In this document: positions 1 through 64,000 of the stretch, piece by piece
Layout of the letters: each line of letters begins with the position of its first letter
Position numbering within the stretch: position 1 is the stretch's first letter
Assembly (NCBI RefSeq): GCF_001570605.1
Contig: NZ_BBXG01000006.1
Location: forward strand, 310,001-374,000
DNA: 64,000 bases
Source: Herbidospora cretacea
GTDB lineage: Bacteria; Actinomycetota; Actinomycetes; Streptosporangiales; Streptosporangiaceae
Direction: 5' to 3'
The notes under the pieces: model-generated
What the model saw: the letters and a program-made list of their open reading frames with translations, nothing else
Databases searched by the model: none
What the model was told of the DNA's origin: nothing
Program-made: the position numbers and the translations under genes

Positions 1-2346
1 ACGGGCCGACAGCCGGGCCGGCCACACGGCCAGCAGGTTGGCGGCCAGCAGCGTGACCGGGCCGATGAGCAGCAGCGCCACCAGGGCCAGCGGCGGCTGG
101 TAGAAGAACGGCATCCGGTCGGCGACGACCCTCCAGAGCACCCGGCCGAGCAGGAAGCCGAGGGGCACCCCGAACACCACCCCGGTCAGCGCCAGGACGC
201 TCGCCTGGGTGACCACCACCCAGCGCCCCTGGCGGCGGGTCATGCCGCAGGCGCGCAGCACCGCCATGTCGTGCCGGCGGCGGCGGACCACGGTGACCAG
301 GGCGTGCGCGACCGCGCCGAGCGCCAGCACGCCCAGGAAGCCGCCCAGGGCGACCGGCAGCTCCTCCACGCCGCGCATCTGGCCGAGCTGCTCCGGCGGG
401 TCGGGCGGGAAGACGATCCCGCTGGGCGGGAAGCCGCGGTTGACCCGGGCCATGACGACCGCCGGATCGGCGCCGGGGGTCACGGAGAACAGTCCGAGCA
501 GGAACTTGAACCGCCCCGGCGGGAACAGCCGGTCGTAGCCGGCGTGGCCGACCACGCCGCCCTCGTCGTAGTCGTTGTGCGGGCCGGCCGGGACGAGGCC
601 GAGGCCGGAGACCCGGAAGGTCCGCGGGCCGAGGGGTCCGGTCAGGTCGAGGACGTCGCCGACCCCCACGCCGATCCGGGCGGCGGTGGAGACGGCCAGC
701 ACGACCTCCCGGTCGCCCGTGGGCGCCGCGCCCTCGGTGAGGACCGGCAGCCACGGCCGGTCGTGGGAGCGGATCCCCCACAGCGTCACCGAGACGGACC
801 CGGCCTGCGCCACCCCGACCATGGCCGTGCTCGCCGAGTCCACCTGCGGATCGGCCGCGACGGCGGCGAGGGTGGCCACCGGGTCGCCGAAGGGCCGGTC
901 GCCGATGCCGAGGAAGGCGGTGAGCTGGAAGTTCTGGCCGTACCGCTCGGGGTTGGCCACGGTGTCCTGGACGCCGCCGGAGAACATGAACGCCGCCGTC
1001 ACGCCGAGCACCCCGACGACCGCGCTCAGCAGGGCGGGCCGCACCGGCAGCGCGTCGGCGCCCCGCCCGCGCACCAGCGCGAACCTGGCCCCCACCACGA
1101 CCGGCACCGGCAGCCCGGCGCGCGCCGCCCAGGCCACGACGGGCGACGGTCGCTCCGGCCGTCCGGCCGCGCCGGGCCGCAGCGCGATCCACGCCGACGC
1201 CGCCGCGCCCGCCGCGACCAGCAGCACGGTCAGCGCGGCGCCCGCCGCCAGCACCGGCCAGTCGGCGTCGAACCCGGGGGACGGTTCGGCGCGGGCCGCC
1301 GCCCCGATGGGCGTCCAGCGGGACGCGGCCACCGCCCCGGCCACCCCGGCGACCGCCCCGGCTGCGGCGGACAGCAGCGGCAGGGCCACCGCGGTCCGCA
1401 CCGACTGGCGCGGAGTCATCCCGACGGCCCGCAGGGTGCGCAGCGTCCCCGCGGCCGCCGCCGTGTAGCGCGCCAGCGCCTGGCCGATCAGCACCAGCGC
1501 CGCGACCAGCGCCGCCAGGCCGAAGACCAGCAGGCAGGCCGACTCGAAGGCGATCAGCCGCTCCCAGTGGCGGGCCCGCTCGGCCTCGTTCCACATGTCG
1601 ACGTCGGTCAGGCCGGTCACCTTCGCGAAGTTCTCCTTGAACGCCGCGATCCCCTTCTCCCCGTCGCGCAGGCGCACGATCCCGTTCACGTAGTTGCCGC
1701 GGGCCGCGCCGAGGAAGGTGTCCGGGTAGCGGCGGACCAGCTCGGGGCTGGGCAGCACCCCGCCCTCGTCCGACTCGGCCTTGTCGAGGAACCAGGGGGA
1801 GCGGATCACCCCGACGATCGTGGCCCGGACCTGGGGGCCGGTGTAGGGCACGTCCCCCGAGTCGGCCGCCGTCTCCTCGGGCGTGCCCAGCCGGAGGGTG
1901 ATCCGGTCGCCGACGCCCCGCCCGAAGTGCTCGGAGAAGCGGGGTGAGACGACGACCTCGTCCATCCGCTTCCGGTCGAACAGGCGTCCGGCGAGCAGCA
2001 CCGGCCGTTCCAGGTCGCCGAAGATCCCGTCGTCGCCGGGGGCGAACGTCGAGGTCCGGGGGGCGGCCGGATCCTCCACGGAGAAGGCGGGCAGGACGAA
2101 CGTGGCGACCGCCTCGACCTCGGGCATCGCCCGGACCCTGTCCCAGTCGAAGCCCGGCCGGTTGGGCAGCACCGTGACGGTCGCCGGCCTGGTGGCCGCC
2201 GCCAGCCGCTCGTAGGCCGACAGCCCGCGGCGCGCCCCCGCGACCGCCGTCAGGACCGTCGCCAGCGCGAACGCGATCAACAGCGCCAGCACCACCGCCG
2301 AGCGCCCCCGGCGGCGCCACTCCAGGCGCAGCCACACCCCGGTCAT
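1..2346 (-). CDS. FtsX-like ABC transporter permease (3' end outside window)
   Basis: Membrane permease of a MacB/LolCDE-type ABC exporter; these use ATP hydrolysis on the cytoplasmic side to drive movements of a large extracytoplasmic domain. About 782 codons are open from the ATG to the window edge. The N-terminus has a basic stretch (WLRLEWRRRGRSAVVLALL) leading into one membrane segment, then about 200 residues of extracytoplasmic domain, then hydrophobic segments in the FtsX region (around FESACLLVFGLAALVAALVL and RTLRAVGMTPRQSV); the last visible part, VVFGVPLGFLLGRVLWR, is a typical FtsX C-terminal helix. The ATG overlaps the TGA of the ATPase gene (ATGA), so the two are translationally coupled. 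The gene runs off the left edge. Substrate cannot be told from sequence. Confidence 0.88.
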   Translation of the reverse strand, partial: MTGVWLRLEWRRRGRSAVVLALLIAFALATVLTAVAGARRGLSAYERLAAATRPATVTVLPNRPGFDWDRVRAMPEVEAVATFVLPAFSVEDPAAPRTSTFAPGDDGIFGDLERPVLLAGRLFDRKRMDEVVVSPRFSEHFGRGVGDRITLRLGTPEETAADSGDVPYTGPQVRATIVGVIRSPWFLDKAESDEGGVLPSPELVRRYPDTFLGAARGNYVNGIVRLRDGEKGIAAFKENFAKVTGLTDVDMWNEAERARHWERLIAFESACLLVFGLAALVAALVLIGQALARYTAAAAGTLRTLRAVGMTPRQSVRTAVALPLLSAAAGAVAGVAGAVAASRWTPIGAAARAEPSPGFDADWPVLAAGAALTVLLVAAGAAASAWIALRPGAAGRPERPSPVVAWAARAGLPVPVVVGARFALVRGRGADALPVRPALLSAVVGVLGVTAAFMFSGGVQDTVANPERYGQNFQLTAFLGIGDRPFGDPVATLAAVAADPQVDSASTAMVGVAQAGSVSVTLWGIRSHDRPWLPVLTEGAAPTGDREVVLAVSTAARIGVGVGDVLDLTGPLGPRTFRVSGLGLVPAGPHNDYDEGGVVGHAGYDRLFPPGRFKFLLGLFSVTPGADPAVVMARVNRGFPPSGIVFPPDPPEQLGQMRGVEELPVALGGFLGVLALGAVAHALVTVVRRRRHDMAVLRACGMTRRQGRWVVVTQASVLALTGVVFGVPLGFLLGRVLWRVVADRMPFFYQPPLALVALLLIGPVTLLAANLLAVWPARLSAR

Positions 2347-3023
2347 GACGGCTCGATCCGGCCGTCTCGCATCCGGATCGACCGGGACGCCCCGGCCGCG
2401 ACCTCGGCGGCGTGGGTCACCATGACGATCGTCTGGCCGTCTTCGTGCAGCCGCCGGAACAGCTCCAGCACCTCCAGGCCGCCCTCGCTGTCGAGCGCGC
2501 CGGTCGGCTCGTCGGCCAGCAGCAGGCTCGGCTGGTTGACCAGCGCCCGCGCGATCGCCAGGCGCTGCCGCTGACCGCCCGACAGCACGGCCGGCACCTG
2601 CTGGAGACGGTCGCCCAGCCCGAGCAGGTCGAGCAGGTCGCGGGCGCGCGCCTCGGCGGCCCGCCGCTTCATGCCGCCGAGCACGCCCGGCAGCACCAGG
2701 TTGTCGAGCGCCGACACCCCGTCGAGCAGGTTGAAGAACTGGAACACGAAGCCGATGTGGTGGCGGCGGAACCGGGCCAGCCAGTCCTCGTCACGGCCGT
2801 CGACGCGTTCCCCGGCGACCTCGATGGTGCCGTCGTCGACGCCGTCGAGCCCGGCGATGACGTTCAGCAGGGTCGACTTGCCGCAGCCGGAGGGGCCCAT
2901 GACGGCCACGAACTCGCCCCTGGCGACGTCGAAGTCGACGCCCCGCAGGGCGCGCACCGGCGCGAGCTCGGCCTCGAAGGTCCGGCGGGCGCCCCGCACC
3001 CGGACGGCGTTCTCATCGGACAT
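2343..3023 (-). CDS. ABC transporter ATP-binding protein (MacB/LolD type)
   Basis: A 226-residue nucleotide-binding subunit of an exporter. Visible motifs are Walker A (GPSGCGKST, about residue 43), the Q-loop (FVFQFFNLL), the ABC signature (LSGGQRQR), Walker B (LLLADEPTGALD) and the switch His (VTHAAEV). Length and motif spacing fit the LolD/MacB group that pairs with FtsX permeases. The start is an ATG that overlaps by one base the TGA of the upstream cyclase gene, and the stop overlaps the ATG of the permease, so cyclase, ATPase and permease read as one coupled operon. The longer upstream open frame is a shadow of the cyclase gene. It likely energises export of an unknown substrate. Confidence 0.93.
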   Translation of the reverse strand: MSDENAVRVRGARRTFEAELAPVRALRGVDFDVARGEFVAVMGPSGCGKSTLLNVIAGLDGVDDGTIEVAGERVDGRDEDWLARFRRHHIGFVFQFFNLLDGVSALDNLVLPGVLGGMKRRAAEARARDLLDLLGLGDRLQQVPAVLSGGQRQRLAIARALVNQPSLLLADEPTGALDSEGGLEVLELFRRLHEDGQTIVMVTHAAEVAAGASRSIRMRDGRIEPS

Positions 3024-4306
3024 CAGTGATCCTCCGGGAGGTGGAAGGCCGTGACGGGGGTCGACCGGCCCTTGACGGCGCGCGGTCCGAGCGGGATCCA
3101 GGGGAGGCCGCCGGGGAGCGCGGCCAGGGTGCTGGCGGCGGCGACGGTGCCGGCCGGGCGGGCCAGGTCCTGCATCCGCGCCGCCAGGTTGACCGTGTCG
3201 CCGACCAGCGTGTACTCGACCCGTTCCTCGCTGCCGAGCAGGGCGGCGGCGACCTCGCCCGTGCACAGGCCGATGCCGAGCCGGAACGGCGTGGGCCAAT
3301 CGGCGTCGAGGCGGCGCTGGCGGGCGTGCATCTGCCGGGCGGCGGCGACCGCCGAGGCGGCATGGCCGGGACGGGGGTCGGGGGCGCCGAAGACGGCCAT
3401 CACGGCGTCGCCGACGTACTGCATGACGGTGCCGCCCTCGCGGAGGATGGCCGCGTTCATCGCCCGGCGGTGGGCGTTGAGCTGCCCGGCGAGCACCGCC
3501 GGGTCGGTGTGCTCGGCGATGGCCGAGTAGCCGCGCACGTCGCTCATCAGCACGGTCACCGTGAGCCGCTCGGTCCGGTCGAGCCGGTCGCCCAGCAGCT
3601 TGTCGGCCAGCCCGCCGGGCAGCAGCCGGGAGAGGCGTTCGCCCTGCTCGTCGCGGCGCAGGATGGCGGTGTGCAGCATCCGCAGGCGCCTGAGCGCGCC
3701 CTGCCGCCCGGCCGACGCGCCCCGGGCCAGCTTGAGGAAGAGCTGCTCGACCAGGGCGTTCACCTTCTCGGGGCTGTCGCCGGCCGCCGCCGCGATGGCC
3801 TTCACCGACCGTCCTTCCGCGACCTGGCGCAGCAGCGCCTCCTCGGCCGCTGTCAGCTCCGGCGACCGCGCCGGCGAGACCAGGTCCTGGACGATCCGGG
3901 GATCGATCATCGACCCGCCCGCCGCCACCTCGCGGATGGCCCGCCCCAGCAGTCGCGCGTCCGCGACCCGGTCCTTGAGCAGGTACGCGTACCCGTCGGC
4001 CCCCTCGGCCAGCAGCTTCACCGCGTAGTCGGGGTCGTCGTACTGGCTCAGCACCACGACGCCGGTGCCCGGGAGGCGCCCTCGAACCTCCCGGGCGGCG
4101 TCGATGCCCTCGTCCTGGAAGGTCGGCGGCATCCGGATGTCGGTCACGAGCACCTGGGGCCGCAGCTCCTCGGCCCGCGTGACGAGCTCGTCGTAGTCGG
4201 CGGCCACGCCGACCACCTCCAGGGCGGGGTCCCTGGCCAGCAGCGCGCGCACGCCCTCGCGGACGATCAGGTTGTCGTCGGCGAGCAGCACGGTGATGCG
4301 GTCCAC
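3023..4306 (-). CDS. Response regulator fused to class III adenylate/guanylate cyclase
   Basis: A 427-residue soluble signalling protein. Residues about 1-120 are a CheY-like receiver: acidic pair D10/D11, phosphoacceptor D56 (LVTDIRMPP) and K111. Residues about 125-195 resemble a weak LuxR-type helix-turn-helix or linker (LTAAEEALLRQVAEG). Residues about 235-425 are a class III nucleotide cyclase domain with metal-binding Asp residues in MSDVRGYSA and YVGDAVMAVFG, and the Asn/Arg pair in VGDTVNLAARMQ. It should make cAMP (or cGMP) when phosphorylated by an unidentified kinase; none lies next to it. The GTG start at 4306 was chosen because the receiver begins there, a purine-rich AGGGAGG lies upstream, and the divergent gene starts at 4415. 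It is coupled to the ABC ATPase by a TGATG overlap. Confidence 0.88.
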   Translation of the reverse strand: MDRITVLLADDNLIVREGVRALLARDPALEVVGVAADYDELVTRAEELRPQVLVTDIRMPPTFQDEGIDAAREVRGRLPGTGVVVLSQYDDPDYAVKLLAEGADGYAYLLKDRVADARLLGRAIREVAAGGSMIDPRIVQDLVSPARSPELTAAEEALLRQVAEGRSVKAIAAAAGDSPEKVNALVEQLFLKLARGASAGRQGALRRLRMLHTAILRRDEQGERLSRLLPGGLADKLLGDRLDRTERLTVTVLMSDVRGYSAIAEHTDPAVLAGQLNAHRRAMNAAILREGGTVMQYVGDAVMAVFGAPDPRPGHAASAVAAARQMHARQRRLDADWPTPFRLGIGLCTGEVAAALLGSEERVEYTLVGDTVNLAARMQDLARPAGTVAAASTLAALPGGLPWIPLGPRAVKGRSTPVTAFHLPEDH

Positions 4307-4414
4307 GCCGCAAATGTCCTCCCTGAGCGCACCCCGGAACAGAGGGTTAGCCCTCCTGCGGCCCGATGGGCACCTCCCTGTGCGCGGACCCGCCGGATTC
4401 CTACCGTCGAGGAC
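4307..4414. promoter_or_regulatory. Divergent promoter region of the cyclase/exporter and cNMP-receptor operons
   Basis: These 108 bases separate the GTG of the cyclase gene (leftward) from the ATG of the cyclic-nucleotide-binding gene (rightward) and must hold or border both promoters. I see no clear perfect palindrome. The shared control region is the main reason to treat the two operons as one unit. Confidence 0.5.
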
Positions 4415-5395
4415 ATGCGTGCAGAAACCCAGGCGACATCCCTGTCCTGGATCCCGTCGGAGGCGGTCAAGGGGTACACCCGCCCGATGTTCGACGCCGG
4501 GATCTCCCACTACGACGACCCGCCCCCCGGGCACGTCGACGACCTGGAGGCGCTGCGCCGCGCCGACCGGTTCCGCTTCGCCAATGTCCTTCGCGTCTGG
4601 GCCGATTTCGGCGACGATGGCCGGGTGCTCGCCCACGGCGCCGAAGGAGGCGGGGTGATGGGCTCCACCACGGTCCGGTTAGGCCCTCTCGGCATCACCC
4701 TGGCCGCGATCAGCCTGCCCGACCTGCGCACCGAGACGGCCGGGGACGGCTTCCTCACCGTCACGCAGTCGGCCGGCGGCCGCACCTCGCTGCCGTTCCC
4801 GCGCGCCGCCGCGGGCGTCCCGCGCTGGCGCTCCCCGCTGGTCTGGACGACGATCTCGATCACCGTCCGCGCCGACGGCACCTCCGGCGTCACGCTGTCG
4901 GGCGCGAGCCCCTTCCCCCGCCACTGGGTCTACGACGCGGCCGGGCAGCTCGTCCTCAAGGCGGGCGTCACCGACTTCAAGGCCTGGGCCGCCCAGCGCG
5001 CCACCCCGTGGGGCGCGGAGGACTCGCCGGTCGTCGTCACGGCCGCCGAGACCGCCCTCGAACGCGAACTGTCCCGGCTGATCATGCGGGGGTCGCGCAG
5101 GCCGGTCGTCCGGGAACTGAGGAAGGGCGAGGCCCTGGTGCGCCAGGGCGAGCCGGGAGAGTCGCTGTTCCTGCTCCTCGACGGCGTCGTCACGGTCGAC
5201 GTCGACGGCCGCGAACTCGGGCTGGCCGGCCCGGGCGCGGTGCTGGGGGAGCGGGCCCTGCTGGAGAACGGCCACCGCACCGCCACGCTGACCGCGCTCA
5301 CCCCGATCAGGGTGGCCGAGGCCCGCGCCGACATCATCGACCGGGCCGCCCTGGAGCACCTGGCCCAGGGCCACCGCCGCGAGGAGTTCGCGTGA
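4415..5395 (+). CDS. Cyclic nucleotide-binding domain protein
   Basis: A 326-residue protein with no signal peptide. Residues about 1-215 form a domain I do not recognise (starts SLSWIPSEAVKGYTRPMF; contains a beta-rich stretch). Residues about 225-320 are a cNMP-binding domain: LVRQGEPGESLFLLLDG followed by a phosphate-binding cassette of the GERALLENGHRTATL type, with the Glu and the Arg that contact cyclic nucleotide both present. It is therefore a plausible receptor for the product of the divergent cyclase. The ATG at 4415 follows a purine-rich GAGGAC. The 3' end overlaps the next gene as GTGA, giving translational coupling to the metallo-beta-lactamase-fold hydrolase. The role of the N-terminal domain is unknown. 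Confidence 0.85.
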   Translation: MRAETQATSLSWIPSEAVKGYTRPMFDAGISHYDDPPPGHVDDLEALRRADRFRFANVLRVWADFGDDGRVLAHGAEGGGVMGSTTVRLGPLGITLAAISLPDLRTETAGDGFLTVTQSAGGRTSLPFPRAAAGVPRWRSPLVWTTISITVRADGTSGVTLSGASPFPRHWVYDAAGQLVLKAGVTDFKAWAAQRATPWGAEDSPVVVTAAETALERELSRLIMRGSRRPVVRELRKGEALVRQGEPGESLFLLLDGVVTVDVDGRELGLAGPGAVLGERALLENGHRTATLTALTPIRVAEARADIIDRAALEHLAQGHRREEFA

Positions 5396-6165
5396 GACTG
5401 CACTTCCTGGGGGTACGCGGGTCGACGCCCGCTCCCGGCGCCGAGTTCACCCGCTGGGGCGGCCACACCTCGTGTGTGGCCGTGCTCCCCGACGGGCACA
5501 CCGCGCCGCCGCTGGTCCTCGACGCGGGGACCGGGATCAGGAACCTCGCCCCGGCGCCCTTCCGGGGGGTGATCGCCCTGTCTCACCTGCACTGGGACCA
5601 CGTGCAGGGGCTGCCGTTCAGCCGGGCCGTCGACCACCCGGAGGCCGCCGTCGAGCTGGTCGTGCCCGGCGAACGGCCGATGGAGGTGCTCACCCGGGCG
5701 TTCTCGCCGCCGCACTTCCCGATCGAGCCGACGGGTCTGCGGGGAGCCGTGTCGGTGACCTCATCCGGCGGGAGCCGTAACTACGACGCTTTTGTCCTGA
5801 GACAGGCGGAAGTGACCCACAAGGGCGGGATCACGGTCGGGACCCGGGTCGAGTGCGACGGCGTCGCCGTCGTCTACCTGCCCGACCACGCGCCGCAGCT
5901 CGCCTCGGCCGCGGCCGAGGAGCTGTGCCGGGACGCCGACCTCGTCGTCCACGACGGCCAGTTCCTCCCCGGCGAACAGGCCCTGGCCGACGACTACGGG
6001 CACGCCACCGTGACCGACGCGCTTGCCTTCGCGGAGCGCTGCGGCGCGCGGAGACTGCTGCTCACGCACCACGCGCCCAACCGCACCGACGACCAGCTCG
6101 ACGCCGTCGCCAAGGAGTGGCCCGACGTGCTGTTCGCCCGCGAGGGCGACGTCGTGACGGTCTAG
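5392..6165 (+). CDS. Metallo-beta-lactamase-fold hydrolase
   Basis: A 257-residue MBL-superfamily protein. The zinc motif HxHxDH is present as SHLHWDHVQGLPF, with later ligands HDGQF and HHAP; the N-terminus (RLHFLGVRGSTPAPGAEFTRWGGHTSC) is typical of the PhnP/RNase Z-like branch, which includes phosphodiesterases. The GTG start overlaps the stop of the cNMP-binding gene (GTGA). Coupled to a cNMP receptor and facing a nucleotide cyclase, it could be the phosphodiesterase that ends the signal; that role is inference. Its TAG stop shares the tetranucleotide CTAG at 6162-6165 with the stop of the convergent gene. Confidence 0.85.
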   Translation: MRLHFLGVRGSTPAPGAEFTRWGGHTSCVAVLPDGHTAPPLVLDAGTGIRNLAPAPFRGVIALSHLHWDHVQGLPFSRAVDHPEAAVELVVPGERPMEVLTRAFSPPHFPIEPTGLRGAVSVTSSGGSRNYDAFVLRQAEVTHKGGITVGTRVECDGVAVVYLPDHAPQLASAAAEELCRDADLVVHDGQFLPGEQALADDYGHATVTDALAFAERCGARRLLLTHHAPNRTDDQLDAVAKEWPDVLFAREGDVVTV

Positions 6166-6455
6166 ATCTTGTGGCCGACCTCGTTCTCGTAGGCCGTGAG
6201 CTGCTGCTCCAGCGCCTTCATCAGCTCGAAGACCTGCGCCGGCGGGATCCGCACGCGGCTCACGATCCGGGTCGGGACGCTGATGTACTGCTGGCCGTCG
6301 CCGTTGTCGGCCAGTCCGGGCGGGCGCGTGATCACCGCGAAGTCGAGCACGAACCCATCCTGGGTGTGCCAGACGGAGGCGAAGTTGGCGTACTGTCCCG
6401 CTTCCACTTCAGGCGTGATGCTGACTTCTAGACGGCTCTCGGGCTCGTTGGTCAA
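6162..6455 (-). CDS. DUF3467 family protein
   Basis: A small conserved actinobacterial protein (97 residues from this start). The body SRLEVSITPEVEAGQYANFASVWHTQDGFVLDFAVI, followed by ARG-rich strands and a C-terminal helix (FELMKALEQQLTAYE), matches DUF3467, a cytosolic family of unknown function. I chose the TTG at 6455, giving (L/M)TNEPE, because it is preceded by a strong ribosome site (GGAGGG, 8-base spacing); in-frame alternatives are ATG at 6482 and GTG at 6518 with weaker sites. Its stop overlaps that of the convergent MBL hydrolase. No operon partner is evident. Confidence 0.8.
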   Translation of the reverse strand: MTNEPESRLEVSITPEVEAGQYANFASVWHTQDGFVLDFAVITRPPGLADNGDGQQYISVPTRIVSRVRIPPAQVFELMKALEQQLTAYENEVGHKI

Positions 6456-6525
6456 ATCCTCATCCCTCCGGGTCGCCTCCATGGTGCCCTGTCGGAGGAC
6501 CGTTCCCGCGTCCGACACGTCCTGT

Positions 6526-7161
6526 TTATTTGAGGATCGACGGAAGCGGCTGGGCGCCGCGCGTGGCCAGCATCCCCTTCATCAGGTCGATCTCGGCGGT
6601 CTGGCCGTCGACGATGTGCTGGGCCAGATTCCGGACCTCCGGGCGTTCGGCCAGTTCAAGCAGGCCCTTGGCCATCTCGACGCCGCCCTCGTGGTGGCGG
6701 ATCATCAGCTGCAGGAACAGGACCTCGGCCGCCGGGCCCTTCGCGTCGTCGAGCCGCTTCATCTCGTCGGCTGTGGCCATTCCGGGCATCACGCCCGGAG
6801 TCACGCCCGCCGTCGCCGTGTGGCCGTGGCCCGCCATCCAGGTCATCGGTTTCACGCTGGAGGCCTGCGACAGGTCCCACTGCTGGAGCCAGCCGATGAA
6901 CATTCCACGCTGCGCCGACTGCGTCGTGATGATGTCGTAGGCCAGCGTCCGCACCGCGTCGTCGGTGCTCTCGTCGCGGACGTCGAACGCCATCTCCACC
7001 GCCTGCGCGTGGTGAACCCCCATGTCACGGGCGAAACCTGCCTCGGGGGACAGGTCGCCCGGAGTGCCCGGCCGGGTGAGGTTGACCAGCAGCAGCACGA
7101 CCGCGACCACCACGACGACGGCCGCGGCGGCCGGAAGCAGGAGCGAACGGGGGTTCTTCAT
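6526..7161 (-). CDS. DUF305 domain protein, membrane anchored
   Basis: A 211-residue protein with an N-terminal signal anchor (residues about 5-28, LLLPAAAAVVVVVAVVLLLV) and an extracytoplasmic DUF305 domain. The domain is a four-helix, ferritin-like fold with paired His motifs, here MGVHHAQAVEMA and IRHHEGGVEMA, spaced by about 110 residues; members have been linked to metal (often copper) binding. A His/Met/Gly-rich stretch (MTWMAGHGHTATAG, GVMPGMA) in the middle also suits metal binding. The ATG at 7161 gives the usual start MKNPRS before the anchor. It is divergent from a DUF3105 gene, a pairing common in actinomycetes. Confidence 0.85.
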   Translation of the reverse strand: MKNPRSLLLPAAAAVVVVVAVVLLLVNLTRPGTPGDLSPEAGFARDMGVHHAQAVEMAFDVRDESTDDAVRTLAYDIITTQSAQRGMFIGWLQQWDLSQASSVKPMTWMAGHGHTATAGVTPGVMPGMATADEMKRLDDAKGPAAEVLFLQLMIRHHEGGVEMAKGLLELAERPEVRNLAQHIVDGQTAEIDLMKGMLATRGAQPLPSILK

Positions 7162-7202
7162 CGCCCTCAGATTACTTGGCCCCCGGACGCGATGGGCCAA
7201 AC

Positions 7203-7216
7203 GGCTATCTATAGCC
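7203..7216. promoter_or_regulatory. Palindrome GGCTAT-CT-ATAGCC in divergent DUF305/DUF3105 region
   Basis: A perfect 6-bp-arm palindrome with a 2-bp centre sits 42 bases upstream of the DUF305 start and 43 bases upstream of the DUF3105 start. Its central position suggests a shared operator; the regulator is unknown. Confidence 0.4.
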
Positions 7217-7258
7217 ACTATTCTCCTTGTCCATATGTGACCGCGTGATGGAGGGTCG

Positions 7259-7987
7259 ATGACCAAGGAGAAAGCGGCGGCACGGCGTGACCGCATCGCC
7301 CAGATGAGGGCGGAACAGCGGGCCAAGGAACGGCAGGCCGCGGTCCTCATGTGGGGCATCGGTGGCCTGGTCATCCTGCTTCTCGTAGGAAGCGTCGCCT
7401 TCTACATCATCCGTCAGGAGATGGACAAGTCGGAGGCCGAGAAGGCCGCGACCGCCGCCCAAGAGGCGATGCTGCCGAAGGTCAAGAACTACGAGTACAA
7501 GGGCGCCGGCCACGTCAACACGAAGGTGGCCTACAAGGAGGTGCCGCCTGTCGGTGGCGAGCACAACCCCGCCTGGCAGACCTGCGGCATCTACGACCAG
7601 CCCATCAACAACGAGAACGCGGTCCACTCGATGGAGCACGGCGCGGTCTGGATCACCTACCAGCCCGGCCTGCCGGCCGCCGAGGTCGACAAGCTGAAGG
7701 CCATGGCGGGCGAGCCCTACATGCTCCTCAGCCCCTACGAGGGCCTCCCGTCGAAGATCGTCGCGTCGTCCTGGAACCACCAGATCCAGATCGACAGCGC
7801 GTCGTCCCCCGACCTGAGCGCGTTCATCCTCAAGTTCCGCCAGGGCGAGGACACCCCCGAGCTCGGCGCGAGCTGCGACGGCGGCCAGACCGCCTCCGCC
7901 GCCGACGCCCCGCTGCCGCCGGCCGGTTCGCAGCCGGCCCCGGCGCCGACGGGCTCCCCGGTGGGGACGGACGCCCCCGCCCAGTAA
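7259..7987 (+). CDS. DUF3105 domain membrane-anchored protein
   Basis: A 242-residue protein: cytoplasmic basic N-terminus (KEKAAARRDRIAQMRAEQRAKERQ), one membrane segment (about residues 32-54) and an extracytoplasmic DUF3105 domain with the characteristic GAGHVN, PPVGGEHNP and VHSMEHGAVWITY elements, including His residues that could bind metal. The C-terminal 35 residues are Pro/Ala-rich and low complexity. The ATG has a good ribosome site (GGAGGG). Two Cys (TCGIYD and ASCDGG) could form a disulfide. It pairs divergently with a DUF305 gene; function is unknown, with an extracytoplasmic metal role the best guess. Confidence 0.85.
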   Translation: MTKEKAAARRDRIAQMRAEQRAKERQAAVLMWGIGGLVILLLVGSVAFYIIRQEMDKSEAEKAATAAQEAMLPKVKNYEYKGAGHVNTKVAYKEVPPVGGEHNPAWQTCGIYDQPINNENAVHSMEHGAVWITYQPGLPAAEVDKLKAMAGEPYMLLSPYEGLPSKIVASSWNHQIQIDSASSPDLSAFILKFRQGEDTPELGASCDGGQTASAADAPLPPAGSQPAPAPTGSPVGTDAPAQ

Positions 7988-8043
7988 CACCCGAACTGAT
8001 AGCTGGACGGCCCGTGTGCCTGTCCCTGAGGCAGATTCAGGGC

Positions 8044-8080
8044 GCGAGACACGGCCGGCCTTCGGCCGGCCGTGTCTCGC
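8044..8080. terminator. Long perfect GC-rich hairpin
   Basis: Arms of 16-17 bp (GCGAGACACGGCCGGC and its exact complement) flank a TTC/CTTCG loop between two same-strand genes. There is no U tract, as is usual for actinomycete terminators. Its core, ACGGCCGGCC, also occurs in the tandem repeat at 60799-60981. Confidence 0.7.
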
Positions 8081-8121
8081 TTGGGCCACGGGCCGTCCCA
8101 TGTAGATAGGCTCTGCGGGCG

Positions 8122-9042
8122 ATGTCAGGGATTGAGGCCGGGATGCAGAACACCCCCGTTGCGGAAGAGCCGGGTCCGCCGCAGCCGCCCCAGGCGACCA
8201 AGGGCGCCACCATCGCCCTCAGCGTCGCCCTGGTCCTCGTGGTGATCATGTCGGGCGTGCTGGCCACGGTCGCGGTGCTGATGACCAACAACCAGGACTC
8301 CCCGCCGCTGACCCAGCCGGTCGTCACCAAGCTGGCGATGCCCATCCACTTCGCGCCGGTCGAGGCGTCGGGCGCCGCGCCCTGCCAGGCCGAGTCCGTG
8401 CCCGACGACGTCGGCACCACCTGCTACCAGCTCGAACCGGGCGTGACCCTGACGTCGGTGCAGAAGCTGGAGACCTTCACCGAGTCCGACGGCACCTACT
8501 CGATCCGCGTGGTGCTGTCCCCCGACAACCGCGCCCAGATCGCCGACCTGACCCGCGACACGGTCAAGCGGCTGCTCGCCATCGTCGTCGGCGACAAGGT
8601 CGTCTCGACGCCGAGGGTGGCCCAGGAGGTCACCCAGGACAGCCTGAGCATCGTCGGCGGCTTCACCAAGACCGAGGCCGACGCCTTCCTGGCCCGCCTC
8701 AAGGGCACCGGCGCGCCCCCGGCCCAGCCGCCGGCCACCCAGCCCACCGGCGACCCCGCCTCCGACCCCGCCGCCGACCCCGCCGCGACCCAGCCCGGCA
8801 CCGTCACCGACCCCAACCAGCCCCCGGCGGGCGGCGCGACCCAGCCCGGGACCCAGCCCGGGACCCAGGGCGGCACCCAGCCCGGCACTCAGGACGGCAC
8901 CACCACGCAGCGCTACGCGACCTGCGCGGCGGCCAGGGCGGCGGGCGCGGGCCCGTACACCAAGGGCGTCCACCCCCAGTACGACTGGTACGACGACCGC
9001 GACGGCGACAACATCGCCTGCGACCCCGACGACCTCAGCTAG
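8122..9042 (+). CDS. SecDF P1-like domain and Excalibur calcium-binding domain protein
   Basis: A 306-residue membrane-anchored protein. After a Pro-rich N-terminus comes one membrane segment (about residues 30-55, IALSVALVLVVIMSGVLATVAVL), then a region resembling the SecD/SecF P1 head subdomain (about 70-200, CYQLEPGVTLTSVQKL, with IADLTRDTVKRLLAIVVGDKVVSTPRV), then a low-complexity linker of TQPGTQ-type repeats (about 205-260), and a C-terminal Excalibur domain (DRDGDNIACDPDD with its two Cys). All likely lie outside the membrane. Starts at 8122 or 8143 (MQNTP) are both possible. It has no SecD membrane domain, so a role in secretion is not implied. The stop shares a CTAG with the convergent gene. 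Confidence 0.8.
   Translation: MSGIEAGMQNTPVAEEPGPPQPPQATKGATIALSVALVLVVIMSGVLATVAVLMTNNQDSPPLTQPVVTKLAMPIHFAPVEASGAAPCQAESVPDDVGTTCYQLEPGVTLTSVQKLETFTESDGTYSIRVVLSPDNRAQIADLTRDTVKRLLAIVVGDKVVSTPRVAQEVTQDSLSIVGGFTKTEADAFLARLKGTGAPPAQPPATQPTGDPASDPAADPAATQPGTVTDPNQPPAGGATQPGTQPGTQGGTQPGTQDGTTTQRYATCAAARAAGAGPYTKGVHPQYDWYDDRDGDNIACDPDDLS
8788..8903 (+). repeat. Minisatellite encoding TQPGTQ-type linker
   Basis: Degenerate in-frame copies of an ACCCAGCCCGGSAC unit encode the Thr/Gln/Pro/Gly linker in front of the Excalibur domain. Such repeats vary in length between strains by slippage. Confidence 0.6.
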
Positions 9043-11270
9043 ACGACCGTCAGGGCGATGTCGTCCGGCCGGATCGGCACCCGCGACAGCGGCAGCCCGG
9101 TCGCGTCGCGGACCGCCGCCGCGATGGCCGGGGTCGACGACAGGGTCGGCGGTTCGCCGGCGCCGCGCAGGCCGTAGGGCGCGTGGGGGTCGGCGTTCTC
9201 CAGGATCGACAGTCTCATGGGCGGCATGTCGAGGATGGTGGGGATCAGGTAGTCGGTGAACGACGGGTTGAGCACCTTGCCGTCACGCACCTGGATCTCC
9301 TCCATCAGCGCCAGCCCGAGCCCCTGGGCCGTCCCGCCGTGGATCTGGCCCTCCAGGGCGAGCGGGTTGAGGATCTTCCCCACGTCCTGCACGGCGGCCA
9401 GTTCGACCACCTTGACCAGGCCGAGCTCCACGTCGACGTCCACCACCGCCCGGTGCACGCACAGCGCCAGCTGCGTGTGGGAGTCGCCCTGCCCGGTGAT
9501 CGGGTCCATCGGATACGTCCTGCGGTGCCGGTATTCGCGGGTCTCCTCGACCGGCCCGTGGTCGGCCAGCACCTCGACGAGGCTCCTGCCGCCGGCGGTG
9601 AGCGCGTCGAGCCGTTCGCGCACCGCGACGCTCGCGGCCCGGACCGCGCCGCCGGTCACGTACGACTGCCGCGACGCCGACGACGACCCGGCCGACCCGA
9701 CCGTCGTGTCGGCGGGGACCACGGTCACCTGGTCGATACCGAGCTCCGCGAGCTCCGTCTGGGCGATCTGGGTCTTGACCATGATGAGGCCCTGCCCGAC
9801 CTCGGCCGCCGCCGTGTGCACCAGCACGTGGGGCTCCCCGCCGAGCAGCTCCACCCGCACCCGGGCGGTCGAGTAGTCGTCGAACCCCTCGGAGAAGCAG
9901 ATGTTCTTGATCCCGACGCCGTAGCCGACCCCGCGCCGGACCCCTTCGCCGTGGGTGGTCTGCGCCACGCCGCCCGGCAGCTCGCGCAGGTCCAGCGACG
10001 ACGGGCCGGGCATCGGCATCGCCTCCAGCTCCAGCAGCATCTCCGCCAGCGGCGCCGGGGTGTCGATCACCTGCCCGGTGGCCAGCAGCGACCCCTGCGA
10101 GACGGCGTTGCGGACGCGGATCTCGACGGGCGACAGCCCGCACGCCTCGGCCAGGCGGTCCATCTGCGACTCGTAGGCATAGCAGGCCTGCACCGCGCCG
10201 AACCCGCGCATCGCCCCGCAGGGCGGGTTGTTGGTGTACGTCCCGTAGGCGTCGATCTCGATGTTCGGCACCTCGTAGGGCCCGACGCCGAGCGAGGCGG
10301 CGTTCCCGACGACGGCGGGCGAACTGGAGGTGTACGCGCCCCCGTCGAGCACGATCTCGGCCTTGACGTAGACGAGCCTGCCCTCGCGGGTCGCGCCGTG
10401 CTCGTAGCGCATCCAGGCCGGGTGGCGGTGGACGTGCCCGAAGAACGACTCCTCGCGGCCGTAGACGAACTTGACCGGCTTGCCGGTCCGCAGCGCCAGC
10501 ATCGAGGCGTGGACCTGCATCGACAGGTCCTCGCGGGCCCCGAACGCGCCGCCGACCCCGGCCAGCGTCAGCCTGACCTTGTCCTTGGGCAGGTTCAGGC
10601 AGGGCGCGATCTGGTCCTGGTCGACGTGGAGCCACTGGGTGGCGATGAAGAGGTCGACGCCGCCGTCCTCGGCGGGGACCGCCAGGCCCGACTCGGGGCC
10701 GAGGAAGGCCTGGTCCTGCATGCCGACCTCGTATTCGCCGGTGACGACCACGTCGGCGGTGAAGGTCGAGCCGACCCTGACGGGCTGGTGCCTGACCAGG
10801 TTCCCGTGGACGCTCACCGGGGGCGCCGACAGGTCGAAGGCGGCCTTGCGCGGGTCGGTGACGGCCTCGCGGATCTCGTACCCGACCTCGATGAGGTCAG
10901 CGGCCCGGCGGGCCGTCTCCGGATGGTCGGCGGCCACCAGCGCGACCGGTTCGCCCTGGTAGCGGACCTGGTCGATGGCCAGGACCGGCTGGTCCTTGTG
11001 TTCGAGGCCGTAGAACTTCTCGCCGGGGACGTCCTCGTGGGTCAGCACCGCGTAGACGCCGGGGACCTTGAGGGCGGGGCCGATGTCGATCGAGGTGATC
11101 CACGCCGAGGGGTGGGGGCTGCGCAGGGTCGCGCCCCAGAGCATCCCGTCGAGCCACAGGTCGGAGGAGTAGGCGAACTCCCCGGTGACCTTCAACGTGC
11201 CGTCGGGGCGGAGCAGGCTCTGCCCGATTCCCTGTCCGACGCCCTGAGTGCGTCCCGTGGCGATGCTCAT
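9039..11270 (-). CDS. Xanthine dehydrogenase family, molybdopterin-binding subunit
   Basis: A 743-residue large subunit of a xanthine dehydrogenase/aldehyde oxidase family enzyme. It carries the family blocks: RPDGTLKVTGEFAYSSDLW at the N-terminus, GVGGAFGARED, the moco-binding CGAMRGFGAVQ and GQGLIMVKTQIAQ, and the catalytic Glu in YGLRGAGEPPTLSS near the C-terminus. It hydroxylates purine-like or aldehyde substrates and normally needs 2Fe-2S and FAD partners; neither is in this window. The ATG at 11270 starts at the conserved family N-terminus; an in-frame ATG at 11360 would add 30 unrelated residues. Divergent from a PucR regulator, which supports purine or nitrogen catabolism. Confidence 0.88.
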   Translation of the reverse strand: MSIATGRTQGVGQGIGQSLLRPDGTLKVTGEFAYSSDLWLDGMLWGATLRSPHPSAWITSIDIGPALKVPGVYAVLTHEDVPGEKFYGLEHKDQPVLAIDQVRYQGEPVALVAADHPETARRAADLIEVGYEIREAVTDPRKAAFDLSAPPVSVHGNLVRHQPVRVGSTFTADVVVTGEYEVGMQDQAFLGPESGLAVPAEDGGVDLFIATQWLHVDQDQIAPCLNLPKDKVRLTLAGVGGAFGAREDLSMQVHASMLALRTGKPVKFVYGREESFFGHVHRHPAWMRYEHGATREGRLVYVKAEIVLDGGAYTSSSPAVVGNAASLGVGPYEVPNIEIDAYGTYTNNPPCGAMRGFGAVQACYAYESQMDRLAEACGLSPVEIRVRNAVSQGSLLATGQVIDTPAPLAEMLLELEAMPMPGPSSLDLRELPGGVAQTTHGEGVRRGVGYGVGIKNICFSEGFDDYSTARVRVELLGGEPHVLVHTAAAEVGQGLIMVKTQIAQTELAELGIDQVTVVPADTTVGSAGSSSASRQSYVTGGAVRAASVAVRERLDALTAGGRSLVEVLADHGPVEETREYRHRRTYPMDPITGQGDSHTQLALCVHRAVVDVDVELGLVKVVELAAVQDVGKILNPLALEGQIHGGTAQGLGLALMEEIQVRDGKVLNPSFTDYLIPTILDMPPMRLSILENADPHAPYGLRGAGEPPTLSSTPAIAAAVRDATGLPLSRVPIRPDDIALTVV

Positions 11271-11377
11271 AAACGTCCAGTAGACCAACCTCGGGCTCCG
11301 GCTCCTATTGGCTGACCGATGAAACGCCGGGGCCGTCGGGGACGGCGGTTGTAGATTCATCCAAATAGGGTGGGGTT

Positions 11378-12847
11378 GTGCAGATAAGTGAGCTGCTGGC
11401 CCATGAGACGCTGCGGCTCCTCCTCCTGACCGGCGAACCGGTCGGTGAGATCACCGGCGTCGTCGTGACCGACCTGCCCAAACCCGGCCGCTACCTGAAC
11501 GGCGGCGAACTGGTGCTGACCGGGATGATGTGGCGGCACGGCCCGGCCGACTCGGCGGTCTTCGTCGACTATCTGGTCCGGGCGGGCGTCACCGCCCTCG
11601 CCGCCGGCGACGCCCGGCTCGGCCACGTCCCCGACGACCTCGTCGCGGCCTGCCGGGAGCGGGGCCTGGCCCTGCTGGAGGTCCCGATAGAGGTCTCGTT
11701 CGGCGCGATCATCGACGTCGTCGACCGGGTCCTGCTCGGCGAGCAGCGCCTCGCCCTCGGCCGCCACCGCCGCATCTTCACCGCCGTGGCCGAGGGAGCG
11801 GGCCTGCCCGAACTGTTCGCCATGGCCCGCGACGAGCTCGGCGTGACCGGCGGCGTGGTCTCCGCGACCGGCAGGGTCATCGCCGGAGAGGTCCCCGACG
11901 CCTCCCGGATGGCCGCCGAGTTCCTCCGCGCCGTCCGCCTGCCCCACGTGACCGCCGACCCCTGCACGATCTTCACCGTCGACCGCAGCCACCGCGTCGC
12001 CGGCTGGGCGCTGGTCCTCGACGGCGAGGTCAACCCCGAGATCGGCTACGAACTGGCGTCGTGCGTCGCCCTCGAACGCACCCGCGCCGAGGAGGGCCGC
12101 CGGGTCGAACGCCGCCTCCTGGAGCAGCTCCTCGGCCTGGCCGGCAGCGCCGACCTGCCGGAACTGTCGGCCCTCATGCGCACCTGCGGCCTCGACGTGG
12201 CCGCGCCCTACGCGATCGTCGCCGCCACCGCGCTCCGCTCGGCCGCCTCCGACGGCCCCGACGCCGCCACTTTGGGCGGCCTGGTCCTGGAGGAGATGCT
12301 CGACCGCTCGGTCGTCGCGGTCGCCGCCGCCGACGCCGGGCTGGCCCTGGTGCCGCTGCGTGACTCGGTCGGCGCGCTGGCCGGACTGCTGAAGGCCCGC
12401 CTCTCGTCGCTGGCCGCCCCCGGCATCCGGCTCTCCCTCGGTCTCAGCGCCGCCCTGACCGGCCCCGCCGCGATCCGGGGCGGCCTGGAGGAGGCCGGAT
12501 ACGCCCGCCGCCTAGCCGACGGCCGGGGTGGCGGCCTGGTCACCAGCGACGAGATCTACACCCACGCATTGTTGCTGGCTACGGTGCCCGACGACATCCG
12601 GCGGGGGTTCGCCGCCCGCCTGCTCGACCCCCTGTTCGCCTACGACCGCAAACACCAGGCCGACCTGGTCAGAACCCTGTCGACCTTCCTCGACTGTGCA
12701 GGATCGTGGAACGTCTGTGCCGAACGGCTGCACGTGCACGTGAACACGGTTCGCTATCGCATCAAACGCGTGGAAGAGCTGACCGGCAGAAACCTGACCG
12801 CGATGGCCGATCGGGTCGACCTTTATCTGGCCCTCCGGGCGTCATGA
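11378..12847 (+). CDS. PucR family transcriptional regulator
   Basis: A 489-residue regulator with an N-terminal PucR purine-catabolism domain (about 1-125; LAHETLRLLLL, LNGGELVLTGMMW), a central GGDEF-like fold region (about 290-390), and the C-terminal PucR helix-turn-helix (about 425-485; WNVCAERLHVHVNTVRYRIKRVEELTGR). PucR proteins sense purines or nitrogen state and control adjacent catabolic genes; here the divergent molybdenum hydroxylase is the likely target. The GTG start lies 108 bases from the start of that gene, leaving a shared promoter region. The protein is full length for the family. Confidence 0.9.
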   Translation: MQISELLAHETLRLLLLTGEPVGEITGVVVTDLPKPGRYLNGGELVLTGMMWRHGPADSAVFVDYLVRAGVTALAAGDARLGHVPDDLVAACRERGLALLEVPIEVSFGAIIDVVDRVLLGEQRLALGRHRRIFTAVAEGAGLPELFAMARDELGVTGGVVSATGRVIAGEVPDASRMAAEFLRAVRLPHVTADPCTIFTVDRSHRVAGWALVLDGEVNPEIGYELASCVALERTRAEEGRRVERRLLEQLLGLAGSADLPELSALMRTCGLDVAAPYAIVAATALRSAASDGPDAATLGGLVLEEMLDRSVVAVAAADAGLALVPLRDSVGALAGLLKARLSSLAAPGIRLSLGLSAALTGPAAIRGGLEEAGYARRLADGRGGGLVTSDEIYTHALLLATVPDDIRRGFAARLLDPLFAYDRKHQADLVRTLSTFLDCAGSWNVCAERLHVHVNTVRYRIKRVEELTGRNLTAMADRVDLYLALRAS

Positions 12848-12850
12848 ATT

Positions 12851-13291
12851 TCAGCGGCCGCACAGAATTCCGCCGTCCTCGGGAGGTTCGCAAAAAGCGG
12901 CGGCGATGAAGACGTCGACCGTCCCGGGGCCGGAAGCGGAGATTGACGTGTAAGCGTGAGCGCCGCTTATTCTCCGTTTGAAACACATATCGCCTGATGC
13001 CATTCCGGTGACTCGCGACCACCCATTCTTCAGCGGCCGATCGGCGTAATAATCGGCCGCGCCGCTCTTGTCCCGAGTGACGCTGTAGCCGGCGCCGGCA
13101 TAGCTGTGGAGATCATCGGTGTCACAGCCCGAATACCGGCCGGTCGGTCGCAGATTCGCGGGGGGCGTCGTGAATATGTCGTCGGCGGCGACGACGCCGG
13201 GCAGCCGTCGCCCGACATGAGCAGAGAATCCAGCCGGACTGCCATGCGACGGCCGGCACTCCCAGCACGACGGCGGTCGCCGAACGCTCAC
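12851..13291 (-). CDS. Hypothetical secreted-like protein, possibly frameshifted
   Basis: A 146-residue frame that I cannot assign. The C-terminal 105 residues (from about AADDIFTTPPANLRP) read like a real small Cys-containing domain (SGCDTDDLHSYAGAGYSVTRD, GDMCFKRR, AAAFCEPPEDGGILCGR). The GTG at 13291 has a good ribosome site (GGAG, 6 bases). The first 40 residues look unlike protein (Arg/Pro/Ser), while the next frame over the same DNA encodes a hydrophobic signal-like run (AVVLGVPAVAWQSGWILCSC). This suggests one frame change near 13270 and another near 13200, so the gene may be a pseudogene or the sequence may hold an error. Third-position GC is lower than in neighbours. Confidence 0.4.
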   Translation of the reverse strand: MSVRRPPSCWECRPSHGSPAGFSAHVGRRLPGVVAADDIFTTPPANLRPTGRYSGCDTDDLHSYAGAGYSVTRDKSGAADYYADRPLKNGWSRVTGMASGDMCFKRRISGAHAYTSISASGPGTVDVFIAAAFCEPPEDGGILCGR

Positions 13292-13650
13292 CTGTATCTC
13301 CGGCCTCAGTGGTTTTCCGATGCACGTGCATCCGTGCTGCCCATCTGGCCGAGCGCCCAGCTCGAAGGCCGCGGCCCGGCGTGCACCCGGGTTGTGGACC
13401 TGGCTTCAGTGCGATGGCCGATCGCGACTTGACCCGGGATTCGTCGCTGCCACGCTGCGTGTCCGCTGCGCTGCGCTCGGCGAGAAACAGCAGGTGAAAC
13501 AGAAAGAAATCGCGGCACAGGTGCGTGCCGCGATTCCGGGGTTCGTGCTGTGGCCGGGGGTCCGGTCCCGGTGCCTGGGGCCGGTGGGGGAGGCTCACAT
13601 GGGGTTCACACTAGGAAACTTCTCTTGACTTTCCTGACTCACGTAACGAG
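13292..13650. other. Gene-poor stretch
   Basis: About 360 bases in which I see no convincing gene on either strand. Base composition is more mixed than in the flanks. It holds the leftward terminator at 13501-13532 and an inverted repeat at 13634-13654. Confidence 0.5.
13501..13532 (-). terminator. Rho-independent-like terminator for leftward transcription
   Basis: Read on the minus strand, an 8-bp stem (CGCGGCAC / GTGCCGCG, 6-base loop) is followed by ATTTCTTTCT. This is a better U tract than most in the window. It would end a transcript from the small peptide gene at 13651-13779. Confidence 0.65.
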
Positions 13651-13654
13651 TCAG
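13634..13654. repeat. Inverted repeat over the stop codon of the small peptide gene
   Basis: CTGACTC and GAGTCAG arms (7 bp) with a 7-base loop span the TGA of the peptide gene. It could stabilise the mRNA end or bind a dimeric regulator. Confidence 0.4.
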
Positions 13655-13779
13655 CAGCATTCGATGCTGTAAGTCCGCAAGGGGGACGAACTGGCGCTTG
13701 CGGCCGTAGCATTGACCCCTGCGGCGGTGATCGTCGCGATAAGGGTCGTGAAGGCAATCATGATCAGGCGGCGTCGCAC
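13651..13779 (-). CDS. Small secreted Cys-Cys peptide, candidate signalling pro-peptide
   Basis: A 42-residue gene too short for most gene callers. The GTG start has a ribosome site GGGAG with 7-base spacing. The product starts MRRRLIMIAFTTLIATITAAG, a clear signal peptide (three Arg, about 18 hydrophobic residues), followed by AxA-type cleavage options (NATAA or ASA) and a short tail ending SSSPLRTYSIECC. It is followed by a U-tract hairpin at 13501-13532. Its start codon lies only 50 bp from the divergent start of an HTH-TPR regulator. The layout (exported mini-protein with a C-terminal peptide beside a TPR regulator) resembles RRNPP pheromone pairs. A small non-signalling secreted peptide is the alternative; no homolog is known to me. 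Confidence 0.6.
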   Translation of the reverse strand: MRRRLIMIAFTTLIATITAAGVNATAASASSSPLRTYSIECC

Positions 13780-13829
13780 GGTGGGGCTCCCGTCGGGTTA
13801 AGAGGTCCTTCATCTTTCAGGGGGTGCTG

Positions 13830-15119
13830 GTGACCGGTCAAGATCTAGTGGGTCAGCGCATCAAGACCATCCGCCGACAGCGGGGGCTCTCTCAAGCGCA
13901 ACTCGCACATCCTGAGCTGTCCGACAGCTATGTTTCCCTAATTGAGAGCGGTAAGCGTACTCCTACTCCGGCAGTTCTGGAGCTCCTGGCCCAGAAACTC
14001 GACTGTTCGCTGACATATCTCGTCAATGGGGTTACCGCCGAACAGATGGACGAGATCGAGGTCGGGCTGCGATTCGCCCGTCTCGCGCTGGAGAACGGCG
14101 AGGCGCAGGAAGCCCGCCGCCGCTACACCGAACTCCTCACCGACACCAGCCTCACCGGCCTGGCCCAGCTCCGCCAGGAGGCCGAATACGGCTGCGCCCT
14201 GGCGACCGAGGCGTGCGGCGACCGGGCCGAGGCGATCCGCCTGCTGAAGGGCCTGCGCGCCGACACCGAGCGCCCGATGTCGGTCGAGTGGCAGGTGGCC
14301 GTCGCGGTCGCGCTCTGCCGCTGCCACCGCGACGAGGGCGAGCTCGGCGAGGCCGTCCGCGTCGGCGAGGCGCTGCTCGGCGGCACCACCCGCCCGGCCT
14401 GGACCGACGCCCTGATCGAGCTCGGCTCGACCCTGCTCTCGGTCTACCGCACCCGCGGCGACCTGCTGCGCGCCCGCCACTTCGCGGCGGAGCTGCTGTC
14501 GGCCGCCGAACTGCTCGGCACCCCCCGCGCCATCGTGGCCGCGTCGTGGAACGCCGCGTTCGTCGCCCAGGAGACCGGCCGGGGCGAGGAGGGCATGAGC
14601 CTCCTCGAGCGCGCCATGGCCATCCACTCCGAGAACGGCGACCACCGCAACCTGGCCCGCCTGCGCGTGGCCTACGCGACCATGATCGTCCGCACCCGCG
14701 CCAGCGACGTCGAGGCCGCCCGCGACCTGCTGATCCGCGCCCAGCGCGAGATGGGCGAGTCGTCGGCCTCGGTCCTCGACAAGGCCCGCTGCCAGATCGA
14801 GCTGGGCCGCACCGAACTGGCGCTCGGCAACCCCCGCCAGGCGGTCGAGAACACCCGCGCCGCCGACGAGATGCTCCGCGAGTCCCGGGGCGAACACTGG
14901 GCCGACGCCAACCTGGTCCAGGGCCAGGCCCTGCTGATCCTCCACGAGGACGAGGAGGCCGCCGTCGCCCTCGGCCACGCCACCGAGGCCTTCGACCCGG
15001 CCCCGATGCGCCGCTGGGCCCAGAGCTGGATGACCGTCGCCGAGGCCTACGACCGCCTCCACGACCACGAGCAGAGCATCATCGCCGCCCAGAAGGCCCT
15101 GGCCTGCGTCGGGCTCTGA
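13830..15119 (+). CDS. HTH (XRE) domain regulator with TPR repeats
   Basis: A 429-residue regulator. Residues about 1-68 form an XRE/Cro helix-turn-helix (LVGQRIKTIRRQRGLSQAQLA, SYVSLIESGKRTPT). The remaining about 350 residues are helical repeats of TPR type (for example ENGEAQEARRRYTELL, GDRAEAIRLLKGL, GELGEAVRVGEALL, NPRQAVENTRAADEML). The HTH-TPR architecture is that of RRNPP-type peptide receptors and of several actinomycete regulators of development. The GTG at 13830 has AGGGGG upstream; an in-frame GTG at 13824 overlaps that site. No membrane segment is present. The divergent small secreted peptide gene is the natural candidate for ligand and target. The first 65 codons are less GC-biased than the rest. 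Confidence 0.85.
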   Translation: MTGQDLVGQRIKTIRRQRGLSQAQLAHPELSDSYVSLIESGKRTPTPAVLELLAQKLDCSLTYLVNGVTAEQMDEIEVGLRFARLALENGEAQEARRRYTELLTDTSLTGLAQLRQEAEYGCALATEACGDRAEAIRLLKGLRADTERPMSVEWQVAVAVALCRCHRDEGELGEAVRVGEALLGGTTRPAWTDALIELGSTLLSVYRTRGDLLRARHFAAELLSAAELLGTPRAIVAASWNAAFVAQETGRGEEGMSLLERAMAIHSENGDHRNLARLRVAYATMIVRTRASDVEAARDLLIRAQREMGESSASVLDKARCQIELGRTELALGNPRQAVENTRAADEMLRESRGEHWADANLVQGQALLILHEDEEAAVALGHATEAFDPAPMRRWAQSWMTVAEAYDRLHDHEQSIIAAQKALACVGL

Positions 15120-15234
15120 ACGACGGGACGCCACGGCGAGGACCGGGATTCCCCGGTTCTCGCCGTGTGCGTCTTCCGGGGGATCGCGACCTCATGGTGG
15201 GACCACGGCCCCGCGTCGGTAGCCTTAGGGCGCC

Positions 15235-15792
15235 ATGAAGAGTTCACCGATCGTCGCCGTTCTGGCCGTCGTCGCGGCCCTTCTTCTCCCCGCCGCCCCG
15301 GCCGCCGCGCACACCTCCCTGCGCGGGAGTGATCCCGCGGAGAACGCGCAGGTCGCCGTGCTGTCCAAGATGACGCTCGAGTTCACCGAGTCGGTGCGGT
15401 TCCCGGCCGTCGTGCTGACCGGGCCCGACGGCGAGCGCTACGAGAACGGGAAGCCGAGGGTGGAGGGCCGCAAGGTCATCCAGGACGTCGGTCCCGCCCA
15501 GGCGCTGCCCTCCGGAACGTTCACGATCGCCTACCGGGTCGTCTCCAAGGACGGGCACCCCGTCGAGGGGGAGATCCCCTTCACCTACGCCCCGGTGGAC
15601 ACGCCCAAGGCCGGGTCCGCCGAACCGTCGACCGCCCAGCCTGCCCTCGCGCAGGCGGCGGCGCCTTCGGAGAACCCGGCCGGGAAGACCGGCGATGACG
15701 ACCGGCAGATCCCCGCGTGGATCTGGGTGGTCGTCTTCGGGATCGCCGGGATCGGGATCGGCATGGCCTTCAGCATGCGCAAGAAGCCCTGA
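15235..15792 (+). CDS. copC: CopC/YobA copper-resistance domain protein
   Basis: A 185-residue secreted, membrane-anchored copper protein. It has a signal peptide cleaved after PAAPAAA, so that the mature protein starts at the copper-ligand His (HTSLRGSDPAEN). The second CopC signature SKDGHPVEGEIPFTY holds the other His. A Ala/Pro-rich linker leads to a C-terminal membrane helix (WIWVVVFGIAGIGIGMAFSM) and a basic tail, the usual actinobacterial form. The TGA overlaps the ATG of the CopD-CtaG gene by one base, so both are co-translated. Likely role: binding copper outside the membrane and handing it to CopD/CtaG for import or oxidase assembly. Confidence 0.92.
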   Translation: MKSSPIVAVLAVVAALLLPAAPAAAHTSLRGSDPAENAQVAVLSKMTLEFTESVRFPAVVLTGPDGERYENGKPRVEGRKVIQDVGPAQALPSGTFTIAYRVVSKDGHPVEGEIPFTYAPVDTPKAGSAEPSTAQPALAQAAAPSENPAGKTGDDDRQIPAWIWVVVFGIAGIGIGMAFSMRKKP

Positions 15793-17795
15793 TGGCCACG
15801 ATGAGCAGGGCCGTCCGGCTCGCCGTCGCGGGCGGGTGCGCCGCCGCCGGGGCGCTGGTGGTCGGGATGGTCGCGGGCGGGGCCGCCACGCCGAGGGTCA
15901 TCCCGGGGCTGCCCGACGAGGGCACGCTCACCCGGTGGATGGTGCCGGTCTCCAAGCTGGGCATGGACGTCGCGGGGCTGCTCACCGTCGGGCTCCTCCT
16001 CATGGCCGCCGCGTTGCTGCCCTCGGACAAGGGCCTGCTCGGCAAGACGGCTCTCGGATACGTCAAGGCCGCCTCGTGGGCGTCGCTGTTCTGGGGCGGG
16101 GCCGCCGCGCTCAACCTGGTCTTCGGGCTGTCGCAGTCGCTCGGCCAGCCGGTCGGCGTCGTGCTCGAAGGCAACCAGCTCACCAGTTACGCCGGGCAGA
16201 CGCCGCAGGGCATCGCCCTGACGCTCGTCGTGCTGTTCTCGGTCTCGATCGCGCTGTTCGCGCGGGGGGCCATCACCGTCGGGGCGGCCGGCGGGCTGCT
16301 GGTGTTCTCGCTGGCCACGCTGCTGCCCCCGGCGCTGACCGGACACTCCTCCAGCTCACCCAACCACGGGCTGGCCACCACCTCGGTCGCCTTCCACCTG
16401 CTCTTCCTGGCCCTGTGGGTCGGCGGGCTCGGGCTGCTCTGCTACCACGCCCTGCGCGGGCACGACCGGCTCTCGCTCGCCGCCGACCGCTTCTCCCGGA
16501 TGGCCTTCTGGTGCTTCGTCGGGGTCGGACTGTCGGGGCTGGCGTCCGTCGCGGCCCGGATCACCTCGATCACCGTCCTGTTCACCTCGGCGTACGGGCT
16601 GCTGCTCCTCCTCAAGATCGCCGCCTACGCCGCGCTGGGGGCCGTCGGCTGGTGGCACCGCAAACGCACGCTGCCCGATCTGGCCGCCGGGCGGCCGATG
16701 GCATTCGTGAAGCTGGTGCTCGGCGAGATCATGCTCATGGCGGGGACCGTCGGCATCGCCGTCGCGCTGGCGCAGACCGCGCCGCCGCCGGTCGCGGACC
16801 TGCCCACCGACCGGGCGTTCGACCTGCTCGGCTACGTCATGCCGCCGCCGGTCTCGTTCACGAACCTGCTCACGCTCTGGTGGTTCGACCTCTTCTTCGC
16901 GGTGATCGCCGCGGTGCTCGCGGGCCTGTACGCCGCGGGGGTCGTCCGCCTCGTCCGGCGCGGTGACAAGTGGCCCCTCGGGCGGTCGATCGCGTGGGGC
17001 GTCGCCATCGTCATCCTCGTGCTGACCACCCAGAGCGGGGTCGCCCGCTACGCGCCGGTGCTGTTCAGCGTCCACATGACCGAGCACATGGTGCTCTCGA
17101 TGCTGGTGCCGATCTTCCTCGTGCTCGGCGCGCCCGTGACGCTGGCGCTGCGCGCGCTGAAGCCGGCCGCGCGCCGGGGCGACCGGGGGCCGCGCGAGTG
17201 GGTCACCGTCGTCCTGCACAGCCGGGTCGCCAAGTTCGTCGCCCATCCGGCGATCGCGACGGCGCTGTTCGTGGTGTCGACGTACGCGCTCTATTTCACC
17301 CCGCTGTTCGCCTCGGCCATGGAGGAGCACCTCGGGCACATCGCCATGTCGCTGCACTTCCTGCTGACCGGGACGCTGTTCTTCTGGGTGATCGTCGGGG
17401 TCGACCCCGCACCGAACAAGCTCCCCCATTTCGGGCGGCTGCTGCTGCTGTTCGTGACGATGCCGTTCCACGCGTTCTTCGCCATGGCCATCATGAGCAT
17501 GGGCAGCGTGCTGGCCTCCGACTGGTACGACCAGCTCGGCCGGACCTGGGGCGCGTCGTCGCTGTCCGACCAGAACACCGGCGGGGCCATCGCCTGGGGG
17601 TTCGGCGAGATCCCCACGCTGATCGTGCTGATCGCGCTGGCGATCCAGTGGTGGCGGGCCGACGAGCGGGTGGCCCGGCGGCACGACCGCAAGGCCGACC
17701 TGGTCGCGGCCCGTTCGGGCGGCTCGGGAGACACCGAGCTCGACCAGTACAACGACTATCTCGCGAAGCTCAACAAGCGTGATCAAAAGCGGTGA
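15792..17795 (+). CDS. CopD - CtaG fusion, copper import / cytochrome oxidase assembly membrane protein
   Basis: A 667-residue polytopic protein. The N-terminal about 380 residues are a CopD domain (many helices; GHSSSSPNHGLATTSVAFHLL and LWVGGLGLLCYHAL), and residues about 395-645 are a caa3-type CtaG domain (SVHMTEHMVLSMLVPIFLVLG, HIAMSLHFLLTGTLFFW, VTMPFHAFFAMAIMSMGSV). Both domains are rich in membrane His and Met that can move copper. CtaG helps insert copper into cytochrome c oxidase. The start overlaps the copC stop (TGATG). The 45-residue hydrophilic C-terminal tail is charged. Fusions of these two domains are known in actinobacteria. Confidence 0.9.
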   Translation: MATMSRAVRLAVAGGCAAAGALVVGMVAGGAATPRVIPGLPDEGTLTRWMVPVSKLGMDVAGLLTVGLLLMAAALLPSDKGLLGKTALGYVKAASWASLFWGGAAALNLVFGLSQSLGQPVGVVLEGNQLTSYAGQTPQGIALTLVVLFSVSIALFARGAITVGAAGGLLVFSLATLLPPALTGHSSSSPNHGLATTSVAFHLLFLALWVGGLGLLCYHALRGHDRLSLAADRFSRMAFWCFVGVGLSGLASVAARITSITVLFTSAYGLLLLLKIAAYAALGAVGWWHRKRTLPDLAAGRPMAFVKLVLGEIMLMAGTVGIAVALAQTAPPPVADLPTDRAFDLLGYVMPPPVSFTNLLTLWWFDLFFAVIAAVLAGLYAAGVVRLVRRGDKWPLGRSIAWGVAIVILVLTTQSGVARYAPVLFSVHMTEHMVLSMLVPIFLVLGAPVTLALRALKPAARRGDRGPREWVTVVLHSRVAKFVAHPAIATALFVVSTYALYFTPLFASAMEEHLGHIAMSLHFLLTGTLFFWVIVGVDPAPNKLPHFGRLLLLFVTMPFHAFFAMAIMSMGSVLASDWYDQLGRTWGASSLSDQNTGGAIAWGFGEIPTLIVLIALAIQWWRADERVARRHDRKADLVAARSGGSGDTELDQYNDYLAKLNKRDQKR

Positions 17796-17920
17796 AAGCT
17801 TGTCCGGCCGCGATTCCGGGCATCATCCTCCGGGGTTCGGCAAACCCTAAGCAAACGGCAACCGTTCCTTGAGTCTCACCCGTTAGCGTCGCCGGTGAAG
17901 ATCAGGGGAGTTGGAGAGCT

Positions 17921-18340
17921 TTGTCCGAAGAACTGCGGCTGCGCGAGGGCGCCGGGCTGAAGCCCGCCCTGCAGGAGTACCTGAGCGACTGGTCGGCCAG
18001 GACCGGCATCGCGGTCGAGACGTGGGCGCTGCCCGACGCGCCGCTGCCGTCCGCCGTCGTGCGGGCCGTCTACGCCGTGGTCGCCGAGGCCCTCACCAAC
18101 GTCGACCGGCACAGTGGGGCGCGCCACGTCGCGATCGCCGTCACGGTCGGGGCCACCGGCCTGCGCATGACGATCAGCGACGAGGGCGTCGGCTTCTCCG
18201 AGGGCACCACCGGGCGCGGCCTCGCCGCGATGAAGGCCAACTTCGTCGAGATCGGCGGCACGCTGTCGATCAACAGCGTCCTCGGCTCGGGGACGACGCT
18301 GAGCGGGGTCGTCCCCAAGCGGGCGCTCAGGGGAGCGTGA
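17921..18340 (+). CDS. Orphan histidine-kinase-like ATPase domain protein
   Basis: A 139-residue protein made almost entirely of a HATPase_c domain of the NarX/LiaS family: N-box [16 protein letters not shown]1 box DEGVGF, and G2-like [18 protein letters not shown], ending [11 protein letters not shown]. There is no membrane part, no sensor domain and no phosphoacceptor His box, so it cannot be a full kinase. It starts at a TTG with GGAG upstream. It may be a remnant of a kinase, or act with another protein as anti-sigma-type or ATP-binding regulator. No response regulator gene is next to it; neighbours are the CopD-CtaG gene and convergent map. Confidence 0.75.
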
Positions 18341-19175
18341 GGATCTCCACGCCCGAGTCGGTCACCAGCACGGTGTGCTCGAACTGGGCGGTGCGCTTGC
18401 GGTCCTTGGTGACGGCGGTCCAGCCGTCGGCCCAGATGTCGTAGTCGATCGTGCCGAGGGTCAGCATCGGCTCGATGGTGAACGTCATGCCCGGCACCAG
18501 CGTGACCGCCAGGGACGGGTCGTCGTAGTGGGGGACGATCAGGCCGCTGTGGAACGAGTGGGCGATGCCGTGGCCGGTGAAGTCGCGGACCACGCCGTAG
18601 CCGAACCTCTTGGCGTAGGCCTCGATCACGCGGCCGACGATGTTGAGCTGACGGCCGGGGGCGACCGCCTTGATCGCGCGGTGGGTGGCCTCGCGGGTGC
18701 GCTCGACGAGCAGGCGCGACTCCTCGTCGACGTTCCCCACCAGGAAGGTCGCGTCGGTGTCGCCGTGGACGCCGCCGATGTAGGCGGTGATGTCGATGTT
18801 GACGATGTCGCCGTCGTTCAGGACCGTGTCGTCGGGGATGCCGTGGCAGATGACCTCGTTGATCGAGGTGCAGAGCGACTTGGGGTAGCCGCGGTAGCCC
18901 AGGGTCGAGGGGTAGGCGTCGTGGTCGAGCAGGAACTCGTGGCCGATCCGGTCGAGCTCGTCGGTGGACACCCCAGGCGCGCAGTGCTTGCCGACCTCTT
19001 CCAGCGCCTGGGCGGCGATCCGCCCGGCGATGCGCATCTTCTCGATCGTCTCCGGGGTCTGCACGTCTGACGCGCCGCGTTTCGGCTCCCTTTTCCCCAC
19101 GTATTCCGGACGCTCGATGTGCGCGGGAACCTTGCGGGTGGGCGAGATCCGCCCGGGCCGGAGCAGTGTCGTCAT
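18327..19175 (-). CDS. map: Type I methionine aminopeptidase
   Basis: A 282-residue enzyme that removes the initiator Met from new proteins. The five metal ligands are visible: two Asp in [19 protein letters not shown], His in [11 protein letters not shown], Glu in FTIEPML and Glu in AQFEHTV. Residues about 1-35 form the extension ([23 protein letters not shown]) seen in actinobacterial MetAPs. The ATG at 19175 is preceded 7 bases upstream by TAGACT, a good -10 element, so translation may start on a leaderless mRNA. It converges with the HATPase gene, the two overlapping by 14 bases at their 3' ends. Confidence 0.93.
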
Positions 19176-19182
19176 GCGCGCA

Positions 19183-19188
19183 AGTCTA
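19183..19188 (-). promoter_or_regulatory. -10 element (TAGACT) of map
   Basis: TAGACT ends 7 bases before the ATG of map. With transcription starting at or next to the A of ATG, the message would be leaderless, as is common in actinomycetes. Confidence 0.4.
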
Positions 19189-19209
19189 TGTGCGCGCGGA
19201 CGGGGCAAG

Positions 19210-19407
19210 ATGGCCGTTGTGAGCGAGCAAAGCGGACACTGGTGGTTCTGTCTCAAGCACATGCGCGTCGAGGGTGACCAGGGTTGCCCCAACAAGGACC
19301 GCATGGGCCCCTACGACACCGAGGCCGAGGCGTCCAACGCGCTGGCGACGGCCTCGGCCCGCAACAAGTCCTGGAAGGACCAGGACAAGGACTGGGACGG
19401 CGACTAG
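19210..19407 (+). CDS. Small conserved hypothetical protein
   Basis: A 65-residue protein ([32 protein letters not shown]..., then an acidic/basic helix ending [13 protein letters not shown]). The pattern WWFCLKH - GC - [16 protein letters not shown] looks like a conserved small actinomycete family with two Cys near His, but I do not know a function; the second half resembles the start of a SPOR-like fold. The ATG at 19210 has GGGG upstream; a GTG at 19219 is the alternative start. Codon bias is that of a real gene. It reads away from map. Confidence 0.7.
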
Positions 19408-19424
19408 CCCTTTTCAAGGATCGC

Positions 19425-19539
19425 AAGCCTTCTTCTCCGTCACGGCTCCGCCTGCCCTGGCCCCGACCGCCGTCCGTGAGCCGCGTCGTTCCCGGCGCCC
19501 ACCGGCCGCGCCTCGCGACGCCGTGACGGAGGAAGGCTT
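19425..19539 (-). repeat. Dispersed convergent-gap repeat, copy A
   Basis: On the minus strand this copy contains GACGGCG-like start, GCGGCCGGT, GCGCCGGG, and the conserved right end GGCAGGCGGAGCCGT followed by GACGGAGAAGAAGG. It shares these blocks in the same order with copies at 28488 and 44727. Here the two ends also form a long imperfect stem (AAGCCTTC...CTCCGTCACGGC against its complement), so it may act as a two-way terminator between the small gene and the convergent hydrolase. Confidence 0.7.
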
Positions 19540-20168
19540 CACAGCACCGCGTACGCCCTGACGGGGAAGGTGCCCATGCCGACGACCAGCGGCGGTGCCG
19601 CGTGGAAGCGGAAGCCCGACGACGGGAGCGCCCCCAGGTTGGTGAGGTGCTCCACGATCGGGACGCCCGCGGCCAGCAGGGTCGTGTGGGCGGGGCGCTC
19701 GCCCTTCGGGGGCGTGGCGTCGATGTTGAGCGAGTCGATGCCGACCAGGACGGCGCCCCGCTCGACCAGCGCGGCGGCGGTCTCGCCGGTGATCGACGGG
19801 TGGCCGGTGAAGTAGGCGTCGGTGCCCCAGTGGGTGTCCCAGCCGGTGTGGAACAGCACGGCCTTCCCGGTGACGTCGAGGTCGCCCGGCAGTTCGGTGC
19901 CCTTGACGACGACGCCCTCCAGGTTCGCCAGCTTCTCCAGCGGCAGGCCCGACAGGTCGGCGCCGTCGGCGAAGCGGTGGCTGGGGCTGTCGAGGTAGGT
20001 CCCGGTGTTGGCCGCCATGGTGATGGTCCCGATGAAGAACTCGGTGCCCTCGGCGTAGATCTCGCGGGAGGCCTCCCGGCTGAGGTGCACGCCGAGGACC
20101 GGGCCGGGGATGCCCGGATAGGTGATCATGCCCTCGGTGATCGGGTGGCTGAGGTCGATGAGGGTCAT
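19539..20168 (-). CDS. Cyclase family protein (kynurenine formamidase-like hydrolase)
   Basis: A 209-residue metal hydrolase of the cyclase family. Signature blocks are DLSHPITEGMITYPG, the metal site HxGTHxD-like NTGTYLDSPSHRF, and FHTGWDTHWGT / GIDSLNIDATP. In the first motif the usual His-x-Gly-Thr-His-x-Asp reads AANTGTYLDSPSH, so two ligands are altered; the subgroup with that change is common, but the activity is uncertain. The ATG at 20168 overlaps the stop of the upstream membrane-protein gene (ATGA). Probably regulated by the divergent LysR protein. Confidence 0.85.
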   Translation of the reverse strand: MTLIDLSHPITEGMITYPGIPGPVLGVHLSREASREIYAEGTEFFIGTITMAANTGTYLDSPSHRFADGADLSGLPLEKLANLEGVVVKGTELPGDLDVTGKAVLFHTGWDTHWGTDAYFTGHPSITGETAAALVERGAVLVGIDSLNIDATPPKGERPAHTTLLAAGVPIVEHLTNLGALPSSGFRFHAAPPLVVGMGTFPVRAYAVL

Positions 20169-20422
20169 GGTCTCCGGGCTGCCTTTCTCGCGACGAAACG
20201 GCCGACGGTGAGGACGCCGATGGCGGTCCACACGATATTGAGGATCGCCGACGGCCAGGCGCCGTGATATCCGCTGTTGACCGCCAGGGCGAGCGCGCCG
20301 CCGAGATTGATGGCCTGATAAGCGAGGCTGTCACCGGTCATTCGGGCGGTGGAGACGAGGCCGTAGGCGATGAGCAGGGCGATCGCGCCGAGTGTGCCGA
20401 TCACCGTGATGAACGTAGACAT
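20165..20422 (-). CDS. CBU_0592 family small membrane protein
   Basis: An 85-residue protein with about three membrane segments (residues about 3-24, 34-51 and 54-76) and the family pattern YGLVSTARMTGDSLAYQAINLGGALALAVNSGYHGAWPSAILN, seen in CBU_0592 proteins. Its function is unknown. It is the first gene of a leftward two-gene operon, coupled by ATGA to the cyclase-family hydrolase; the membrane protein could serve transport of its substrate or product. The LysR gene lies divergent, 76 bases upstream. Confidence 0.8.
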   Translation of the reverse strand: MSTFITVIGTLGAIALLIAYGLVSTARMTGDSLAYQAINLGGALALAVNSGYHGAWPSAILNIVWTAIGVLTVGRFVARKAARRP

Positions 20423-20428
20423 TTGCCC

Positions 20429-20489
20429 CTTATGTTCGCGGTATGTCTATTTGAAGGGCAAGTGAAGATAACTTAAGCCCAGACATAAG
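20429..20489. promoter_or_regulatory. Divergent LysR/CBU_0592 control region with dispersed inverted repeat
   Basis: CTTATGT (20429-20435) and ACATAAG (20483-20489) are exact inverted repeats at the two ends of the gap, with AT-rich sequence between them. The arrangement fits recognition and activation sites of a LysR regulator. Confidence 0.4.
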
Positions 20490-20498
20490 GTGTGCTTC

Positions 20499-21449
20499 AT
20501 GGAAATCGACCCGCGACGGTTGCGGATCCTCCACGAGGTCGCCCGCCGTGGTGGCGTGATGAAGGCCGCCGAAGCGCTTCACCTCACCCCCTCGGCCGTC
20601 TCCCAGCAACTGGCCCAGCTCGAACGCGAGGTCGGCCTGCCCCTGCTCGACCGCTCCCAGCGCCGCATCTCGCTGACCCCGGCGGGGCGGGTGCTGTCGG
20701 CGTACGGCGAACGCATCGAGGAGCAGCTCACCGAGGCCCGGAGCGAGCTCAACCGCTTCACCGAAGGCCTGTCGGGCCCCGTCACGATCGCGGCGTTCCC
20801 GACGGTGATCCGGCACCTGCTGGTGCCCGCGCTCCGGGTGCTCGCCGAGCGCCACCCCCGGATCGTGCCGGTGATCCACGAGGTGTACGGCAGCGACGCT
20901 CTCCAGGAACTCCGCCTGGGCGCCGTGGATCTCGTGGTGACCGAGCGCGACATGAGCACGCCCGCGCCGTCGCTGCCGTCCATGACCCGCCACCGGCTCT
21001 ACGACGACGAATACCGGATCGTGGCGCCGCCCACCCTGGAGCGCGTCCCCGCCGACGTGAGCGAGCTGGCCGAGCTGCCGTGGGTGGCCGGGGTGTCCTT
21101 CCAGGCGTGCGGGGCCGCTCTGGAGCGGCTGAGCCAGCTCCACGGGTTCGAGCCCCGGCGCACCCACGTCATCTCCGAGTTCCCGCCCGTGCTCAGCCTG
21201 GTCGCGGCCGGCCACGGGGTGGCGATCGTGCCCTCGCTGGCGCTGCTGGACTTCCCCCGGGGCGAGGTCGTGGTGACCGGGATCCACGGGGTCGGGTCCC
21301 GGCGGATCGAGGCGCTGACGCGGGTCAGCCGGACCCGCTCGGGCGAGCCCGACCCGGTCCAGGCGGTGGTCATCGAGGTGCTGCGCGAGGCGGCGGAGGA
21401 ACTGACCGAGCGGGTGGCTGTCCTCAGCGCCTCACTGGAGGCCCACTGA
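20499..21449 (+). CDS. LysR family transcriptional regulator
   Basis: A 316-residue LysR protein: N-terminal winged helix-turn-helix (about 1-60; MKAAEALHLTPSAVSQQLAQLEREVGLPLLDRS), linker helix, and a type 2 periplasmic-binding-like effector domain (about 90-295, GPVTIAAFPTVIRHLLVPAL). The ATG at 20499 has AAGG upstream. It is divergent from the CBU_0592/cyclase-family operon and most likely controls that operon and itself through the intervening 76 bp. The ligand is unknown. Confidence 0.92.
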   Translation: MEIDPRRLRILHEVARRGGVMKAAEALHLTPSAVSQQLAQLEREVGLPLLDRSQRRISLTPAGRVLSAYGERIEEQLTEARSELNRFTEGLSGPVTIAAFPTVIRHLLVPALRVLAERHPRIVPVIHEVYGSDALQELRLGAVDLVVTERDMSTPAPSLPSMTRHRLYDDEYRIVAPPTLERVPADVSELAELPWVAGVSFQACGAALERLSQLHGFEPRRTHVISEFPPVLSLVAAGHGVAIVPSLALLDFPRGEVVVTGIHGVGSRRIEALTRVSRTRSGEPDPVQAVVIEVLREAAEELTERVAVLSASLEAH

Positions 21450-21491
21450 CGCGCCGGGGAGGAAGGCGCTCCAGGCCGGGCCTGCTCGCGC

Positions 21492-22070
21492 TCAATCCGG
21501 CACGCGCGGGCCGCTGATCCTGTCCGCCAGCCGGGCTAAGCGTTCCCTCAGGCCCTTCCGGGGCACCTCACCCGCCGCCATGCTCACCAGGTGCTGCGCG
21601 CCGTCGAAGGTCAGGGGGGCGGTCAGGCGGGGGACCGCGAAAGCGTCGTGGGCCAGGGACGCGAGCTCCGGGTCGCCGCCGTCGATGGCGAGGATGGTGG
21701 CTCCCGTCTTCCGGGCGTCGCTGACCCGCTCCAGGAGCGGGACCGGGGCCTCGGTCTCCGAGACGACCACGAGGGTCTCGCCCCGGCGGGCCTCCAGCAG
21801 GCGGTCGACGCCTATGCGCAGGTGCGGGGGAGCGGACAGGTCGGGCGACCAGCGGACCAGCGTCGGGGTCAGCTGGGGCAGGCCCGACAGGCGGGCCTCG
21901 TCGGCCAGGTGGGCGGTCAGGTGCCACGGCTCGTCGTCGGGGGTGCCGGCGATCAGCAGGCCGCCGGGGGAGCGGGTGGTGCGCATCGCCCGGCCGAGGG
22001 CGCGGGCCCGGTCTGGCCATTCGGTGGAGTCGAGGGCCTCGCGGAGGAGGCTGACCGCTTCGGCGTCCAT
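21492..22070 (-). CDS. Conserved hypothetical protein, SIS-like fold suspected
   Basis: A 192-residue protein. The pattern alternating strand and helix (GGLLIAGTPDDEPWHLTAHLADEARL, TLVVVSETEAPVPLLERVSDARKTGATILAIDGGD, SLAHDAFAVP) resembles a sugar isomerase (SIS) fold, in which the Ser-x-Ser/Thr turn after a strand binds phosphosugar; here the second strand ends VVVSETEAP. I do not recognise the family with confidence. The ATG at 22070 was preferred over an upstream GTG-rich extension of low quality. No membrane segment. It converges with the LysR gene and is divergent from the lipase. Confidence 0.65.
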   Translation of the reverse strand: MDAEAVSLLREALDSTEWPDRARALGRAMRTTRSPGGLLIAGTPDDEPWHLTAHLADEARLSGLPQLTPTLVRWSPDLSAPPHLRIGVDRLLEARRGETLVVVSETEAPVPLLERVSDARKTGATILAIDGGDPELASLAHDAFAVPRLTAPLTFDGAQHLVSMAAGEVPRKGLRERLARLADRISGPRVPD

Positions 22071-22235
22071 GGCGCCATCGTGCCCCAGGCGTCGGGGACG
22101 CATCCGGCGCTTCGGTTTTTCCGCTCCCGGACAATTCGCCTGACTCGGTACTTGACTCGCGTCTACTCGCGGGTAACCATCGGCTCACGGCGCCGTCCCC
22201 CGAGAAGTGATCCCTCCGAAGGGCGGCTTGTCCCC

Positions 22236-23393
22236 ATGCGTCTTCGAGTCCGTGCCACCGTGCTCGCGATCGCAGGCCTCCTGCTCCCTGCCCTCCTCCC
22301 GATGGCTGTGCCGTCCGTCGCCCGCGCCGCCGCGCCGGGTGACGTCGTGGAGGCCACCCCGACCACCGTCTACCTCGCCCCCGGCAGGCTGCTGGAGGTC
22401 CCGGCCAACGCCTGGCGCCTGCGGTACCGGTCGACCTCGGCCGTCGGCGCGGCGAACGTCGTCTCCGGCACGCTGCTCGTCCCCAAGTCCGGGTACATCG
22501 GCAAACGACCCGTCGTCGGGTACGCCGTCGGCACCCACGGGCTCGGCGACCAGTGCGCACCCAGCGCCGCCATGGCGCGCGGCACCGAACTCGAACTCGC
22601 CTTCGTCAGCCTGATGCTGCTCAAGGGCTGGGCCGTGGCGGTCACCGACTACGAAGGGCTGGGGACGCCGGGAGACCACACGTACATGGCCGGGAAGTCC
22701 CAGGCCCACGCGGTGCTCGACTCGATCCGCGCCGCGACCCGGGTGCCCGGGGCCGGGCTGTCGTCGGGCGGGCCGGTCGCGGTCATGGGCTACTCGCAGG
22801 GCGGCTCGTCGGCCGGGTGGGCGGCCCAGCTCCAGCCCTCCTACGCCCCGGAGCTCAAACTGCGCGGGGTGGCGGCGGGCGGCGTGCCTGCGGATCTGAA
22901 GAAGGTCGCCGAGAACCTCGACGGCGGCGGCGACTTCGGGCTGTCGGCGGCGGCCGGCCTCGGGTTCGACGCGGCCTACCCCGAACTGCGGCTCCGCGAC
23001 TACCTGACGCCCGAGGGCGCCGCGCTGTTCGCCGACGCCCGCGACGACTGCGTCGACGAGCTGCGCGACAAGCTCGCCGGGCGCACCCTTGCCGAGCTCA
23101 CCACCCAGGACGTCATGAACCGCCCCGACTGGACCGCCCGGCTCCAGGAGAACCGCCTCGGCGCGACCAGGCCGGGCGTGCCCGTGTTCGTCTGGCACGG
23201 CACCGGCGACGAGATCATCCCGATCGGCGTCAGCCGGACCCTGCGCTCCGAGTGGTGCGCCAAGGGCGGCACGGTGACCTGGACCAGCGTCCCGGCGCCC
23301 AGCCACGTGCTCGGCGCGGTCGAGGGCGGCCCGCTGGCCGTCGCCTGGCTGGCCGGGCGGATGCTGGGGCTGCCCGCCTTCGGGAACTGCTGA
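22236..23393 (+). CDS. Secreted triacylglycerol lipase family protein
   Basis: A 385-residue secreted alpha/beta hydrolase of the secretory lipase (LIP) family. The signal peptide spans about 1-32 (RVRATVLAIAGLLLPALLP, cleaved near ARA). Catalytic parts: nucleophile Ser in AVMGYSQGGSS, acid in VWHGTGDEIIPI, and His in APSHVLGAV. Four or more Cys in the mature part (DQCAPS, DDCVDE, EWCAKGG, FGNC) fit extracellular disulfides. The nearest upstream same-strand gene ends before 21450, so it has its own promoter. Function: hydrolysis of esters or lipids outside the cell. Confidence 0.88.
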   Translation: MRLRVRATVLAIAGLLLPALLPMAVPSVARAAAPGDVVEATPTTVYLAPGRLLEVPANAWRLRYRSTSAVGAANVVSGTLLVPKSGYIGKRPVVGYAVGTHGLGDQCAPSAAMARGTELELAFVSLMLLKGWAVAVTDYEGLGTPGDHTYMAGKSQAHAVLDSIRAATRVPGAGLSSGGPVAVMGYSQGGSSAGWAAQLQPSYAPELKLRGVAAGGVPADLKKVAENLDGGGDFGLSAAAGLGFDAAYPELRLRDYLTPEGAALFADARDDCVDELRDKLAGRTLAELTTQDVMNRPDWTARLQENRLGATRPGVPVFVWHGTGDEIIPIGVSRTLRSEWCAKGGTVTWTSVPAPSHVLGAVEGGPLAVAWLAGRMLGLPAFGNC

Positions 23394-23429
23394 GGTCGGG
23401 CGGGTGTTGTCCCTGGCATGATCGAAGCC

Positions 23430-24092
23430 ATGTCCGACCAACTTGAGAATGTGACGATCGCGATCCTCGGCGGAACCGGCGACCAGGGCAACGGCCTGGC
23501 CCGCCGGTTCGCCCTGGCGGGGCACCGCGTGCTCATCGGCTCCCGCAGCGCCGAGCGCGCCCAGGCCGCCGCCGAGGCGCTGGCCGACGCGGGCCGCGTC
23601 GAGGGCGGCGCCAACGCCGACGTCGCCGCCGCCGCCGACCTGGTGATCGTCGCGGTCCCGTGGGACGGCCACAAGGACCTGCTCACCGGCCTGCGCGAGG
23701 TGCTGGCGGGGAAGATCGTGGTCGACTGCGTCAACCCGCTGGGGTTCGACAAGCAGGGCGCCTTCGCCCTGCCGGTCGAGGAGGGCAGCGCGGTCCAGCA
23801 GGCGGCGGCGGTGCTGCCGGACAGCCGCGTGGTCGGGGCCTTCCACCACGTGTCGGCCAAGCTGCTGCTCGACCCCGCGGTCGAGGCGATCGACCTCGAC
23901 GTGCTGGTCCTGGGCGACGACCGCGAGGCGACCGAGCTGGTCCAGGCGCTGGCGGCGCGGATCCCGGGCGTCCGCGGCGTGTACGGCGGCCGGCTGCGCA
24001 ACGCCCACCAGGTCGAGGCGTTCACGGCCAACCTGGTGGCGATCAACCGCCGCTACAAGGCCCACGCGGGCATCCGGGTCACCGACGTCTGA
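23430..24092 (+). CDS. npdG: NADPH-dependent F420 reductase
   Basis: A 220-residue enzyme passing hydride between NADPH and cofactor F420. The N-terminal NADP site is GGTGDQGNGLARRFALAGHRVLIGSRS; downstream VIVAVPWDGHKDLL, VVDCVNPLGF, VVGAFHHVSAKLL and GRLRNAHQVEAFTANLVAINRRYKAHAGI are hallmarks of the F420:NADP oxidoreductase family, and the length is typical. The ATG at 23430 was chosen over one 12 bases upstream because family members begin close to the first beta strand. No other F420 gene is nearby. Confidence 0.9.
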   Translation: MSDQLENVTIAILGGTGDQGNGLARRFALAGHRVLIGSRSAERAQAAAEALADAGRVEGGANADVAAAADLVIVAVPWDGHKDLLTGLREVLAGKIVVDCVNPLGFDKQGAFALPVEEGSAVQQAAAVLPDSRVVGAFHHVSAKLLLDPAVEAIDLDVLVLGDDREATELVQALAARIPGVRGVYGGRLRNAHQVEAFTANLVAINRRYKAHAGIRVTDV

Positions 24093-24108
24093 CCGTCAGC
24101 TCACCGGG

Positions 24109-24786
24109 TCAGCTCACGGAGATCAGCCAGTCGGCGACCGCACCCGGCGCGACCACCTGGTGCAGGTGGTCGCCGGGGATGCGGGTCACCGGCCAGCCCC
24201 GCTCGTCGGCCTCCTTGGCCGTGCGCTCGTAGGGGTCGCTGAACCACAGGTACGCGCCCCGCACCCGGTCCCACGTGTGCGGGACCGGGATGTGCTGGCT
24301 GTAGTAGAGCAGCGGGAGGCGCGGCTGCTCGGCCACGATCTCGTCCCGGGTCCGCCGGTCGGGGACCAGGGCGGACACCATCTCCTCGGGCCACCAGTCG
24401 GTCCAGCGGGGGAGCAGCCCGTTCTCGTCGGCCATCGCGCCCAGGAACGTCAGATGGTCCGACTCCGCGGCCGGGATCGACCCCCGCCGGGGCGGCAGCG
24501 CCGCGTCCACGAACAGGACCGCCGTCACCTGGCCGCGCAGGCGTTCGGCCACCAGCGGCACGTAGAGCCCGGCGTTGCTGTGGGCGACGACCACCACCGG
24601 TCCGTCGGGTGCGGCCATGGACACCTGGTCGACCACGCGGGGCCAGTAGGGCGGGGGGCCGCTCGTCACCTCGGTCAGGGTGGGGACGACGGCGCGGCGG
24701 CGGCGGGCGCGGAGTTCGGCCGCCACCGGGTTCCACGTGGACGGGCCGACCGAGGGGCTGTGCACGAGGAGGAAGGTGGCGTCCAT
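24109..24786 (-). CDS. Alpha/beta hydrolase
   Basis: A 225-residue cytosolic hydrolase of the alpha/beta fold. Visible parts are the N-terminal strand and oxyanion turn (TFLLVHSPSVGPSTW), the nucleophile elbow VVVAHSNAGLYVP (Ser), and the C-terminal His in IPGDHLHQVVAP. The first loop has HSPS in place of the usual HGxG. The ATG at 24786 is preceded by GGAG; an ATG at 24798 would add four residues. It converges with npdG, the two 3' ends 16 bases apart. Substrate unknown. Confidence 0.82.
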   Translation of the reverse strand: MDATFLLVHSPSVGPSTWNPVAAELRARRRRAVVPTLTEVTSGPPPYWPRVVDQVSMAAPDGPVVVVAHSNAGLYVPLVAERLRGQVTAVLFVDAALPPRRGSIPAAESDHLTFLGAMADENGLLPRWTDWWPEEMVSALVPDRRTRDEIVAEQPRLPLLYYSQHIPVPHTWDRVRGAYLWFSDPYERTAKEADERGWPVTRIPGDHLHQVVAPGAVADWLISVS

Positions 24787-24850
24787 GGGCTCCAGCATTC
24801 ACCCGCCGTGTGGATTTTGGGTGGCTTGTCCGCTGCCCGTGAACAATCTT

Positions 24851-26308
24851 CTAGACGACGAGGGCCGGCAGGGCGGGGCGGCGGCGGGCGCCGTTGTAGT
24901 CGTGCCAGGCCGAGGCCAGGGCCGCCACCCCCTCGGCCAGCACCGGCTCGGGATGGACGAACGGCAGCCGCAGCCGGGCCTCGTAGCCGGTCCCGGCCGG
25001 GTCGAAGGCCGTCCCGGGCGGGACCGCGATGCCCTTCCGGACGGTCACCTGCGCGAACGCGCCCGAATCGCCCCGGGGCAGCCGGACCCACAGGGTCTGG
25101 CCGCCCGGCACCGGCTCGGCCGACCACTCCGGCAGGTGGGCGCGCAGCAGGGACACCAGGTGGTCGTGGCGGCGCTTCAGCACGGCGATCCGGGCGGCGC
25201 GCACCTCGTCGTAGCGGTCGAGCAGCCACACCGCCGCGAGCTGGCCGACGGCGTCGCCGCCCAGGTCGTGGATGGCGCGCCGCCGGGCCAGGCGGGAGAT
25301 CACCGGGGCCGCCGCCCTGATCCAGCCGACCCGCATGCCGCCCCACACCAGCTTGCTCATCGAGCCCACCGTCAGGATCTGCTCGCCGCGCGCGTATCCG
25401 GCCAGCGGCAGCGGGTGTCCGCCGTCGAAGCAGAGGTCTGCGGGGACCGCGTCGTCGATCACCGGCACGTCGGCCTCCGCCGCCCAGGCCACCAGCCGCC
25501 GCCGGGCCAGCGGCGGCATCACCCGGCCGGTGGGGTTGTGGGCGGTCGGGATCGTGTACGCCAGCGCGGGCCGCACCGGCGCCGACCGGCCCCCCGGCGG
25601 CCCGAGGGGTGAGAGCGTGCCCCATTCGTGCAGCTCGTCGAGGCCGCAGGCGTCGATCCTCGCCCCGGCGTCGAGCAGGATCTCCGACGCGCCCGTGTAG
25701 GTCGGCGACTCGACCCTGACCGTGTCGCCCGGGGTCACGAACTGGCTCGCCAGCAGCGAGATGGCCTGCTGGCCGCCGTTGGTGGCCAGGATCTGGCCGG
25801 GCTCGGTCGGCACGCCGAGGCGGGTGAAGTGGCGGGCCACCGCGCGGCGGAACTCCGGCAGCCCGGCCGGGTGGTAGCCGATGTCGCCGGGCAGCCGGGT
25901 CGCCGCCTCCCGGTAGGCCTCGACCAGCTCGGGCGGCGGGCCGACCGGGGCCGCGCAGGTCAGCAGGGTCACCCCGTCGGGCGGGTCGAGCACGTGCAGC
26001 AGCAGGGGGTTGGTCCCCGCGCCGGACGACCGGCTGACCGGCAGCTCCGCCTCGGCCACGCGGGTGCCGCTGCCCTGCCGCCGCACCAGGCGGCCCTCCT
26101 GCTGGAGGAGCTCGTACGCCGAGACGACCGTCCCCCGCCCGACCGCCAGGCGGCGGGCCAGCACCCGATCGGGCGGCAGCGAGGAGCCGGGCGCGAGCAG
26201 GCCGTCGTCGATGAGGCCGCGCAGCCGGGCGGCCAGCAGGAGATAGAGAGGGCCACGCCCGGACGCCCAGCGCCCGAGCCACCCGACGAGCCGGTCGTCC
26301 TCCGTCAT
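24851..26308 (-). CDS. MocR/PdxR-type GntR regulator with aminotransferase domain
   Basis: A 485-residue fusion: an N-terminal GntR winged helix (about residues 15-85; LYLLLAARLRGLIDDGLLAPGSSLPPDRVLARRLAVGRGTVVSAYELL) and a class I aminotransferase-like domain (about 110-480) with the PLP Lys in VGSMSKLVWGGMRVGW and the PTAHNPTG loop. MocR proteins use the domain to sense PLP or an amino acid adduct rather than to catalyse. It is divergent from two PLP-dependent enzymes, its most likely targets. The ATG at 26308 gives the usual short N-terminus; an in-frame start at 26344 would run over the operator-like repeats. Confidence 0.9.
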   Translation of the reverse strand: MTEDDRLVGWLGRWASGRGPLYLLLAARLRGLIDDGLLAPGSSLPPDRVLARRLAVGRGTVVSAYELLQQEGRLVRRQGSGTRVAEAELPVSRSSGAGTNPLLLHVLDPPDGVTLLTCAAPVGPPPELVEAYREAATRLPGDIGYHPAGLPEFRRAVARHFTRLGVPTEPGQILATNGGQQAISLLASQFVTPGDTVRVESPTYTGASEILLDAGARIDACGLDELHEWGTLSPLGPPGGRSAPVRPALAYTIPTAHNPTGRVMPPLARRRLVAWAAEADVPVIDDAVPADLCFDGGHPLPLAGYARGEQILTVGSMSKLVWGGMRVGWIRAAAPVISRLARRRAIHDLGGDAVGQLAAVWLLDRYDEVRAARIAVLKRRHDHLVSLLRAHLPEWSAEPVPGGQTLWVRLPRGDSGAFAQVTVRKGIAVPPGTAFDPAGTGYEARLRLPFVHPEPVLAEGVAALASAWHDYNGARRRPALPALVV

Positions 26309-26322
26309 GCCGCCATCCTGAC

Positions 26323-26358
26323 ATTGGATCGTGATGCGGGCCAATTCCCTGAGATTGG
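26323..26358. promoter_or_regulatory. Candidate MocR operator: ATTGG repeats
   Basis: ATTGG at 26323-26327, its inverse CCAAT at 26341-26345 and a second ATTGG at 26354-26358 lie in the 89-bp divergent gap. The two direct copies are 31 bp apart, about three helical turns, as expected for MocR dimers. Confidence 0.45.
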
Positions 26359-26397
26359 CTCTCCAAGCAGTCCTGGGGAGGCCTCAAACTTGGCTAC

Positions 26398-27591
26398 GTG
26401 ACTGATTTGCGACCGGATACACGAGTTGTCCATCTTCCCAAGGTGCAGCCCGAAGGCAGCGCGCCGATCTCGACGCCGATCTACCAGACCTCTGGCTTCC
26501 TGTTCGACGACCCGGCCGTGTTCGCCGACGGCATGGACCGGCCCGACGGCGCGTTCGTCTACGGCCGCTACTCCAACCCCACCACCCGGGTGTTCGAGGA
26601 GGCCGTCGCCGGCCTGGAGGGCGGGGTCGCCGCCGTCGCCGCCGCCACGGGCATGGGCGCGATCAACACGATCTTCCTCGCGCTGCTCAGCCCCGGTGAC
26701 CACGTGGTCGCGCAGCACTCCCTGTACGGGGGCACCGGCCACATGCTGGAAGAACTGGAGGCCAGGTTCGGGATCTCGGTCACGTACGTGCCCGAGGACG
26801 ACCCCGAGGCGGCCCGCGCGGCGTTCCGGCCGGAGACCAAGTTCCTCTACCTGGAGACCATCGCCAACCCGATGACCCAGGTCGCCGACGTCCCGGGCAT
26901 GTGCGCGGTGGCGCGGGCGGCCGGGATCCCGGTGATCGTCGACAACACCTTCGCCTCGCCGATCGTGTTCCGGCCGATCGAGCACGGCGCGTCGATCGTC
27001 GTCCACTCCTCGACCAAGTACCTGTCCGGCCACGCCGACATCGTCGGCGGCATCTCCGTCTTCGCCGACCACGACCTGCACCGCAAGGTCTGGAAGTTCC
27101 ACTGCGGGCTGGGGGCGGCCCCCGACCCGTTCGCGTCGTGGCTGTCGCTGCGGGGGCTCCAGACGCTGCCGCTGCGGATGGCCCGGCACAACGAGAACGC
27201 CCGCGTCCTGGCCACCCGCTTCGCCGAGCACCCGGCCGTCTCGGCGGTCCACTGGCCCGGCCTGCCCGCCCACAAGTCGCACGCCCTGGCCACCAAGCTG
27301 CTGCCCGACTTCGGCGGCGTCTTCTCCTTCGACCTCGCCGGCGGCCGGGAGGCCGGGGTGCGGTTCATGAAGTCGCTGAAGGTCGCGCTGCTCGCGCCGT
27401 CGCTCGGCGGCGTCGAGACGCTGGTCCTCCACCCCGCGTCCACCTCGCACCGCTCGGTGTCCGACGCCGCGCTGGCGGCGGCCGGCATCAGCCCCGGCAC
27501 GGTCAGGGTCGCCGTCGGCATCGAACACCCCGAGGACCTCTGGACGGACTTCGCCCAGGCGCTCGATCCGGCCGCGATGATGGGCCGATGA
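26398..27591 (+). CDS. Trans-sulfuration family PLP enzyme (cystathionine gamma-lyase/methionine gamma-lyase-like)
   Basis: A 397-residue Cys/Met metabolism PLP enzyme. Family blocks are YGRYSNPTTRVFEEAVAGLEGG, HSLYGGT, VIVDNTFASPIVFRPIEHGASIVVHSSTKYLSGHADIVGG (the PLP Lys follows SST) and GGVETLVLHPASTSH. It cleaves or forms C-S bonds at the gamma position of sulfur amino acids; lyase versus synthase cannot be told here. It starts with GTG and overlaps the next gene by 4 bases (ATGA). Coupling to a Thr/Ser dehydratase-like protein and a divergent MocR suggests a catabolic unit for methionine, cystathionine or related amino acids leading to 2-oxobutyrate. Confidence 0.88.
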   Translation: MTDLRPDTRVVHLPKVQPEGSAPISTPIYQTSGFLFDDPAVFADGMDRPDGAFVYGRYSNPTTRVFEEAVAGLEGGVAAVAAATGMGAINTIFLALLSPGDHVVAQHSLYGGTGHMLEELEARFGISVTYVPEDDPEAARAAFRPETKFLYLETIANPMTQVADVPGMCAVARAAGIPVIVDNTFASPIVFRPIEHGASIVVHSSTKYLSGHADIVGGISVFADHDLHRKVWKFHCGLGAAPDPFASWLSLRGLQTLPLRMARHNENARVLATRFAEHPAVSAVHWPGLPAHKSHALATKLLPDFGGVFSFDLAGGREAGVRFMKSLKVALLAPSLGGVETLVLHPASTSHRSVSDAALAAAGISPGTVRVAVGIEHPEDLWTDFAQALDPAAMMGR

Positions 27592-28487
27592 GGCTCACGC
27601 GGACAGATGTGGAGAAGGCGGCCGCGGCGATCGAGGGGCGCGTCCGGCGCACCCCGGTCGTCGAGGCCGGTCCGGGGATCTGGCTCAAACTGGAGTGCCT
27701 CCAGTACTCGGGCTCGTTCAAGGTGCGGGGCGCGTTCAACCGCATCGTCGCCGCCGACCTCCCCGCTTCGGGGGTGATCGCCGCCAGCGGCGGCAACCAC
27801 GGCCTGGCGGTGGCCTACGCCGCGCGCGCCCTGGGCGTCCGCGCGGAGATCTTCGTCCCGGAGGTCTGCGCACCGGTGAAGATCGCGGGCCTGCGCGCGC
27901 TGGGCGCCGAGGTGATGGTGACCGGCGCGATCTACGCCGAGGCCCTGGAGGCCTCGCGCGAGCGCGCCGCCGAGACGGGCGCCCTCGAACTGCACGCCTA
28001 CGACCAGGCGGAGGTCGTCGCGGGCCAGGGCACCCTCGCGCTGGAGCTGGAGCAGCAGATCCCCGGCCTGGACACGGTCGTGGTCGCGGCGGGCGGCGGC
28101 GGCCTGGCCGGGGGAGTGCGCGCGGCCTTCGGCGGCGACGTCGTGGTGGTCGAGCCCGAACTGATCCCCACGATCCACGAGGCGCTCAGGGCCCGCGAAC
28201 CCGTCGGGGTGGCGGTCTCCGGCGTCGGCGCCGACGCCCTCGGCGCGAGCCGGGCGGGCCGGATCGCCCTGGACGTGCTGCAGGACCGGGTGACGAGCGT
28301 GCTGGTGACCGACGAGGCGATCGCCGAGGCCCGCCGGACCCTCTGGCGCGACCACCGGGTGGCCGCCGAACACGCGGGCGCGGCCGCCTACGCGGCCCTG
28401 CTCTCCGGACGGTGGGAACCCGCCCCCGGGAGCACGACGGCCATCGTGGTCTGCGGCTCGAACACCGACCCGGCCACCTTGGCCTGA
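27588..28487 (+). CDS. Serine/threonine dehydratase-like PLP enzyme
   Basis: A 299-residue fold-type II PLP enzyme. The PLP Lys lies in LQYSGSFKVRGAFNRI; the Ser/Asn-Gly loop is SGGNHGLAVAYAA; and the phosphate-binding Gly loop is VAAGGGGLAGG. It has no C-terminal ACT domain, as in catabolic dehydratases or serine racemase-like proteins. Reaction: deamination of Thr to 2-oxobutyrate or Ser to pyruvate. The ATG overlaps the TGA of the gamma-family PLP enzyme, so both are made together. It is followed by repeat copy B and a two-way hairpin. Confidence 0.88.
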   Translation: MRLTRTDVEKAAAAIEGRVRRTPVVEAGPGIWLKLECLQYSGSFKVRGAFNRIVAADLPASGVIAASGGNHGLAVAYAARALGVRAEIFVPEVCAPVKIAGLRALGAEVMVTGAIYAEALEASRERAAETGALELHAYDQAEVVAGQGTLALELEQQIPGLDTVVVAAGGGGLAGGVRAAFGGDVVVVEPELIPTIHEALRAREPVGVAVSGVGADALGASRAGRIALDVLQDRVTSVLVTDEAIAEARRTLWRDHRVAAEHAGAAAYAALLSGRWEPAPGSTTAIVVCGSNTDPATLA

Positions 28488-28597
28488 CGGCGTCGCGGCG
28501 TCGAGCCGGAGCGGCCGGTCGGCGGGGGTGCGGCGAGGAGGGGCTGCGGCGGGTGGGGCCGCGGTAGGCGGAGCCGTAACGGAGAAGAAGGGACCTC
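28488..28597 (+). repeat. Dispersed convergent-gap repeat, copy B
   Basis: Begins directly after the TGA of the dehydratase gene with CGGCGTCGCGGCG, continues with GCGGCCGGTCGGCG, GGGTGCGGCGAGG and GCGGCGGG, and ends with TAGGCGGAGCCGTAACGG plus AGAAGAAGGG. Same order of blocks as copies A and C, again between convergent genes. Confidence 0.7.
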
Positions 28598-28598
28598 C

Positions 28599-28640
28599 CG
28601 GTCACCCCCGGCGGAGTCTGTGTCGCGACGGGGGTGACCG
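28599..28640. terminator. Two-way terminator hairpin
   Basis: Exact 11-bp arms (CGGTCACCCCC / GGGGGTGACCG) with a 20-base loop between the convergent dehydratase and panB genes. Confidence 0.65.
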
Positions 28641-28646
28641 GCGAGG

Positions 28647-29486
28647 TTAGCTGTAGCTGTGCTCCTTGGCCGGGAAGGCGCCGGAGCTCACCTCGTCGGC
28701 GAAGGCGCGGACCGCGCGGCCCATCTCGCCGTGGAGGTCGAAGTACTTCTTCACGAACTTCGCCGGGTGTTCGGTCAGGCCCATCAGGTCCTGCCAGACG
28801 AGGACCTGCGCGTCGGTGCCGGGGCCCGCGCCGATGCCGATGGTGGGGATCGAGAGGGCGGCCGTCACGCGGTCGGCCAGGTCGGTGGGGACGCACTCCA
28901 GAACCAGGGAGAAGGCGCCGGCGTGCTCCAGGGCCTTGGCGTCGGCCATCAGCTCGTCGCCCGACTGGCCTCTGCCCTGGACGCGATAGCCGCCGAAGGC
29001 GTTGACCGACTGGGGAGTCAGGCCCAGGTGGCCCATGACCGGGATCCCGGCCGACACCAGGGCCTCGACCTGCGGCAGCACCCGGCTGCCGCCTTCGAGC
29101 TTGACCGCGTGGGCGCCCGCCTCCTTCATGAAGCGGGCCGCGGTCTCCAGGGCCTGCTGGGGGCTGGCCTGGTAGGAGCCGAACGGGAGGTCGGCGACGA
29201 CGAGGGCACGGGAGGATCCCCGGACGACCGCCGCGGTCAGCGGGATGAGGTCGTCGACCGTGACCGGCAGGGTCGAGTCGTAGCCGTAGACGACCATCGC
29301 GGCCGAGTCGCCGACGAGCATGACCGGGATGCCGGCCTCGTCGAAGACGCGGGCCGTCATCGCGTCGTAGGCGGTCACCATGGGCCACTTCTCGTGGCGG
29401 CCCTTGGCGGCCTGGACGTCGCGCACGGTCACCCGGCGGCCGGTGGCCCCGCCGTAGAGAGTGGCCGTGTTGAGTGCAGAGGACAT
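28647..29486 (-). CDS. panB: 3-methyl-2-oxobutanoate hydroxymethyltransferase
   Basis: A 279-residue enzyme of pantothenate (coenzyme A) synthesis; it adds a one-carbon group from methylenetetrahydrofolate to 2-oxoisovalerate to make ketopantoate. Motifs: [40 protein letters not shown] (metal Asp residues), [34 protein letters not shown], and [21 protein letters not shown]. The ATG at 29486 has a near-perfect ribosome site (AGGAGGT), which decides the start over upstream in-frame ATGs. It converges with the PLP operon and is divergent from an MFS gene. Confidence 0.95.
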
Positions 29487-29673
29487 GGCTACCTCCTGGT
29501 CTCGTGGCGCCCCTGTGGCGTCCCCGGACATCCGCATCATCGCATGCGTCATCGGGATAGAACACCCCGGCCACTACCGGTAATCCGGCCCTGTCAGAAA
29601 ACCGGGGACCCGGATATCGAGTGGGGATCTGTCGGCGGGGCTTGGCACAATGCTCGGCGGAGGTTTGTAAGTA

Positions 29674-30870
29674 ATGAAGACCGCGATTGAGCCTTACCGA
29701 CGCCTGCTCCGCCTTCCGGGGGTCACCTCGGTGGTCGTCCTGGGCCTGCTGACCCGCATCCCGGCGACCGCGACCGGGCTGACCGTGACACTGCACGTCC
29801 GCCACACACTGGAGCTGTCCTACACCCAGGCGGCCATCGCGGGCACGGCTTCGACCATCGGCGTCGCCATCGGGTCGCCCCTCCTCGGGCGGCTGGTCGA
29901 CCGGAGGGGCGCCCGGCTGGTCGTGGCGGTGACCTCGCTGGTGCAGCTCGTCTACTGGGTCGTCGCGCCCGCGCTGCCCTACGAGGCCCTGGTGGCGACG
30001 TCCTTCGTCGCCGGGGTGCTGATGCTGCCGGTGTTCGGGCTGATGCGGCAGTTCATGGCCGCGATGGTGCCCGCCGACCAGCACCGGACGGGGTTCGCGC
30101 TCGACTCCATGTTCGTCGAGCTCTCCTACATGGCCGGGCCGGCGATCGGGGCCGTGGTGGTGGCGACGACGTCGAGCGGGGTGGCCATGCGGGCCATCGG
30201 CGTGGGGCTGGCTCTGGCCGGGATCGCGCTCTACCTGCTCGATCCGCCGATCCGGTCGGCCGAGGAACTGGCCGCCGGACCCGCCGAGAAGGTGCCGATG
30301 CGGCGCTGGGTCAACGTTCGGGTGCTGACCGTCCTCGGGGTGACCACCACCGTCACGTTCGTGCTGACCGCGACCGAGCTGGCCATCGTGGCGACCATGG
30401 AGCACGCCACCGCCTGGGTCGGGCTGGTGATCGGCCTGTGGTGCTTCTTCTCGCTGGTCGGCGGGTTCGTCTACGGGTTGCTGCCGCGCGGGTTCTCGCC
30501 GCTGCTGATGATCGGCGGGCTGGCGGTGCTGACCATCCCGGTCGGGTTCGTCGGCGGGGGCTGGTGGTGGCTGATCCCGGCGCTGCTCCCGTCGGGCCTG
30601 CTGTGCGCGCCATCCCTGTCGGCCACGGTCGACTACGTCAACAAATCCGTCCCGGCCGCCGCGCGGGGGGAATCAATGGGGTTCCACGGGACGTTCCTCA
30701 CCATCGGCATCTCCGCCGCGGGGCCGGTCGCCGGTCTGATCATCGACGGATGGGGCCCGAACTGGGCGTTCGTCGGGGCGGGGGCCATCGGGCTCGCGCT
30801 GGTGCTGGTCGCGGTGCCGTTCTGGCGGATCCCGGTCCGGGTGGAGGAGGCCGTTAAAGTTCCCGCCTAG
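29674..30870 (+). CDS. MFS transporter
   Basis: A 398-residue major facilitator protein with about 12 membrane helices. The loop between helices 2 and 3 is GRLVDRRGARLVVAV, the MFS signature; the central loop is about residues 195-215. The best resemblance is to the SotB/sugar-efflux or drug-efflux type (start RLLRLPGVTSVVVLGLLTRIP). GGAGG lies 10 bases before the ATG. It is divergent from panB, and followed by a second, unrelated MFS gene after a repeat-rich operator region. Substrate unknown. Confidence 0.88.
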   Translation: MKTAIEPYRRLLRLPGVTSVVVLGLLTRIPATATGLTVTLHVRHTLELSYTQAAIAGTASTIGVAIGSPLLGRLVDRRGARLVVAVTSLVQLVYWVVAPALPYEALVATSFVAGVLMLPVFGLMRQFMAAMVPADQHRTGFALDSMFVELSYMAGPAIGAVVVATTSSGVAMRAIGVGLALAGIALYLLDPPIRSAEELAAGPAEKVPMRRWVNVRVLTVLGVTTTVTFVLTATELAIVATMEHATAWVGLVIGLWCFFSLVGGFVYGLLPRGFSPLLMIGGLAVLTIPVGFVGGGWWWLIPALLPSGLLCAPSLSATVDYVNKSVPAAARGESMGFHGTFLTIGISAAGPVAGLIIDGWGPNWAFVGAGAIGLALVLVAVPFWRIPVRVEEAVKVPA

Positions 30871-30914
30871 TTTTCGAAACGATCCCGTTGCGTATCGTTA
30901 TTCGAGGGGTGTAG

Positions 30915-30944
30915 CGTTTCGATACGAAACGACATCGTATCGAA
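30915..30944. promoter_or_regulatory. Palindromic TetR-type operators before the EmrB/QacA transporter
   Basis: CGTTTCGATACGAAACG (30915-30931) is a perfect 17-bp palindrome, and its right half pairs again with CGTATCGAA at 30936-30944 (inverted to TTCGATACG at 30918). A related CGTATCGTT lies at 30891. The site is 18 bases before the transporter start; the TetR gene directly downstream of the transporter is the likely binder. Confidence 0.65.
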
Positions 30945-30961
30945 AGTTAACGGGGGCATCC

Positions 30962-32518
30962 GTGGATGCACACTCGGGACACCCGCGCCGCTGGCAGATC
31001 CTCGGCGTGATGGTGTTCTCCCTGCTCGCGGTGGTGCTCGACCAGACCATCCTGAACGTGGCGATCAAGACGATCGCCGATCCCGTTCACGGTCTGGGCG
31101 CCACCCAGAGCGAGCTCGAATGGGCCATGAACTCCTACACCCTGGCGTTCGCCGGCCTGCTGTTCACCTTCGGCGTGCTCGGCGACCGCCTCGGCCGCAA
31201 GCGCATGCTGATGGCCGGAATGGCGCTGTTCCTCGTCGCCTCCGTGGTCAGCGCCTACGCGCAGGACCCCAACCAGCTGATCGCCGCTCGGGCCCTCATG
31301 GGCGTCGGGGGCGCGGCGATCATGCCGGCCACGCTGGCGATCATCTCCAACGTCTTCCCCTTCCACGAGCGGGCCAAGGCCATCGGCGTCTGGGCGGCCG
31401 GGGTCGGCATCGCCGTCGCCATCGGCCCGATCACCGGCGGCCTGCTGCTGGAGCACTTCTGGTGGGGCTCGGTCTTCCTGGTCAACGTGCCGATCGTGCT
31501 CATCGGGCTGGTGCTCAACGCCGTCCTGGTGCCCGACTCGAAGGACCCCCACAAGGCCAAGCTCGACCCGGTCGGCGTGCTGCTGTCGATCCTCGGCCTG
31601 GTCTCGCTCGTCTACGGCATCGTCCGGATCAGCGACCTCGGCACCGTCGCCGACGTGACCGTCATCGTGCCGGTCGCGGTCGGCGTGGCGATCCTCGCGG
31701 GGTTCGTCTGGTACGAGTACCGCTCCGACCACCCCGCCTTCGACGTCCGCCACTTCCGCAACCCGGCCTTCTCCACCGCCATCGCCACGGTCGGCCTGGT
31801 GTTCTTCTCCGCCATCGGCGTCATGTTCTTCATGGCCTTCTACTGGCAGATCGTGCGTGGCTACTCCCCGCTCCAGTCGGGCGCGCTGGTGCTGCCGTTC
31901 GCGGCGGCGCAGCTGCTCTTCTCGCCGCGCAGCGCCGCCATGGTCGAGAAGTACGGCGCCCGCGCCGTCGGCACCGTCGCGATGGCGGTGATCACGCTGG
32001 TCCTGGCCGCCTACATCTTCGTGCAGGTCGACACCCCGATCTGGATCCTGCTGGTGCTCGGGTTCGTGCAGGGCGCCGCGATGGCCAACATCATGCCGCC
32101 CGCGACCACGGCCATCATGAACGCGCTGCCGCGCGAGAAGGCCGGCGTCGGCTCCTCGATGAGCAACGTGTTCCGCCAGGTCGGCTCCTGCCTCGGCATC
32201 GCCGTGCTGGGCGCCATCCTGTCGGCCAGCTTCCGCAACGACATGGAGGGCCCGGCCTCCGCGCTGCCCGGCGAGGTCGGCCACGCCGTCCGCGAGTCGA
32301 TCGCCGGCGCCGCCGGGGTCGCCGAGGCGCTCGGGCCGCAGGGCGCGACGCTGCTGCGCACCGCCAACGAGGCGTTCGTCACGGGCGTCCACTGGGCGTC
32401 GGGCGGCGCGGCGCTGATGACGCTGATCGGGGTGCTCGTGGTGGCGCGGTGGATGCCGGGCAAGTCGGCCCCCGTCGCCAGCCCCGACCTGGTCAAGGCC
32501 GAGAGCGCAGTAGGGTGA
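30962..32518 (+). CDS. EmrB/QacA-type MFS drug:proton antiporter
   Basis: A 518-residue transporter of the DHA2 (14-helix) family. Motif C-like DQTILNVAIKTIAD in the first helix, GDRLGRKRMLMAGMALFLVASVVSAYAQ (motif A) and GPITGGLLLEHFWWGSVFLVNVPI are family marks. It exports drugs or toxic metabolites using proton flow. The GTG start has GGGGG upstream and sits behind palindromic operators. A TetR gene follows after 9 bases, likely in the same transcript, giving a self-regulated efflux unit. Confidence 0.92.
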   Translation: MDAHSGHPRRWQILGVMVFSLLAVVLDQTILNVAIKTIADPVHGLGATQSELEWAMNSYTLAFAGLLFTFGVLGDRLGRKRMLMAGMALFLVASVVSAYAQDPNQLIAARALMGVGGAAIMPATLAIISNVFPFHERAKAIGVWAAGVGIAVAIGPITGGLLLEHFWWGSVFLVNVPIVLIGLVLNAVLVPDSKDPHKAKLDPVGVLLSILGLVSLVYGIVRISDLGTVADVTVIVPVAVGVAILAGFVWYEYRSDHPAFDVRHFRNPAFSTAIATVGLVFFSAIGVMFFMAFYWQIVRGYSPLQSGALVLPFAAAQLLFSPRSAAMVEKYGARAVGTVAMAVITLVLAAYIFVQVDTPIWILLVLGFVQGAAMANIMPPATTAIMNALPREKAGVGSSMSNVFRQVGSCLGIAVLGAILSASFRNDMEGPASALPGEVGHAVRESIAGAAGVAEALGPQGATLLRTANEAFVTGVHWASGGAALMTLIGVLVVARWMPGKSAPVASPDLVKAESAVG

Positions 32519-32527
32519 CGATCTACC

Positions 32528-33130
32528 ATGACGACCATTCAGGAATCCGCGGCCCGGGGGCGCCCCCGCAGTGAGCGCGCCGAGAAGGCGATCGTCGACG
32601 CAACCCTCGACATGATCGGCGAGGGTGTCACGGTGTCGGAGCTGTCGATCGAGGCGGTCGCCACGCGCGCCGGGGTCGGCAAGACGACGATCTACCGGCG
32701 CTGGTCGAACAAGGAAGACCTGGTGGTCGACTCGCTCGCCACGCTCCGGCTGCCCATGCCGGAGCCCGGCGGCGGCGGCGTCCGGGCCGACCTGGTCACC
32801 TACCTGGGTGTGATGCGGTCGGAGTCGAGCGAGCTGCGGAACCGGTGCATCACCAACATCGCGCTCAACGAGGCCGACCGCTTCCCCGACCTCTACCGGA
32901 GGTTCCGGGAGCTGGTCATCGAGCCGCGCCGCGAGGCCTTCCGCGAGGTCCTGCGGCGCGGCGTCGCCACCGGCGAGCTGCGGGCCGACCTCGACGTCGA
33001 GGTGGCCATGTCGATGCTGGTGGGCGCGATGCTGTTCCACACCAAGATGTCGGGGCCGGGCTACCCGGTCCCCGACGACCTCCCCGAGCGCCTGGTCGAC
33101 GAGGCGCTGCGCGGCTTCCGGGCGGGTTAG
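32528..33130 (+). CDS. TetR/AcrR family regulator
   Basis: A 200-residue repressor. The N-terminal helix-turn-helix is at about residues 20-65 (AIVDATLDMIGEGVTVSELSIEAVATRAGVGKTTIYRRWSNKEDLVVD), and the rest is an all-helical ligand domain of the TetR_C_16 type. It lies directly behind the EmrB/QacA transporter gene and probably represses it through the palindromes at 30915-30944. The stop overlaps that of the convergent glycosidase gene (TTAG at 33127-33130). Confidence 0.92.
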   Translation: MTTIQESAARGRPRSERAEKAIVDATLDMIGEGVTVSELSIEAVATRAGVGKTTIYRRWSNKEDLVVDSLATLRLPMPEPGGGGVRADLVTYLGVMRSESSELRNRCITNIALNEADRFPDLYRRFRELVIEPRREAFREVLRRGVATGELRADLDVEVAMSMLVGAMLFHTKMSGPGYPVPDDLPERLVDEALRGFRAG

Positions 33131-34509
33131 ACCACCCGGAAGGTCGCGTCCTGCCGGTCGGTCGCGCTCGACGACGAGCTGATCGGGTCGATGCGCAGCA
33201 GGTAGTCGTAGTGCCGCAGGTGCCGGTCCGGGAAGTTGTACGACCGGAACGACGACCAGGAGCCGTCGGCCAGCCCGGCCACGCGGTGGAAGGTGGCGTC
33301 GGCCCGGAACGTCGCCGTGCCGTCGTTCGGGTCGAGCCGCATCGCGTAGGCGTAGTGCCGCAGGTAGTTGCCGGGCCGGTTCACCGACTCGAACGACACC
33401 CCCGACGGGTCGGCCAGGCCCGGCGCCAGCCGCCACAGCTGGTCCTGGTGGGGGTCGAACGGATAGGCGTCGATGCGGCCGGCCAGGTTGGCGTGCCGGA
33501 CGAAGCGGTCGGGGAAGTTGTACGACTTCAGCCTGACCCAGCTCGGCAGCCCCCACCGGGAGACCAGCGCGCCGTATTCGGCGTCGGTGATGCCGGCGAT
33601 CGAGCCGTGCTTGGCGTTCAGCGGCGGCGTGTAGTCCCGCTGATTGGCCACCGACCAGGCGTTGCCGCCGATGTTCGACGACGTCCACAGGTAGTAGTCG
33701 TTGTTGACGGGGCTGAAGGAGTCGCCCCACAGCCGCCAGCCGCCCTCGTTGGTTTTCAGCAGCAGCGGCGCCTCGATGGAGCTGCCCTGGCGCAGCCCGC
33801 TCGTGTAGGTGGTGAAGGAGTTCGGCTGGCCGGTCGAGGACCGCGCGCCGTAGAGCAGCCCGTCATTGAGGTTCTTGTAGTAGAGGTACGTCGTGCCGCC
33901 GTCGACGACGATGTCTCCGTCGAGCACGTTGAAGCTCGGGCTGAAGAACGGCTGCTGCGCGCTCACCGTCTGGAAGTCGCTCGTGTAGTTGACCGCGAGG
34001 ATGTCCCGGCCTCCGGTGTTGTACGAGTAGACGATGCCGTACTGCCCCCGGGAGTTGTCGCGGAAGACGGTCGGGGCCCAGGTGTGGCCGCCGGTGGTGT
34101 GCATCCGCAGGCGGCGGTAGTTCGTGAGGCTGGTCAGGTTGACCGAGTCCCAGACGTGCAGGTACTGGCTGACCGAGCTGAAATTGGTGCCCCTGAGGTC
34201 GGTGGCGACCACCACGAACGTGCCGTCGGCCTTGCGGTAGACCTGCGGGTCGCGCAGGCCCAGCTCACCGGCGGTGGGGGTGGCGACGGGGTTGTTCTGG
34301 TTGAGGGGCGACCAGTTGAGGCCGTCGCGGCTGACCGCCAGGTGCAGGCCGTAGCTGGAGGCCGACTGGTTGGGGGTCTCGGTGAAGTAGGCGAAGACGT
34401 AGGCGGTGTTGGCCGCCCACGCGGCGCGGGGGAAACCGGCCACCCCGGCGGCGGTGAGTGCGGCTGTGGTCAGGGTGGCCTTTCCGAACTGCCTGCGGCT
34501 GAGGGTCAC
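33127..34509 (-). CDS. Tat-exported GH43-like beta-propeller protein with AbfB arabinose-binding domain
   Basis: A 460-residue secreted protein. The Tat signal is at the N-terminus (SRRQFGKATLTTAALTAAGVAG, cleaved near AWA). Residues about 35-315 form a five-bladed propeller like GH43/DUF1861-type arabinanases (DPQVYRKADGTFVVVATDL, HVWDSVNLTSL, HTWAPTVFRD, EAPLLLKTNEGGWRLWGD). Residues about 325-460 are an AbfB (CBM42) beta-trefoil in which blocks such as VRLKSYNFPDRFVRH and FRSYNFPDRHLRHYDYLLRI repeat. It should bind and trim arabinose-containing plant polymers. The start is GTG. A LacI-type palindrome sits upstream at 34537-34552. Confidence 0.87.
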   Translation of the reverse strand: MTLSRRQFGKATLTTAALTAAGVAGFPRAAWAANTAYVFAYFTETPNQSASSYGLHLAVSRDGLNWSPLNQNNPVATPTAGELGLRDPQVYRKADGTFVVVATDLRGTNFSSVSQYLHVWDSVNLTSLTNYRRLRMHTTGGHTWAPTVFRDNSRGQYGIVYSYNTGGRDILAVNYTSDFQTVSAQQPFFSPSFNVLDGDIVVDGGTTYLYYKNLNDGLLYGARSSTGQPNSFTTYTSGLRQGSSIEAPLLLKTNEGGWRLWGDSFSPVNNDYYLWTSSNIGGNAWSVANQRDYTPPLNAKHGSIAGITDAEYGALVSRWGLPSWVRLKSYNFPDRFVRHANLAGRIDAYPFDPHQDQLWRLAPGLADPSGVSFESVNRPGNYLRHYAYAMRLDPNDGTATFRADATFHRVAGLADGSWSSFRSYNFPDRHLRHYDYLLRIDPISSSSSATDRQDATFRVV

Positions 34510-34536
34510 GGGGGAGCGTCCTTCCAGCTCAACGGG

Positions 34537-34552
34537 ATGTTATCGCTAACAT
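34537..34552. promoter_or_regulatory. LacI-type operator ATGTTATCGCTAACAT
   Basis: ATGTTA and TAACAT arms flank TCGC, 27 bases before the start of the arabinan-acting protein. The pattern is that of LacI-family operators of actinomycete sugar genes; a LacI gene is not in the window, so control would be in trans. Confidence 0.6.
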
Positions 34553-34709
34553 GAGGGTCCGCCCGACCGGCGTTAACGGAAGGACGCCGCCGTCCGGCCC
34601 CGGCCCAGGCAGGACTTCACCGCGCGGGTCCCGCCCGGTGAAACGTTCATGGACCCGTCGCCTGGGCAGGGATGCCGGGCCCCAGTGATCTATCCGGAGA
34701 TGTCACTTC

Positions 34710-35975
34710 ATGAGCCGTTCGTGGCGTCAACGGTTCGCGCGAACGGCGCGAAGCGAGCTCACCTACCTTCGCGGGAACCTCGACGGATTACGCGTCAGGC
34801 ACTCCGAGCAGCGGTTACAGGCCCGCCAGATCGCCAAGGCCACCTTCGCCGCGGTCGCCGCGTGGTTCCTGGCCAGCCTGCTGCTGCCGCACGAGACCAT
34901 CTGGATCGCCCCGGCCACCGCCGTGATCATGGTGCACGCCACCGTCTACCAGACCCTGACCAACGGGCTGCGCCGGGTCGTCGCGGTCGCCGCGGGGGTC
35001 ATCCTGGCCGGCAGCATCGGTCATCTGCTCGGCCTGACCGCGCTCAGCCTCGTCCTGGTCATCCCGCCCGCGCTGATCACGGCGCGCTGGAGGCGGATGG
35101 GCCGGCACGGCTCCGACGTGGCCACCACCTCGGTGCTCATGCTCTCCTTCGGGGCCGCCTCCCAAGAGCGGTACCTGCTCGCCTACACCGTCGCCACCGC
35201 CATGGGCGCGCTGTGCGGAGCCGCCGTCAACTCCCTGCTGTGGCCGCCGCTGTACCGGCACCGCCCCGGCGTCGCCGTCCGGCGCCTGGCCGAGCACGCC
35301 GCCGACCTGCTGGCCGAGGTCGCGCAGGGCCTGCGCGAGGGCTGGGACCTGTCCGGCCTGGACGACTGGCACACCCAGGCCGATCGGCTGGAGAAACGCC
35401 TGGCCAAGGCGGAGGCCGAGGTCGCCGTCAGCGCCGAGAGCCGTCGTTACAACCTCCGCCGTCTCGTCGTCCCGTCCGGGGGCGACCACCGCTCGCAACT
35501 GTCGATCATGAACGGCGTCCGGGTGCACGTCGCCGCGATCGTCCACGCGCTGGCCCACCTCGACCACGCCTCCCAGCCCGGCCCCGACGATCTCGACGAG
35601 GGCTTCGCCCGTGACTACGCGGACCTGCTGGACCTGCTCAGCGACGCCCTGTCCGCCCGCGCCCGCCATCCCGGCGACCCGGGGAGGATCCGGGACCTGC
35701 TGGCCCGCGCCCAGAGCCAGGCGGTACGCATCCACGAGCAGTGGAGCGCCGGCATCCGGAGCGGCCGGATCGACCGGCCGGCCGGATGGGCGGTCACCGG
35801 CAGCCTGCTCACCGACGCCCAGCGGATCATCACCCTGCTGGACGACCCCGCCGGCGACGAGGACGAGGTGACGGCCCCGGGGACGATCGCAGGGTCCTTC
35901 GCGTTTGGCGAGACGGCGGAGGGTAGGAGCGCGTCCACCGGACCGCCCGCCCCCTGGGGAGAGACATGCCGCTGA
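34710..35975 (+). CDS. FUSC/aromatic acid exporter family membrane protein
   Basis: A 421-residue protein. The N-terminal half has about five or six membrane helices (residues about 45-195; ARQIAKATFAAVAAWFLASLLLP, WIAPATAVIMVHATVYQTLTNGLRRVVAV) in the FUSC/ArAE pattern; the C-terminal half (about 200-385) is a soluble helical domain (RLEKRLAKAEAEVAVSAESRRYN). Such proteins export aromatic or other small acids. The ATG at 34710 was preferred. Its 3' end overlaps the hemerythrin-like gene by 10 bases, so these are probably one transcript with the hydrolase behind. Confidence 0.85.
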   Translation: MSRSWRQRFARTARSELTYLRGNLDGLRVRHSEQRLQARQIAKATFAAVAAWFLASLLLPHETIWIAPATAVIMVHATVYQTLTNGLRRVVAVAAGVILAGSIGHLLGLTALSLVLVIPPALITARWRRMGRHGSDVATTSVLMLSFGAASQERYLLAYTVATAMGALCGAAVNSLLWPPLYRHRPGVAVRRLAEHAADLLAEVAQGLREGWDLSGLDDWHTQADRLEKRLAKAEAEVAVSAESRRYNLRRLVVPSGGDHRSQLSIMNGVRVHVAAIVHALAHLDHASQPGPDDLDEGFARDYADLLDLLSDALSARARHPGDPGRIRDLLARAQSQAVRIHEQWSAGIRSGRIDRPAGWAVTGSLLTDAQRIITLLDDPAGDEDEVTAPGTIAGSFAFGETAEGRSASTGPPAPWGETCR

Positions 35976-36274
35976 ACGTCATCGACCTGATCATGACCGA
36001 CCGCCGCGGCGTCGAGATGATCTTCGAGAAGCTCAGGCGGGAGCCGGAGAACCGCCCCGTGCTGGTCGCGGAGCTGGCCGCCAGGTTCGTCGCGCACGCC
36101 CGCGCCGAGGAGCGCCACGGCGCCGGGGAACACCACGAGACCGAGGAGCTCCGGGCCGCCCTCATGGCGGCCGACCCCGACCGGCCGGAGTTCGGCGCCA
36201 CACTGAAGAGGCTGGTCGAGGCGGTCAGGCACCACGTCGACGAGGGGGACCTGGTCGGCGCCCTGGGAAGGTGA
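35966..36274 (+). CDS. Degenerate hemerythrin (HHE)-like protein
   Basis: A 102-residue protein. It aligns by eye with actinomycete HHE proteins (IDLIMTDRRGVEMIFEKL, RFVAHARAEE, HHETEEL, DPDRPEFGATLKRLVEAVRHHVDEGD). However, the first His ligand (normally DHREVE) is Arg (DRRGVE), and the loop after AEE, which carries another ligand region, is shortened by about 25 residues. A normal di-iron site is unlikely. Overlap with the FUSC gene and a good ribosome site (GGGGAGA) support expression. It could be a decayed copy or a new use of the fold. Confidence 0.65.
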   Translation: MPLNVIDLIMTDRRGVEMIFEKLRREPENRPVLVAELAARFVAHARAEERHGAGEHHETEELRAALMAADPDRPEFGATLKRLVEAVRHHVDEGDLVGALGR

Positions 36275-36280
36275 CCCCCC

Positions 36281-37153
36281 GTGTTCGGTGACTTCACCCT
36301 CGAACACGTCGAGCTGGCCGGGGCGACCCTCCGGGTGCGCCACGGAGGATCGGGCCCGGCCGTGCTGCTCGTGCACGGTCATCCCCGCACCCACACGACC
36401 TGGCACCGGCTGGCCCCGCTGCTGGCCGGCGACCACACCGTCGTCTGCCCGGACCTGAGGGGATACGGCCAGTCGTCCAAACCGGAGACCACCCCCGACC
36501 ACGAGCCCTACTCCAAGCGCGCCATGGCCGCCGACTGCCTGGAGCTGATGAGGAGGCTCGGGCACGAGACCTTCCGCGTCGTCGGCCACGATCGCGGCGG
36601 ATACGTGGCGTTCCGGCTGGCCATGGACCATCCGGAGGCGGTCGCCCACCTGACCGCCCTCGACGTCGTCCCCATCGGTGAGGCGCTGGCCCGGTGTGAC
36701 GCGGAGTTCGCGACGCGATGGTGGCACTGGTTCTTCCGCGCCCAGCCGGCCCCCGGCCCGGAGACCGTCATCGGCAACAACCTCAGCCTCTGGTACCAGG
36801 ACGGCCCCGACGAGATGGGCCTGGAATCGTGGGAGGACCTCCAGCGCGCCCTGGGCGATCCCCGGACCGTCCACGCCATGTGCGAGGACTACCGGGCCGG
36901 GCTCGGCATCGACCGCCGCCACGACGACGACGACCGGGCGGCCGGGCGGCGGGTGCGGTGCCCGGTGCTCGTCGTGTGGGGTTCGCGGAGCGACCTGCCC
37001 GAGCTCTATCCGGACATCGCCGGGATCTGGCGGGACTGGTCCGACGCCGAGGTGACCGGAAGGGCGGCCGAGAGCGGCCACCACATCGCGGAGGACGCGC
37101 CGGCGGAGCTGAACGTCTTCCTGCGCGAGGCCTGGCGCGCTGTGTACCGGTAA
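36281..37153 (+). CDS. Alpha/beta hydrolase, haloacetate dehalogenase/epoxide hydrolase-like
   Basis: A 290-residue hydrolase. Motifs: oxyanion loop HGHPRTHTTWH, nucleophile Asp in VVGHDRGGYVAFRLAMDHP (the HDRG elbow typical of fluoroacetate dehalogenase and epoxide hydrolases), acid near WGSRSDLPELY, and His in ESGHHIAEDAP. The nucleophile being Asp rather than Ser points to C-halogen or epoxide chemistry. The GTG start lies 6 bases after the hemerythrin-like stop. The 3' end converges with nadE, 3 bases apart. Confidence 0.85.
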   Translation: MFGDFTLEHVELAGATLRVRHGGSGPAVLLVHGHPRTHTTWHRLAPLLAGDHTVVCPDLRGYGQSSKPETTPDHEPYSKRAMAADCLELMRRLGHETFRVVGHDRGGYVAFRLAMDHPEAVAHLTALDVVPIGEALARCDAEFATRWWHWFFRAQPAPGPETVIGNNLSLWYQDGPDEMGLESWEDLQRALGDPRTVHAMCEDYRAGLGIDRRHDDDDRAAGRRVRCPVLVVWGSRSDLPELYPDIAGIWRDWSDAEVTGRAAESGHHIAEDAPAELNVFLREAWRAVYR

Positions 37154-37156
37154 CCG

Positions 37157-38905
37157 CTACGACGGCATCTCGCGCCACTTGTTCGTGATCGGCAGGCGGC
37201 GGTCGCGGCCGAAGTTCTTCGGGCTGATCTTGGGGCCCGGCGGGTACTGCCGCCGCTTGTACTCGGCGAAGTCGACCAGCCGGATGACCCGCAGCACCAG
37301 TTCCGGGTCGTGCCCGGCGGCGATCAGGGCGTCGCGGCCCATGTCCTTCTCGACGTAGTCGTCGAGCAGGCGGTCGAGCACCTCGTACTCGGGGAGGGAG
37401 TCGGTGTCCTTCTGGCCGGGGCGCAGCTCGGCGCTGGGCTCCTTGGTGATCGAGTTCTCCGGGATCGGCGGCGGGTCGGACTGGGTGTTGCGCCAGCGCG
37501 ACAGCTCCCAGACCAGGGTCTTGGGCACGTCCTTGATCGGCGCGAAGCCGCCCGCCGAGTCGCCGTAGAGGGTCGAGTAGCCCGCGGCGAGCTCGCTCTT
37601 GTTGCCGGTGGTGAGGACCAGGTGGCCGTGCTGGTTCGACAGCGACATCAGGAACATGCCGCGGACGCGGGCCTGGAGGTTCTCGGCCGCCAGGCCGGAC
37701 AGCTCGATCTCCTTCTCGAACGCGGCCACCACGTCGGCGATCGGCGCGATCCGCGAGTGGAGGCCCTGGCGGCGGACCAGCTCCTCGGCGTCGGCGATCG
37801 AGTGGTCGGAGCTGTAGCGCGAGGGCATCAGCACCACGTGGACCCGGTCGGGGCCGATGGCGTCGGCGGCGATCGTGGCGGTCAGGGCCGAGTCGATGCC
37901 GCCCGACAGGCCGAGGATGACCGAGCGGAAGCCGTTCTTCTCCACGTAGTCGCGCACGCCGAGCACGAGCGCGCCGTAGACCTCGGCGGGGTCGTCGAGC
38001 CGTTCGGCGATCGTGGCGGGGCGCGGCTCGAAGGCGACCGGGTCCTCCGACAGGACCAGCCGCTCGACGGTGATCGAGGTGCCGTCGCCGGCGTCGTGCA
38101 CGGCCTCGCCGGGCTCGCCCGTGCCGAGCGGCAGGTCGAGGTCGGCGAACAGCAGCTCCTCGGTGAACTGGCCCGCGCGGGCGACCAGAGTGCCGTCGGC
38201 GGCCACCACGAGGGAGTCGCCGTCGAAGACCAGTTCGTCCTGGCCGCCGACCTGGTTGGCGTAGGCGAGCGCGCAGCCCGCCTCGGCCGCCCGCCGGACG
38301 CACAGGTCGCGCCGCACGTCGTCCTTCTCCCGCTCGTACGGCGAGGCGTTAGGCACCACCAGCAGACCCGCCCCGGCCGCTCCGGCGACCGACACCGGGC
38401 CGCCCTCCTGCCACAGGTCCTCGCAGATCGCGACGGCCACGTCGACGCCGTGGAGGCGGAAGACCGGCAGCCGGTCGCCGCGCACGAAGTAGCGGTATTC
38501 GTCGAAGACGCCGTAGTTGGGCAGGTGGTGCTTGGCGGTGCGGGCCACCACCCGGCCCTGGTAGAGGACCGCGGCGGCGTCGAGCGGCGCGCCCTTCGGC
38601 TGGCCCACCCGGGCGACCAGGTCGGCCCGGTCGACGTAGCCGACGACGACCGGGAGGTCGCCGTGCCCGGCCTCGGCGAGGCGGCGGGCGGCGGACTCCA
38701 GGGTCGCGATGGACGCCTCGACGAACGAGGCGCGCAGGACCAGATCCTCGACCGGATAGCCGGTCAGGAACATCTCGGTGAAGACCACCAGGTGGGCGCC
38801 GCCCTCGTGGGCCCGGCCGGTCCATTCGATGAGCCGGTCGGCGTTCCCGGCGAGGTCGCCGACGACGGGATTGGTCTGGGCGAGTGCGATGCGAAGCTGA
38901 GCCAC
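37157..38905 (-). CDS. nadE: Glutamine-dependent NAD+ synthetase
   Basis: A 582-residue two-domain enzyme making NAD+ from nicotinate adenine dinucleotide, ATP and glutamine. Residues about 1-270 are a nitrilase-type glutaminase (E in VVFTEMFLTGYPVEDL, K in HHLPNYGVFDEYRYF, Cys in VAICEDLW); residues about 300-580 are the synthetase with ATP loop ILGLSGGIDSALTATIAA and TTGNKSELAAGYSTLYGD. The length matches bacterial two-domain NadE. The start is GTG. It converges with the dehalogenase-like gene and is not linked to other NAD genes here. Confidence 0.95.
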   Translation of the reverse strand: MAQLRIALAQTNPVVGDLAGNADRLIEWTGRAHEGGAHLVVFTEMFLTGYPVEDLVLRASFVEASIATLESAARRLAEAGHGDLPVVVGYVDRADLVARVGQPKGAPLDAAAVLYQGRVVARTAKHHLPNYGVFDEYRYFVRGDRLPVFRLHGVDVAVAICEDLWQEGGPVSVAGAAGAGLLVVPNASPYEREKDDVRRDLCVRRAAEAGCALAYANQVGGQDELVFDGDSLVVAADGTLVARAGQFTEELLFADLDLPLGTGEPGEAVHDAGDGTSITVERLVLSEDPVAFEPRPATIAERLDDPAEVYGALVLGVRDYVEKNGFRSVILGLSGGIDSALTATIAADAIGPDRVHVVLMPSRYSSDHSIADAEELVRRQGLHSRIAPIADVVAAFEKEIELSGLAAENLQARVRGMFLMSLSNQHGHLVLTTGNKSELAAGYSTLYGDSAGGFAPIKDVPKTLVWELSRWRNTQSDPPPIPENSITKEPSAELRPGQKDTDSLPEYEVLDRLLDDYVEKDMGRDALIAAGHDPELVLRVIRLVDFAEYKRRQYPPGPKISPKNFGRDRRLPITNKWREMPS

Positions 38906-38962
38906 GCCCCCACCCTACGGTGACGCCCCGGTTTTCATCAATGTGACGATAAGCACCCCGGG

Positions 38963-40405
38963 TCAGGCGCCGGGGCTGACGAGCCCGCTCTCGTAGGCCA
39001 GCACGACGAGCTGGGCCCGGTCGATCAGGTCGAGCCGCTTGAGCAGCCCGGCCACCTCGGCGGCGACCTCGGCCTCCTCGACCGCCAGGGTGACGGCGAT
39101 CTGGCGGTTGGTGAAGCCGCGCGCGATCAGCCGGACCAGGTCGACCTCGGAGTCGCTCAGCCCGCCGGGCGCGGCGGGGTTGTGGCGGCCCGCGAAGGCC
39201 GCGATGAGGTGGGTCGTCACGGCCGGGTCGATCAGCGCGTCGCCCGCCACGGCGGCCCGGATCGCGGCGATGAGCTGCTCGGGGGCCGAGGTCTTCAGCA
39301 CGAACCCGCTGACCCCCGCGCGCAGCGCGGAGTAGAGGTTGTCGTCGGTGCCGAAGGTGGTCATCATGATCACCTTCGGCGGGTCGGTCCCGGCCAGGAT
39401 CCGGCGGGCCGCCGCCAGGCCGTCGAGGCGCGGCATCTGGATGTCCATCAGCACGACGTCGGGCCTGACCAACTGGACCTGCTGGATCGCCTGCTCGCCG
39501 TTCTCCGCCTCGGCCACCATCTCCAGGCCGGGCTCGCTGTCGAGGACCATCTTCAGGCCGGTGCGGACCAGGGCCTGGTCGTCGGCCACGACCACCCGCA
39601 GCACGTCGGCCGGGCGCGTCCCCGTGGTGGCCGGGGCCGCCGCGACCGGGCCGTCGAGGTGGGCGGCCTGCCCGAGGATGTCCTGTTCCAGCCGCTGGAG
39701 CGCGGGCCCCAGGTCGAGCCCGAGGTCGTCGCGGAGCACGTCGCGGGCCCGGCGCAGCGCCCCCAGCGCGTCGGCCTGCCGCCCGGCCCGGTAGAGGGCC
39801 AGCGCGAGCAGCCGCCAGGCCTCCTCGCGCAGCGGGTGGGCGGAGGCGTGCGCCTCCAGGTCGGGGATGAGCGCAGCGCTGCGGCCCAGCCGGACGGCCG
39901 CGTCGGCCCGCCGCTCGACCGCGATCAGCCGCAGGTCGTCGAGGCGCTGCGCCTCGGCCTGGGCCCAGGGCAGGTCGCCGAACTCGGCCAGCGCCGGGCC
40001 CCGCCACAGCGCCAGCGCGGTGTCGAGCCGGGCGAGGGTGGCCTCCAGGTCGCCGCCGTCGTCGCGCTTCACCAGGTGTTCGAAGTGCCAGGCGTCCACG
40101 TCGGCGATCTCGGCCCGCAGGGCGTATCCGGGCGGGGCCGACACGAGCACCCCGGCCTCCTCGCGGGGCGCGCGGCCGGGCTCCAGGGCCCGGCGCAGCC
40201 GCGAGACGTATCCCTGGATCGTCGACAGGGCCTGGACGGGAGGCCGCCCCGGCCACAGCTCGTCGATCAGCGTGCTGACCGGGATCGCCCGCCCGCCCGC
40301 CACCAGCAGCCTGGCCAGCACGGCCTGCTGCCGCTGACCTCCGAGATCGAGCGGCCGCCCGTCGGAAACAGCCTGGAACGGCCCCAGGGCCCGAAGTATC
40401 ACCAT
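38963..40405 (-). CDS. SARP/BTAD domain fused to NarL-type response regulator
   Basis: A 480-residue fusion. Residues about 1-95 are an OmpR-like winged helix (RQQAVLARLLVAGGRAIPVSTLIDELWPGRPP, STIQGYVSRLRRALEP), 100-245 the bacterial transcriptional activation domain (BTAD; HFEHLVKRDD, HPLREEAWRLLALALYRAGRQADALGALRRARDVL), 270-385 a receiver (VVVADDQALVRTG, phosphoacceptor in DVVLMDIQMPRLDGL, K in VLKTSAPE) and 405-475 a weak LuxR helix-turn-helix (LSDSEVDLVRLIARGFTNRQIAVTL). SARP and NarL parts are usually separate proteins. It lies 24 bases behind a NarL-family kinase gene, its likely partner. Confidence 0.88.
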   Translation of the reverse strand: MVILRALGPFQAVSDGRPLDLGGQRQQAVLARLLVAGGRAIPVSTLIDELWPGRPPVQALSTIQGYVSRLRRALEPGRAPREEAGVLVSAPPGYALRAEIADVDAWHFEHLVKRDDGGDLEATLARLDTALALWRGPALAEFGDLPWAQAEAQRLDDLRLIAVERRADAAVRLGRSAALIPDLEAHASAHPLREEAWRLLALALYRAGRQADALGALRRARDVLRDDLGLDLGPALQRLEQDILGQAAHLDGPVAAAPATTGTRPADVLRVVVADDQALVRTGLKMVLDSEPGLEMVAEAENGEQAIQQVQLVRPDVVLMDIQMPRLDGLAAARRILAGTDPPKVIMMTTFGTDDNLYSALRAGVSGFVLKTSAPEQLIAAIRAAVAGDALIDPAVTTHLIAAFAGRHNPAAPGGLSDSEVDLVRLIARGFTNRQIAVTLAVEEAEVAAEVAGLLKRLDLIDRAQLVVLAYESGLVSPGA

Positions 40406-40429
40406 GGTGCTGGTAAGCGTAGAGCAACG

Positions 40430-42424
40430 TCACATGGTGCCGGTCAACGGAAAGCGGGCGGTCACGACGGTGCCCCCGGTGTCGGGCGCGGTGATCGCGC
40501 ACGAGCCGCCGAGCTCGGCCGCCCGCTCCCGCATCGAGGAGGTGCCCACCCCGGCCCGGCGCACCTCGGGCAGCCCGATCCCGTCGTCGGCGATCTTGAG
40601 GGTGAGCAGGTCGGCGTCCAGTCCCAGCGAGATCGACACCCGCCGGGCGTGGGCGTGCCGGCGCACGTTGGTCAGCGCCTCCTGCGCGATCCGGTAGGCC
40701 GCCACCTCGATCGCCGCCGGGAGGTCGTCCAGGGGGCCGTCGGCCGAGACGTGGGTGGCCGTGCCCGGTTCGAGGGTCTCGGCGGCCAGGGTCCGGATCG
40801 CCTCGGCCAGGCCCAGGTCGTCGAGGGCGGGCGGGCGCAGGCCGTAGACGAGCTCGCGGATGTCGCCGGCCACCGCGTCCATGCCGGTGCGCAGGTCGTG
40901 GAGCAGGTGGTCGGCGGTGCCGGGGGAGTCCTTCATGGTGAGGCGGGCCATGTTGAGCGTCATCGCCATCGCGCCGAGGGTCTGGCCGAGCCCGTCGTGC
41001 AGGTCGCGGCGCAGCCGCCGGCGCTCCTCCTCGCGGGCCGCCAGGATGCGCTCCCTGGAGCGTTGCAGGTCGCCAGCCATCCGGACGGCGTGGGCGACGT
41101 CGGCGACGTAGGGCAGCAGGGTGGCGATGACGCGTTCGTCGTGGGCGGCGCCGAACCTGCGGGTGCCGGGCGCGCCCAGGAGCAGGCGGCCGACCGGTTC
41201 GCCGTGCCAGACGAGCGGGTGCTCCTTGGGGGCGTCGCCGACGTCGCCGGAGGAGACGCGCAGGCCGTTGACGACCTCGACCCGGGCGCCGCCGACCGCC
41301 AGGCCGTCGCGGACCACGTCGACCACGGCGGCCAGCGCCTCCGACGGGTCGGCGTTGCGGACCTCCTCGACGAGCCGGGCGGTCAGCGTCCGGGGGTCGC
41401 CGACCGGGCCGTAGAGGACCCGGTCCATGCCGCGCTGGAGCAGGCGGCGCAGCGGCTGGTAGAAGACGCCCGCGAACAGGGCGGCGGCCAGACCGGCCAC
41501 GATGTCGTACTCGGACATCAGCAGGCTGAAGACCGCGCCGGTGCCGAAGTAGACGGCGCTCACCCCGGCGATCGTGCCCGCCACGACGACGGTCCGGCTG
41601 AGGACGTCGTCGATGCCGAACAGGCCGTGCCGCAGCACCGAGAAGGTGATCGCCACCGGGATCAGGGCGGTCCAGAACGTCAGGAAGGTGAAGAAGGCCG
41701 GGTCGCCGGTGACGACCAGGACCACGTAGACCGCGAAGGTCAGCGCGGGCCAGGCGATCGCCCGGCGCGTCTCGGGATCCGCTCCCCGCATCCGGACCAC
41801 CATCGAGACCAGCGCCAGCAGGATGCACCCCTGCTCGACGGTCCACACCGTGTCCGCGAGCGGCCGGTAGATCGCGCCCGGCACGAACTCCAGCGGGTTG
41901 GGGATGACTGCCGACATGCCCGCCACCGGCGCGTCGGGGGTGGGGCGGCCGACCCGGACCGCCGTCTGGACGGCGATGACCACCACGGCGAGGACCCCGA
42001 ACAGGCTCCATCCCCGGGACGGCCGCCGCCCGCCGATGGCGAACAGCGGCACCAGCGTCGCCAGGATCCCCCCGCCCAGCGACCACGCCGCGACGCCCAC
42101 GACCCGGAGCACGCCCGCCGCGGCCAGGTCGCCGCCGTGCTCGGCCTGCACCATGAGCGCGGAGAACAGCACGCTGGCCGCCTCGCACAGCCCACCGGCG
42201 ATCATCAGCCAGCCGATCGGCAGGCGCGGGCGCCGGGCCGCGATGTAGGCGCCCAGGGCCGGGAACGTGACCCCGGCCGTGAAGTCGGGCGTCGGCCGGA
42301 AGGCCTCCTGGAGATGCGCGGGAAGCCGGTAGGGGATCGCCACGGCGGCGCCGACGGCGGCGACCGAGACCACGCCGACGACGGCCGCTATCACCAGTGC
42401 CTGGCCCGGACCTCTGTCGTTCAT
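40430..42424 (-). CDS. Membrane sensor histidine kinase (NarL/LiaS family)
   Basis: A 664-residue kinase. Residues about 1-340 carry roughly eight to ten membrane helices; about 360-440 look like a GAF-type domain (TLTARLVEEVRNADPSEALAAVVDVVRDGLA); then the HisKA_3 box with phosphoacceptor His (EEERRRLRRDLHDGLGQTLGAMAM) and a complete HATPase: N-box AQEALTNVRRHAHARR, G1 DDGIGLPE, G2 GVGTSSMRERAAELGG. It should phosphorylate the SARP-NarL fusion encoded directly downstream. The MFS gene upstream is 27 bases away, so transporter, kinase and regulator may be one operon. A close paralog lies at 44833-46686. Confidence 0.9.
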   Translation of the reverse strand: MNDRGPGQALVIAAVVGVVSVAAVGAAVAIPYRLPAHLQEAFRPTPDFTAGVTFPALGAYIAARRPRLPIGWLMIAGGLCEAASVLFSALMVQAEHGGDLAAAGVLRVVGVAAWSLGGGILATLVPLFAIGGRRPSRGWSLFGVLAVVVIAVQTAVRVGRPTPDAPVAGMSAVIPNPLEFVPGAIYRPLADTVWTVEQGCILLALVSMVVRMRGADPETRRAIAWPALTFAVYVVLVVTGDPAFFTFLTFWTALIPVAITFSVLRHGLFGIDDVLSRTVVVAGTIAGVSAVYFGTGAVFSLLMSEYDIVAGLAAALFAGVFYQPLRRLLQRGMDRVLYGPVGDPRTLTARLVEEVRNADPSEALAAVVDVVRDGLAVGGARVEVVNGLRVSSGDVGDAPKEHPLVWHGEPVGRLLLGAPGTRRFGAAHDERVIATLLPYVADVAHAVRMAGDLQRSRERILAAREEERRRLRRDLHDGLGQTLGAMAMTLNMARLTMKDSPGTADHLLHDLRTGMDAVAGDIRELVYGLRPPALDDLGLAEAIRTLAAETLEPGTATHVSADGPLDDLPAAIEVAAYRIAQEALTNVRRHAHARRVSISLGLDADLLTLKIADDGIGLPEVRRAGVGTSSMRERAAELGGSCAITAPDTGGTVVTARFPLTGTM

Positions 42425-42451
42425 TTCGGGCAGGATATTGAGGAATTGTGA

Positions 42452-43666
42452 CTATTGGGTGTTGGTCCGGTGCCGGATCGCCGGGGCGAGGAGGAGCTGC
42501 CCCGCCGCGGCCACGAGGCCCAGCCCGGCCGTGGTCAGCCAGAGCGCCTCGTGGCCCACTTCGAGCAGGCGGGTGCCGAGGATCGGGGTGACCGCCGCGC
42601 CGACCGACCACGACAGACCGTAAAGGCCGTTGTAGCGGCCCCGGAGGTGCGGCGGGGCCAGCGCGGAGGTGATCGCCAGGGGCATCCCGGCGGTGAGGAT
42701 CTCCCCGCACGTCCAGACGACGACGGCCAGGGCGTACTGGAGGGTCGTGGTCGCGAAGGCCTGGAGCCCGAAGCCGGCGCCTACGACGGCGAACCCGGCC
42801 GCCAGCACCAGGCTCGGGCTGAACCGGGTCAGCCAGGCCGTGGTGATCGGCTGCACCACGATGATCAGCGCGCCGTTGACCGCGATGGCCGCGCCGAACG
42901 CCTCCGGCGGCAGCCCCCGCTGGGTCATCGCGATGGCGAGCGTCTGGAACGCCTGCAGATAGGTGCACGTGTACGCGAGGTTCATCAGGACGAACGCGAC
43001 CATGGTCCGGTCGCGCAGCACGTCGCGGTAGCCGCCCGGCAGCCGCTCCGAGGCGGGCGGGCGGGTCTCCGGGATCAGCCGCCAGACCAGGTAGGCGAAG
43101 ACCAGGCAACTGGCCGCGTCGATCCAGAACAGCAGCAGGAACCCGCCCGACGCGAGCCTTCCCCCGGCCACCATGGCGACCGAGAACCCCAGGTTGATCG
43201 CCCAGAAGAGCAGCCCGTAGGCCCTCGGCCGGTCCTGCGGCGACACCACGTCGGCCAGCAGCGCCTGCGACGCCGGGCGGTAGATGTCCACGACCAGCCC
43301 CAGCACGAACATGCCGGCCGCGATGGCGGTCAGGTCGTGGGCGTACCCGAGGAAGAGCATGGTCGCCGCCGTCGCCAGCATGCCGCCCGCGAGCGTGGCC
43401 CGGCGGCCGACCCGGTCGGCCAGGAAGCCCGCGACCGGCTGGGACAGCAGCGACCCGCACCCCCACAGGGTCAGGACCAGACCGGTGACCGCGACCGAGA
43501 CGCCCCGCGACTGGGTCAGGTAGATCCCCATGAACGGCTGGGCCATCGTGCCGAGCTTGTTGACGGCGGTGCCGGAGAAGAGGACCCAGAACTCCCTGGG
43601 CAGCCCGCCGACGCGGGAGTGGATGAAGCCACGGACGGGAGAGCGTTCGACGGGGGGCGCGGTCAT
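42452..43666 (-). CDS. MFS transporter
   Basis: A 404-residue, 12-helix major facilitator protein. It starts MTAPPVERSPVRGFIHSRVGGLPREFWVLFSG; motif A is GFLADRVGRRATLAGGML, and VVDIYRPASQALLADVV and MNLAYTCTYLQAFQTLAIAM resemble the YajR/MdtH-type efflux group. The ATG at 43666 was chosen from the conserved start; the frame upstream is a shadow of the divergent gene. A perfect operator palindrome lies between it and the divergent ArsR-type regulator, so the regulator likely represses this gene. The kinase and SARP-NarL genes follow closely. Confidence 0.88.
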   Translation of the reverse strand: MTAPPVERSPVRGFIHSRVGGLPREFWVLFSGTAVNKLGTMAQPFMGIYLTQSRGVSVAVTGLVLTLWGCGSLLSQPVAGFLADRVGRRATLAGGMLATAATMLFLGYAHDLTAIAAGMFVLGLVVDIYRPASQALLADVVSPQDRPRAYGLLFWAINLGFSVAMVAGGRLASGGFLLLFWIDAASCLVFAYLVWRLIPETRPPASERLPGGYRDVLRDRTMVAFVLMNLAYTCTYLQAFQTLAIAMTQRGLPPEAFGAAIAVNGALIIVVQPITTAWLTRFSPSLVLAAGFAVVGAGFGLQAFATTTLQYALAVVVWTCGEILTAGMPLAITSALAPPHLRGRYNGLYGLSWSVGAAVTPILGTRLLEVGHEALWLTTAGLGLVAAAGQLLLAPAIRHRTNTQ

Positions 43667-43706
43667 GGTGCCCCAGCCTCCTGAGCCGGTCCGGGCCGAC
43701 GCGAAC

Positions 43707-43726
43707 GTTTTAGCCCGTGCTAAAAC
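43707..43726. promoter_or_regulatory. Perfect operator palindrome in MFS/ArsR gap
   Basis: GTTTTAGC (43707-43714) and GCTAAAAC (43719-43726) are exact inverted arms around a 4-bp spacer, in the 91-bp divergent gap. It is the most AT-rich element nearby and fits the -35/-10 region of either gene; the ArsR-type protein is the likely binder. Confidence 0.65.
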
Positions 43727-43757
43727 TTGCCTGGTCACCGGACGGGGGAGGGCAAGC

Positions 43758-44723
43758 ATGGCGGTCGAGTGGTCGTTCACGCCGGGCGACGTGGCGCGGC
43801 TGCGGTTCGCCTTCTCGCCGATGTGGGAGGTGGTGGCCAGCCTCCGGGCGGTCCAGGGGGCGGCGCTGCATCCGGCGCAGCTCCCATGGCTGCGGGAGGT
43901 GCGCGACCGGCTCGCCACGCTCGGGCTGGAGGAGCTGACCGGGCTGGTGCCGGCGGCGGGATACCTGCCCGACTTCCTCACCCCGACGCCCGACACCCAC
44001 CAGCCCGACTTCGCCGACGAACTCGCGCTCGTCCGGGCCGCCGACCCCGAGGTGGCGCGGTCCGAGGTGGCCCGGTCGGCGCCCCGCCGCGCCGGGGTGG
44101 CCGCGCGGTTCGCGGCGGATCCCGCCGGCGCGCTCGCCTGGACGGGGGACGCGCTGGAGGCGTACTGGAACCTGGTCTTCGCGGAGTTCTGGCCGAAGGT
44201 GCGCGGGGTGCTGGAGGCCGACGTGCTCTACCGGTCGCGGCGGCTGACCGAGGGCGGGGTGAGCGACCTGTTCGCGGCGCTGCACCCGTCGGTGACCTGG
44301 CACGGCGACCGGCTGATCACCCACAAGGACTGCATCCACCTGGCCGAGCTCGGCGGCGCGGGGCTGGTGCTGCTCCCGAGCGTGTTCCAGCGGCTCGACC
44401 GGGTCGCGATCGTGCACGAGCCCTACCGGCCCATGCTGATCTATCCGGCCCGGGGGACGGGGAACCTGTGGGCGCGCGGCCCCGAGGAGGTGCCCGGCGC
44501 GCTGTCGGCCCTGATCGGGCGGACCCGGGCGCGCATCCTGACCGCGCTGGAGACCCCGGCGTCGACGTCGGGGCTGGCCAGGGTGATGGAACTGACGCCG
44601 GGGGCTGTTTCGCAGCACCTCACCGTCCTGTCGGACGGAGGCCTGGTGTCCCGGCAGCGCCTCGGACGCGAAGTCTTCTACCAGCGGACCCCGATCGGCG
44701 ACGCCCTGGTGGGACGGCCCTAG
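43758..44723 (+). CDS. ArsR-type winged-helix regulator (DUF5937-like N-terminus)
   Basis: A 321-residue regulator. Residues about 1-240 form the DUF5937-like effector part (start VEWSFTPGDVARLRFAFSPMWEVVASLRA), and residues about 250-320 an ArsR winged helix (IGRTRARILTALETPASTSGLARVMELTPGAVSQHLTVLSDGGLVSRQRLGREVFYQRT). Metal-binding Cys pairs of classical ArsR are absent. The ATG at 43758 has GGGGGAGG upstream. Divergent from an MFS transporter with a perfect palindrome between, it is probably a ligand-controlled repressor of efflux. Repeat copy C follows. Confidence 0.87.
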   Translation: MAVEWSFTPGDVARLRFAFSPMWEVVASLRAVQGAALHPAQLPWLREVRDRLATLGLEELTGLVPAAGYLPDFLTPTPDTHQPDFADELALVRAADPEVARSEVARSAPRRAGVAARFAADPAGALAWTGDALEAYWNLVFAEFWPKVRGVLEADVLYRSRRLTEGGVSDLFAALHPSVTWHGDRLITHKDCIHLAELGGAGLVLLPSVFQRLDRVAIVHEPYRPMLIYPARGTGNLWARGPEEVPGALSALIGRTRARILTALETPASTSGLARVMELTPGAVSQHLTVLSDGGLVSRQRLGREVFYQRTPIGDALVGRP

Positions 44724-44726
44724 ACC

Positions 44727-44832
44727 GCCCGTCGCGGCGGGGCTCCGCGCGGCCGGTCGGCGCCGGGTGCGGCGAGGGCCGGAAGCGGCGGGCGGCGCCG
44801 GGGCAGGCGGAGCCGTAACGGAAGAAGGGCTC
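44727..44832 (+). repeat. Dispersed convergent-gap repeat, copy C
   Basis: Runs from CGCCCGTCGCGGCGGGG through GCGGCCGGTCGGCGCCGGG, TGCGGCGAGGG and GCGGCGGGCGG to GGGGCAGGCGGAGCCGTAAC and GGAAGAAGGG. It fills the whole gap between the convergent ArsR-type and kinase genes. Confidence 0.7.
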
Positions 44833-46686
44833 TTACAGTGGGATTCTGGCGGTGATCGTGGTGCCCTCACCCGAGGTGCCGATCTCGCAGCCGCCGCCGA
44901 GTTCGGCGGCCCGCTCCCGCATCGACGACAGGCCCGCCTCCGGGCGGCCGCCGGCGCGGATCTCCACGACCAGGTCGGCGCCCCGGCTGACGGTGATCGC
45001 CGTCGCGGCGGTGTGGCGGAGGGCGTCCTGGGCGATGCGGTAGGCGGCCACCTCGACGGCGGCGGGCAGGCCGGTCAGGTCGCCCTCGACGACGAGGTCG
45101 ATGGGGCCGAGCTGCCTGATCGCGCCGGCCAGGCCGAGGTCGTCGAGGGCGGGCGGGCGCAGGCCGTGGACGAGTTCGCGGATGTCGCCGGAGACGGCGT
45201 CCATGCCGCCGCGCAGGTCGGCCAGCAGGGTGTCGGCGATCTCGGGGCTGCCCCTGAGCTGGGTCCGGGCCATCGAGATGCGCATCGCCATCGCCGACAG
45301 GGTCTGGCCGAGCCCGTCGTGCAGGTCGCGGCGCAGGCGGCGGCGCTCCTCCTCGCGGGCGGTCAGGATGCGCTCCCGCGACCGCCGCAGCGCCGTGGTC
45401 AGCCGCATCGTGTGGGCGGCGTCGGCGATGTACGGGGTCAGGACCGCGATCACCCGCTCGTCGTGGGCGGCCGGGAAGCGGCGGGGCCCCGGCGGGCCGA
45501 TCAGCAGGGTGCCGACCGGCTCGCCGTGCCAGACCAGCTCGACCCGGCGGGCCACCACGGGCAGCTCGCCCCACGAGGTGCGGGTGCCGTCGAGGTCGAG
45601 CGCGGTGCCGGTCACCGCCAGGCCCTCCTTGATCGTCTCCAGGGTGGCCAGCAGGCCGTGGACGGGATCGGCCTGCTGGAGCCGTCCGCGCAGGTCGTCG
45701 GCGAGGGTGACCGGGTCGCCGCGGGTGCCGTAGAGGGCCCGGTCGGCCAGCCGGTGGAGGGCCCGCCTCATCGGGTGGAAGAACACCCCCGCCCCGAGGG
45801 CCGCGACCAGTCCGAAATAGCGGTCGACCTCGGCCAGGAACAGGCTGGAGGCCGTCCCTGCCAGCACGTACACCGACGCCACCACGGTCACCATCCCGGC
45901 GCCCACCAGCGCCCGGGTGATCAGGGTGTCGATGCCGAACAGCCGGTAGCGCAGCACCGCGAGCGTGATCGCCGCCGGGATCAGCGGGATCGTGATGGTG
46001 GTGACCCACCACACCGAGCTGCCGATGATCCACGGCACGACCAGGCAGGAGATGGCCAGCAGCGGCCAGAGGACCTGCCGCCGCTCGTCCTCCCCGGCCC
46101 GCCGGAACCGCAGCACCAGCGACGAGAACGCGATCACCAGCGACAGCGTGACGAGCCCCTGGAGGGTTCGCCCGGCCCACGACGGCCCCGGCCCGGCGAT
46201 CGCGGCGAGCCATTCGGCGGCCAGCACCGCCGCCGCGAACCCGCCCGGCCAGCACCACGCCCGCGACAGCAGCGCCCCGGTCGGATAGAGCATCGGCAGC
46301 AGCACGCCCAGGGCGTAGGTCGTCAGGTTCCAGACGCCGTGGGAGAACACGTCGAGCGGCGCCGCCAGCGGATGGCCGCCCTCCCGGACCAGCAGCGCCG
46401 CCAGGTCGGCGGCGGCGACGCTGGCCGCCGCGCCCAGCCCGCCCAGCGCCAGCAGCCACCCGATCACCAGCTTCGGCCGCCGCTGCACCAGCAGCGCCCC
46501 GAACACCGGGAACGCCAGCCCCATCACGTCCTCCGGCGTGAACGGCAGCGGGGCGCCGATCACGAGGTCGGCGACGACCAGCACGACCGCCGCGCCCGCG
46601 ATGCCCGCCGCCAGCACCCGCGCCGCCCGGTCGGGCACCCGCATCCATCGCGGCCGGGTCTCCGCCTCGGGAGAAGCGCCGGTCAT
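44833..46686 (-). CDS. Histidine kinase paralog with degenerate ATPase domain
   Basis: A 617-residue membrane protein similar along its length to the kinase at 40430-42424: multi-helix N-terminus (about 1-320), GAF-like middle, and the same His box (EEERRRLRRDLHDGLGQTLSAMAM). The ATPase domain is shortened: where the paralog has ALTNVRRHAHARR, this one reads ALRHTAATAI with no N-box Asn, and the G1 box DDGIGLPE is replaced by RAGGRPEAG. The end (LSSMRERAAELGGGCEI, GTTITARIPL) is intact. It probably cannot hydrolyse ATP normally. It has no response regulator beside it. The ATG at 46686 was chosen at the first Met before the helices. Confidence 0.85.
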   Translation of the reverse strand: MTGASPEAETRPRWMRVPDRAARVLAAGIAGAAVVLVVADLVIGAPLPFTPEDVMGLAFPVFGALLVQRRPKLVIGWLLALGGLGAAASVAAADLAALLVREGGHPLAAPLDVFSHGVWNLTTYALGVLLPMLYPTGALLSRAWCWPGGFAAAVLAAEWLAAIAGPGPSWAGRTLQGLVTLSLVIAFSSLVLRFRRAGEDERRQVLWPLLAISCLVVPWIIGSSVWWVTTITIPLIPAAITLAVLRYRLFGIDTLITRALVGAGMVTVVASVYVLAGTASSLFLAEVDRYFGLVAALGAGVFFHPMRRALHRLADRALYGTRGDPVTLADDLRGRLQQADPVHGLLATLETIKEGLAVTGTALDLDGTRTSWGELPVVARRVELVWHGEPVGTLLIGPPGPRRFPAAHDERVIAVLTPYIADAAHTMRLTTALRRSRERILTAREEERRRLRRDLHDGLGQTLSAMAMRISMARTQLRGSPEIADTLLADLRGGMDAVSGDIRELVHGLRPPALDDLGLAGAIRQLGPIDLVVEGDLTGLPAAVEVAAYRIAQDALRHTAATAITVSRGADLVVEIRAGGRPEAGLSSMRERAAELGGGCEIGTSGEGTTITARIPL

Positions 46687-46753
46687 CAGGGTCCGCCTTA
46701 CGAGTCGTCCGAGTCCTTCTGGCTCTCTGAGACGGGGCCCGGTGAGGGAAAGT

Positions 46754-47515
46754 TCAACAGATATCCGGCGATTCGGGTGACGGTCTGTCAGAAGGGGTGG
46801 TGATGGTCCGGACCACCGGGGGGACCACGCCGTAGAGGCGCTCCCCCGACCGCTGGGTCGCGCCGGGCCGCAGCCGGATCCCGGTGACGGTGGCCTGGCC
46901 GCCGTAGACGTCCGAGACCCTGATCGTGTACGGCCCCGGGCCCGGCTCCGGCGGGAACACCCAGTAGTTGTCGGCCCCCCGGCGCAGATCCCGCCAGTGG
47001 ACGCCGTTCTTGATCCGCACCCGCGCCAGCCGGTTGCCGTGGTCGAGCACCTGCACCGCGCTCCAGTGGGCGGTCGAGCCCGGTTTGACGCGGAAGGCCA
47101 GCCGCCGCCCCGGCTCCGGGTCGCGGACCCGCCGGTAGGTGATCGCCGCGCTGCCGTCGTCCCGGTCGGCGATGCTGACGAACGCCTCCGCCGACAGGTC
47201 GAGGTCACCCGGGCCGCAGGCCGGGCAGCGGTCGACGACCAGCACCCGCACAGTCCCGGCCGGCCCGGTCACGTCGAGATAGCCGCCGCAGGCGGCCGAC
47301 CCGTCGTACTCCGGCGTCGACACCGAGGCGAACAGCATGGGGTGGCCGGGCAGCGAGCAGTTGCCCGGCGCCTTCGCCTCGTAGAAGTAGGCCCGCCCCC
47401 GCCTCTCCGGCGAGGCGCAGACCGGACCGGTCAGCTGGACGAGGACCGCCGCCGCGACGAGCGCCGCGACGGCCCACACCACTCCGCGGCGCCTGCGGCG
47501 CCTCGCGTGTCTCAT
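46754..47515 (-). CDS. Expansin-like (EXLX1 family) secreted protein
   Basis: A 253-residue secreted protein. A basic N-terminus and signal helix (GVVWAVAALVAAAVLVQLTG) lead to a double-psi barrel with GRAYFYEAKAPGNCSLP, YLDVTGPAGTVRVLVVDRCPACGPGDLDLS (the conserved Asp follows the Cys pair) and AFVSIADRDDGSAAITYRRV, then a beta-sandwich second domain (about 150-235; VKPGSTAHWSAVQVLDHGNRLARVRIKNG). Bacterial expansins bind and loosen cellulose or peptidoglycan without hydrolysis. It lies 43 bases behind the terpene synthase gene on the same strand, but functional linkage is not obvious. Confidence 0.85.
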   Translation of the reverse strand: MRHARRRRRRGVVWAVAALVAAAVLVQLTGPVCASPERRGRAYFYEAKAPGNCSLPGHPMLFASVSTPEYDGSAACGGYLDVTGPAGTVRVLVVDRCPACGPGDLDLSAEAFVSIADRDDGSAAITYRRVRDPEPGRRLAFRVKPGSTAHWSAVQVLDHGNRLARVRIKNGVHWRDLRRGADNYWVFPPEPGPGPYTIRVSDVYGGQATVTGIRLRPGATQRSGERLYGVVPPVVRTITTPSDRPSPESPDIC

Positions 47516-47558
47516 GCCGGATACATAGAGACACGCGGTGATTACGTTACGTAGATCT

Positions 47559-48464
47559 TCACTGGTAGCGCGGGGACTCCAGCAGCCATTCGAGGTAGGC
47601 CCTCGGCACCCCGAACAGGGCCGCGGCCACCTTCTCGACGTCGTCGGGGACCCCGAGCTCCGCGTACGACTCCGGCAGCGCCTTGGCCGCGTCGGTCAGG
47701 TCCTCGGCCCGCTCCACGATCCGGTCGGCCACCCACTCGGCCGGGGCGGGCACCCCGATCCGCGACACCGCCACCCGCACGTAGTTGTGCGGGTCGCCGC
47801 GCTCCTTGCCGAGCGAGGCCACGTCGTTGCACCAGGCCGTCACGTCGACCACGGCGTCGAGGAGGGTCCGCCACGGCGGCGTGGCGTGCAGCCGTCCGGG
47901 CACCTCGATCCGCAGGCACCCCTCGATGATCTCCGCGCCGGCGCCCGCGAAGACGTCCCGCCGCAGCGCCGGGTACTCCCCGGCCGAGGGGACCCGCCCG
48001 ATCGACCGGTTCACCGCCTGCATCCGGCACGCCTGCGCCTGCGCCTCGATCCGCTGCGTGAACCGCTGCTCCCAGGCGGGCGACATGTCGGGCGCGGTCA
48101 CCCGCCACAGGTCGGCGAACGCCGCCACCAGCGGCTCCTCGGTCCGGTGACCGGCGTGGGCGGCCTCCCGCAGGCGGCCCTGCATCAGATCGAGCACGGT
48201 GGTGTCCCGGCTGCCGCTGCCCTCGTCGCACCAGTCGTCGTAGGCGAGCTGCCAGGTGACCCACCGGGCGAGCAGCTCGTTCCCCGGCAGCACCCGCGCG
48301 GCCAGGCGCTCGGGGCGGGCGGCGATCGAGAGGCCGTACAGCCCCGCCCAGGCCCCCAGCGCCCGGGTGTCGCACACGACCGGTTCTCCCACGGTCGGCG
48401 GCAGACAGTAGACGAGCGGGGCCAGAACGGCGGCAGCCGAAGGTATGCGCAGCTCAGGGGTCAT
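47559..48464 (-). CDS. Class I terpene synthase family protein
   Basis: A 301-residue terpene cyclase. The Mg-binding Asp-rich motif is YDDWCDEGSG (about residue 85-95), and the NSE motif is NDVASLGKERGDPHNY (about 215-230), both required for ionising prenyl diphosphates. The Arg sensor and RY pair near the C-terminus are less clear (the protein ends LLESPRYQ). Product cannot be predicted. ATG at 48464 was preferred; an in-frame GTG at 48491 adds nine residues. There is no prenyltransferase or P450 next to it, so it stands alone, divergent from the glutamine synthetase-like gene. Confidence 0.82.
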   Translation of the reverse strand: MTPELRIPSAAAVLAPLVYCLPPTVGEPVVCDTRALGAWAGLYGLSIAARPERLAARVLPGNELLARWVTWQLAYDDWCDEGSGSRDTTVLDLMQGRLREAAHAGHRTEEPLVAAFADLWRVTAPDMSPAWEQRFTQRIEAQAQACRMQAVNRSIGRVPSAGEYPALRRDVFAGAGAEIIEGCLRIEVPGRLHATPPWRTLLDAVVDVTAWCNDVASLGKERGDPHNYVRVAVSRIGVPAPAEWVADRIVERAEDLTDAAKALPESYAELGVPDDVEKVAAALFGVPRAYLEWLLESPRYQ

Positions 48465-48534
48465 GTGATGACACGCTAGGTGAGCATTCACCGGCTGTCC
48501 CGCAGGCGCGACGGGGAGTCCTCACGGCAGGTGC

Positions 48535-48550
48535 GTAACGTATGTGAAAC
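48535..48550 (+). promoter_or_regulatory. Candidate GlnR half-box GTAAC-N6-GAAAC
   Basis: GTAAC (48535-48539), six bases, GAAAC (48546-48550) match the gTnAc-n6-GaAAc a/b site pair of the actinomycete nitrogen regulator GlnR. It ends 56 bases before the TTG of the glutamine synthetase-like gene. A second pair at the expected spacing is not evident (GGGGC there). Confidence 0.45.
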
Positions 48551-48606
48551 ACACAAGGGGCACACTGGTAGGTGTCCAGACCTGGAACTTTCGTGAGGTA
48601 GTCGCC

Positions 48607-49968
48607 TTGGACCGCCAGCAGGAATTCGTTCTCCGCACGCTCGAAGAGCGCGACATCCGGTTCATCCGGCTCTGGTTCACCGACGTCCTCGGCTTCCTCA
48701 AGTCCGTGGCCATCGCGCCGGCCGAACTGGAGGGCGCCTTCGCCGAGGGAATCGGCTTCGACGGCTCCGCCATCGAGGGCTTCTCCCGCGTGTACGAGTC
48801 GGACATGCTCGCCAAGCCCGACCCGTCGACCTTCCAGATCCTGCCGTGGCGCAGCGAGACCCCCGGCGCGGCCAGGATGTTCTGCGACATCCTCATGCCC
48901 GACGGCTCCCCGTCCCACGCCGACCCCCGCTGGGTCCTGAAGCGGACCCTGGCGCGCGCCGCCGACATGGGGTTCACCTTCTACACCCACCCCGAGGTCG
49001 AGTTCTTCCTCCTCCGCGACCGCCCCGAGCGCGGCGTCCGGCCCGAGCCGATCGACGACGGCGGCTACTTCGACCACACCCCCCACAGCGCCGGCCACGA
49101 CTTCCGCCGCAACGCGATCATGATGCTGGAGGCGATGGGGATCTCGGTGGAGTTCAGCCACCACGAGGGCGCCCCCGGCCAGCAGGAGATAGACCTCCGC
49201 TACGCCGACGCCCTGTCGACCGCCGACAACATCATGACCTTCCGGCTCGTGATGAAGGAGGTGGCGCTGGAGCAGGGCGTCTGGGCCTCCTTCATGCCCA
49301 AGCCGTTCACCGAGTACCCCGGGTCGGGCATGCACACCCACATGTCCCTGTTCGAGGGCGACCGCAACGCCTTCTACGAGCCCGGGTCGGACTACCAGCT
49401 CTCCAAGGTGGGCCGGTCGTTCATCGGCGGCCTCCTCAAGCACGCCGCCGAGATCACCGCGGTGTGTAACCAGTGGGTGAACTCTTACAAGCGCCTCTGG
49501 GGCGACACCGAGGCCATCGCCGGGGCGGGCGGCGAGGCTCCCTCGTACATCTGCTGGGGCCACAACAACCGGTCGGCGCTGGTCCGGGTGCCGATGTACA
49601 AGCCCCACAAGGGTGGCTCGACCCGCATCGAGTTCCGCTCACTCGACTCGGCCTGCAACCCCTACCTGGCGTACGCGATGATCCTGGCGGCGGGGCTGAA
49701 GGGGATCGAAGAGGGCTACGACATCCCGGCCGGAGCCGAGGACGACGTGTGGGCGCTGACGTCGGGCGAGCGGCGGGCACTGGGAATCCACCCGCTGCCG
49801 CAGTCGCTCGACGAGGCGATCACGGCGATGGAGCACAGCGAACTCGCGGCGGAGACGCTGGGGGAGCACGTGTTCGACTACTTCCTGCGCAACAAGCGGT
49901 CGGAGTGGCGCGAGTACCGGCGCCAGGTGACCGAGTTCGAGCTGGGACGGTACCTGCCGGTCCTGTAG
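48607..49968 (+). CDS. glnA2: Glutamine synthetase-like protein, GlnA2 type
   Basis: A 453-residue GS-I family ligase. Seen: FTDVLGFLKSVAI, GIGFDGSAIEGF, HPEVEFFLL and QQEIDLRY (metal Glu), PGSGMHTHMSLF, and NRSALVRVP / RIEFRSLDSACNPYLA. The TTG at 48607 has GAGG upstream and gives the DRQQEFVLRTLEERDIRF start of actinomycete GlnA2 proteins. From memory, S. coelicolor GlnA2 also lies near nadE and glnE and glutamylates polyamines rather than making glutamine; that function here is inference. A Tyr in EGYDIPAG sits where GlnA1 has its adenylylated Tyr. A candidate GlnR site lies upstream and a strong terminator follows. Confidence 0.9.
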   Translation: MDRQQEFVLRTLEERDIRFIRLWFTDVLGFLKSVAIAPAELEGAFAEGIGFDGSAIEGFSRVYESDMLAKPDPSTFQILPWRSETPGAARMFCDILMPDGSPSHADPRWVLKRTLARAADMGFTFYTHPEVEFFLLRDRPERGVRPEPIDDGGYFDHTPHSAGHDFRRNAIMMLEAMGISVEFSHHEGAPGQQEIDLRYADALSTADNIMTFRLVMKEVALEQGVWASFMPKPFTEYPGSGMHTHMSLFEGDRNAFYEPGSDYQLSKVGRSFIGGLLKHAAEITAVCNQWVNSYKRLWGDTEAIAGAGGEAPSYICWGHNNRSALVRVPMYKPHKGGSTRIEFRSLDSACNPYLAYAMILAAGLKGIEEGYDIPAGAEDDVWALTSGERRALGIHPLPQSLDEAITAMEHSELAAETLGEHVFDYFLRNKRSEWREYRRQVTEFELGRYLPVL

Positions 49969-49977
49969 GACTTACGA

Positions 49978-50015
49978 CCCCCGGCAGGGCAGGATCACGC
50001 CCGCCGGGGGTTTTT
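49978..50015 (+). terminator. Rho-independent terminator of the glutamine synthetase-like gene
   Basis: CCCCCGGC-A-GGGC pairs with GCCC-GCCGGGGG around a 9-base loop, followed by TTTTT, 10 bases after the stop codon. Confidence 0.85.
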
Positions 50016-50105
50016 CATGCGCCGGCCCCGCCGGGCAGCGTTCCCGGCGATCGCTCCCTGAGACTGTGCCGCCGTACAGGTCGCCTGTGAGGGTTCCACT
50101 GCGGC

Positions 50106-50231
50106 GGACTTTAGTTGACTAAAGCTTCAGGGGGCTGTGCGTGAGCGCGGACAGCTCGCCCGATGCTGGCTTCTGCATCGCTCCAAACAGCTACATGTAA
50201 CTTACTTCAGTGTTCGGACTTTAGCTGACTA
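50106..50231 (+). promoter_or_regulatory. Two copies of GGACTTTAGYTGACTA upstream of a small membrane peptide
   Basis: GGACTTTAGTTGACTA at 50106-50121 and GGACTTTAGCTGACTA at 50216-50231 differ by one base and are 110 bp apart. The first is part of a palindrome (CTTTAGT-TG-ACTAAAG, 50109-50124). These look like operators or TTGACT -35 elements in a 320-base gap that otherwise shows no gene. Confidence 0.55.
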
Positions 50232-50289
50232 TTCAAGGATCATGTACTCGTATTTACCATTGCGAAGTAATCGAACGAAGGGGACAGCA

Positions 50290-50394
50290 GTGGGCGCAAT
50301 GGTGGGGCTCGCGATCGGGCTCGCGGTGATAGGTGTACCGGTGATCATCGTCGTGATCGTGATGGCGGTGGTCGCGGCGATCAAGAGGGACTGA
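50290..50394 (+). CDS. Small single-pass membrane peptide
   Basis: A 34-residue peptide starting with GTG 7 bases after GGGG; an ATG nine bases later is an alternative. The product is one long hydrophobic helix (MVGLAIGLAVIGVPVIIVVI, then more Val/Ala) ending in a basic KRD tail. I know no family. It is preceded by AT-richer DNA with repeated TTTAGYTGACTA elements, so it looks regulated, and it converges with the last gene of the chaperone-GTPase operon, 12 bases apart. It may be a membrane modulator or toxin-like peptide; neither is shown. Confidence 0.5.
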   Translation: MGAMVGLAIGLAVIGVPVIIVVIVMAVVAAIKRD

Positions 50395-50406
50395 TCCCGG
50401 CGCAGA

Positions 50407-52026
50407 TCAGGACTGGACGTACCAGAGGATCAACGCGGTCACCGCTCCTGCGCTCAGCAGGGCGCTGGCTGCGAACAGCAACCGACGGACCACCGTGTAA
50501 CTCAGTGGGGGGCGGCCCTCGGGACGGGACCGGGGACGCCAGGGTTCCTCGGCCGGCCGGTCGGCCCGGCTCTCGCCGTTCAGGCCAGTCAGCCACGTCA
50601 GCAAGCCCGCGATCTCCCCCGGCCTGGGCGGCAGCCCCGACGTCGCGTAGCGGACCTCCGACCCCCGGTTGGCCAGGTCCCGCACCAGGTTCCCCATCCC
50701 CATCGCCGTCAGCCACGTCCGGGGGTCGTCGTCGGCGCCCTGCCCGGTGGTCGTCCGGCCGAGGAGGTCGCCCTTGGTCACCACCACCGCGATCCGCCGC
50801 TGGAGTCCCCCGTCCGGGCGGGTGGAGAGCTCGTTGCGGACCCGGTGCACCGTGTCCGCCGGGTCCTCGCGCGAGGGGACCACGCCCCCCGCCGCCAGGA
50901 GCTCCCGGTCGGCCGGGATCAGGCTGTCCTGGACGGCCGGCAGCGCGAACGGGTCGATCAGCAGGACCATCGCCTCGCCGTGGGCCAGGTAGCCCATCGC
51001 CTCGACCTGGCTGGCCCCCGTGTAGTGCTCCCCGGAGGGGTCGAACAGGTACAGGATCCGGGCCGACACGTCGAGCATGACCGCCTTCGGCAGCTGCGGC
51101 CCGGTCTTGGTCATCGTTCCGGCGGCCAGCTGGTGGCGCAGGCGGCGGAAGGTCTGCTCGTCGCCCTGGTCGACGAACCGCGCCCCGGCGCTCTCCCGCA
51201 GCGCGTCGACGGCCACGGCCAGGAACGTGGTCTTTCCCGCGTCGGGGCCGCCGACCAGCGGGACCGGCTCCACCCGCACCTTGCCGATCTTCCCGGGCAG
51301 GGTCCGGCCGCAGCGGGGGCACAGCGCCCGCAGGTGGTGGCGGCCCAGCAGGATCGTGGTGGGCAGGCGCGCGCCGCAGCGGCAGACGTGCCGGAACGCG
51401 CCGTTGCGGTCGGGGCGCAGGGCGCGGTGCTCCGCCTGGCATGTCGGGCACGCGTAGACGGGTCGGTCGATCCGCGCGTAGCAGCCGGGATAGGGGCAGG
51501 CCTGGAGGATCCGCCGCAGCAGCATCACCGACTGCTCGGCGCCGCGCAGGACGCCGACGCACGCCAGCCAGGCCAGCAGCCCGGTCACCACCGTCACCAG
51601 GTAGGCGGCGGTGACCAGGACGGCCACCGCGGCCAGGGGCAGCAGCGCCACGACCAGACCGGCCACCACGGCCAGCCACACCGGGAAGAGCACGATGCGC
51701 CGCTGGTCCTTCAGGAGCAGCTTGTTCAGGAATCTCAGGAGCTTGCGGACCCGCTCGTCGATCATCGGGACCGAGCCGTCGAGCACCGCCCACCAGTCGC
51801 GCCAGACCTGCGAGACCAGGTAGTGCCGGTAGGCGGGTTCAGCCCCTTCGGGGGGCGCCCGCACCCCTCGGTCCGGCAGGAGCACCGTCCCCGCCGTCAC
51901 GAAATAGGCCAGCAACGCCCCGAGGACCGCCGCCGCGACCGTCGCCGCGAACACCACGGGGAAGACGAAGAAGAACAGCGCCCACATGGCCGCGAGCCAG
52001 AACCCGGCGAGGACGAGCCATCCCAT
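50407..52026 (-). CDS. Membrane-anchored double-zinc-ribbon GTPase (DO-GTPase2-like)
   Basis: A 539-residue protein. Three or four membrane helices occupy about residues 3-50 and 112-160; then a region of Cys pairs forming zinc ribbons (CPYPGCYARIDRPVYACPTC, CRCG, LCPRCGRTLPG); then a P-loop NTPase with Walker A LVGGPDAGKTTF, a switch/Walker B area LFDPSGEHY, and a base-recognition motif VVVTKGDLLG (TKxD). A last membrane helix lies near the C-terminus (LLFAASALLSAGAVTALILWYV). It is the last gene of a six-gene operon and directly abuts the GTPase-associated gene (TAG then ATG). It probably is the membrane GTPase of the complex. Confidence 0.82.
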   Translation of the reverse strand: MGWLVLAGFWLAAMWALFFFVFPVVFAATVAAAVLGALLAYFVTAGTVLLPDRGVRAPPEGAEPAYRHYLVSQVWRDWWAVLDGSVPMIDERVRKLLRFLNKLLLKDQRRIVLFPVWLAVVAGLVVALLPLAAVAVLVTAAYLVTVVTGLLAWLACVGVLRGAEQSVMLLRRILQACPYPGCYARIDRPVYACPTCQAEHRALRPDRNGAFRHVCRCGARLPTTILLGRHHLRALCPRCGRTLPGKIGKVRVEPVPLVGGPDAGKTTFLAVAVDALRESAGARFVDQGDEQTFRRLRHQLAAGTMTKTGPQLPKAVMLDVSARILYLFDPSGEHYTGASQVEAMGYLAHGEAMVLLIDPFALPAVQDSLIPADRELLAAGGVVPSREDPADTVHRVRNELSTRPDGGLQRRIAVVVTKGDLLGRTTTGQGADDDPRTWLTAMGMGNLVRDLANRGSEVRYATSGLPPRPGEIAGLLTWLTGLNGESRADRPAEEPWRPRSRPEGRPPLSYTVVRRLLFAASALLSAGAVTALILWYVQS

Positions 52027-54192
52027 CTACCGCTCTCCGCGCCCGAACAGCCGTCGGCGCTGCCCGGCCAGCTCCTTCAGACCGGCGGCCAGTTCCGCGT
52101 CCTGCTTGAAGCGGGCCTCGACCGAGCTGAACGGGCCCCAGTTGTTGACCTCGGAGCGGGCCCAGGCGTCCAGGCGGGGTTCGACCACCCCGGCGGCGCG
52201 CATCCTGATGGCGATCTCCAGCAGCGCCATCCGCTGGTCGCGGGTCCGGCGGGGCTTGAGCCACTCGGGGATGAGCCAGCGCCGCGTCGCGTCGGTGACC
52301 GACCTCGCGACGGTCGAGCGGAAGCGGGGGTCGCGGGTGGCCAGGACCTTGGCCGCGGCGGCGCGGGTCAGGACGGCCAGGTCGGCGTTGCCCTCGCGGG
52401 TCAGGTCGGTCAGCCGGTCGATCGCCGTGGCGGCCTCCACCGGGGTCGGGGCCGACGGGAGGCGGGCCGCGATCAGGGTGGCCTCGGCGTCGTCGGCGGG
52501 GAAGCCGGGCAGGCCGTCGCGGACGCGTTCGGCCAGCTCCAGGGCCGCCCCATCCGTGAGGCCCGCCTTCACGAAGGCGCGGCCGGGGAGTTCGCCCAGC
52601 GTGGGGCTGGCGTCCATGCGCGGGCCGAGCAGGTCGACCAGCCGGGAGATCTCGCCCGGCGTGGGCTGGGCGGTCCACAGCGACGGGAGCGCCTCCTCGC
52701 GGAAGGCCTCGAACGCGCGGTCCATGAGCTCGACCGTCGCGTCGACCCGGTCGCGTCCGCCGTGGAGGGTCTGCCAGCGCAGCACCGCCACCCCCGTCCG
52801 GGGGGCGCGGCGCCAGTCGCGGCGCCGGTCGGCGAGCAGGCCGCAGAGGGTGTCGCCGATCTCGCCGGGGGCCGCCTCCAGCCCGGCGACGTACCCGGTG
52901 ATCACGGCCTCCCGCCAGCCCGCCGGGACCCGGGCCAGTTCGGCCGCGGCCTCCTCCTGGTTGCCGGGGACGGCCCGCGCCGCCGCCGACTCGACCTCGG
53001 CCACGTCGACCGGCAGGTCGCACGCGTCGGCCACCCGCGCGACCCCGGCCACCTGGGCGGGGGTGACGGCGGCCCGGAGCGCGGCGGTCGCCTCCGCTCC
53101 GAGCGCGGAGGCGTGGCCGGGGGGCGGGAGCCGTACCGGCAGAGGAAGTGAGGGGTCCCGCAGGGCGAGCGACACGCACCGGGCCGCGCCCTCGACGGCG
53201 TGGACGGCCACCGCCGACGCCAGGTCATGGGTGAGCAGCCCCGCCTGGGACGCCAGCCGCCGCCACGCCCAGTCGGGCAGCCCGCCCTCGGCAAGCCGGG
53301 CGACGGCGCTCTGCTCCTCGGGCGAGACCGTGTCGTCGCCCCGGCAGAGCGCGAGCAGCGCCGCCGCCGTCTCGGGGTCGTCGCCCAGTTCGCCGAGCGC
53401 GTCGAGGCCGTCGAGGTCGCCCCGCCGCCAGAACCCGGCCACGGTCCCGGCGAACCGACCGGTCCGCACCGGGGCCGGGGGCTCCTCCAGCCGGACCACG
53501 GTCGCGTCGATGTCCGGGGGGATCCACACGTCGGGGGTGGTTCCCGCGATGACCTGCCCGGACGAGGCCGGGTCGCCGGTGTAGGTGACGAAGGAGACCC
53601 GGACCGCCGACGCCCACGGCAGCGAGAACGAGACCACCGCGATCCACCGCACGATCTCCGCCACGTCGGCGCTGACCAGCACCAGCCGCCCGTGCCCCCG
53701 GGCCAGGAACAGCCGCACCGACTCCAGCAGCCCGCCGAGCCGCACGTACGCGTCGGGACCCAGCCCGCCCAGCCACGCCACCAGGGCCTCGGGGTCGAGG
53801 AAGGGCCCGGGGGCGAGCTCCAGGCTCCCCAGCGACGCGTCGGAGGAGGGCCGGTCGGCCCACCACGGCGCGCCCCAGAACTCGATCGGCCGCAGCCCGA
53901 CGAGCTCCCCCTCGCCCGGCAGCACCGCGTGGCCGAGGAAGTTGCCCTCACGTCCCGAGTAGTCCCGGCCCAGGTAGACGCACCGGGCCAGCACCTCACG
54001 CCCGTAGGCCAGCGAGACCGGCAGGGCGGCGGGGTCGTCGAAAGGGGCGTCCGGGGGAGGCTGGTAGCTCAGGAAGGGAAGGCTCCGCTCGCGCAGCACC
54101 GGCGGCAGGCCGGGGGTCTCGGCCGTGACCTGGAACCCCGCCCGCCCGGTGGGGCCCGATTCGGCCGACGTGTACTGGAGCTGCCAGGCCAT
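52027..54192 (-). CDS. GTPase-associated protein 1 (GAP1)-like
   Basis: A 721-residue soluble protein. The N-terminus (WQLQYTSAESGPTGRAGFQVTAETPGLPP, then SLAYGREVLARCVYLGRDYSGREGNFLGHAVL) matches the N-terminal domain of GTPase-associated protein 1, a family described with the double-GTPase genes. A middle part (about 130-260) has RLFLARGHGRLVLVSADVAEIVRWIAVVSFSLP, and the C-terminal half is helical. No catalytic motif is visible. It lies between the two GTPase genes, with 0-3 bases on each side, so it is likely their partner or adaptor. Confidence 0.78.
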   Translation of the reverse strand: MAWQLQYTSAESGPTGRAGFQVTAETPGLPPVLRERSLPFLSYQPPPDAPFDDPAALPVSLAYGREVLARCVYLGRDYSGREGNFLGHAVLPGEGELVGLRPIEFWGAPWWADRPSSDASLGSLELAPGPFLDPEALVAWLGGLGPDAYVRLGGLLESVRLFLARGHGRLVLVSADVAEIVRWIAVVSFSLPWASAVRVSFVTYTGDPASSGQVIAGTTPDVWIPPDIDATVVRLEEPPAPVRTGRFAGTVAGFWRRGDLDGLDALGELGDDPETAAALLALCRGDDTVSPEEQSAVARLAEGGLPDWAWRRLASQAGLLTHDLASAVAVHAVEGAARCVSLALRDPSLPLPVRLPPPGHASALGAEATAALRAAVTPAQVAGVARVADACDLPVDVAEVESAAARAVPGNQEEAAAELARVPAGWREAVITGYVAGLEAAPGEIGDTLCGLLADRRRDWRRAPRTGVAVLRWQTLHGGRDRVDATVELMDRAFEAFREEALPSLWTAQPTPGEISRLVDLLGPRMDASPTLGELPGRAFVKAGLTDGAALELAERVRDGLPGFPADDAEATLIAARLPSAPTPVEAATAIDRLTDLTREGNADLAVLTRAAAAKVLATRDPRFRSTVARSVTDATRRWLIPEWLKPRRTRDQRMALLEIAIRMRAAGVVEPRLDAWARSEVNNWGPFSSVEARFKQDAELAAGLKELAGQRRRLFGRGER

Positions 54193-54195
54193 GAC

Positions 54196-55290
54196 CTACC
54201 TCCGCACGCCGTCGAGCATCTTGAACCGGTGGAGGAGCCACAGCAGGGGATCCTCCACCCGGTAGGGGCGGATACCGCCCGGTCCGACCTCCGCGTCCCC
54301 CGGCGCCTCGCCCAGGGACGACAGCGCGAAGAACGCGAAGTCGGCGTAGTTCTGCCGCAGATAGCGGTCGAGCCCGCCGGCCTGCCAGCTCTCCAGCAGC
54401 GCCCTGACCTGCTCGTGCACCGCCTCGTGGTCGTCGAGGTCGAAGGCGCCCGAGGGGGTCCGCGACCGGTGCAGCGCGGAGGCCGGCTCCCGCCGCTCCG
54501 CGTCGATCTTGCTGAGCGCGACCGCCACGGGGACCGTCAGAAGCCCTTTTCCGGTACGCAGCAGCTCCGTCACCCGGGCGATCACGTTCACCGGGTCGCT
54601 GTCGGGGTCGTCCGACGGCTTCTGCAAGGACGAGGGGTCGACCAGGAACACCACCGCGTCGGCGGCCCGCAGGTAGCGCAGGTGCCGTTCGGTCACCTCG
54701 CGGCTGCGCAGGTCCTCGCCCGCCGTGTCGAACAGCACCAGCGTCAGCGCCGCCTTCCGGCTGCGCAGCCGGCCCTTCACGGTCCGGCTGAGCAGGTAGA
54801 CGAGGGGGTCGCGCAGGGTGTCGGTGACCGCCGACTGGGTCGCCCGCAGCAGCCGCCGCTCCCCGTAGAGGGGGCGGGCGAAGTCGCGGCGGTAGCGCTC
54901 GATCGTCCGGTCGTCGCACGGCACCAGCGACGCGTCGAGCTCGGCGCCGACCCGGTTCATCAGCTCGTGCAGCAGCACCGCGATGTACGTGCTCTTGCCC
55001 GACCCCTTCGCCCCCACGAGGGCGACGATCCGGCCGGGGTTGGCGCAGTATTCGGCGGCCAGCCCGCTGTGGCACTCGGGGCAGACCCGCCGCCCGGTGT
55101 CCCGGCCGCACGAGGGGCAGTCGGCCCGCCGCCCCGGCCGCCGCACCCGGAAGACCGGCGGCAGCGACGGGGGAGTGCCGCCGCGCAGCCGTCCGAGGGG
55201 CTCGTCGGCCACCGGTTCGCAGCCCCCGGCGCACCGGAACGCGATCTGGTCCTCGGCCACCCGGGCGAAGCAGTAGGGGCAGGTGATCAT
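54196..55290 (-). CDS. Zinc-ribbon P-loop GTPase (DO-GTPase-like)
   Basis: A 364-residue protein. The first about 75 residues hold Cys pairs (ITCPYCFARV, FRCAGGCEP, ADCPSCGRDTGRRVCPECHSG); then a P-loop domain: Walker A VALVGAKGSGKST, Walker B/switch LVLFDTAGEDLRSREVTERH, a second Asp strand AVVFLVDPSSL, and base-recognition VALSKID. No membrane helix is present, unlike the other GTPase of the operon. The ATG overlaps the stop of the upstream gene (ATGA). Likely a cytosolic GTPase working with the membrane GTPase and the GAP1-like protein. Confidence 0.83.
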   Translation of the reverse strand: MITCPYCFARVAEDQIAFRCAGGCEPVADEPLGRLRGGTPPSLPPVFRVRRPGRRADCPSCGRDTGRRVCPECHSGLAAEYCANPGRIVALVGAKGSGKSTYIAVLLHELMNRVGAELDASLVPCDDRTIERYRRDFARPLYGERRLLRATQSAVTDTLRDPLVYLLSRTVKGRLRSRKAALTLVLFDTAGEDLRSREVTERHLRYLRAADAVVFLVDPSSLQKPSDDPDSDPVNVIARVTELLRTGKGLLTVPVAVALSKIDAERREPASALHRSRTPSGAFDLDDHEAVHEQVRALLESWQAGGLDRYLRQNYADFAFFALSSLGEAPGDAEVGPGGIRPYRVEDPLLWLLHRFKMLDGVRR

Positions 55291-57755
55291 GTGCCCACCT
55301 TGAGCCGCCGCACCGGCGGCCCGATCAGCTCGACGCCGTCCCCGGCGAAGCACTTGAGCCAGTACGGCTTGGCCTGCCGGGGCGCCTTCACCTCGAACCG
55401 GGCCGGCGTCACCACCCCGGCCCACTCGCCGAGCACCGTCCCCTGGTCCGGCGACAGCGGCTCCACCCGGCCCGGCCGCAGCACCAGGACCAGCCGGTCG
55501 ACCGTGACCGGCCGTTCGGCGAAGACCTCGACGATCAGGCGCCGCCGCCAGAACGGCCCGCTCCGGGACAGGTCGTAGCGGACCGGCGGCACCGCCTCCA
55601 GCGACCGCGACAGGCCGGGCCCGCGCAGCCGGACCCCGTTCACCAAGGCCGTCGGCACCACCTCGACCGTGACCGGTTCGTCCTCGGCCACCTCGACCCG
55701 GATCCCGCCCTGCGCCCGGTAGGAGGCCGCGGTGACGACCAGGGCCGTGCCGTTCACGGCCACCTCGACCTCGGGCACGTCGACCGGCCAGTCGAGCCCG
55801 ACGTGCACGGCCCGCCCGAGGCGTTCGACGGTCAGCGACCTCGGCGGGGTCAGGTTGACGTGCTCGCGGGTGCCGCCGATCGTGGCCAGGTCGCCCGCGA
55901 CGGTCAGCGCCAGCAGCACCCCCGACGCCGCCTTGACGAGGTGACCGTCGGGCGCGGGCAGCACCGCCAGGGCGCGGCCGGTGGCGCGGGCCTCGGCCAC
56001 CGAGACCGTCGTGCCGAAGGGCCACGGGGGAGCCGACTCCAGCAGCCGGAACTCCACGTGACCGGCGGGGGGAGGCGCGCAGCGCAGCAGGATCCGGCCG
56101 TCGGGGGCGGGTTCGACGGTGAACTCGGCCACCGGCGCGGGGCGGGAGCAGGGGGTGGCGCGGGCGCGCACCCCGGAGGTCGTCACGCCACCCGAATAGA
56201 CCGCTTTGACCAGGTAGACGTAGCCGACGCCGTTGCGTACCGCCCGGTCGGTGAAACCGGGACCGTCGATCTCGATGGGGGTCCCGTCGCGGGTCACCAC
56301 CACCCCGGCGGCGTGGGCGGGGCGCGTCCAGCTCCCGGTGACGAGGCCGTCGCCCGCCCGGACCCGCACGTCGGTCACCTCGGGGCGGACCGTCACCGGC
56401 GGCGCGGCCACCTCGCGGGCGGCGGCGACGCCGCGGCGGGCCACCACGCCGTAGACGACCGGCTCGTCGATCGGCGGCTCGGCGTCGGTCACGCGGAACG
56501 GCTCGCCGCCGTCGAGGGGAGAACCGTTTCTCAGGATCTCGTACGAGATCTCGCCCGCCTTCGACCTCGACGCCCGCCACGTGACCACCACGGAAGCGCC
56601 GTCGGGCGTGGCCTTCACGTCCTCGGCGGGCAGCGGGACCAGCCGCCGCTGCAACTCCGCCGCACCGGGCAGGTCGGGCACCCGCCGCAGGGCGTCGGCC
56701 AGCGCCAGCCACGCCTCGTCGGGGTCCTCGGCGGCCAGCGCCCGCTCCCGCAGCGCCTCGGCCGTGGCCAGCCGGGCCCGGATCTCGGCGGCCAGCTCCG
56801 CCGCCGGACCGTCCAGTTCCAGAGAGGCGGACAGGGAGGCGGCCAGATCGGCGGCGGCGTGGATCTCCCCGGCGTCGGCCAGCTCCCGCAGCCGCGCGGC
56901 GGGCCCGCCCGCGACCCCGGTCTCCTGCCGGACCGCGAACACCAGCCGCCGCGCCTCGGCGGGATCGAGCCCCAGGTCGTCGACGGCATGGCGGAGGAGG
57001 GTGTCGTCGTAGGGGTGCTCCCGGACGCGTTCGCGCAGCCGGGCCACCATGTCGTACCGGATCAGCGCGGCCGGATCGGACTTCAGCGCGGTCAGCAGCG
57101 TGTCGGCCGCCGTCGTCCACGGCCCCCGCGTCTTCCGCCGCCACTCGGCCTCGACCGCCTGAAGAGGCAGGCTGGTCGCGCGCAGCACCCGGTAGGGCCC
57201 CTCGGGTCCCAGGACGAAAGCGGCCAGATGCCGCACCCGCAGCGTCTCCAGCGCCTCGCGCAGCCGGTCGTAGGCGGCGTAAGGGGGCGTCGACGCCAGC
57301 GCCTCGGGCTCCTGGACCGCGATCCCCAGCTCACGGGCCAGCGGCGCGAGGTCGAGCCCGGTCGAGCGGGCGATCCCGGCCACCACGTCGGGCGTGACCA
57401 TCCGCAGCCGCCCCGCCGCGTCGTCGAGCCGCCGCCGGGCCTCCTCCAGACGCTCCCGTTCGCGCGCCCCGGCCTGCGCCAGCGCGTTCCTCAACGGCCC
57501 GGGGTCGCCCCCGGCGGCCGCGTCGAAGAGGGGGGCCAGCCGGGCGTGGTCGGCTTCGAGCCGGTCGACGAGCCGCCGGAACTTGAGCTGGCTCCGCTGC
57601 CGCCGCCAGCACTGCCGGACCGCCCTGACCGTCTCCCCGACCTCGGCCAGGTCGCGGCCCAGGGCGTAGCGGACCAGGAGATCGTCGGGAGGGGCCCCGG
57701 CCGCGCGCGCCGGGTCGAGCACCTCCCGCACATAGCGGGCCTCGTCGAACGGCAT
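55287..57755 (-). CDS. Large DnaK-operon protein with helical N-terminus and FN3-like repeats
   Basis: An 822-residue protein of unrecognised function. Residues about 1-370 are helical, with coiled-coil character (REREERLEEARRRLDDAAGRLR) and repeated saposin-like or TPR-like helices (RELADAGEIHAAADLAASL, AWLALADALRRVPDLPGA). Residues about 380-800 are beta-rich with fibronectin type III-like units (VKATPDGASVVVTWRASRSKAGEISYEILRNG; VTDVRVRAGDGLVTGSWTRP). It lies 7 bases behind dnaK and overlaps the zinc-ribbon GTPase gene. The layout suggests a scaffold or client-presenting partner of the chaperone. Confidence 0.75.
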   Translation of the reverse strand: MPFDEARYVREVLDPARAAGAPPDDLLVRYALGRDLAEVGETVRAVRQCWRRQRSQLKFRRLVDRLEADHARLAPLFDAAAGGDPGPLRNALAQAGARERERLEEARRRLDDAAGRLRMVTPDVVAGIARSTGLDLAPLARELGIAVQEPEALASTPPYAAYDRLREALETLRVRHLAAFVLGPEGPYRVLRATSLPLQAVEAEWRRKTRGPWTTAADTLLTALKSDPAALIRYDMVARLRERVREHPYDDTLLRHAVDDLGLDPAEARRLVFAVRQETGVAGGPAARLRELADAGEIHAAADLAASLSASLELDGPAAELAAEIRARLATAEALRERALAAEDPDEAWLALADALRRVPDLPGAAELQRRLVPLPAEDVKATPDGASVVVTWRASRSKAGEISYEILRNGSPLDGGEPFRVTDAEPPIDEPVVYGVVARRGVAAAREVAAPPVTVRPEVTDVRVRAGDGLVTGSWTRPAHAAGVVVTRDGTPIEIDGPGFTDRAVRNGVGYVYLVKAVYSGGVTTSGVRARATPCSRPAPVAEFTVEPAPDGRILLRCAPPPAGHVEFRLLESAPPWPFGTTVSVAEARATGRALAVLPAPDGHLVKAASGVLLALTVAGDLATIGGTREHVNLTPPRSLTVERLGRAVHVGLDWPVDVPEVEVAVNGTALVVTAASYRAQGGIRVEVAEDEPVTVEVVPTALVNGVRLRGPGLSRSLEAVPPVRYDLSRSGPFWRRRLIVEVFAERPVTVDRLVLVLRPGRVEPLSPDQGTVLGEWAGVVTPARFEVKAPRQAKPYWLKCFAGDGVELIGPPVRRLKVGT

Positions 57756-57762
57756 CCCGGGA

Positions 57763-59346
57763 TCAGCTGACCGTCAGGTGCGACAGGCTCGCGCGCGACT
57801 CGGCGACGTCCTCCTCCGTCATCCCGCCGATCTGCACGTTCAGGCTCAGCTCCTGACCGGTCTCGTGCTCGCGCGCGGTGACGTGGAGCAGCCCGGAGGT
57901 GTCGAGGGTGAAGGTCACCTCGATCGGGAACCCGGCCGGTTTCCCCGGCGGGATCGCCAGGTCGCCCTCGGCGATCCGGTTGTTGTCCTCGACCGCGTCC
58001 GACGCCTCCGCGCCCGCCTGCTCCATCACCTCGATGGCCACCCGGGTCTGGTAGTCGTCGAGCGTCGCGAACCCCTCGGTCACGTCGGCGGGCAGCGGGT
58101 CGTTGGCCCGCACCAGGTGGGCGACGTACTCGCGCCGGGTGTTGACCGAGACGGCCTTGATCCCGAAGGCCCGCGAGGCGACCGTCTTGATCGTCCGCCC
58201 GGCGATGCGCTGCTGCTCGCCCGAGCTCAGGCCCGCGCGGGCGGCCATCTCCTCGGCCTGCTCGCGGGCTCCGCCCGCCAGGAGCCGCCGGTACGTCTCC
58301 TCGAAGGCGTACAGGGCCGCGCCCTTGGCCACCGCGAGGTCGGGGTCCTGCAACCGGGGCTGCACGCCGAGCTCCTTGGCCAGCGTCTCGGCCACGGCCG
58401 GCATCTTCGACGAGCCGCCCACCAGCACGAGATGGTCGAACGACTCGACCCCCTTGGCGCGGGCGGTCTGGAGGGTCCGGCGGGTGATCTCGACCGTGCG
58501 GTCGAGCAGGTCGCGGGTGAGCCGCTCGAAGTCCTCCCGCGACACCTCGGCCTTGGCGACCCGGCCGTCGTGCATGACCCGGACGGTGTGCTTGGTCCGC
58601 GAGGTCAGCGACTTCTTGAGCTCCTCGGCGTCGCGGCGTAACTGCTGCTCGGTCTGCTTGTCGTCGAGCGGGTCGGTCACGTCGGGGTGCTCCAGCCGGA
58701 ACCGCTCGGCCAGCAGTTCGACCAGGCGGTCGTCCCAGTCGGCGCCGCCGAGCTCGTGGTCGCCGTCGGTGCAGACGACCTCGATGTCGCCCCGGCTGAG
58801 CGTGATCACCGTGGTGTCGAAGGTGCCGCCGCCCAGGTCGTACACGAGGATCCGGCAGTCCTCGCCGGGGTTGAGCACGCCGTAGGTGATCGCGGCGGCG
58901 ATCGGCTCGGAGATGATGTCGATGACGTTGAGCCCGGCGATCTGGCCCGCCTTGCGGGTCGCGTCGCGCTCGGCCGCGCCGAAATAGGCCGGGACGGTGA
59001 TCACGACGTCCTCGACGCGCCCGCCGGTGGCCATCTCGGCGTCGCCGGCCAGCTTCCGCAGCACGAAGGCGGAGATCTCCTCCGGCGTGTACGGCCGCCC
59101 GTGCATGGTCCGGGTGACGTCGAGGCCCATGTCGCGCTTGATCCGGCTGACCACCAGATCGGGTTCGAGGACCGCGCTGTCCTTGGCGGTCTGGCCGACC
59201 ACGACGTTCTCCGGCGTCTCGAAGAACACCACCGAGGGGGTGGTGTCGGCGTCCTCGGCGTTGCGGTGGACCGTCGGCCTGCTCACCTCGTCGACGCTCG
59301 CGATGCAGGAGTAGGTGGTGCCCAGGTCGATGCCGTGCACGGCCAT
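57763..59346 (-). CDS. Hsp70 (DnaK-like) chaperone, shortened
   Basis: A 527-residue Hsp70. The ATPase domain (about 1-370) is intact: GIDLGTTYSCIA, VVITVPAYFGAAERDATRKAGQIAGL, VYDLGGGTFDTTVI and LVLVGGSSKMPAV. The substrate-binding beta domain follows (about 390-510; RAFGIKAV, FTLDTSGLLHVTAREHETG), but the C-terminal helical lid of housekeeping DnaK (about 620 residues) is missing. With its own GrpE and no DnaJ here, it is a dedicated copy, not the cell's main chaperone. The ATG overlaps the grpE stop (TGATG). Confidence 0.9.
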   Translation of the reverse strand: MAVHGIDLGTTYSCIASVDEVSRPTVHRNAEDADTTPSVVFFETPENVVVGQTAKDSAVLEPDLVVSRIKRDMGLDVTRTMHGRPYTPEEISAFVLRKLAGDAEMATGGRVEDVVITVPAYFGAAERDATRKAGQIAGLNVIDIISEPIAAAITYGVLNPGEDCRILVYDLGGGTFDTTVITLSRGDIEVVCTDGDHELGGADWDDRLVELLAERFRLEHPDVTDPLDDKQTEQQLRRDAEELKKSLTSRTKHTVRVMHDGRVAKAEVSREDFERLTRDLLDRTVEITRRTLQTARAKGVESFDHLVLVGGSSKMPAVAETLAKELGVQPRLQDPDLAVAKGAALYAFEETYRRLLAGGAREQAEEMAARAGLSSGEQQRIAGRTIKTVASRAFGIKAVSVNTRREYVAHLVRANDPLPADVTEGFATLDDYQTRVAIEVMEQAGAEASDAVEDNNRIAEGDLAIPPGKPAGFPIEVTFTLDTSGLLHVTAREHETGQELSLNVQIGGMTEEDVAESRASLSHLTVS

Positions 59347-59819
59347 CAGATCTCCTCTTTTCCTATGACGACCCCCGCTTTTCTGAGCACGCGGTCCCCC
59401 GACCGGAACCCTTCGCTGACCACGCCGACGACGGTGCCGGGCGGGCCCTCGGCGGTGCCCGCGGGCCGGTGGAGGGCGGGGTCGTAGGCGTCGCCGGGGA
59501 CCACCTCGATCCGGTCGGCGCCGGTCCGGGCGAGCACCTCGGCCACCTCTTCGGCGATCGCCTCCAGCAGGGCGCGCGAATGGCCCGGCTCCAGCCGGGC
59601 CGCCTCGCGGGTGACCGTGTCGTGGAGCCGGTAGAGGCCGTTGCGCACCGGGGTGAGGGCCTCCTGGAGCAGGCCGTGGCGCAGTTCCTGGTTCTCGGCG
59701 TGCAGCCGGTCGATGATCTGCTCGCGGTGGGCCGCGCGCTCGTGCTCCCGGCCGACCTCTTCCGTGAGTCGCGCCAGTGTGCTCGCGAGGTCGGAGGTCA
59801 GATCGTGCTCAGGAAGCAT
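59346..59819 (-). CDS. GrpE-like nucleotide exchange factor
   Basis: A 157-residue GrpE family protein and first gene of the leftward chaperone-GTPase operon. The first half is a long helix (TEEVGREHERAAHREQIIDRLHAENQELRHGLLQ), the second half the beta domain that contacts Hsp70 (RIEVVPGDAYDPALHRPAGTAEG, GTVVGVVSEGFRSGDRVLRKAGVVIG). It should drive ADP release from the DnaK encoded directly downstream. Just before the ATG are two exact 10-bp copies of CGAATCCCGT (59821-59840), and nested perfect palindromes lie at 59879-59905. Confidence 0.85.
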   Translation of the reverse strand: MLPEHDLTSDLASTLARLTEEVGREHERAAHREQIIDRLHAENQELRHGLLQEALTPVRNGLYRLHDTVTREAARLEPGHSRALLEAIAEEVAEVLARTGADRIEVVPGDAYDPALHRPAGTAEGPPGTVVGVVSEGFRSGDRVLRKAGVVIGKEEI

Positions 59820-59878
59820 GCGAATCCCGTCGAATCCCGTTCAAGTGATCCGGAGAAGCCTGGCGCCGTCCACAGTTT

Positions 59879-59905
59879 CAGGAAATTTCCTGTTGCGCGC
59901 AACAG
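59879..59905. promoter_or_regulatory. Two nested perfect palindromes before the grpE-dnaK-GTPase operon
   Basis: CAGGAAATTTCCTG (59879-59892, 14 bp) and CTGTTGCGCGCAACAG (59890-59905, 16 bp) are both exact and share three bases. They lie 60-86 bp before the grpE ATG, a position suited to an operator. No regulator gene is next to the operon. Confidence 0.6.
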
Positions 59906-59911
59906 ATATGG

Positions 59912-60775
59912 CTATTGCCGTATATCCGTGAGGTGTTCGACCAGAACCCGTACACAGCGCGGGTCGAACACGATCGTGTAGTGGTTGCAGTCGGGGACGA
60001 CCTCCTCGTGGAGTCCCGGCAGGTCCTCGGCCCAGGCCGCCGTCAGCGCGTCGGGGAGCAGGCCGACCTCCTGGTTCAGCAGCCCGCGCGGGGCCCTGAT
60101 CAGGGACAACGGGTGCCTGACGGCGTGCAGGGCGGCGCCGATCGCGGCCGTCTCCGACAGCAGCCAGCGGCCGTCCTCGCGGACCGCCCCCTCGACCGCG
60201 CGGGACCTGGTCCCGCCCTCGACGGGGAGGGCGTCGTAGCGGACGTAGCGCTCGACGGCGGGGGACCAGTCCTGCAAGGCAGGGTGTTGTTTAAAAAAGG
60301 CGACATAAGAATCTTCATCGGGAAATATCTGGCTAAGGCGGGTGAGGGCCGGGCCGAGAGTCGCCTCCAGGGTCTCGTCCACGTCCCGGCCCGGCGGGAG
60401 CGGCAGCGGCAGCCCGCCGTCGACCAGGACGGTCTTCGCGTAGGTCCGCTGGACGGAGTGCAGCACCGCCACGTAGGCGCCCATCGAGTGACCGGCCAGC
60501 ACGGTCGTGCCGTCGGCGCCCAGATGGCGGGCGACCCGCTCGACGTCGTCGGCGTGACTTCGCAGACCGAAGGGGCCGGGGACGTCGCGGCTGTGGCCCC
60601 GGCCGCGCAGGTCCATCGCGGCCAGCCGCCAGCCGTCGGGGAGGGCCTCGCCGACGGCCGCCCAGGCCATCAGCGACGCGGTGATGCCGTGGACGGCGAT
60701 GATCAGGCGGGGCCCGGCGCCGAACGTGGCCAGGCGGAGCTCGCCGCCGGGCACGGGGACGTTCTCTACGTACAT
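59912..60775 (-). CDS. Alpha/beta hydrolase (esterase-like)
   Basis: A 287-residue alpha/beta hydrolase. Motifs: HGITASLMAW (oxyanion loop), nucleophile Ser in VLAGHSMGAYVA, the acid likely in the LIRAPRGLLNQEVG strand region, and His in VPDCNHYTIVFDP. There is no signal peptide. A stretch around codons 150-165 (SQIFPDEDSYVAFFKQHPALQ) is less GC-biased than the rest, hinting at partial transfer or relaxed selection. The ATG at 60775 lies just before the 61-bp tandem repeats, which form its upstream region. Substrate unknown. Confidence 0.83.
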   Translation of the reverse strand: MYVENVPVPGGELRLATFGAGPRLIIAVHGITASLMAWAAVGEALPDGWRLAAMDLRGRGHSRDVPGPFGLRSHADDVERVARHLGADGTTVLAGHSMGAYVAVLHSVQRTYAKTVLVDGGLPLPLPPGRDVDETLEATLGPALTRLSQIFPDEDSYVAFFKQHPALQDWSPAVERYVRYDALPVEGGTRSRAVEGAVREDGRWLLSETAAIGAALHAVRHPLSLIRAPRGLLNQEVGLLPDALTAAWAEDLPGLHEEVVPDCNHYTIVFDPRCVRVLVEHLTDIRQ

Positions 60776-60798
60776 CCCGCCATCCTGTCCCACGGAGG

Positions 60799-60981
60799 CT
60801 CGTGTCTGATCGGGCAGGTTCCGGGACGCGGGCCACGGCCGGCCTCCGGCCGTCCGTGACTCGTGTCTGATCGGGCAGGTTCCGGGACGCGGGCCACGGC
60901 CGGCCTCCGGCCGTCCGCGACTCGTGTCTGATCGGGCAGGTTCCGGGACGCGAGCCACGGCCGGCCTCCGGCCGTCCGCGA
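60799..60981 (+). repeat. Tandem repeat, three 61-bp units
   Basis: Units at 60799-60859, 60860-60920 and 60921-60981 are identical except for one base near the end of unit 1 and one inside unit 3. Each starts CTCGTGTCTGATCGGGCAGG and holds a palindromic core ACGGCCGG-CCT-CCGGCCGT. They fill the gap between divergent genes, so any promoter of the hydrolase overlaps them. The core resembles the hairpin at 8044-8080. Confidence 0.9.
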
Positions 60982-60990
60982 CTCGCTTTG

Positions 60991-60996
60991 TATGCT
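60991..60996 (+). promoter_or_regulatory. -10 element (TATGCT) for a leaderless message
   Basis: TATGCT ends 6 bases before the GTG at 61003, so the transcript probably starts at or very near the start codon. No ribosome site is present before the GTG, which supports leaderless translation. Confidence 0.5.
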
Positions 60997-61002
60997 CGTG
61001 GG

Positions 61003-61710
61003 GTGAGTGCGCGAGTGACCGTCGTCGAGCACGAGGCCGAGGCCGGGCTGGGCTTCTTCGGCGGGTGGCTGGACGACGTGGTGGTCTTCCGGCCCTACCT
61101 GGGAGAGGCCGTGCCGGACGATCCCGGGGACGGCCTGCTGGTCCTCGGCGGCGCGGCGTCGGCGTGGCAGGACGACGACTACCCGTGGCTGCCCGCGACC
61201 CGGGCGCTGCTGCGCACCGCGGTCGAGCGGGAGGTGCCGACGCTCGGCATCTGCCTCGGCGCCCAGCTGATGACGCTCGCCTGCGGCGGCGAAGTCGTCC
61301 GCGGTGTGAACGGGCTCGAAGTCGGAGTGGGCGAGGTCGTGCCCCTGGTGAACGACGATCCGCTGCTGGGCCATTTGACCCGACCCGCCCCGGCGATCCA
61401 ATACCACCAGGACGCCATGACGGTTCTTCCCGACGGCGCGGTCCTCCTCGCCACCGGCACGCAGTATCCGCACCAGGCGTTCCGGATCGGGCGCCGCGCG
61501 TGGGGGGTGCAATTCCATCCGGAGGCCACTCCGGCCATTTTCGAGCAATGGACGACGGAACTGACAACACACCCCGCGGAAGAGTTGAACAAGCAGGTCA
61601 GCGCCGTCGAAGCTGGTCTGGTGGCCTCGTGGAGGCCGTTGGCGGAAGCATTCGGGGCCATCGTCGCGGAAAACGCGCGTAGTGGTTCGATTACGGTCCG
61701 AAACCACTAA
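61003..61710 (+). CDS. Class I glutamine amidotransferase
   Basis: A 235-residue stand-alone GATase1 protein. The catalytic Cys is in LGICLGAQLM, and the His-Glu pair in WGVQFHPEATP; LVLGGAASAWQDDDYPWLPATRALLR forms the first part of the fold. It releases ammonia from glutamine for an unknown acceptor; related proteins include GMP synthase-type subunits and gamma-glutamyl hydrolases of polyamine breakdown. The GTG at 61003 follows a -10 element and no ribosome site. It reads toward glnE, 166 bases upstream of it, on the same strand. Confidence 0.9.
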   Translation: MSARVTVVEHEAEAGLGFFGGWLDDVVVFRPYLGEAVPDDPGDGLLVLGGAASAWQDDDYPWLPATRALLRTAVEREVPTLGICLGAQLMTLACGGEVVRGVNGLEVGVGEVVPLVNDDPLLGHLTRPAPAIQYHQDAMTVLPDGAVLLATGTQYPHQAFRIGRRAWGVQFHPEATPAIFEQWTTELTTHPAEELNKQVSAVEAGLVASWRPLAEAFGAIVAENARSGSITVRNH

Positions 61711-61876
61711 CGACGTCGCACAAGCCACGGGGTTACCGTGTGCGGAAGTTGACGACATGGCCATGAAACTGAGAAACGCGGGGTAGCGGTCAGGTGGTCG
61801 TGTCGCGAGGATTCCTCCTGGAGAAGGAAGACCATTGCGCATTGACGTCGCGGACATCGAGGCGGAGGAAGGGTCG

Positions 61877-64000
61877 GTGAACGCCGCGTTCCGGATGCAG
61901 ACCACCGCCGGGCGCCTGGCCCGCCTCGGATTCGCCGATGGCGCCAGGGCCGAACGGCTGCTGGACGCACTCGGTCCCGAGGCCGTGGCCGACTTCGAGC
62001 TGCTCGACGATCTCGTCTCCGCCGCCGACCCCGACCTGGCCCTCATCTCGCTGAGCCGGCTGGTCGACAACGACCCGAGCGTGCTCGGCGCGCTGCGCGC
62101 CGACCCCGGCCTGCGCCGCCGCCTGCTCCGGGTGCTCGGCCTGAGCGCCGCTCTCGGCGACCACGTGGTCCGGCATCCCGAACACGTCACCGCCCCCGAG
62201 CCGGAAGACCCGCCGAGCCACCGCGAGGACCTGCTGTTCGCCGTCGGCGCCGACCCCGAGGCGGCCGACCCCGTCGCCACCGGCGAGAACGCCCTCGACG
62301 CGCTGCGCGTCGCCTACCGGGGCCGCCTGCTCCACCTGGCCGGCCTCGACGTGACCGGCGTGCTGACCCTGGCCGAGATCGCCGCCGAGCTGTCCGACCT
62401 GGCCGCCGCCGCCCTCGACGCCGCCCTCGCCATCGCCCGCGCCGAGACGCCCGGCTGGGACCAGGCGCGGCTGGCCGTCATCGGCATGGGCAAGTGCGGC
62501 GCCCGGGAGCTCAACTACATCTCCGACGTCGACGTCGTCTTCGTCGCCGAGCCCAAGGAGGGCGTCGACGAGGCGCTCGCCCTGAAGACGGCCACCAAGC
62601 TGGCCCAAGCGATGATGCGGGCGTGCACGACCAGCACGCCCGAAGGGTCGCTGTGGGAGGTCGACGCGGGGCTGCGCCCCGAGGGCAAGCTCGGGCCGCT
62701 GGTCCGGACCCTCGACAGCCACCTGGCCTACTACCGGCGGTGGGCCAAGACCTGGGAGTTCCAGGCGCTGCTGAAGGCCCGCCCGGTCGCCGGGGACATG
62801 GAGCTCGGCGAGGGATACGTCGAGCTCGTCAACGACATGGTGTGGGAGGCCGCCGCCCGCGAGAACTTCGTGGAGGACGTGCAGGCCATGCGGCGCCGGG
62901 TCGAGGCTCACGTACGGGTGTCGGAGGCCGAGCGGCAGATCAAGCTCGGGCCGGGCGGGCTGCGCGACATCGAGTTCGCGGTGCAGCTGCTCCAACTCGT
63001 CCACGGCCGGACCGACCCGATGCTGCGCCGCCGGGCCACGCTGCCCGCCCTCGCCGCCCTGTCGCGGGGCGGATACGTGGGGCGCGACGACGCCAAGGCG
63101 CTGGCCGAGGCCTACTCGTTCCTGCGCCACGTCGAGCACCTGCTCCAGCTCCACCGGCTGCGGCGGACCCACGTGGTGCCGTCCGACAGCGCCGACCTGC
63201 GCCGGATCGGGCGCGGCCTCGGCATGGTGACCGACCCGGTCGGCGAGTTCACCACCACGTGGAAGCGCCACGCCCTGGAGGTGCGGCGGCTGCACGAGAA
63301 GCTCTTCTACCGGCCGCTGCTCCAGGCCGCCGCGCGGCTGCCGTCCGAGGAGACGCGCCTGTCCACCTCGGCCGCCCAGGCCCGGCTGGAGGCTCTCGGG
63401 TACGCCGACCCGTCCGGGGCCCTGCGCCACATCAGCGCCCTGACCAGCGGCGTCTCCCGGCGCGCGGCCATCCAGCGGACCCTGCTGCCGGTCATGCTCG
63501 GCTGGTTCGCCGACGCGCCCGACCCCGACGCGGGCCTGCTCGGCTTCCGCCAGATCAGCGACAAGCTGGGCGCGACGCCCTGGTACCTGCGGCTGCTCCG
63601 CGACGAGACGGCCGTGGCCGAACGGCTGGCCAAGCTCCTGGGCACCTCCCGCTACGTCACGACGCTGCTGCTCCACTCGCCCGACGCGGTGGGCATGCTG
63701 GGGTCGGCCGCCGACCTGGCCGTCCGCCCGGTCGAGGCGCTGCACGCCGAGGCCAACGCGGCCGTCTCCCGCTACGGGCAGGACGTCGAGTCGTCGGTGG
63801 CGGCGGTCCGGGCGCTGCGGCGGCGGGAGCTGTTCCGGGTGGCGTGCGCCGACCTGACGGGACACCTCGACATCGAGGGCGTCGGGCAGGCGCTGTCGGA
63901 GCTCAACGACGCCACCATCGAGGGCGCGCTCAACGCGGCCATCCACAAGGTGACCGAGGAGCGGCGGGGCGAGTTCCCGACCCGGATCGCGGTCATCGCG
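61877..64000 (+). CDS. glnE: Bifunctional glutamine synthetase adenylyltransferase/deadenylase (3' end outside window)
   Basis: The 5' 708 codons of glnE, whose product (about 1000 residues) adds and removes AMP on glutamine synthetase according to nitrogen state. The first nucleotidyltransferase (deadenylase) domain is complete: VIGMGKCGARELNYISDVDVVFVAEP carries the G-G-x-E-L-x-x-x-S-D-x-D pattern; the central helical part includes LGPGGLRDIEFAVQLLQLVHG. The window ends at EFPTRIAVIA, the start of the second catalytic domain. The GTG at 61877 has GGAGG at 8 bases; TTG at 61835, also with a fair site, is the alternative. The neighbour glnA2-like gene encodes a possible but unproven target. 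Confidence 0.93.
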   Translation, partial: MNAAFRMQTTAGRLARLGFADGARAERLLDALGPEAVADFELLDDLVSAADPDLALISLSRLVDNDPSVLGALRADPGLRRRLLRVLGLSAALGDHVVRHPEHVTAPEPEDPPSHREDLLFAVGADPEAADPVATGENALDALRVAYRGRLLHLAGLDVTGVLTLAEIAAELSDLAAAALDAALAIARAETPGWDQARLAVIGMGKCGARELNYISDVDVVFVAEPKEGVDEALALKTATKLAQAMMRACTTSTPEGSLWEVDAGLRPEGKLGPLVRTLDSHLAYYRRWAKTWEFQALLKARPVAGDMELGEGYVELVNDMVWEAAARENFVEDVQAMRRRVEAHVRVSEAERQIKLGPGGLRDIEFAVQLLQLVHGRTDPMLRRRATLPALAALSRGGYVGRDDAKALAEAYSFLRHVEHLLQLHRLRRTHVVPSDSADLRRIGRGLGMVTDPVGEFTTTWKRHALEVRRLHEKLFYRPLLQAAARLPSEETRLSTSAAQARLEALGYADPSGALRHISALTSGVSRRAAIQRTLLPVMLGWFADAPDPDAGLLGFRQISDKLGATPWYLRLLRDETAVAERLAKLLGTSRYVTTLLLHSPDAVGMLGSAADLAVRPVEALHAEANAAVSRYGQDVESSVAAVRALRRRELFRVACADLTGHLDIEGVGQALSELNDATIEGALNAAIHKVTEERRGEFPTRIAVIA

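Follow-up and report, generated by a model that had tools for sequence, protein, structure and literature searches.

The window, the 64-kb stretch of Herbidospora cretacea DNA that was analysed, contains two divergent genes separated by 50 bp: a precursor gene for a small, predictedly exported peptide ending in Cys-Cys and a gene for an HTH-TPR regulator. The precursor gene (13651-13779, reverse strand) has 42 codons, a GTG start and a TGA stop, and is kept beside orthologous regulators. Its 42-residue product, read directly from the ORF, is VRRRLIMIAFTTLIATITAAGVNATAASASSSPLRTYSIECC. The leader, residues 1-29 (13693-13779, reverse strand), is signal-peptide-like, with an RRR N-terminus, then a hydrophobic core and an A-S-A site at its end. 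Here, as for the relatives described below, the export call is made from hydropathy and the A-x-A motif alone; such a site is present in 114 of 130 distinct Cys-Cys (CC) peptides. Cleavage at this site would leave a predicted exported tail of 13 residues, SSSPLRTYSIECC (13654-13692, reverse strand), whose last eight residues, RTYSIECC (13654-13677, reverse strand), are the predicted ligand core, marked by co-variation within positions -8 to -3 and by a CC end constrained at the protein level. Of the 13 signal-peptide-like ORFs that our criteria find in the window, this is the only one with a CC end. Neither the window peptide and 10 others compared with NCBIfam nor eight peptides compared with Pfam gave a match at or above cut-off to a known small-peptide family.

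The peptide gene has a ribosome-binding site, GGGAG, 7 nt before its start (13787-13791, reverse strand). Downstream of the gene is a terminator-like hairpin with a 14-pair stem and a T-rich tail (13506-13537, reverse strand; 0.5 expected by shuffling), kept in 7/7 Herbidospora loci. Across the wider family a hairpin occurs at 15 of 134 loci versus 3 shuffled, and a family-wide terminator was rejected, the feature being clear in Herbidospora only. The intergenic region of 50 bp (13780-13829) contains the ribosome-binding sites of both genes, and the promoters of both must lie in it or overlap it. No sigma-70-type promoter match was found there. In an alignment of 120 intergenic regions, read by eye, the ribosome-binding sites are conserved; an operator palindrome was also looked for, and none is clear.

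The regulator has 429 residues (13830-15119, forward strand). Its likelier start is 13830, preceded by AGGGGG 5 nt upstream; 13824 is a possible alternative. Residues 11-64 (13860-14021, forward strand) form an XRE-type helix-turn-helix (Pfam HTH_3, E 1.8e-11), followed by Pfam TPR matches; no metal-sensor domain was found with Pfam, and no NCBIfam model matches the regulator at its cut-off. An AlphaFold2 model built from 63 sequences (mean pLDDT 90.6, pTM 0.81) is all helical except for isolated bridge residues, and residues 70-426 (14037-15107, forward strand) are modelled as a TPR superhelix. Direct reading, hydropathy and these searches bear out what the first-pass annotation had described at the locus: a 42-codon gene with a ribosome site, a signal-peptide-like leader and a short CC tail, followed by a U-tract terminator and starting 50 bp from a regulator with an XRE helix-turn-helix and TPR repeats.

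Among the best 60 PDB matches of the sequence profile, PlcR (E 2.2e-10, profile positions 4-188) and NprR (E 6.8e-7) are the best natural bacterial proteins, beside designed and eukaryotic TPR proteins. Among the 50 best matches of the fold search, the PlcR-PapR-DNA complex (3u3w) ranks 14th with E 1.5e-6, and the Rap phi3T-pheromone complex aligns with TM-scores of 0.54/0.62. LGN and designed and eukaryotic TPR proteins match the regulator as well or better, by both sequence profile and fold. TPR folds are general, which counts against the signalling reading given below; the matches to PlcR, NprR and Rap count for it.

Of 297 genomes sampled from the window's family, 187 contain the regulator (E up to 1e-60). 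At class level its profile matches 52 of 296 sampled genomes (E up to 1e-40), and a phylum-level search finds it in 33 of 396 genomes (E up to 1e-45). The nearest relatives come from loci of six named Herbidospora species, with 92-97% regulator identity. The surrounding DNA was read for 283 regulators at 277 loci, which cover part of the 187 regulator-bearing family genomes; removal of identical proteins left 207. For 135 of these 207 distinct regulators, the divergent neighbour is an ORF that starts like a signal peptide and ends exactly in Cys-Cys-stop. Another 20 have an exported ORF in this divergent position but without CC-stop, and 52 lack an exported ORF there. The 158 regulators of the window's family (loci below L221) divide into 105 with CC, 19 with a non-CC peptide and 34 with none; the twentieth non-CC case, L265, belongs to another family.

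A scan of both strands over the whole flanks, with criteria laxer than those of the shuffle control below, finds an exported CC-stop ORF in another arrangement at 9 of the remaining 72 loci. It is convergent and downstream in six (L224, L251, L254, L255, L257, L258), upstream on the same strand in one (L249), and downstream on the same strand in two Streptomyces plasmid loci (L241 and L244, the latter 1.9 kb away). Because of these nine loci, the CC peptide cannot be put down to a single promoter layout. Hits with SCCAC ends or Cys-rich stretches near downstream genes were dropped (L067, L070, L073, L086, L109, L121, L170), as was that of L087, which is the neighbouring regulator's peptide. 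In L096, L099, L260 and L265 the CC is followed by one to seven residues, and four of the family's 34 regulators with no peptide found upstream have a CCYE peptide.

Beyond the window's family, eight family groups of the class, identified by code, contain the CC pair, as do two Streptomyces plasmids. Within a 700-bp limit and in any arrangement, it is present at 20/21 loci of group f21, 5/5 of f16, 5/7 of f28, 2/3 of f11, 2/3 of f40, 1/2 of f27, 1/1 of f29 and 1/1 of f22. On the Streptomyces linear plasmids (L241:4601-4816, L244:6220-6384) the tails KDIPLCC and GDLPLCC lie downstream of a homologous regulator; among the annotated records opened, the CC peptide on these two plasmids is annotated as 'hypothetical protein'. 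At the phylum level 29 loci were read. Outside the class, three of them have the tails APWPHCC, APWPPCC or APFPGCCG, and eleven (L299-L304, L306, L307, L313-L315) have divergent exported ORFs of 28-54 aa with aromatic-Pro tails such as YPWPK, NWPHH and GWPKH; one more, NWPHVP, comes from group f55. These aromatic-Pro tailed ORFs may represent the signal in its older form. Four further loci of the 29, from group f20 inside the class, which is presumably Streptomyces, carry divergent exported ORFs with unrelated tails lacking CC (L320, L324, L325, L327), three of which share A-A-N-x-G-P at the leader end. Nothing clear lies beside the regulator at the other 11 of the 29 loci. Much of the class has the pair, and related versions occur beyond it. 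The first-pass annotation, which placed it 'in an actinomycete', was correct about the pair and too narrow about its scope; absence of the peptide beside regulator orthologs, which had been set beforehand as one of the refuting outcomes, was not what we found, the pair being kept across many families.

The CC end is not expected by chance. Under the same criteria that find it at 135 of 207 real regulator loci, a CC-ended exported ORF appears in 0 of 4080 dinucleotide-shuffled regions of 460 nt; an exported-looking ORF of any kind appears in 260 of them. Of the 286 signal-peptide-like ORFs lying no more than 700 bp from a regulator, 149 end in CC. Farther away the count is 4 of 84: three encode the partner peptides of tandem regulators, and the last is the Streptomyces ORF at 1.9 kb. 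Both Cys codons vary between TGT and TGC, and TGA, TAG and TAA are all used as stop, so the constraint acts on the protein. Constraint measured by dN versus dS among the Herbidospora peptide genes is moderate: in 21 pairs, dN is below dS in 14 and equal to it, at 0.12, in three, and four show no amino-acid change, three of these being without any change.

The remainder of the tail varies extensively. The 130 distinct peptides have 121 different last-8 sequences; positions -3 to -8 are highly variable, and Cys at -1 and -2 is present by construction of the peptide set. We compared this variation with that of the putative concave groove of the TPR domain, taken as helix-A positions 2, 5, 6, 9, 12 and 13 of eight repeats; this choice follows the TPR numbering convention. 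The groove set was fixed after the comparison of residues between CC and non-CC receptors and before any calculation of tail co-variation, and was never adjusted. For 94 family receptors more than 6% apart (105 minus 11 near-identical), tail distance over -8 to -3 correlates with groove distance with a partial r of 0.181 once the rest of the TPR domain is removed. In the control, 500 entropy-matched position sets average 0.046 (sd 0.040) and none reaches 0.181. The top 25 co-varying positions include 10 groove positions, the groove making up 37 of the 264 positions tested. When the groove comb is slid along the sequence, the correlation is highest without displacement and has smaller maxima at -3, +3 and +4, the pattern expected of one helix face.

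Co-variation with the groove is absent from tail segments -14 to -9 (z -0.2) and -20 to -15 (z -1.8), and for the signal peptide the trend is weak (z 1.3), its value being reached by 33 of 300 random sets. Taken singly, tail positions -3, -6 and -7 are prominent, unlike -4 and -8. Since co-variation is confined to -8 to -3 among the tested segments, it suggests that the ligand is the last 7-8 residues.

A FastTree phylogeny of 206 of the 207 receptors, one short row being left out, places the receptors of the family's 19 non-CC peptides in one clade (24 rows, 5 of them peptide-less; support 98), nested among CC receptors; CC was lost in a single event. In 17 of the 19 the tail is of the W-x-x-P type (GWNHPD and GWGWPG are examples), the exceptions being L016 and L193. 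Named members of this clade belong to Streptosporangium, Planobispora and Planomonospora; L157, also titled Streptosporangium, has a CC peptide and lies outside it. Residues that CC receptors retain in both near and far families are replaced in the non-CC receptors (n=20, L265 included): T201 to Q in 15, A237 to L in 17, N241 to G or A in 16 and N274 to R in 14. In the window regulator the stretch with T201, A237, N241 and N274 lies at 14430-14651 (forward strand). No significant enrichment in A helices is seen for the 18 residues that set CC receptors apart from non-CC ones (Fisher p 0.19). R164 and R277 also persist in most receptors that are peptide-less or have a non-CC peptide, and therefore cannot explain CC itself.

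Among the family's 34 peptide-less receptors, 22 carry E at groove position 241 and 10 carry R at 240. Peptide-less regulators occur in several genera of the family (L100-L102, L106, L109-L117, L120-L126). A distal peptide for orphan receptors was rejected on a search with one pattern: a PRVHCC-type peptide was found in 0 of 12 peptide-less genomes and in 2/2 positive controls. In two genomes of one genus the pair is in tandem, and the copy A tails share KDI[AF]CC (GKDIACC, AKDIFCC), with different tails for copy B. Copy A receptors of the two genomes are 86.5% identical, versus 85.6% for copies A and B in one genome; among the five receptors compared, the HTHs are 91-97% identical and the TPR domains 74-96%. 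Because of the A/B identity of 85.6% and a support of 84 for the copy-A grouping in the tree, this evidence is suggestive only. At L096:3732-5060 and L099:3715-5049, an exported CCYE peptide (GGGLCCYE, GGKCCYE) lies between two tandem regulators, with a paralogous receptor that groups in the tree with L002, one of the window genome's own paralogs, for which no peptide was found. A second, diverged receptor copy lies directly downstream of a complete pair at L290:7988-9280; no peptide of its own was found, and it is possibly an antagonist.

The genes, their conservation and association, the hypervariable tail with its fixed CC and the groove-tail co-variation are computed observations, and together we read them as very probably an unrecognised peptide signalling system. 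On the evidence of sequence, the CC peptide is, with good probability, a signal that is exported, and the regulator its cytoplasmic receptor, the two acting in the manner of RRNPP systems. The pairing, proposed in the first-pass annotation as RRNPP-like, gains support from the architecture, the PlcR and NprR profile matches, the PlcR-PapR and Rap fold matches and the co-variation of the last eight residues with the groove; the latter also gives computational backing to the idea that the tail is the ligand. We infer export, processing, import and binding, as well as the sign of regulation and a role between cells rather than in self-sensing. The precursor would pass through Sec, and signal peptidase, perhaps with a further protease, would free a short tail. 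Its last 7-8 residues, usually with a free Cys-Cys carboxyl end, would be re-imported, probably by an Opp-type permease; the window's genome encodes 13 OppA-type binding proteins. The imported tail would then bind the concave TPR groove and change DNA binding by the HTH, which would switch the divergent promoter region and a regulon. The CC end would serve as the common recognition feature, and the 5-6 preceding residues would provide species or paralog specificity.

A broader interpretation can be put forward tentatively. The tree shows tandem duplication, peptide loss leaving orphan receptors and one code switch from CC to W-x-x-P. The pairs could represent an old, phylum-wide peptide language of Actinomycetota, with one receptor lineage and co-inherited signals. 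CC would be an address read by a conserved TPR clamp, in which N241, R277 and R164 are proposed to hold the free carboxyl end in the manner of a carboxylate clamp. The residues before it would name the species, and redox or metal state may act through the two thiols to gate the signal. We had considered this reading evenly balanced, and now place it slightly on the doubtful side because R164 and R277 are kept without CC.

Other explanations were weighed. The TPR protein could be an export or redox sensor that binds the CC end of the unexported precursor, or an oxidised or reduced tail, and reports Sec capacity or the thiol state of the envelope. Such a sensor predicts the same association and groove co-variation, and the fixed CC suggests thiol chemistry; however, pure export sensing needs no hypervariable tail such as that of the 130 peptides, and the Cys pair is missing from one clade's W-x-x-P peptides and from the eleven WP-type peptides outside the class. 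We regard it as unlikely. The exported CC tail might instead chelate copper or zinc, with the regulator controlling neighbouring copper genes. In the window, copC and copD/ctaG follow the regulator (15235-17795), and CopC and CopD/CtaG lie just downstream of the pair in 50 and 51, respectively, of 60 scanned loci of the window's family. Yet neither CopC nor CopD was found at 13 loci of other family groups or at the window-family loci L290, L292, L293 and L295 in a tblastn search with E up to 1e-6 over flanking DNA of a few kb, in which distant relatives could be missed. The copper linkage was seen in the window's family alone and not in all of it, so it looks like local synteny. The regulator has no metal-sensor domain, and metal binding does not predict groove-tail co-variation. 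A copper peptide was rejected for want of a constant gene linkage, and metal chelation in general is very improbable.

Short hydrophobic exported peptides beside XRE regulators can also be toxins. A small exported toxin or antimicrobial under a dedicated HTH repressor, in the manner of toxin-antitoxin or bacteriocin loci, would agree with the rapid variation of the tails, but that variation is tied to the regulator's own groove, and no recurring immunity or export gene was seen by eye in the neighbour listings of 15 loci. This leaves a toxin marginally less credible still than a metal peptide. Chance ORFs, or conserved regulatory DNA misread as ORFs, might be suspected from the short intergenic stretch and the conserved ribosome-binding sites; against them stand the shuffled regions, the synonymous Cys codons, the varied stops and the convergent and same-strand arrangements. 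Chance ORFs were rejected by the shuffles and the distant-ORF counts, and for the family the whole explanation is already refuted, its probability being negligible. A phage or arbitrium origin was likewise rejected, on the grounds of chromosomal synteny and the absence of relatives of the regulator among viral contigs; a search of 50,697 phage records gave one match, an unannotated 'Bacteriophage sp.' scaffold.

If the signalling interpretation is true, a phylum noted for its antibiotics would possess a second signalling language, one that is genetically encoded. Its signals could be read from genomes and simply synthesised, so that activation of silent clusters, development and species specificity would become directly testable.

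Peptide receptors of the RRNPP kind are described for Bacillota in the available text of three papers (PMC10075063, PMC12700828, PMC13220807). The available part of a 2016 review lists 'TPR' among the putative quorum-sensing domains of some actinobacterial genera. The literature searched, which lacked most subscription journals and all preprints, described no actinobacterial system of this kind.

Among the known systems, PlcR-PapR of the Bacillus cereus group resembles the pair in its HTH + TPR regulator, by both profile and fold. PapR is an adjacent small exported precursor whose C-terminal end is the signal, as is predicted for the CC peptide. The Herbidospora pair differs in its phylum, in a longer TPR array (429 aa), in a mostly divergent gene order and in a signal that usually ends in Cys-Cys. 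In the Rgg-SHP and ComR-ComS systems of Streptococcus, short hydrophobic precursors are often divergent from an HTH-TPR regulator. The WP-tailed versions of 28-54 aa outside the class look SHP-like; ComR, on the other hand, is matched by sequence in its HTH only (best 60 rows), and its tail code differs. NprR-NprX and Rap-Phr have a TPR receptor of an imported peptide, as is proposed for the pair, with profile (NprR) and fold (Rap) matches; a phosphatase role is not known for the CC regulator, and Rap proteins have no DNA-binding HTH. The arbitrium system of phages, AimR-AimP, also combines an HTH-TPR receptor with a short exported peptide; for the CC regulator, no relative was found in viral contigs and the synteny is chromosomal, which speaks against carriage by temperate phages. 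The NsdA-family TPR regulators of Streptomyces are weakly similar in the TPR region (E 0.0022), but the NCBIfam model NF053720 scores 17.6 bits against a cut-off of 75. The N-terminal HTH with a C-terminal TPR superhelix, typical of the transcription-factor branch of RRNPP receptors, is present in the window regulator. So is the adjacent short propeptide gene, of 42 aa and 50 bp away, with counterparts at 135 of 207 loci and 9 more in other arrangements. RRNPP membership of the regulator is likely, and the pair probably works like an RRNPP system.
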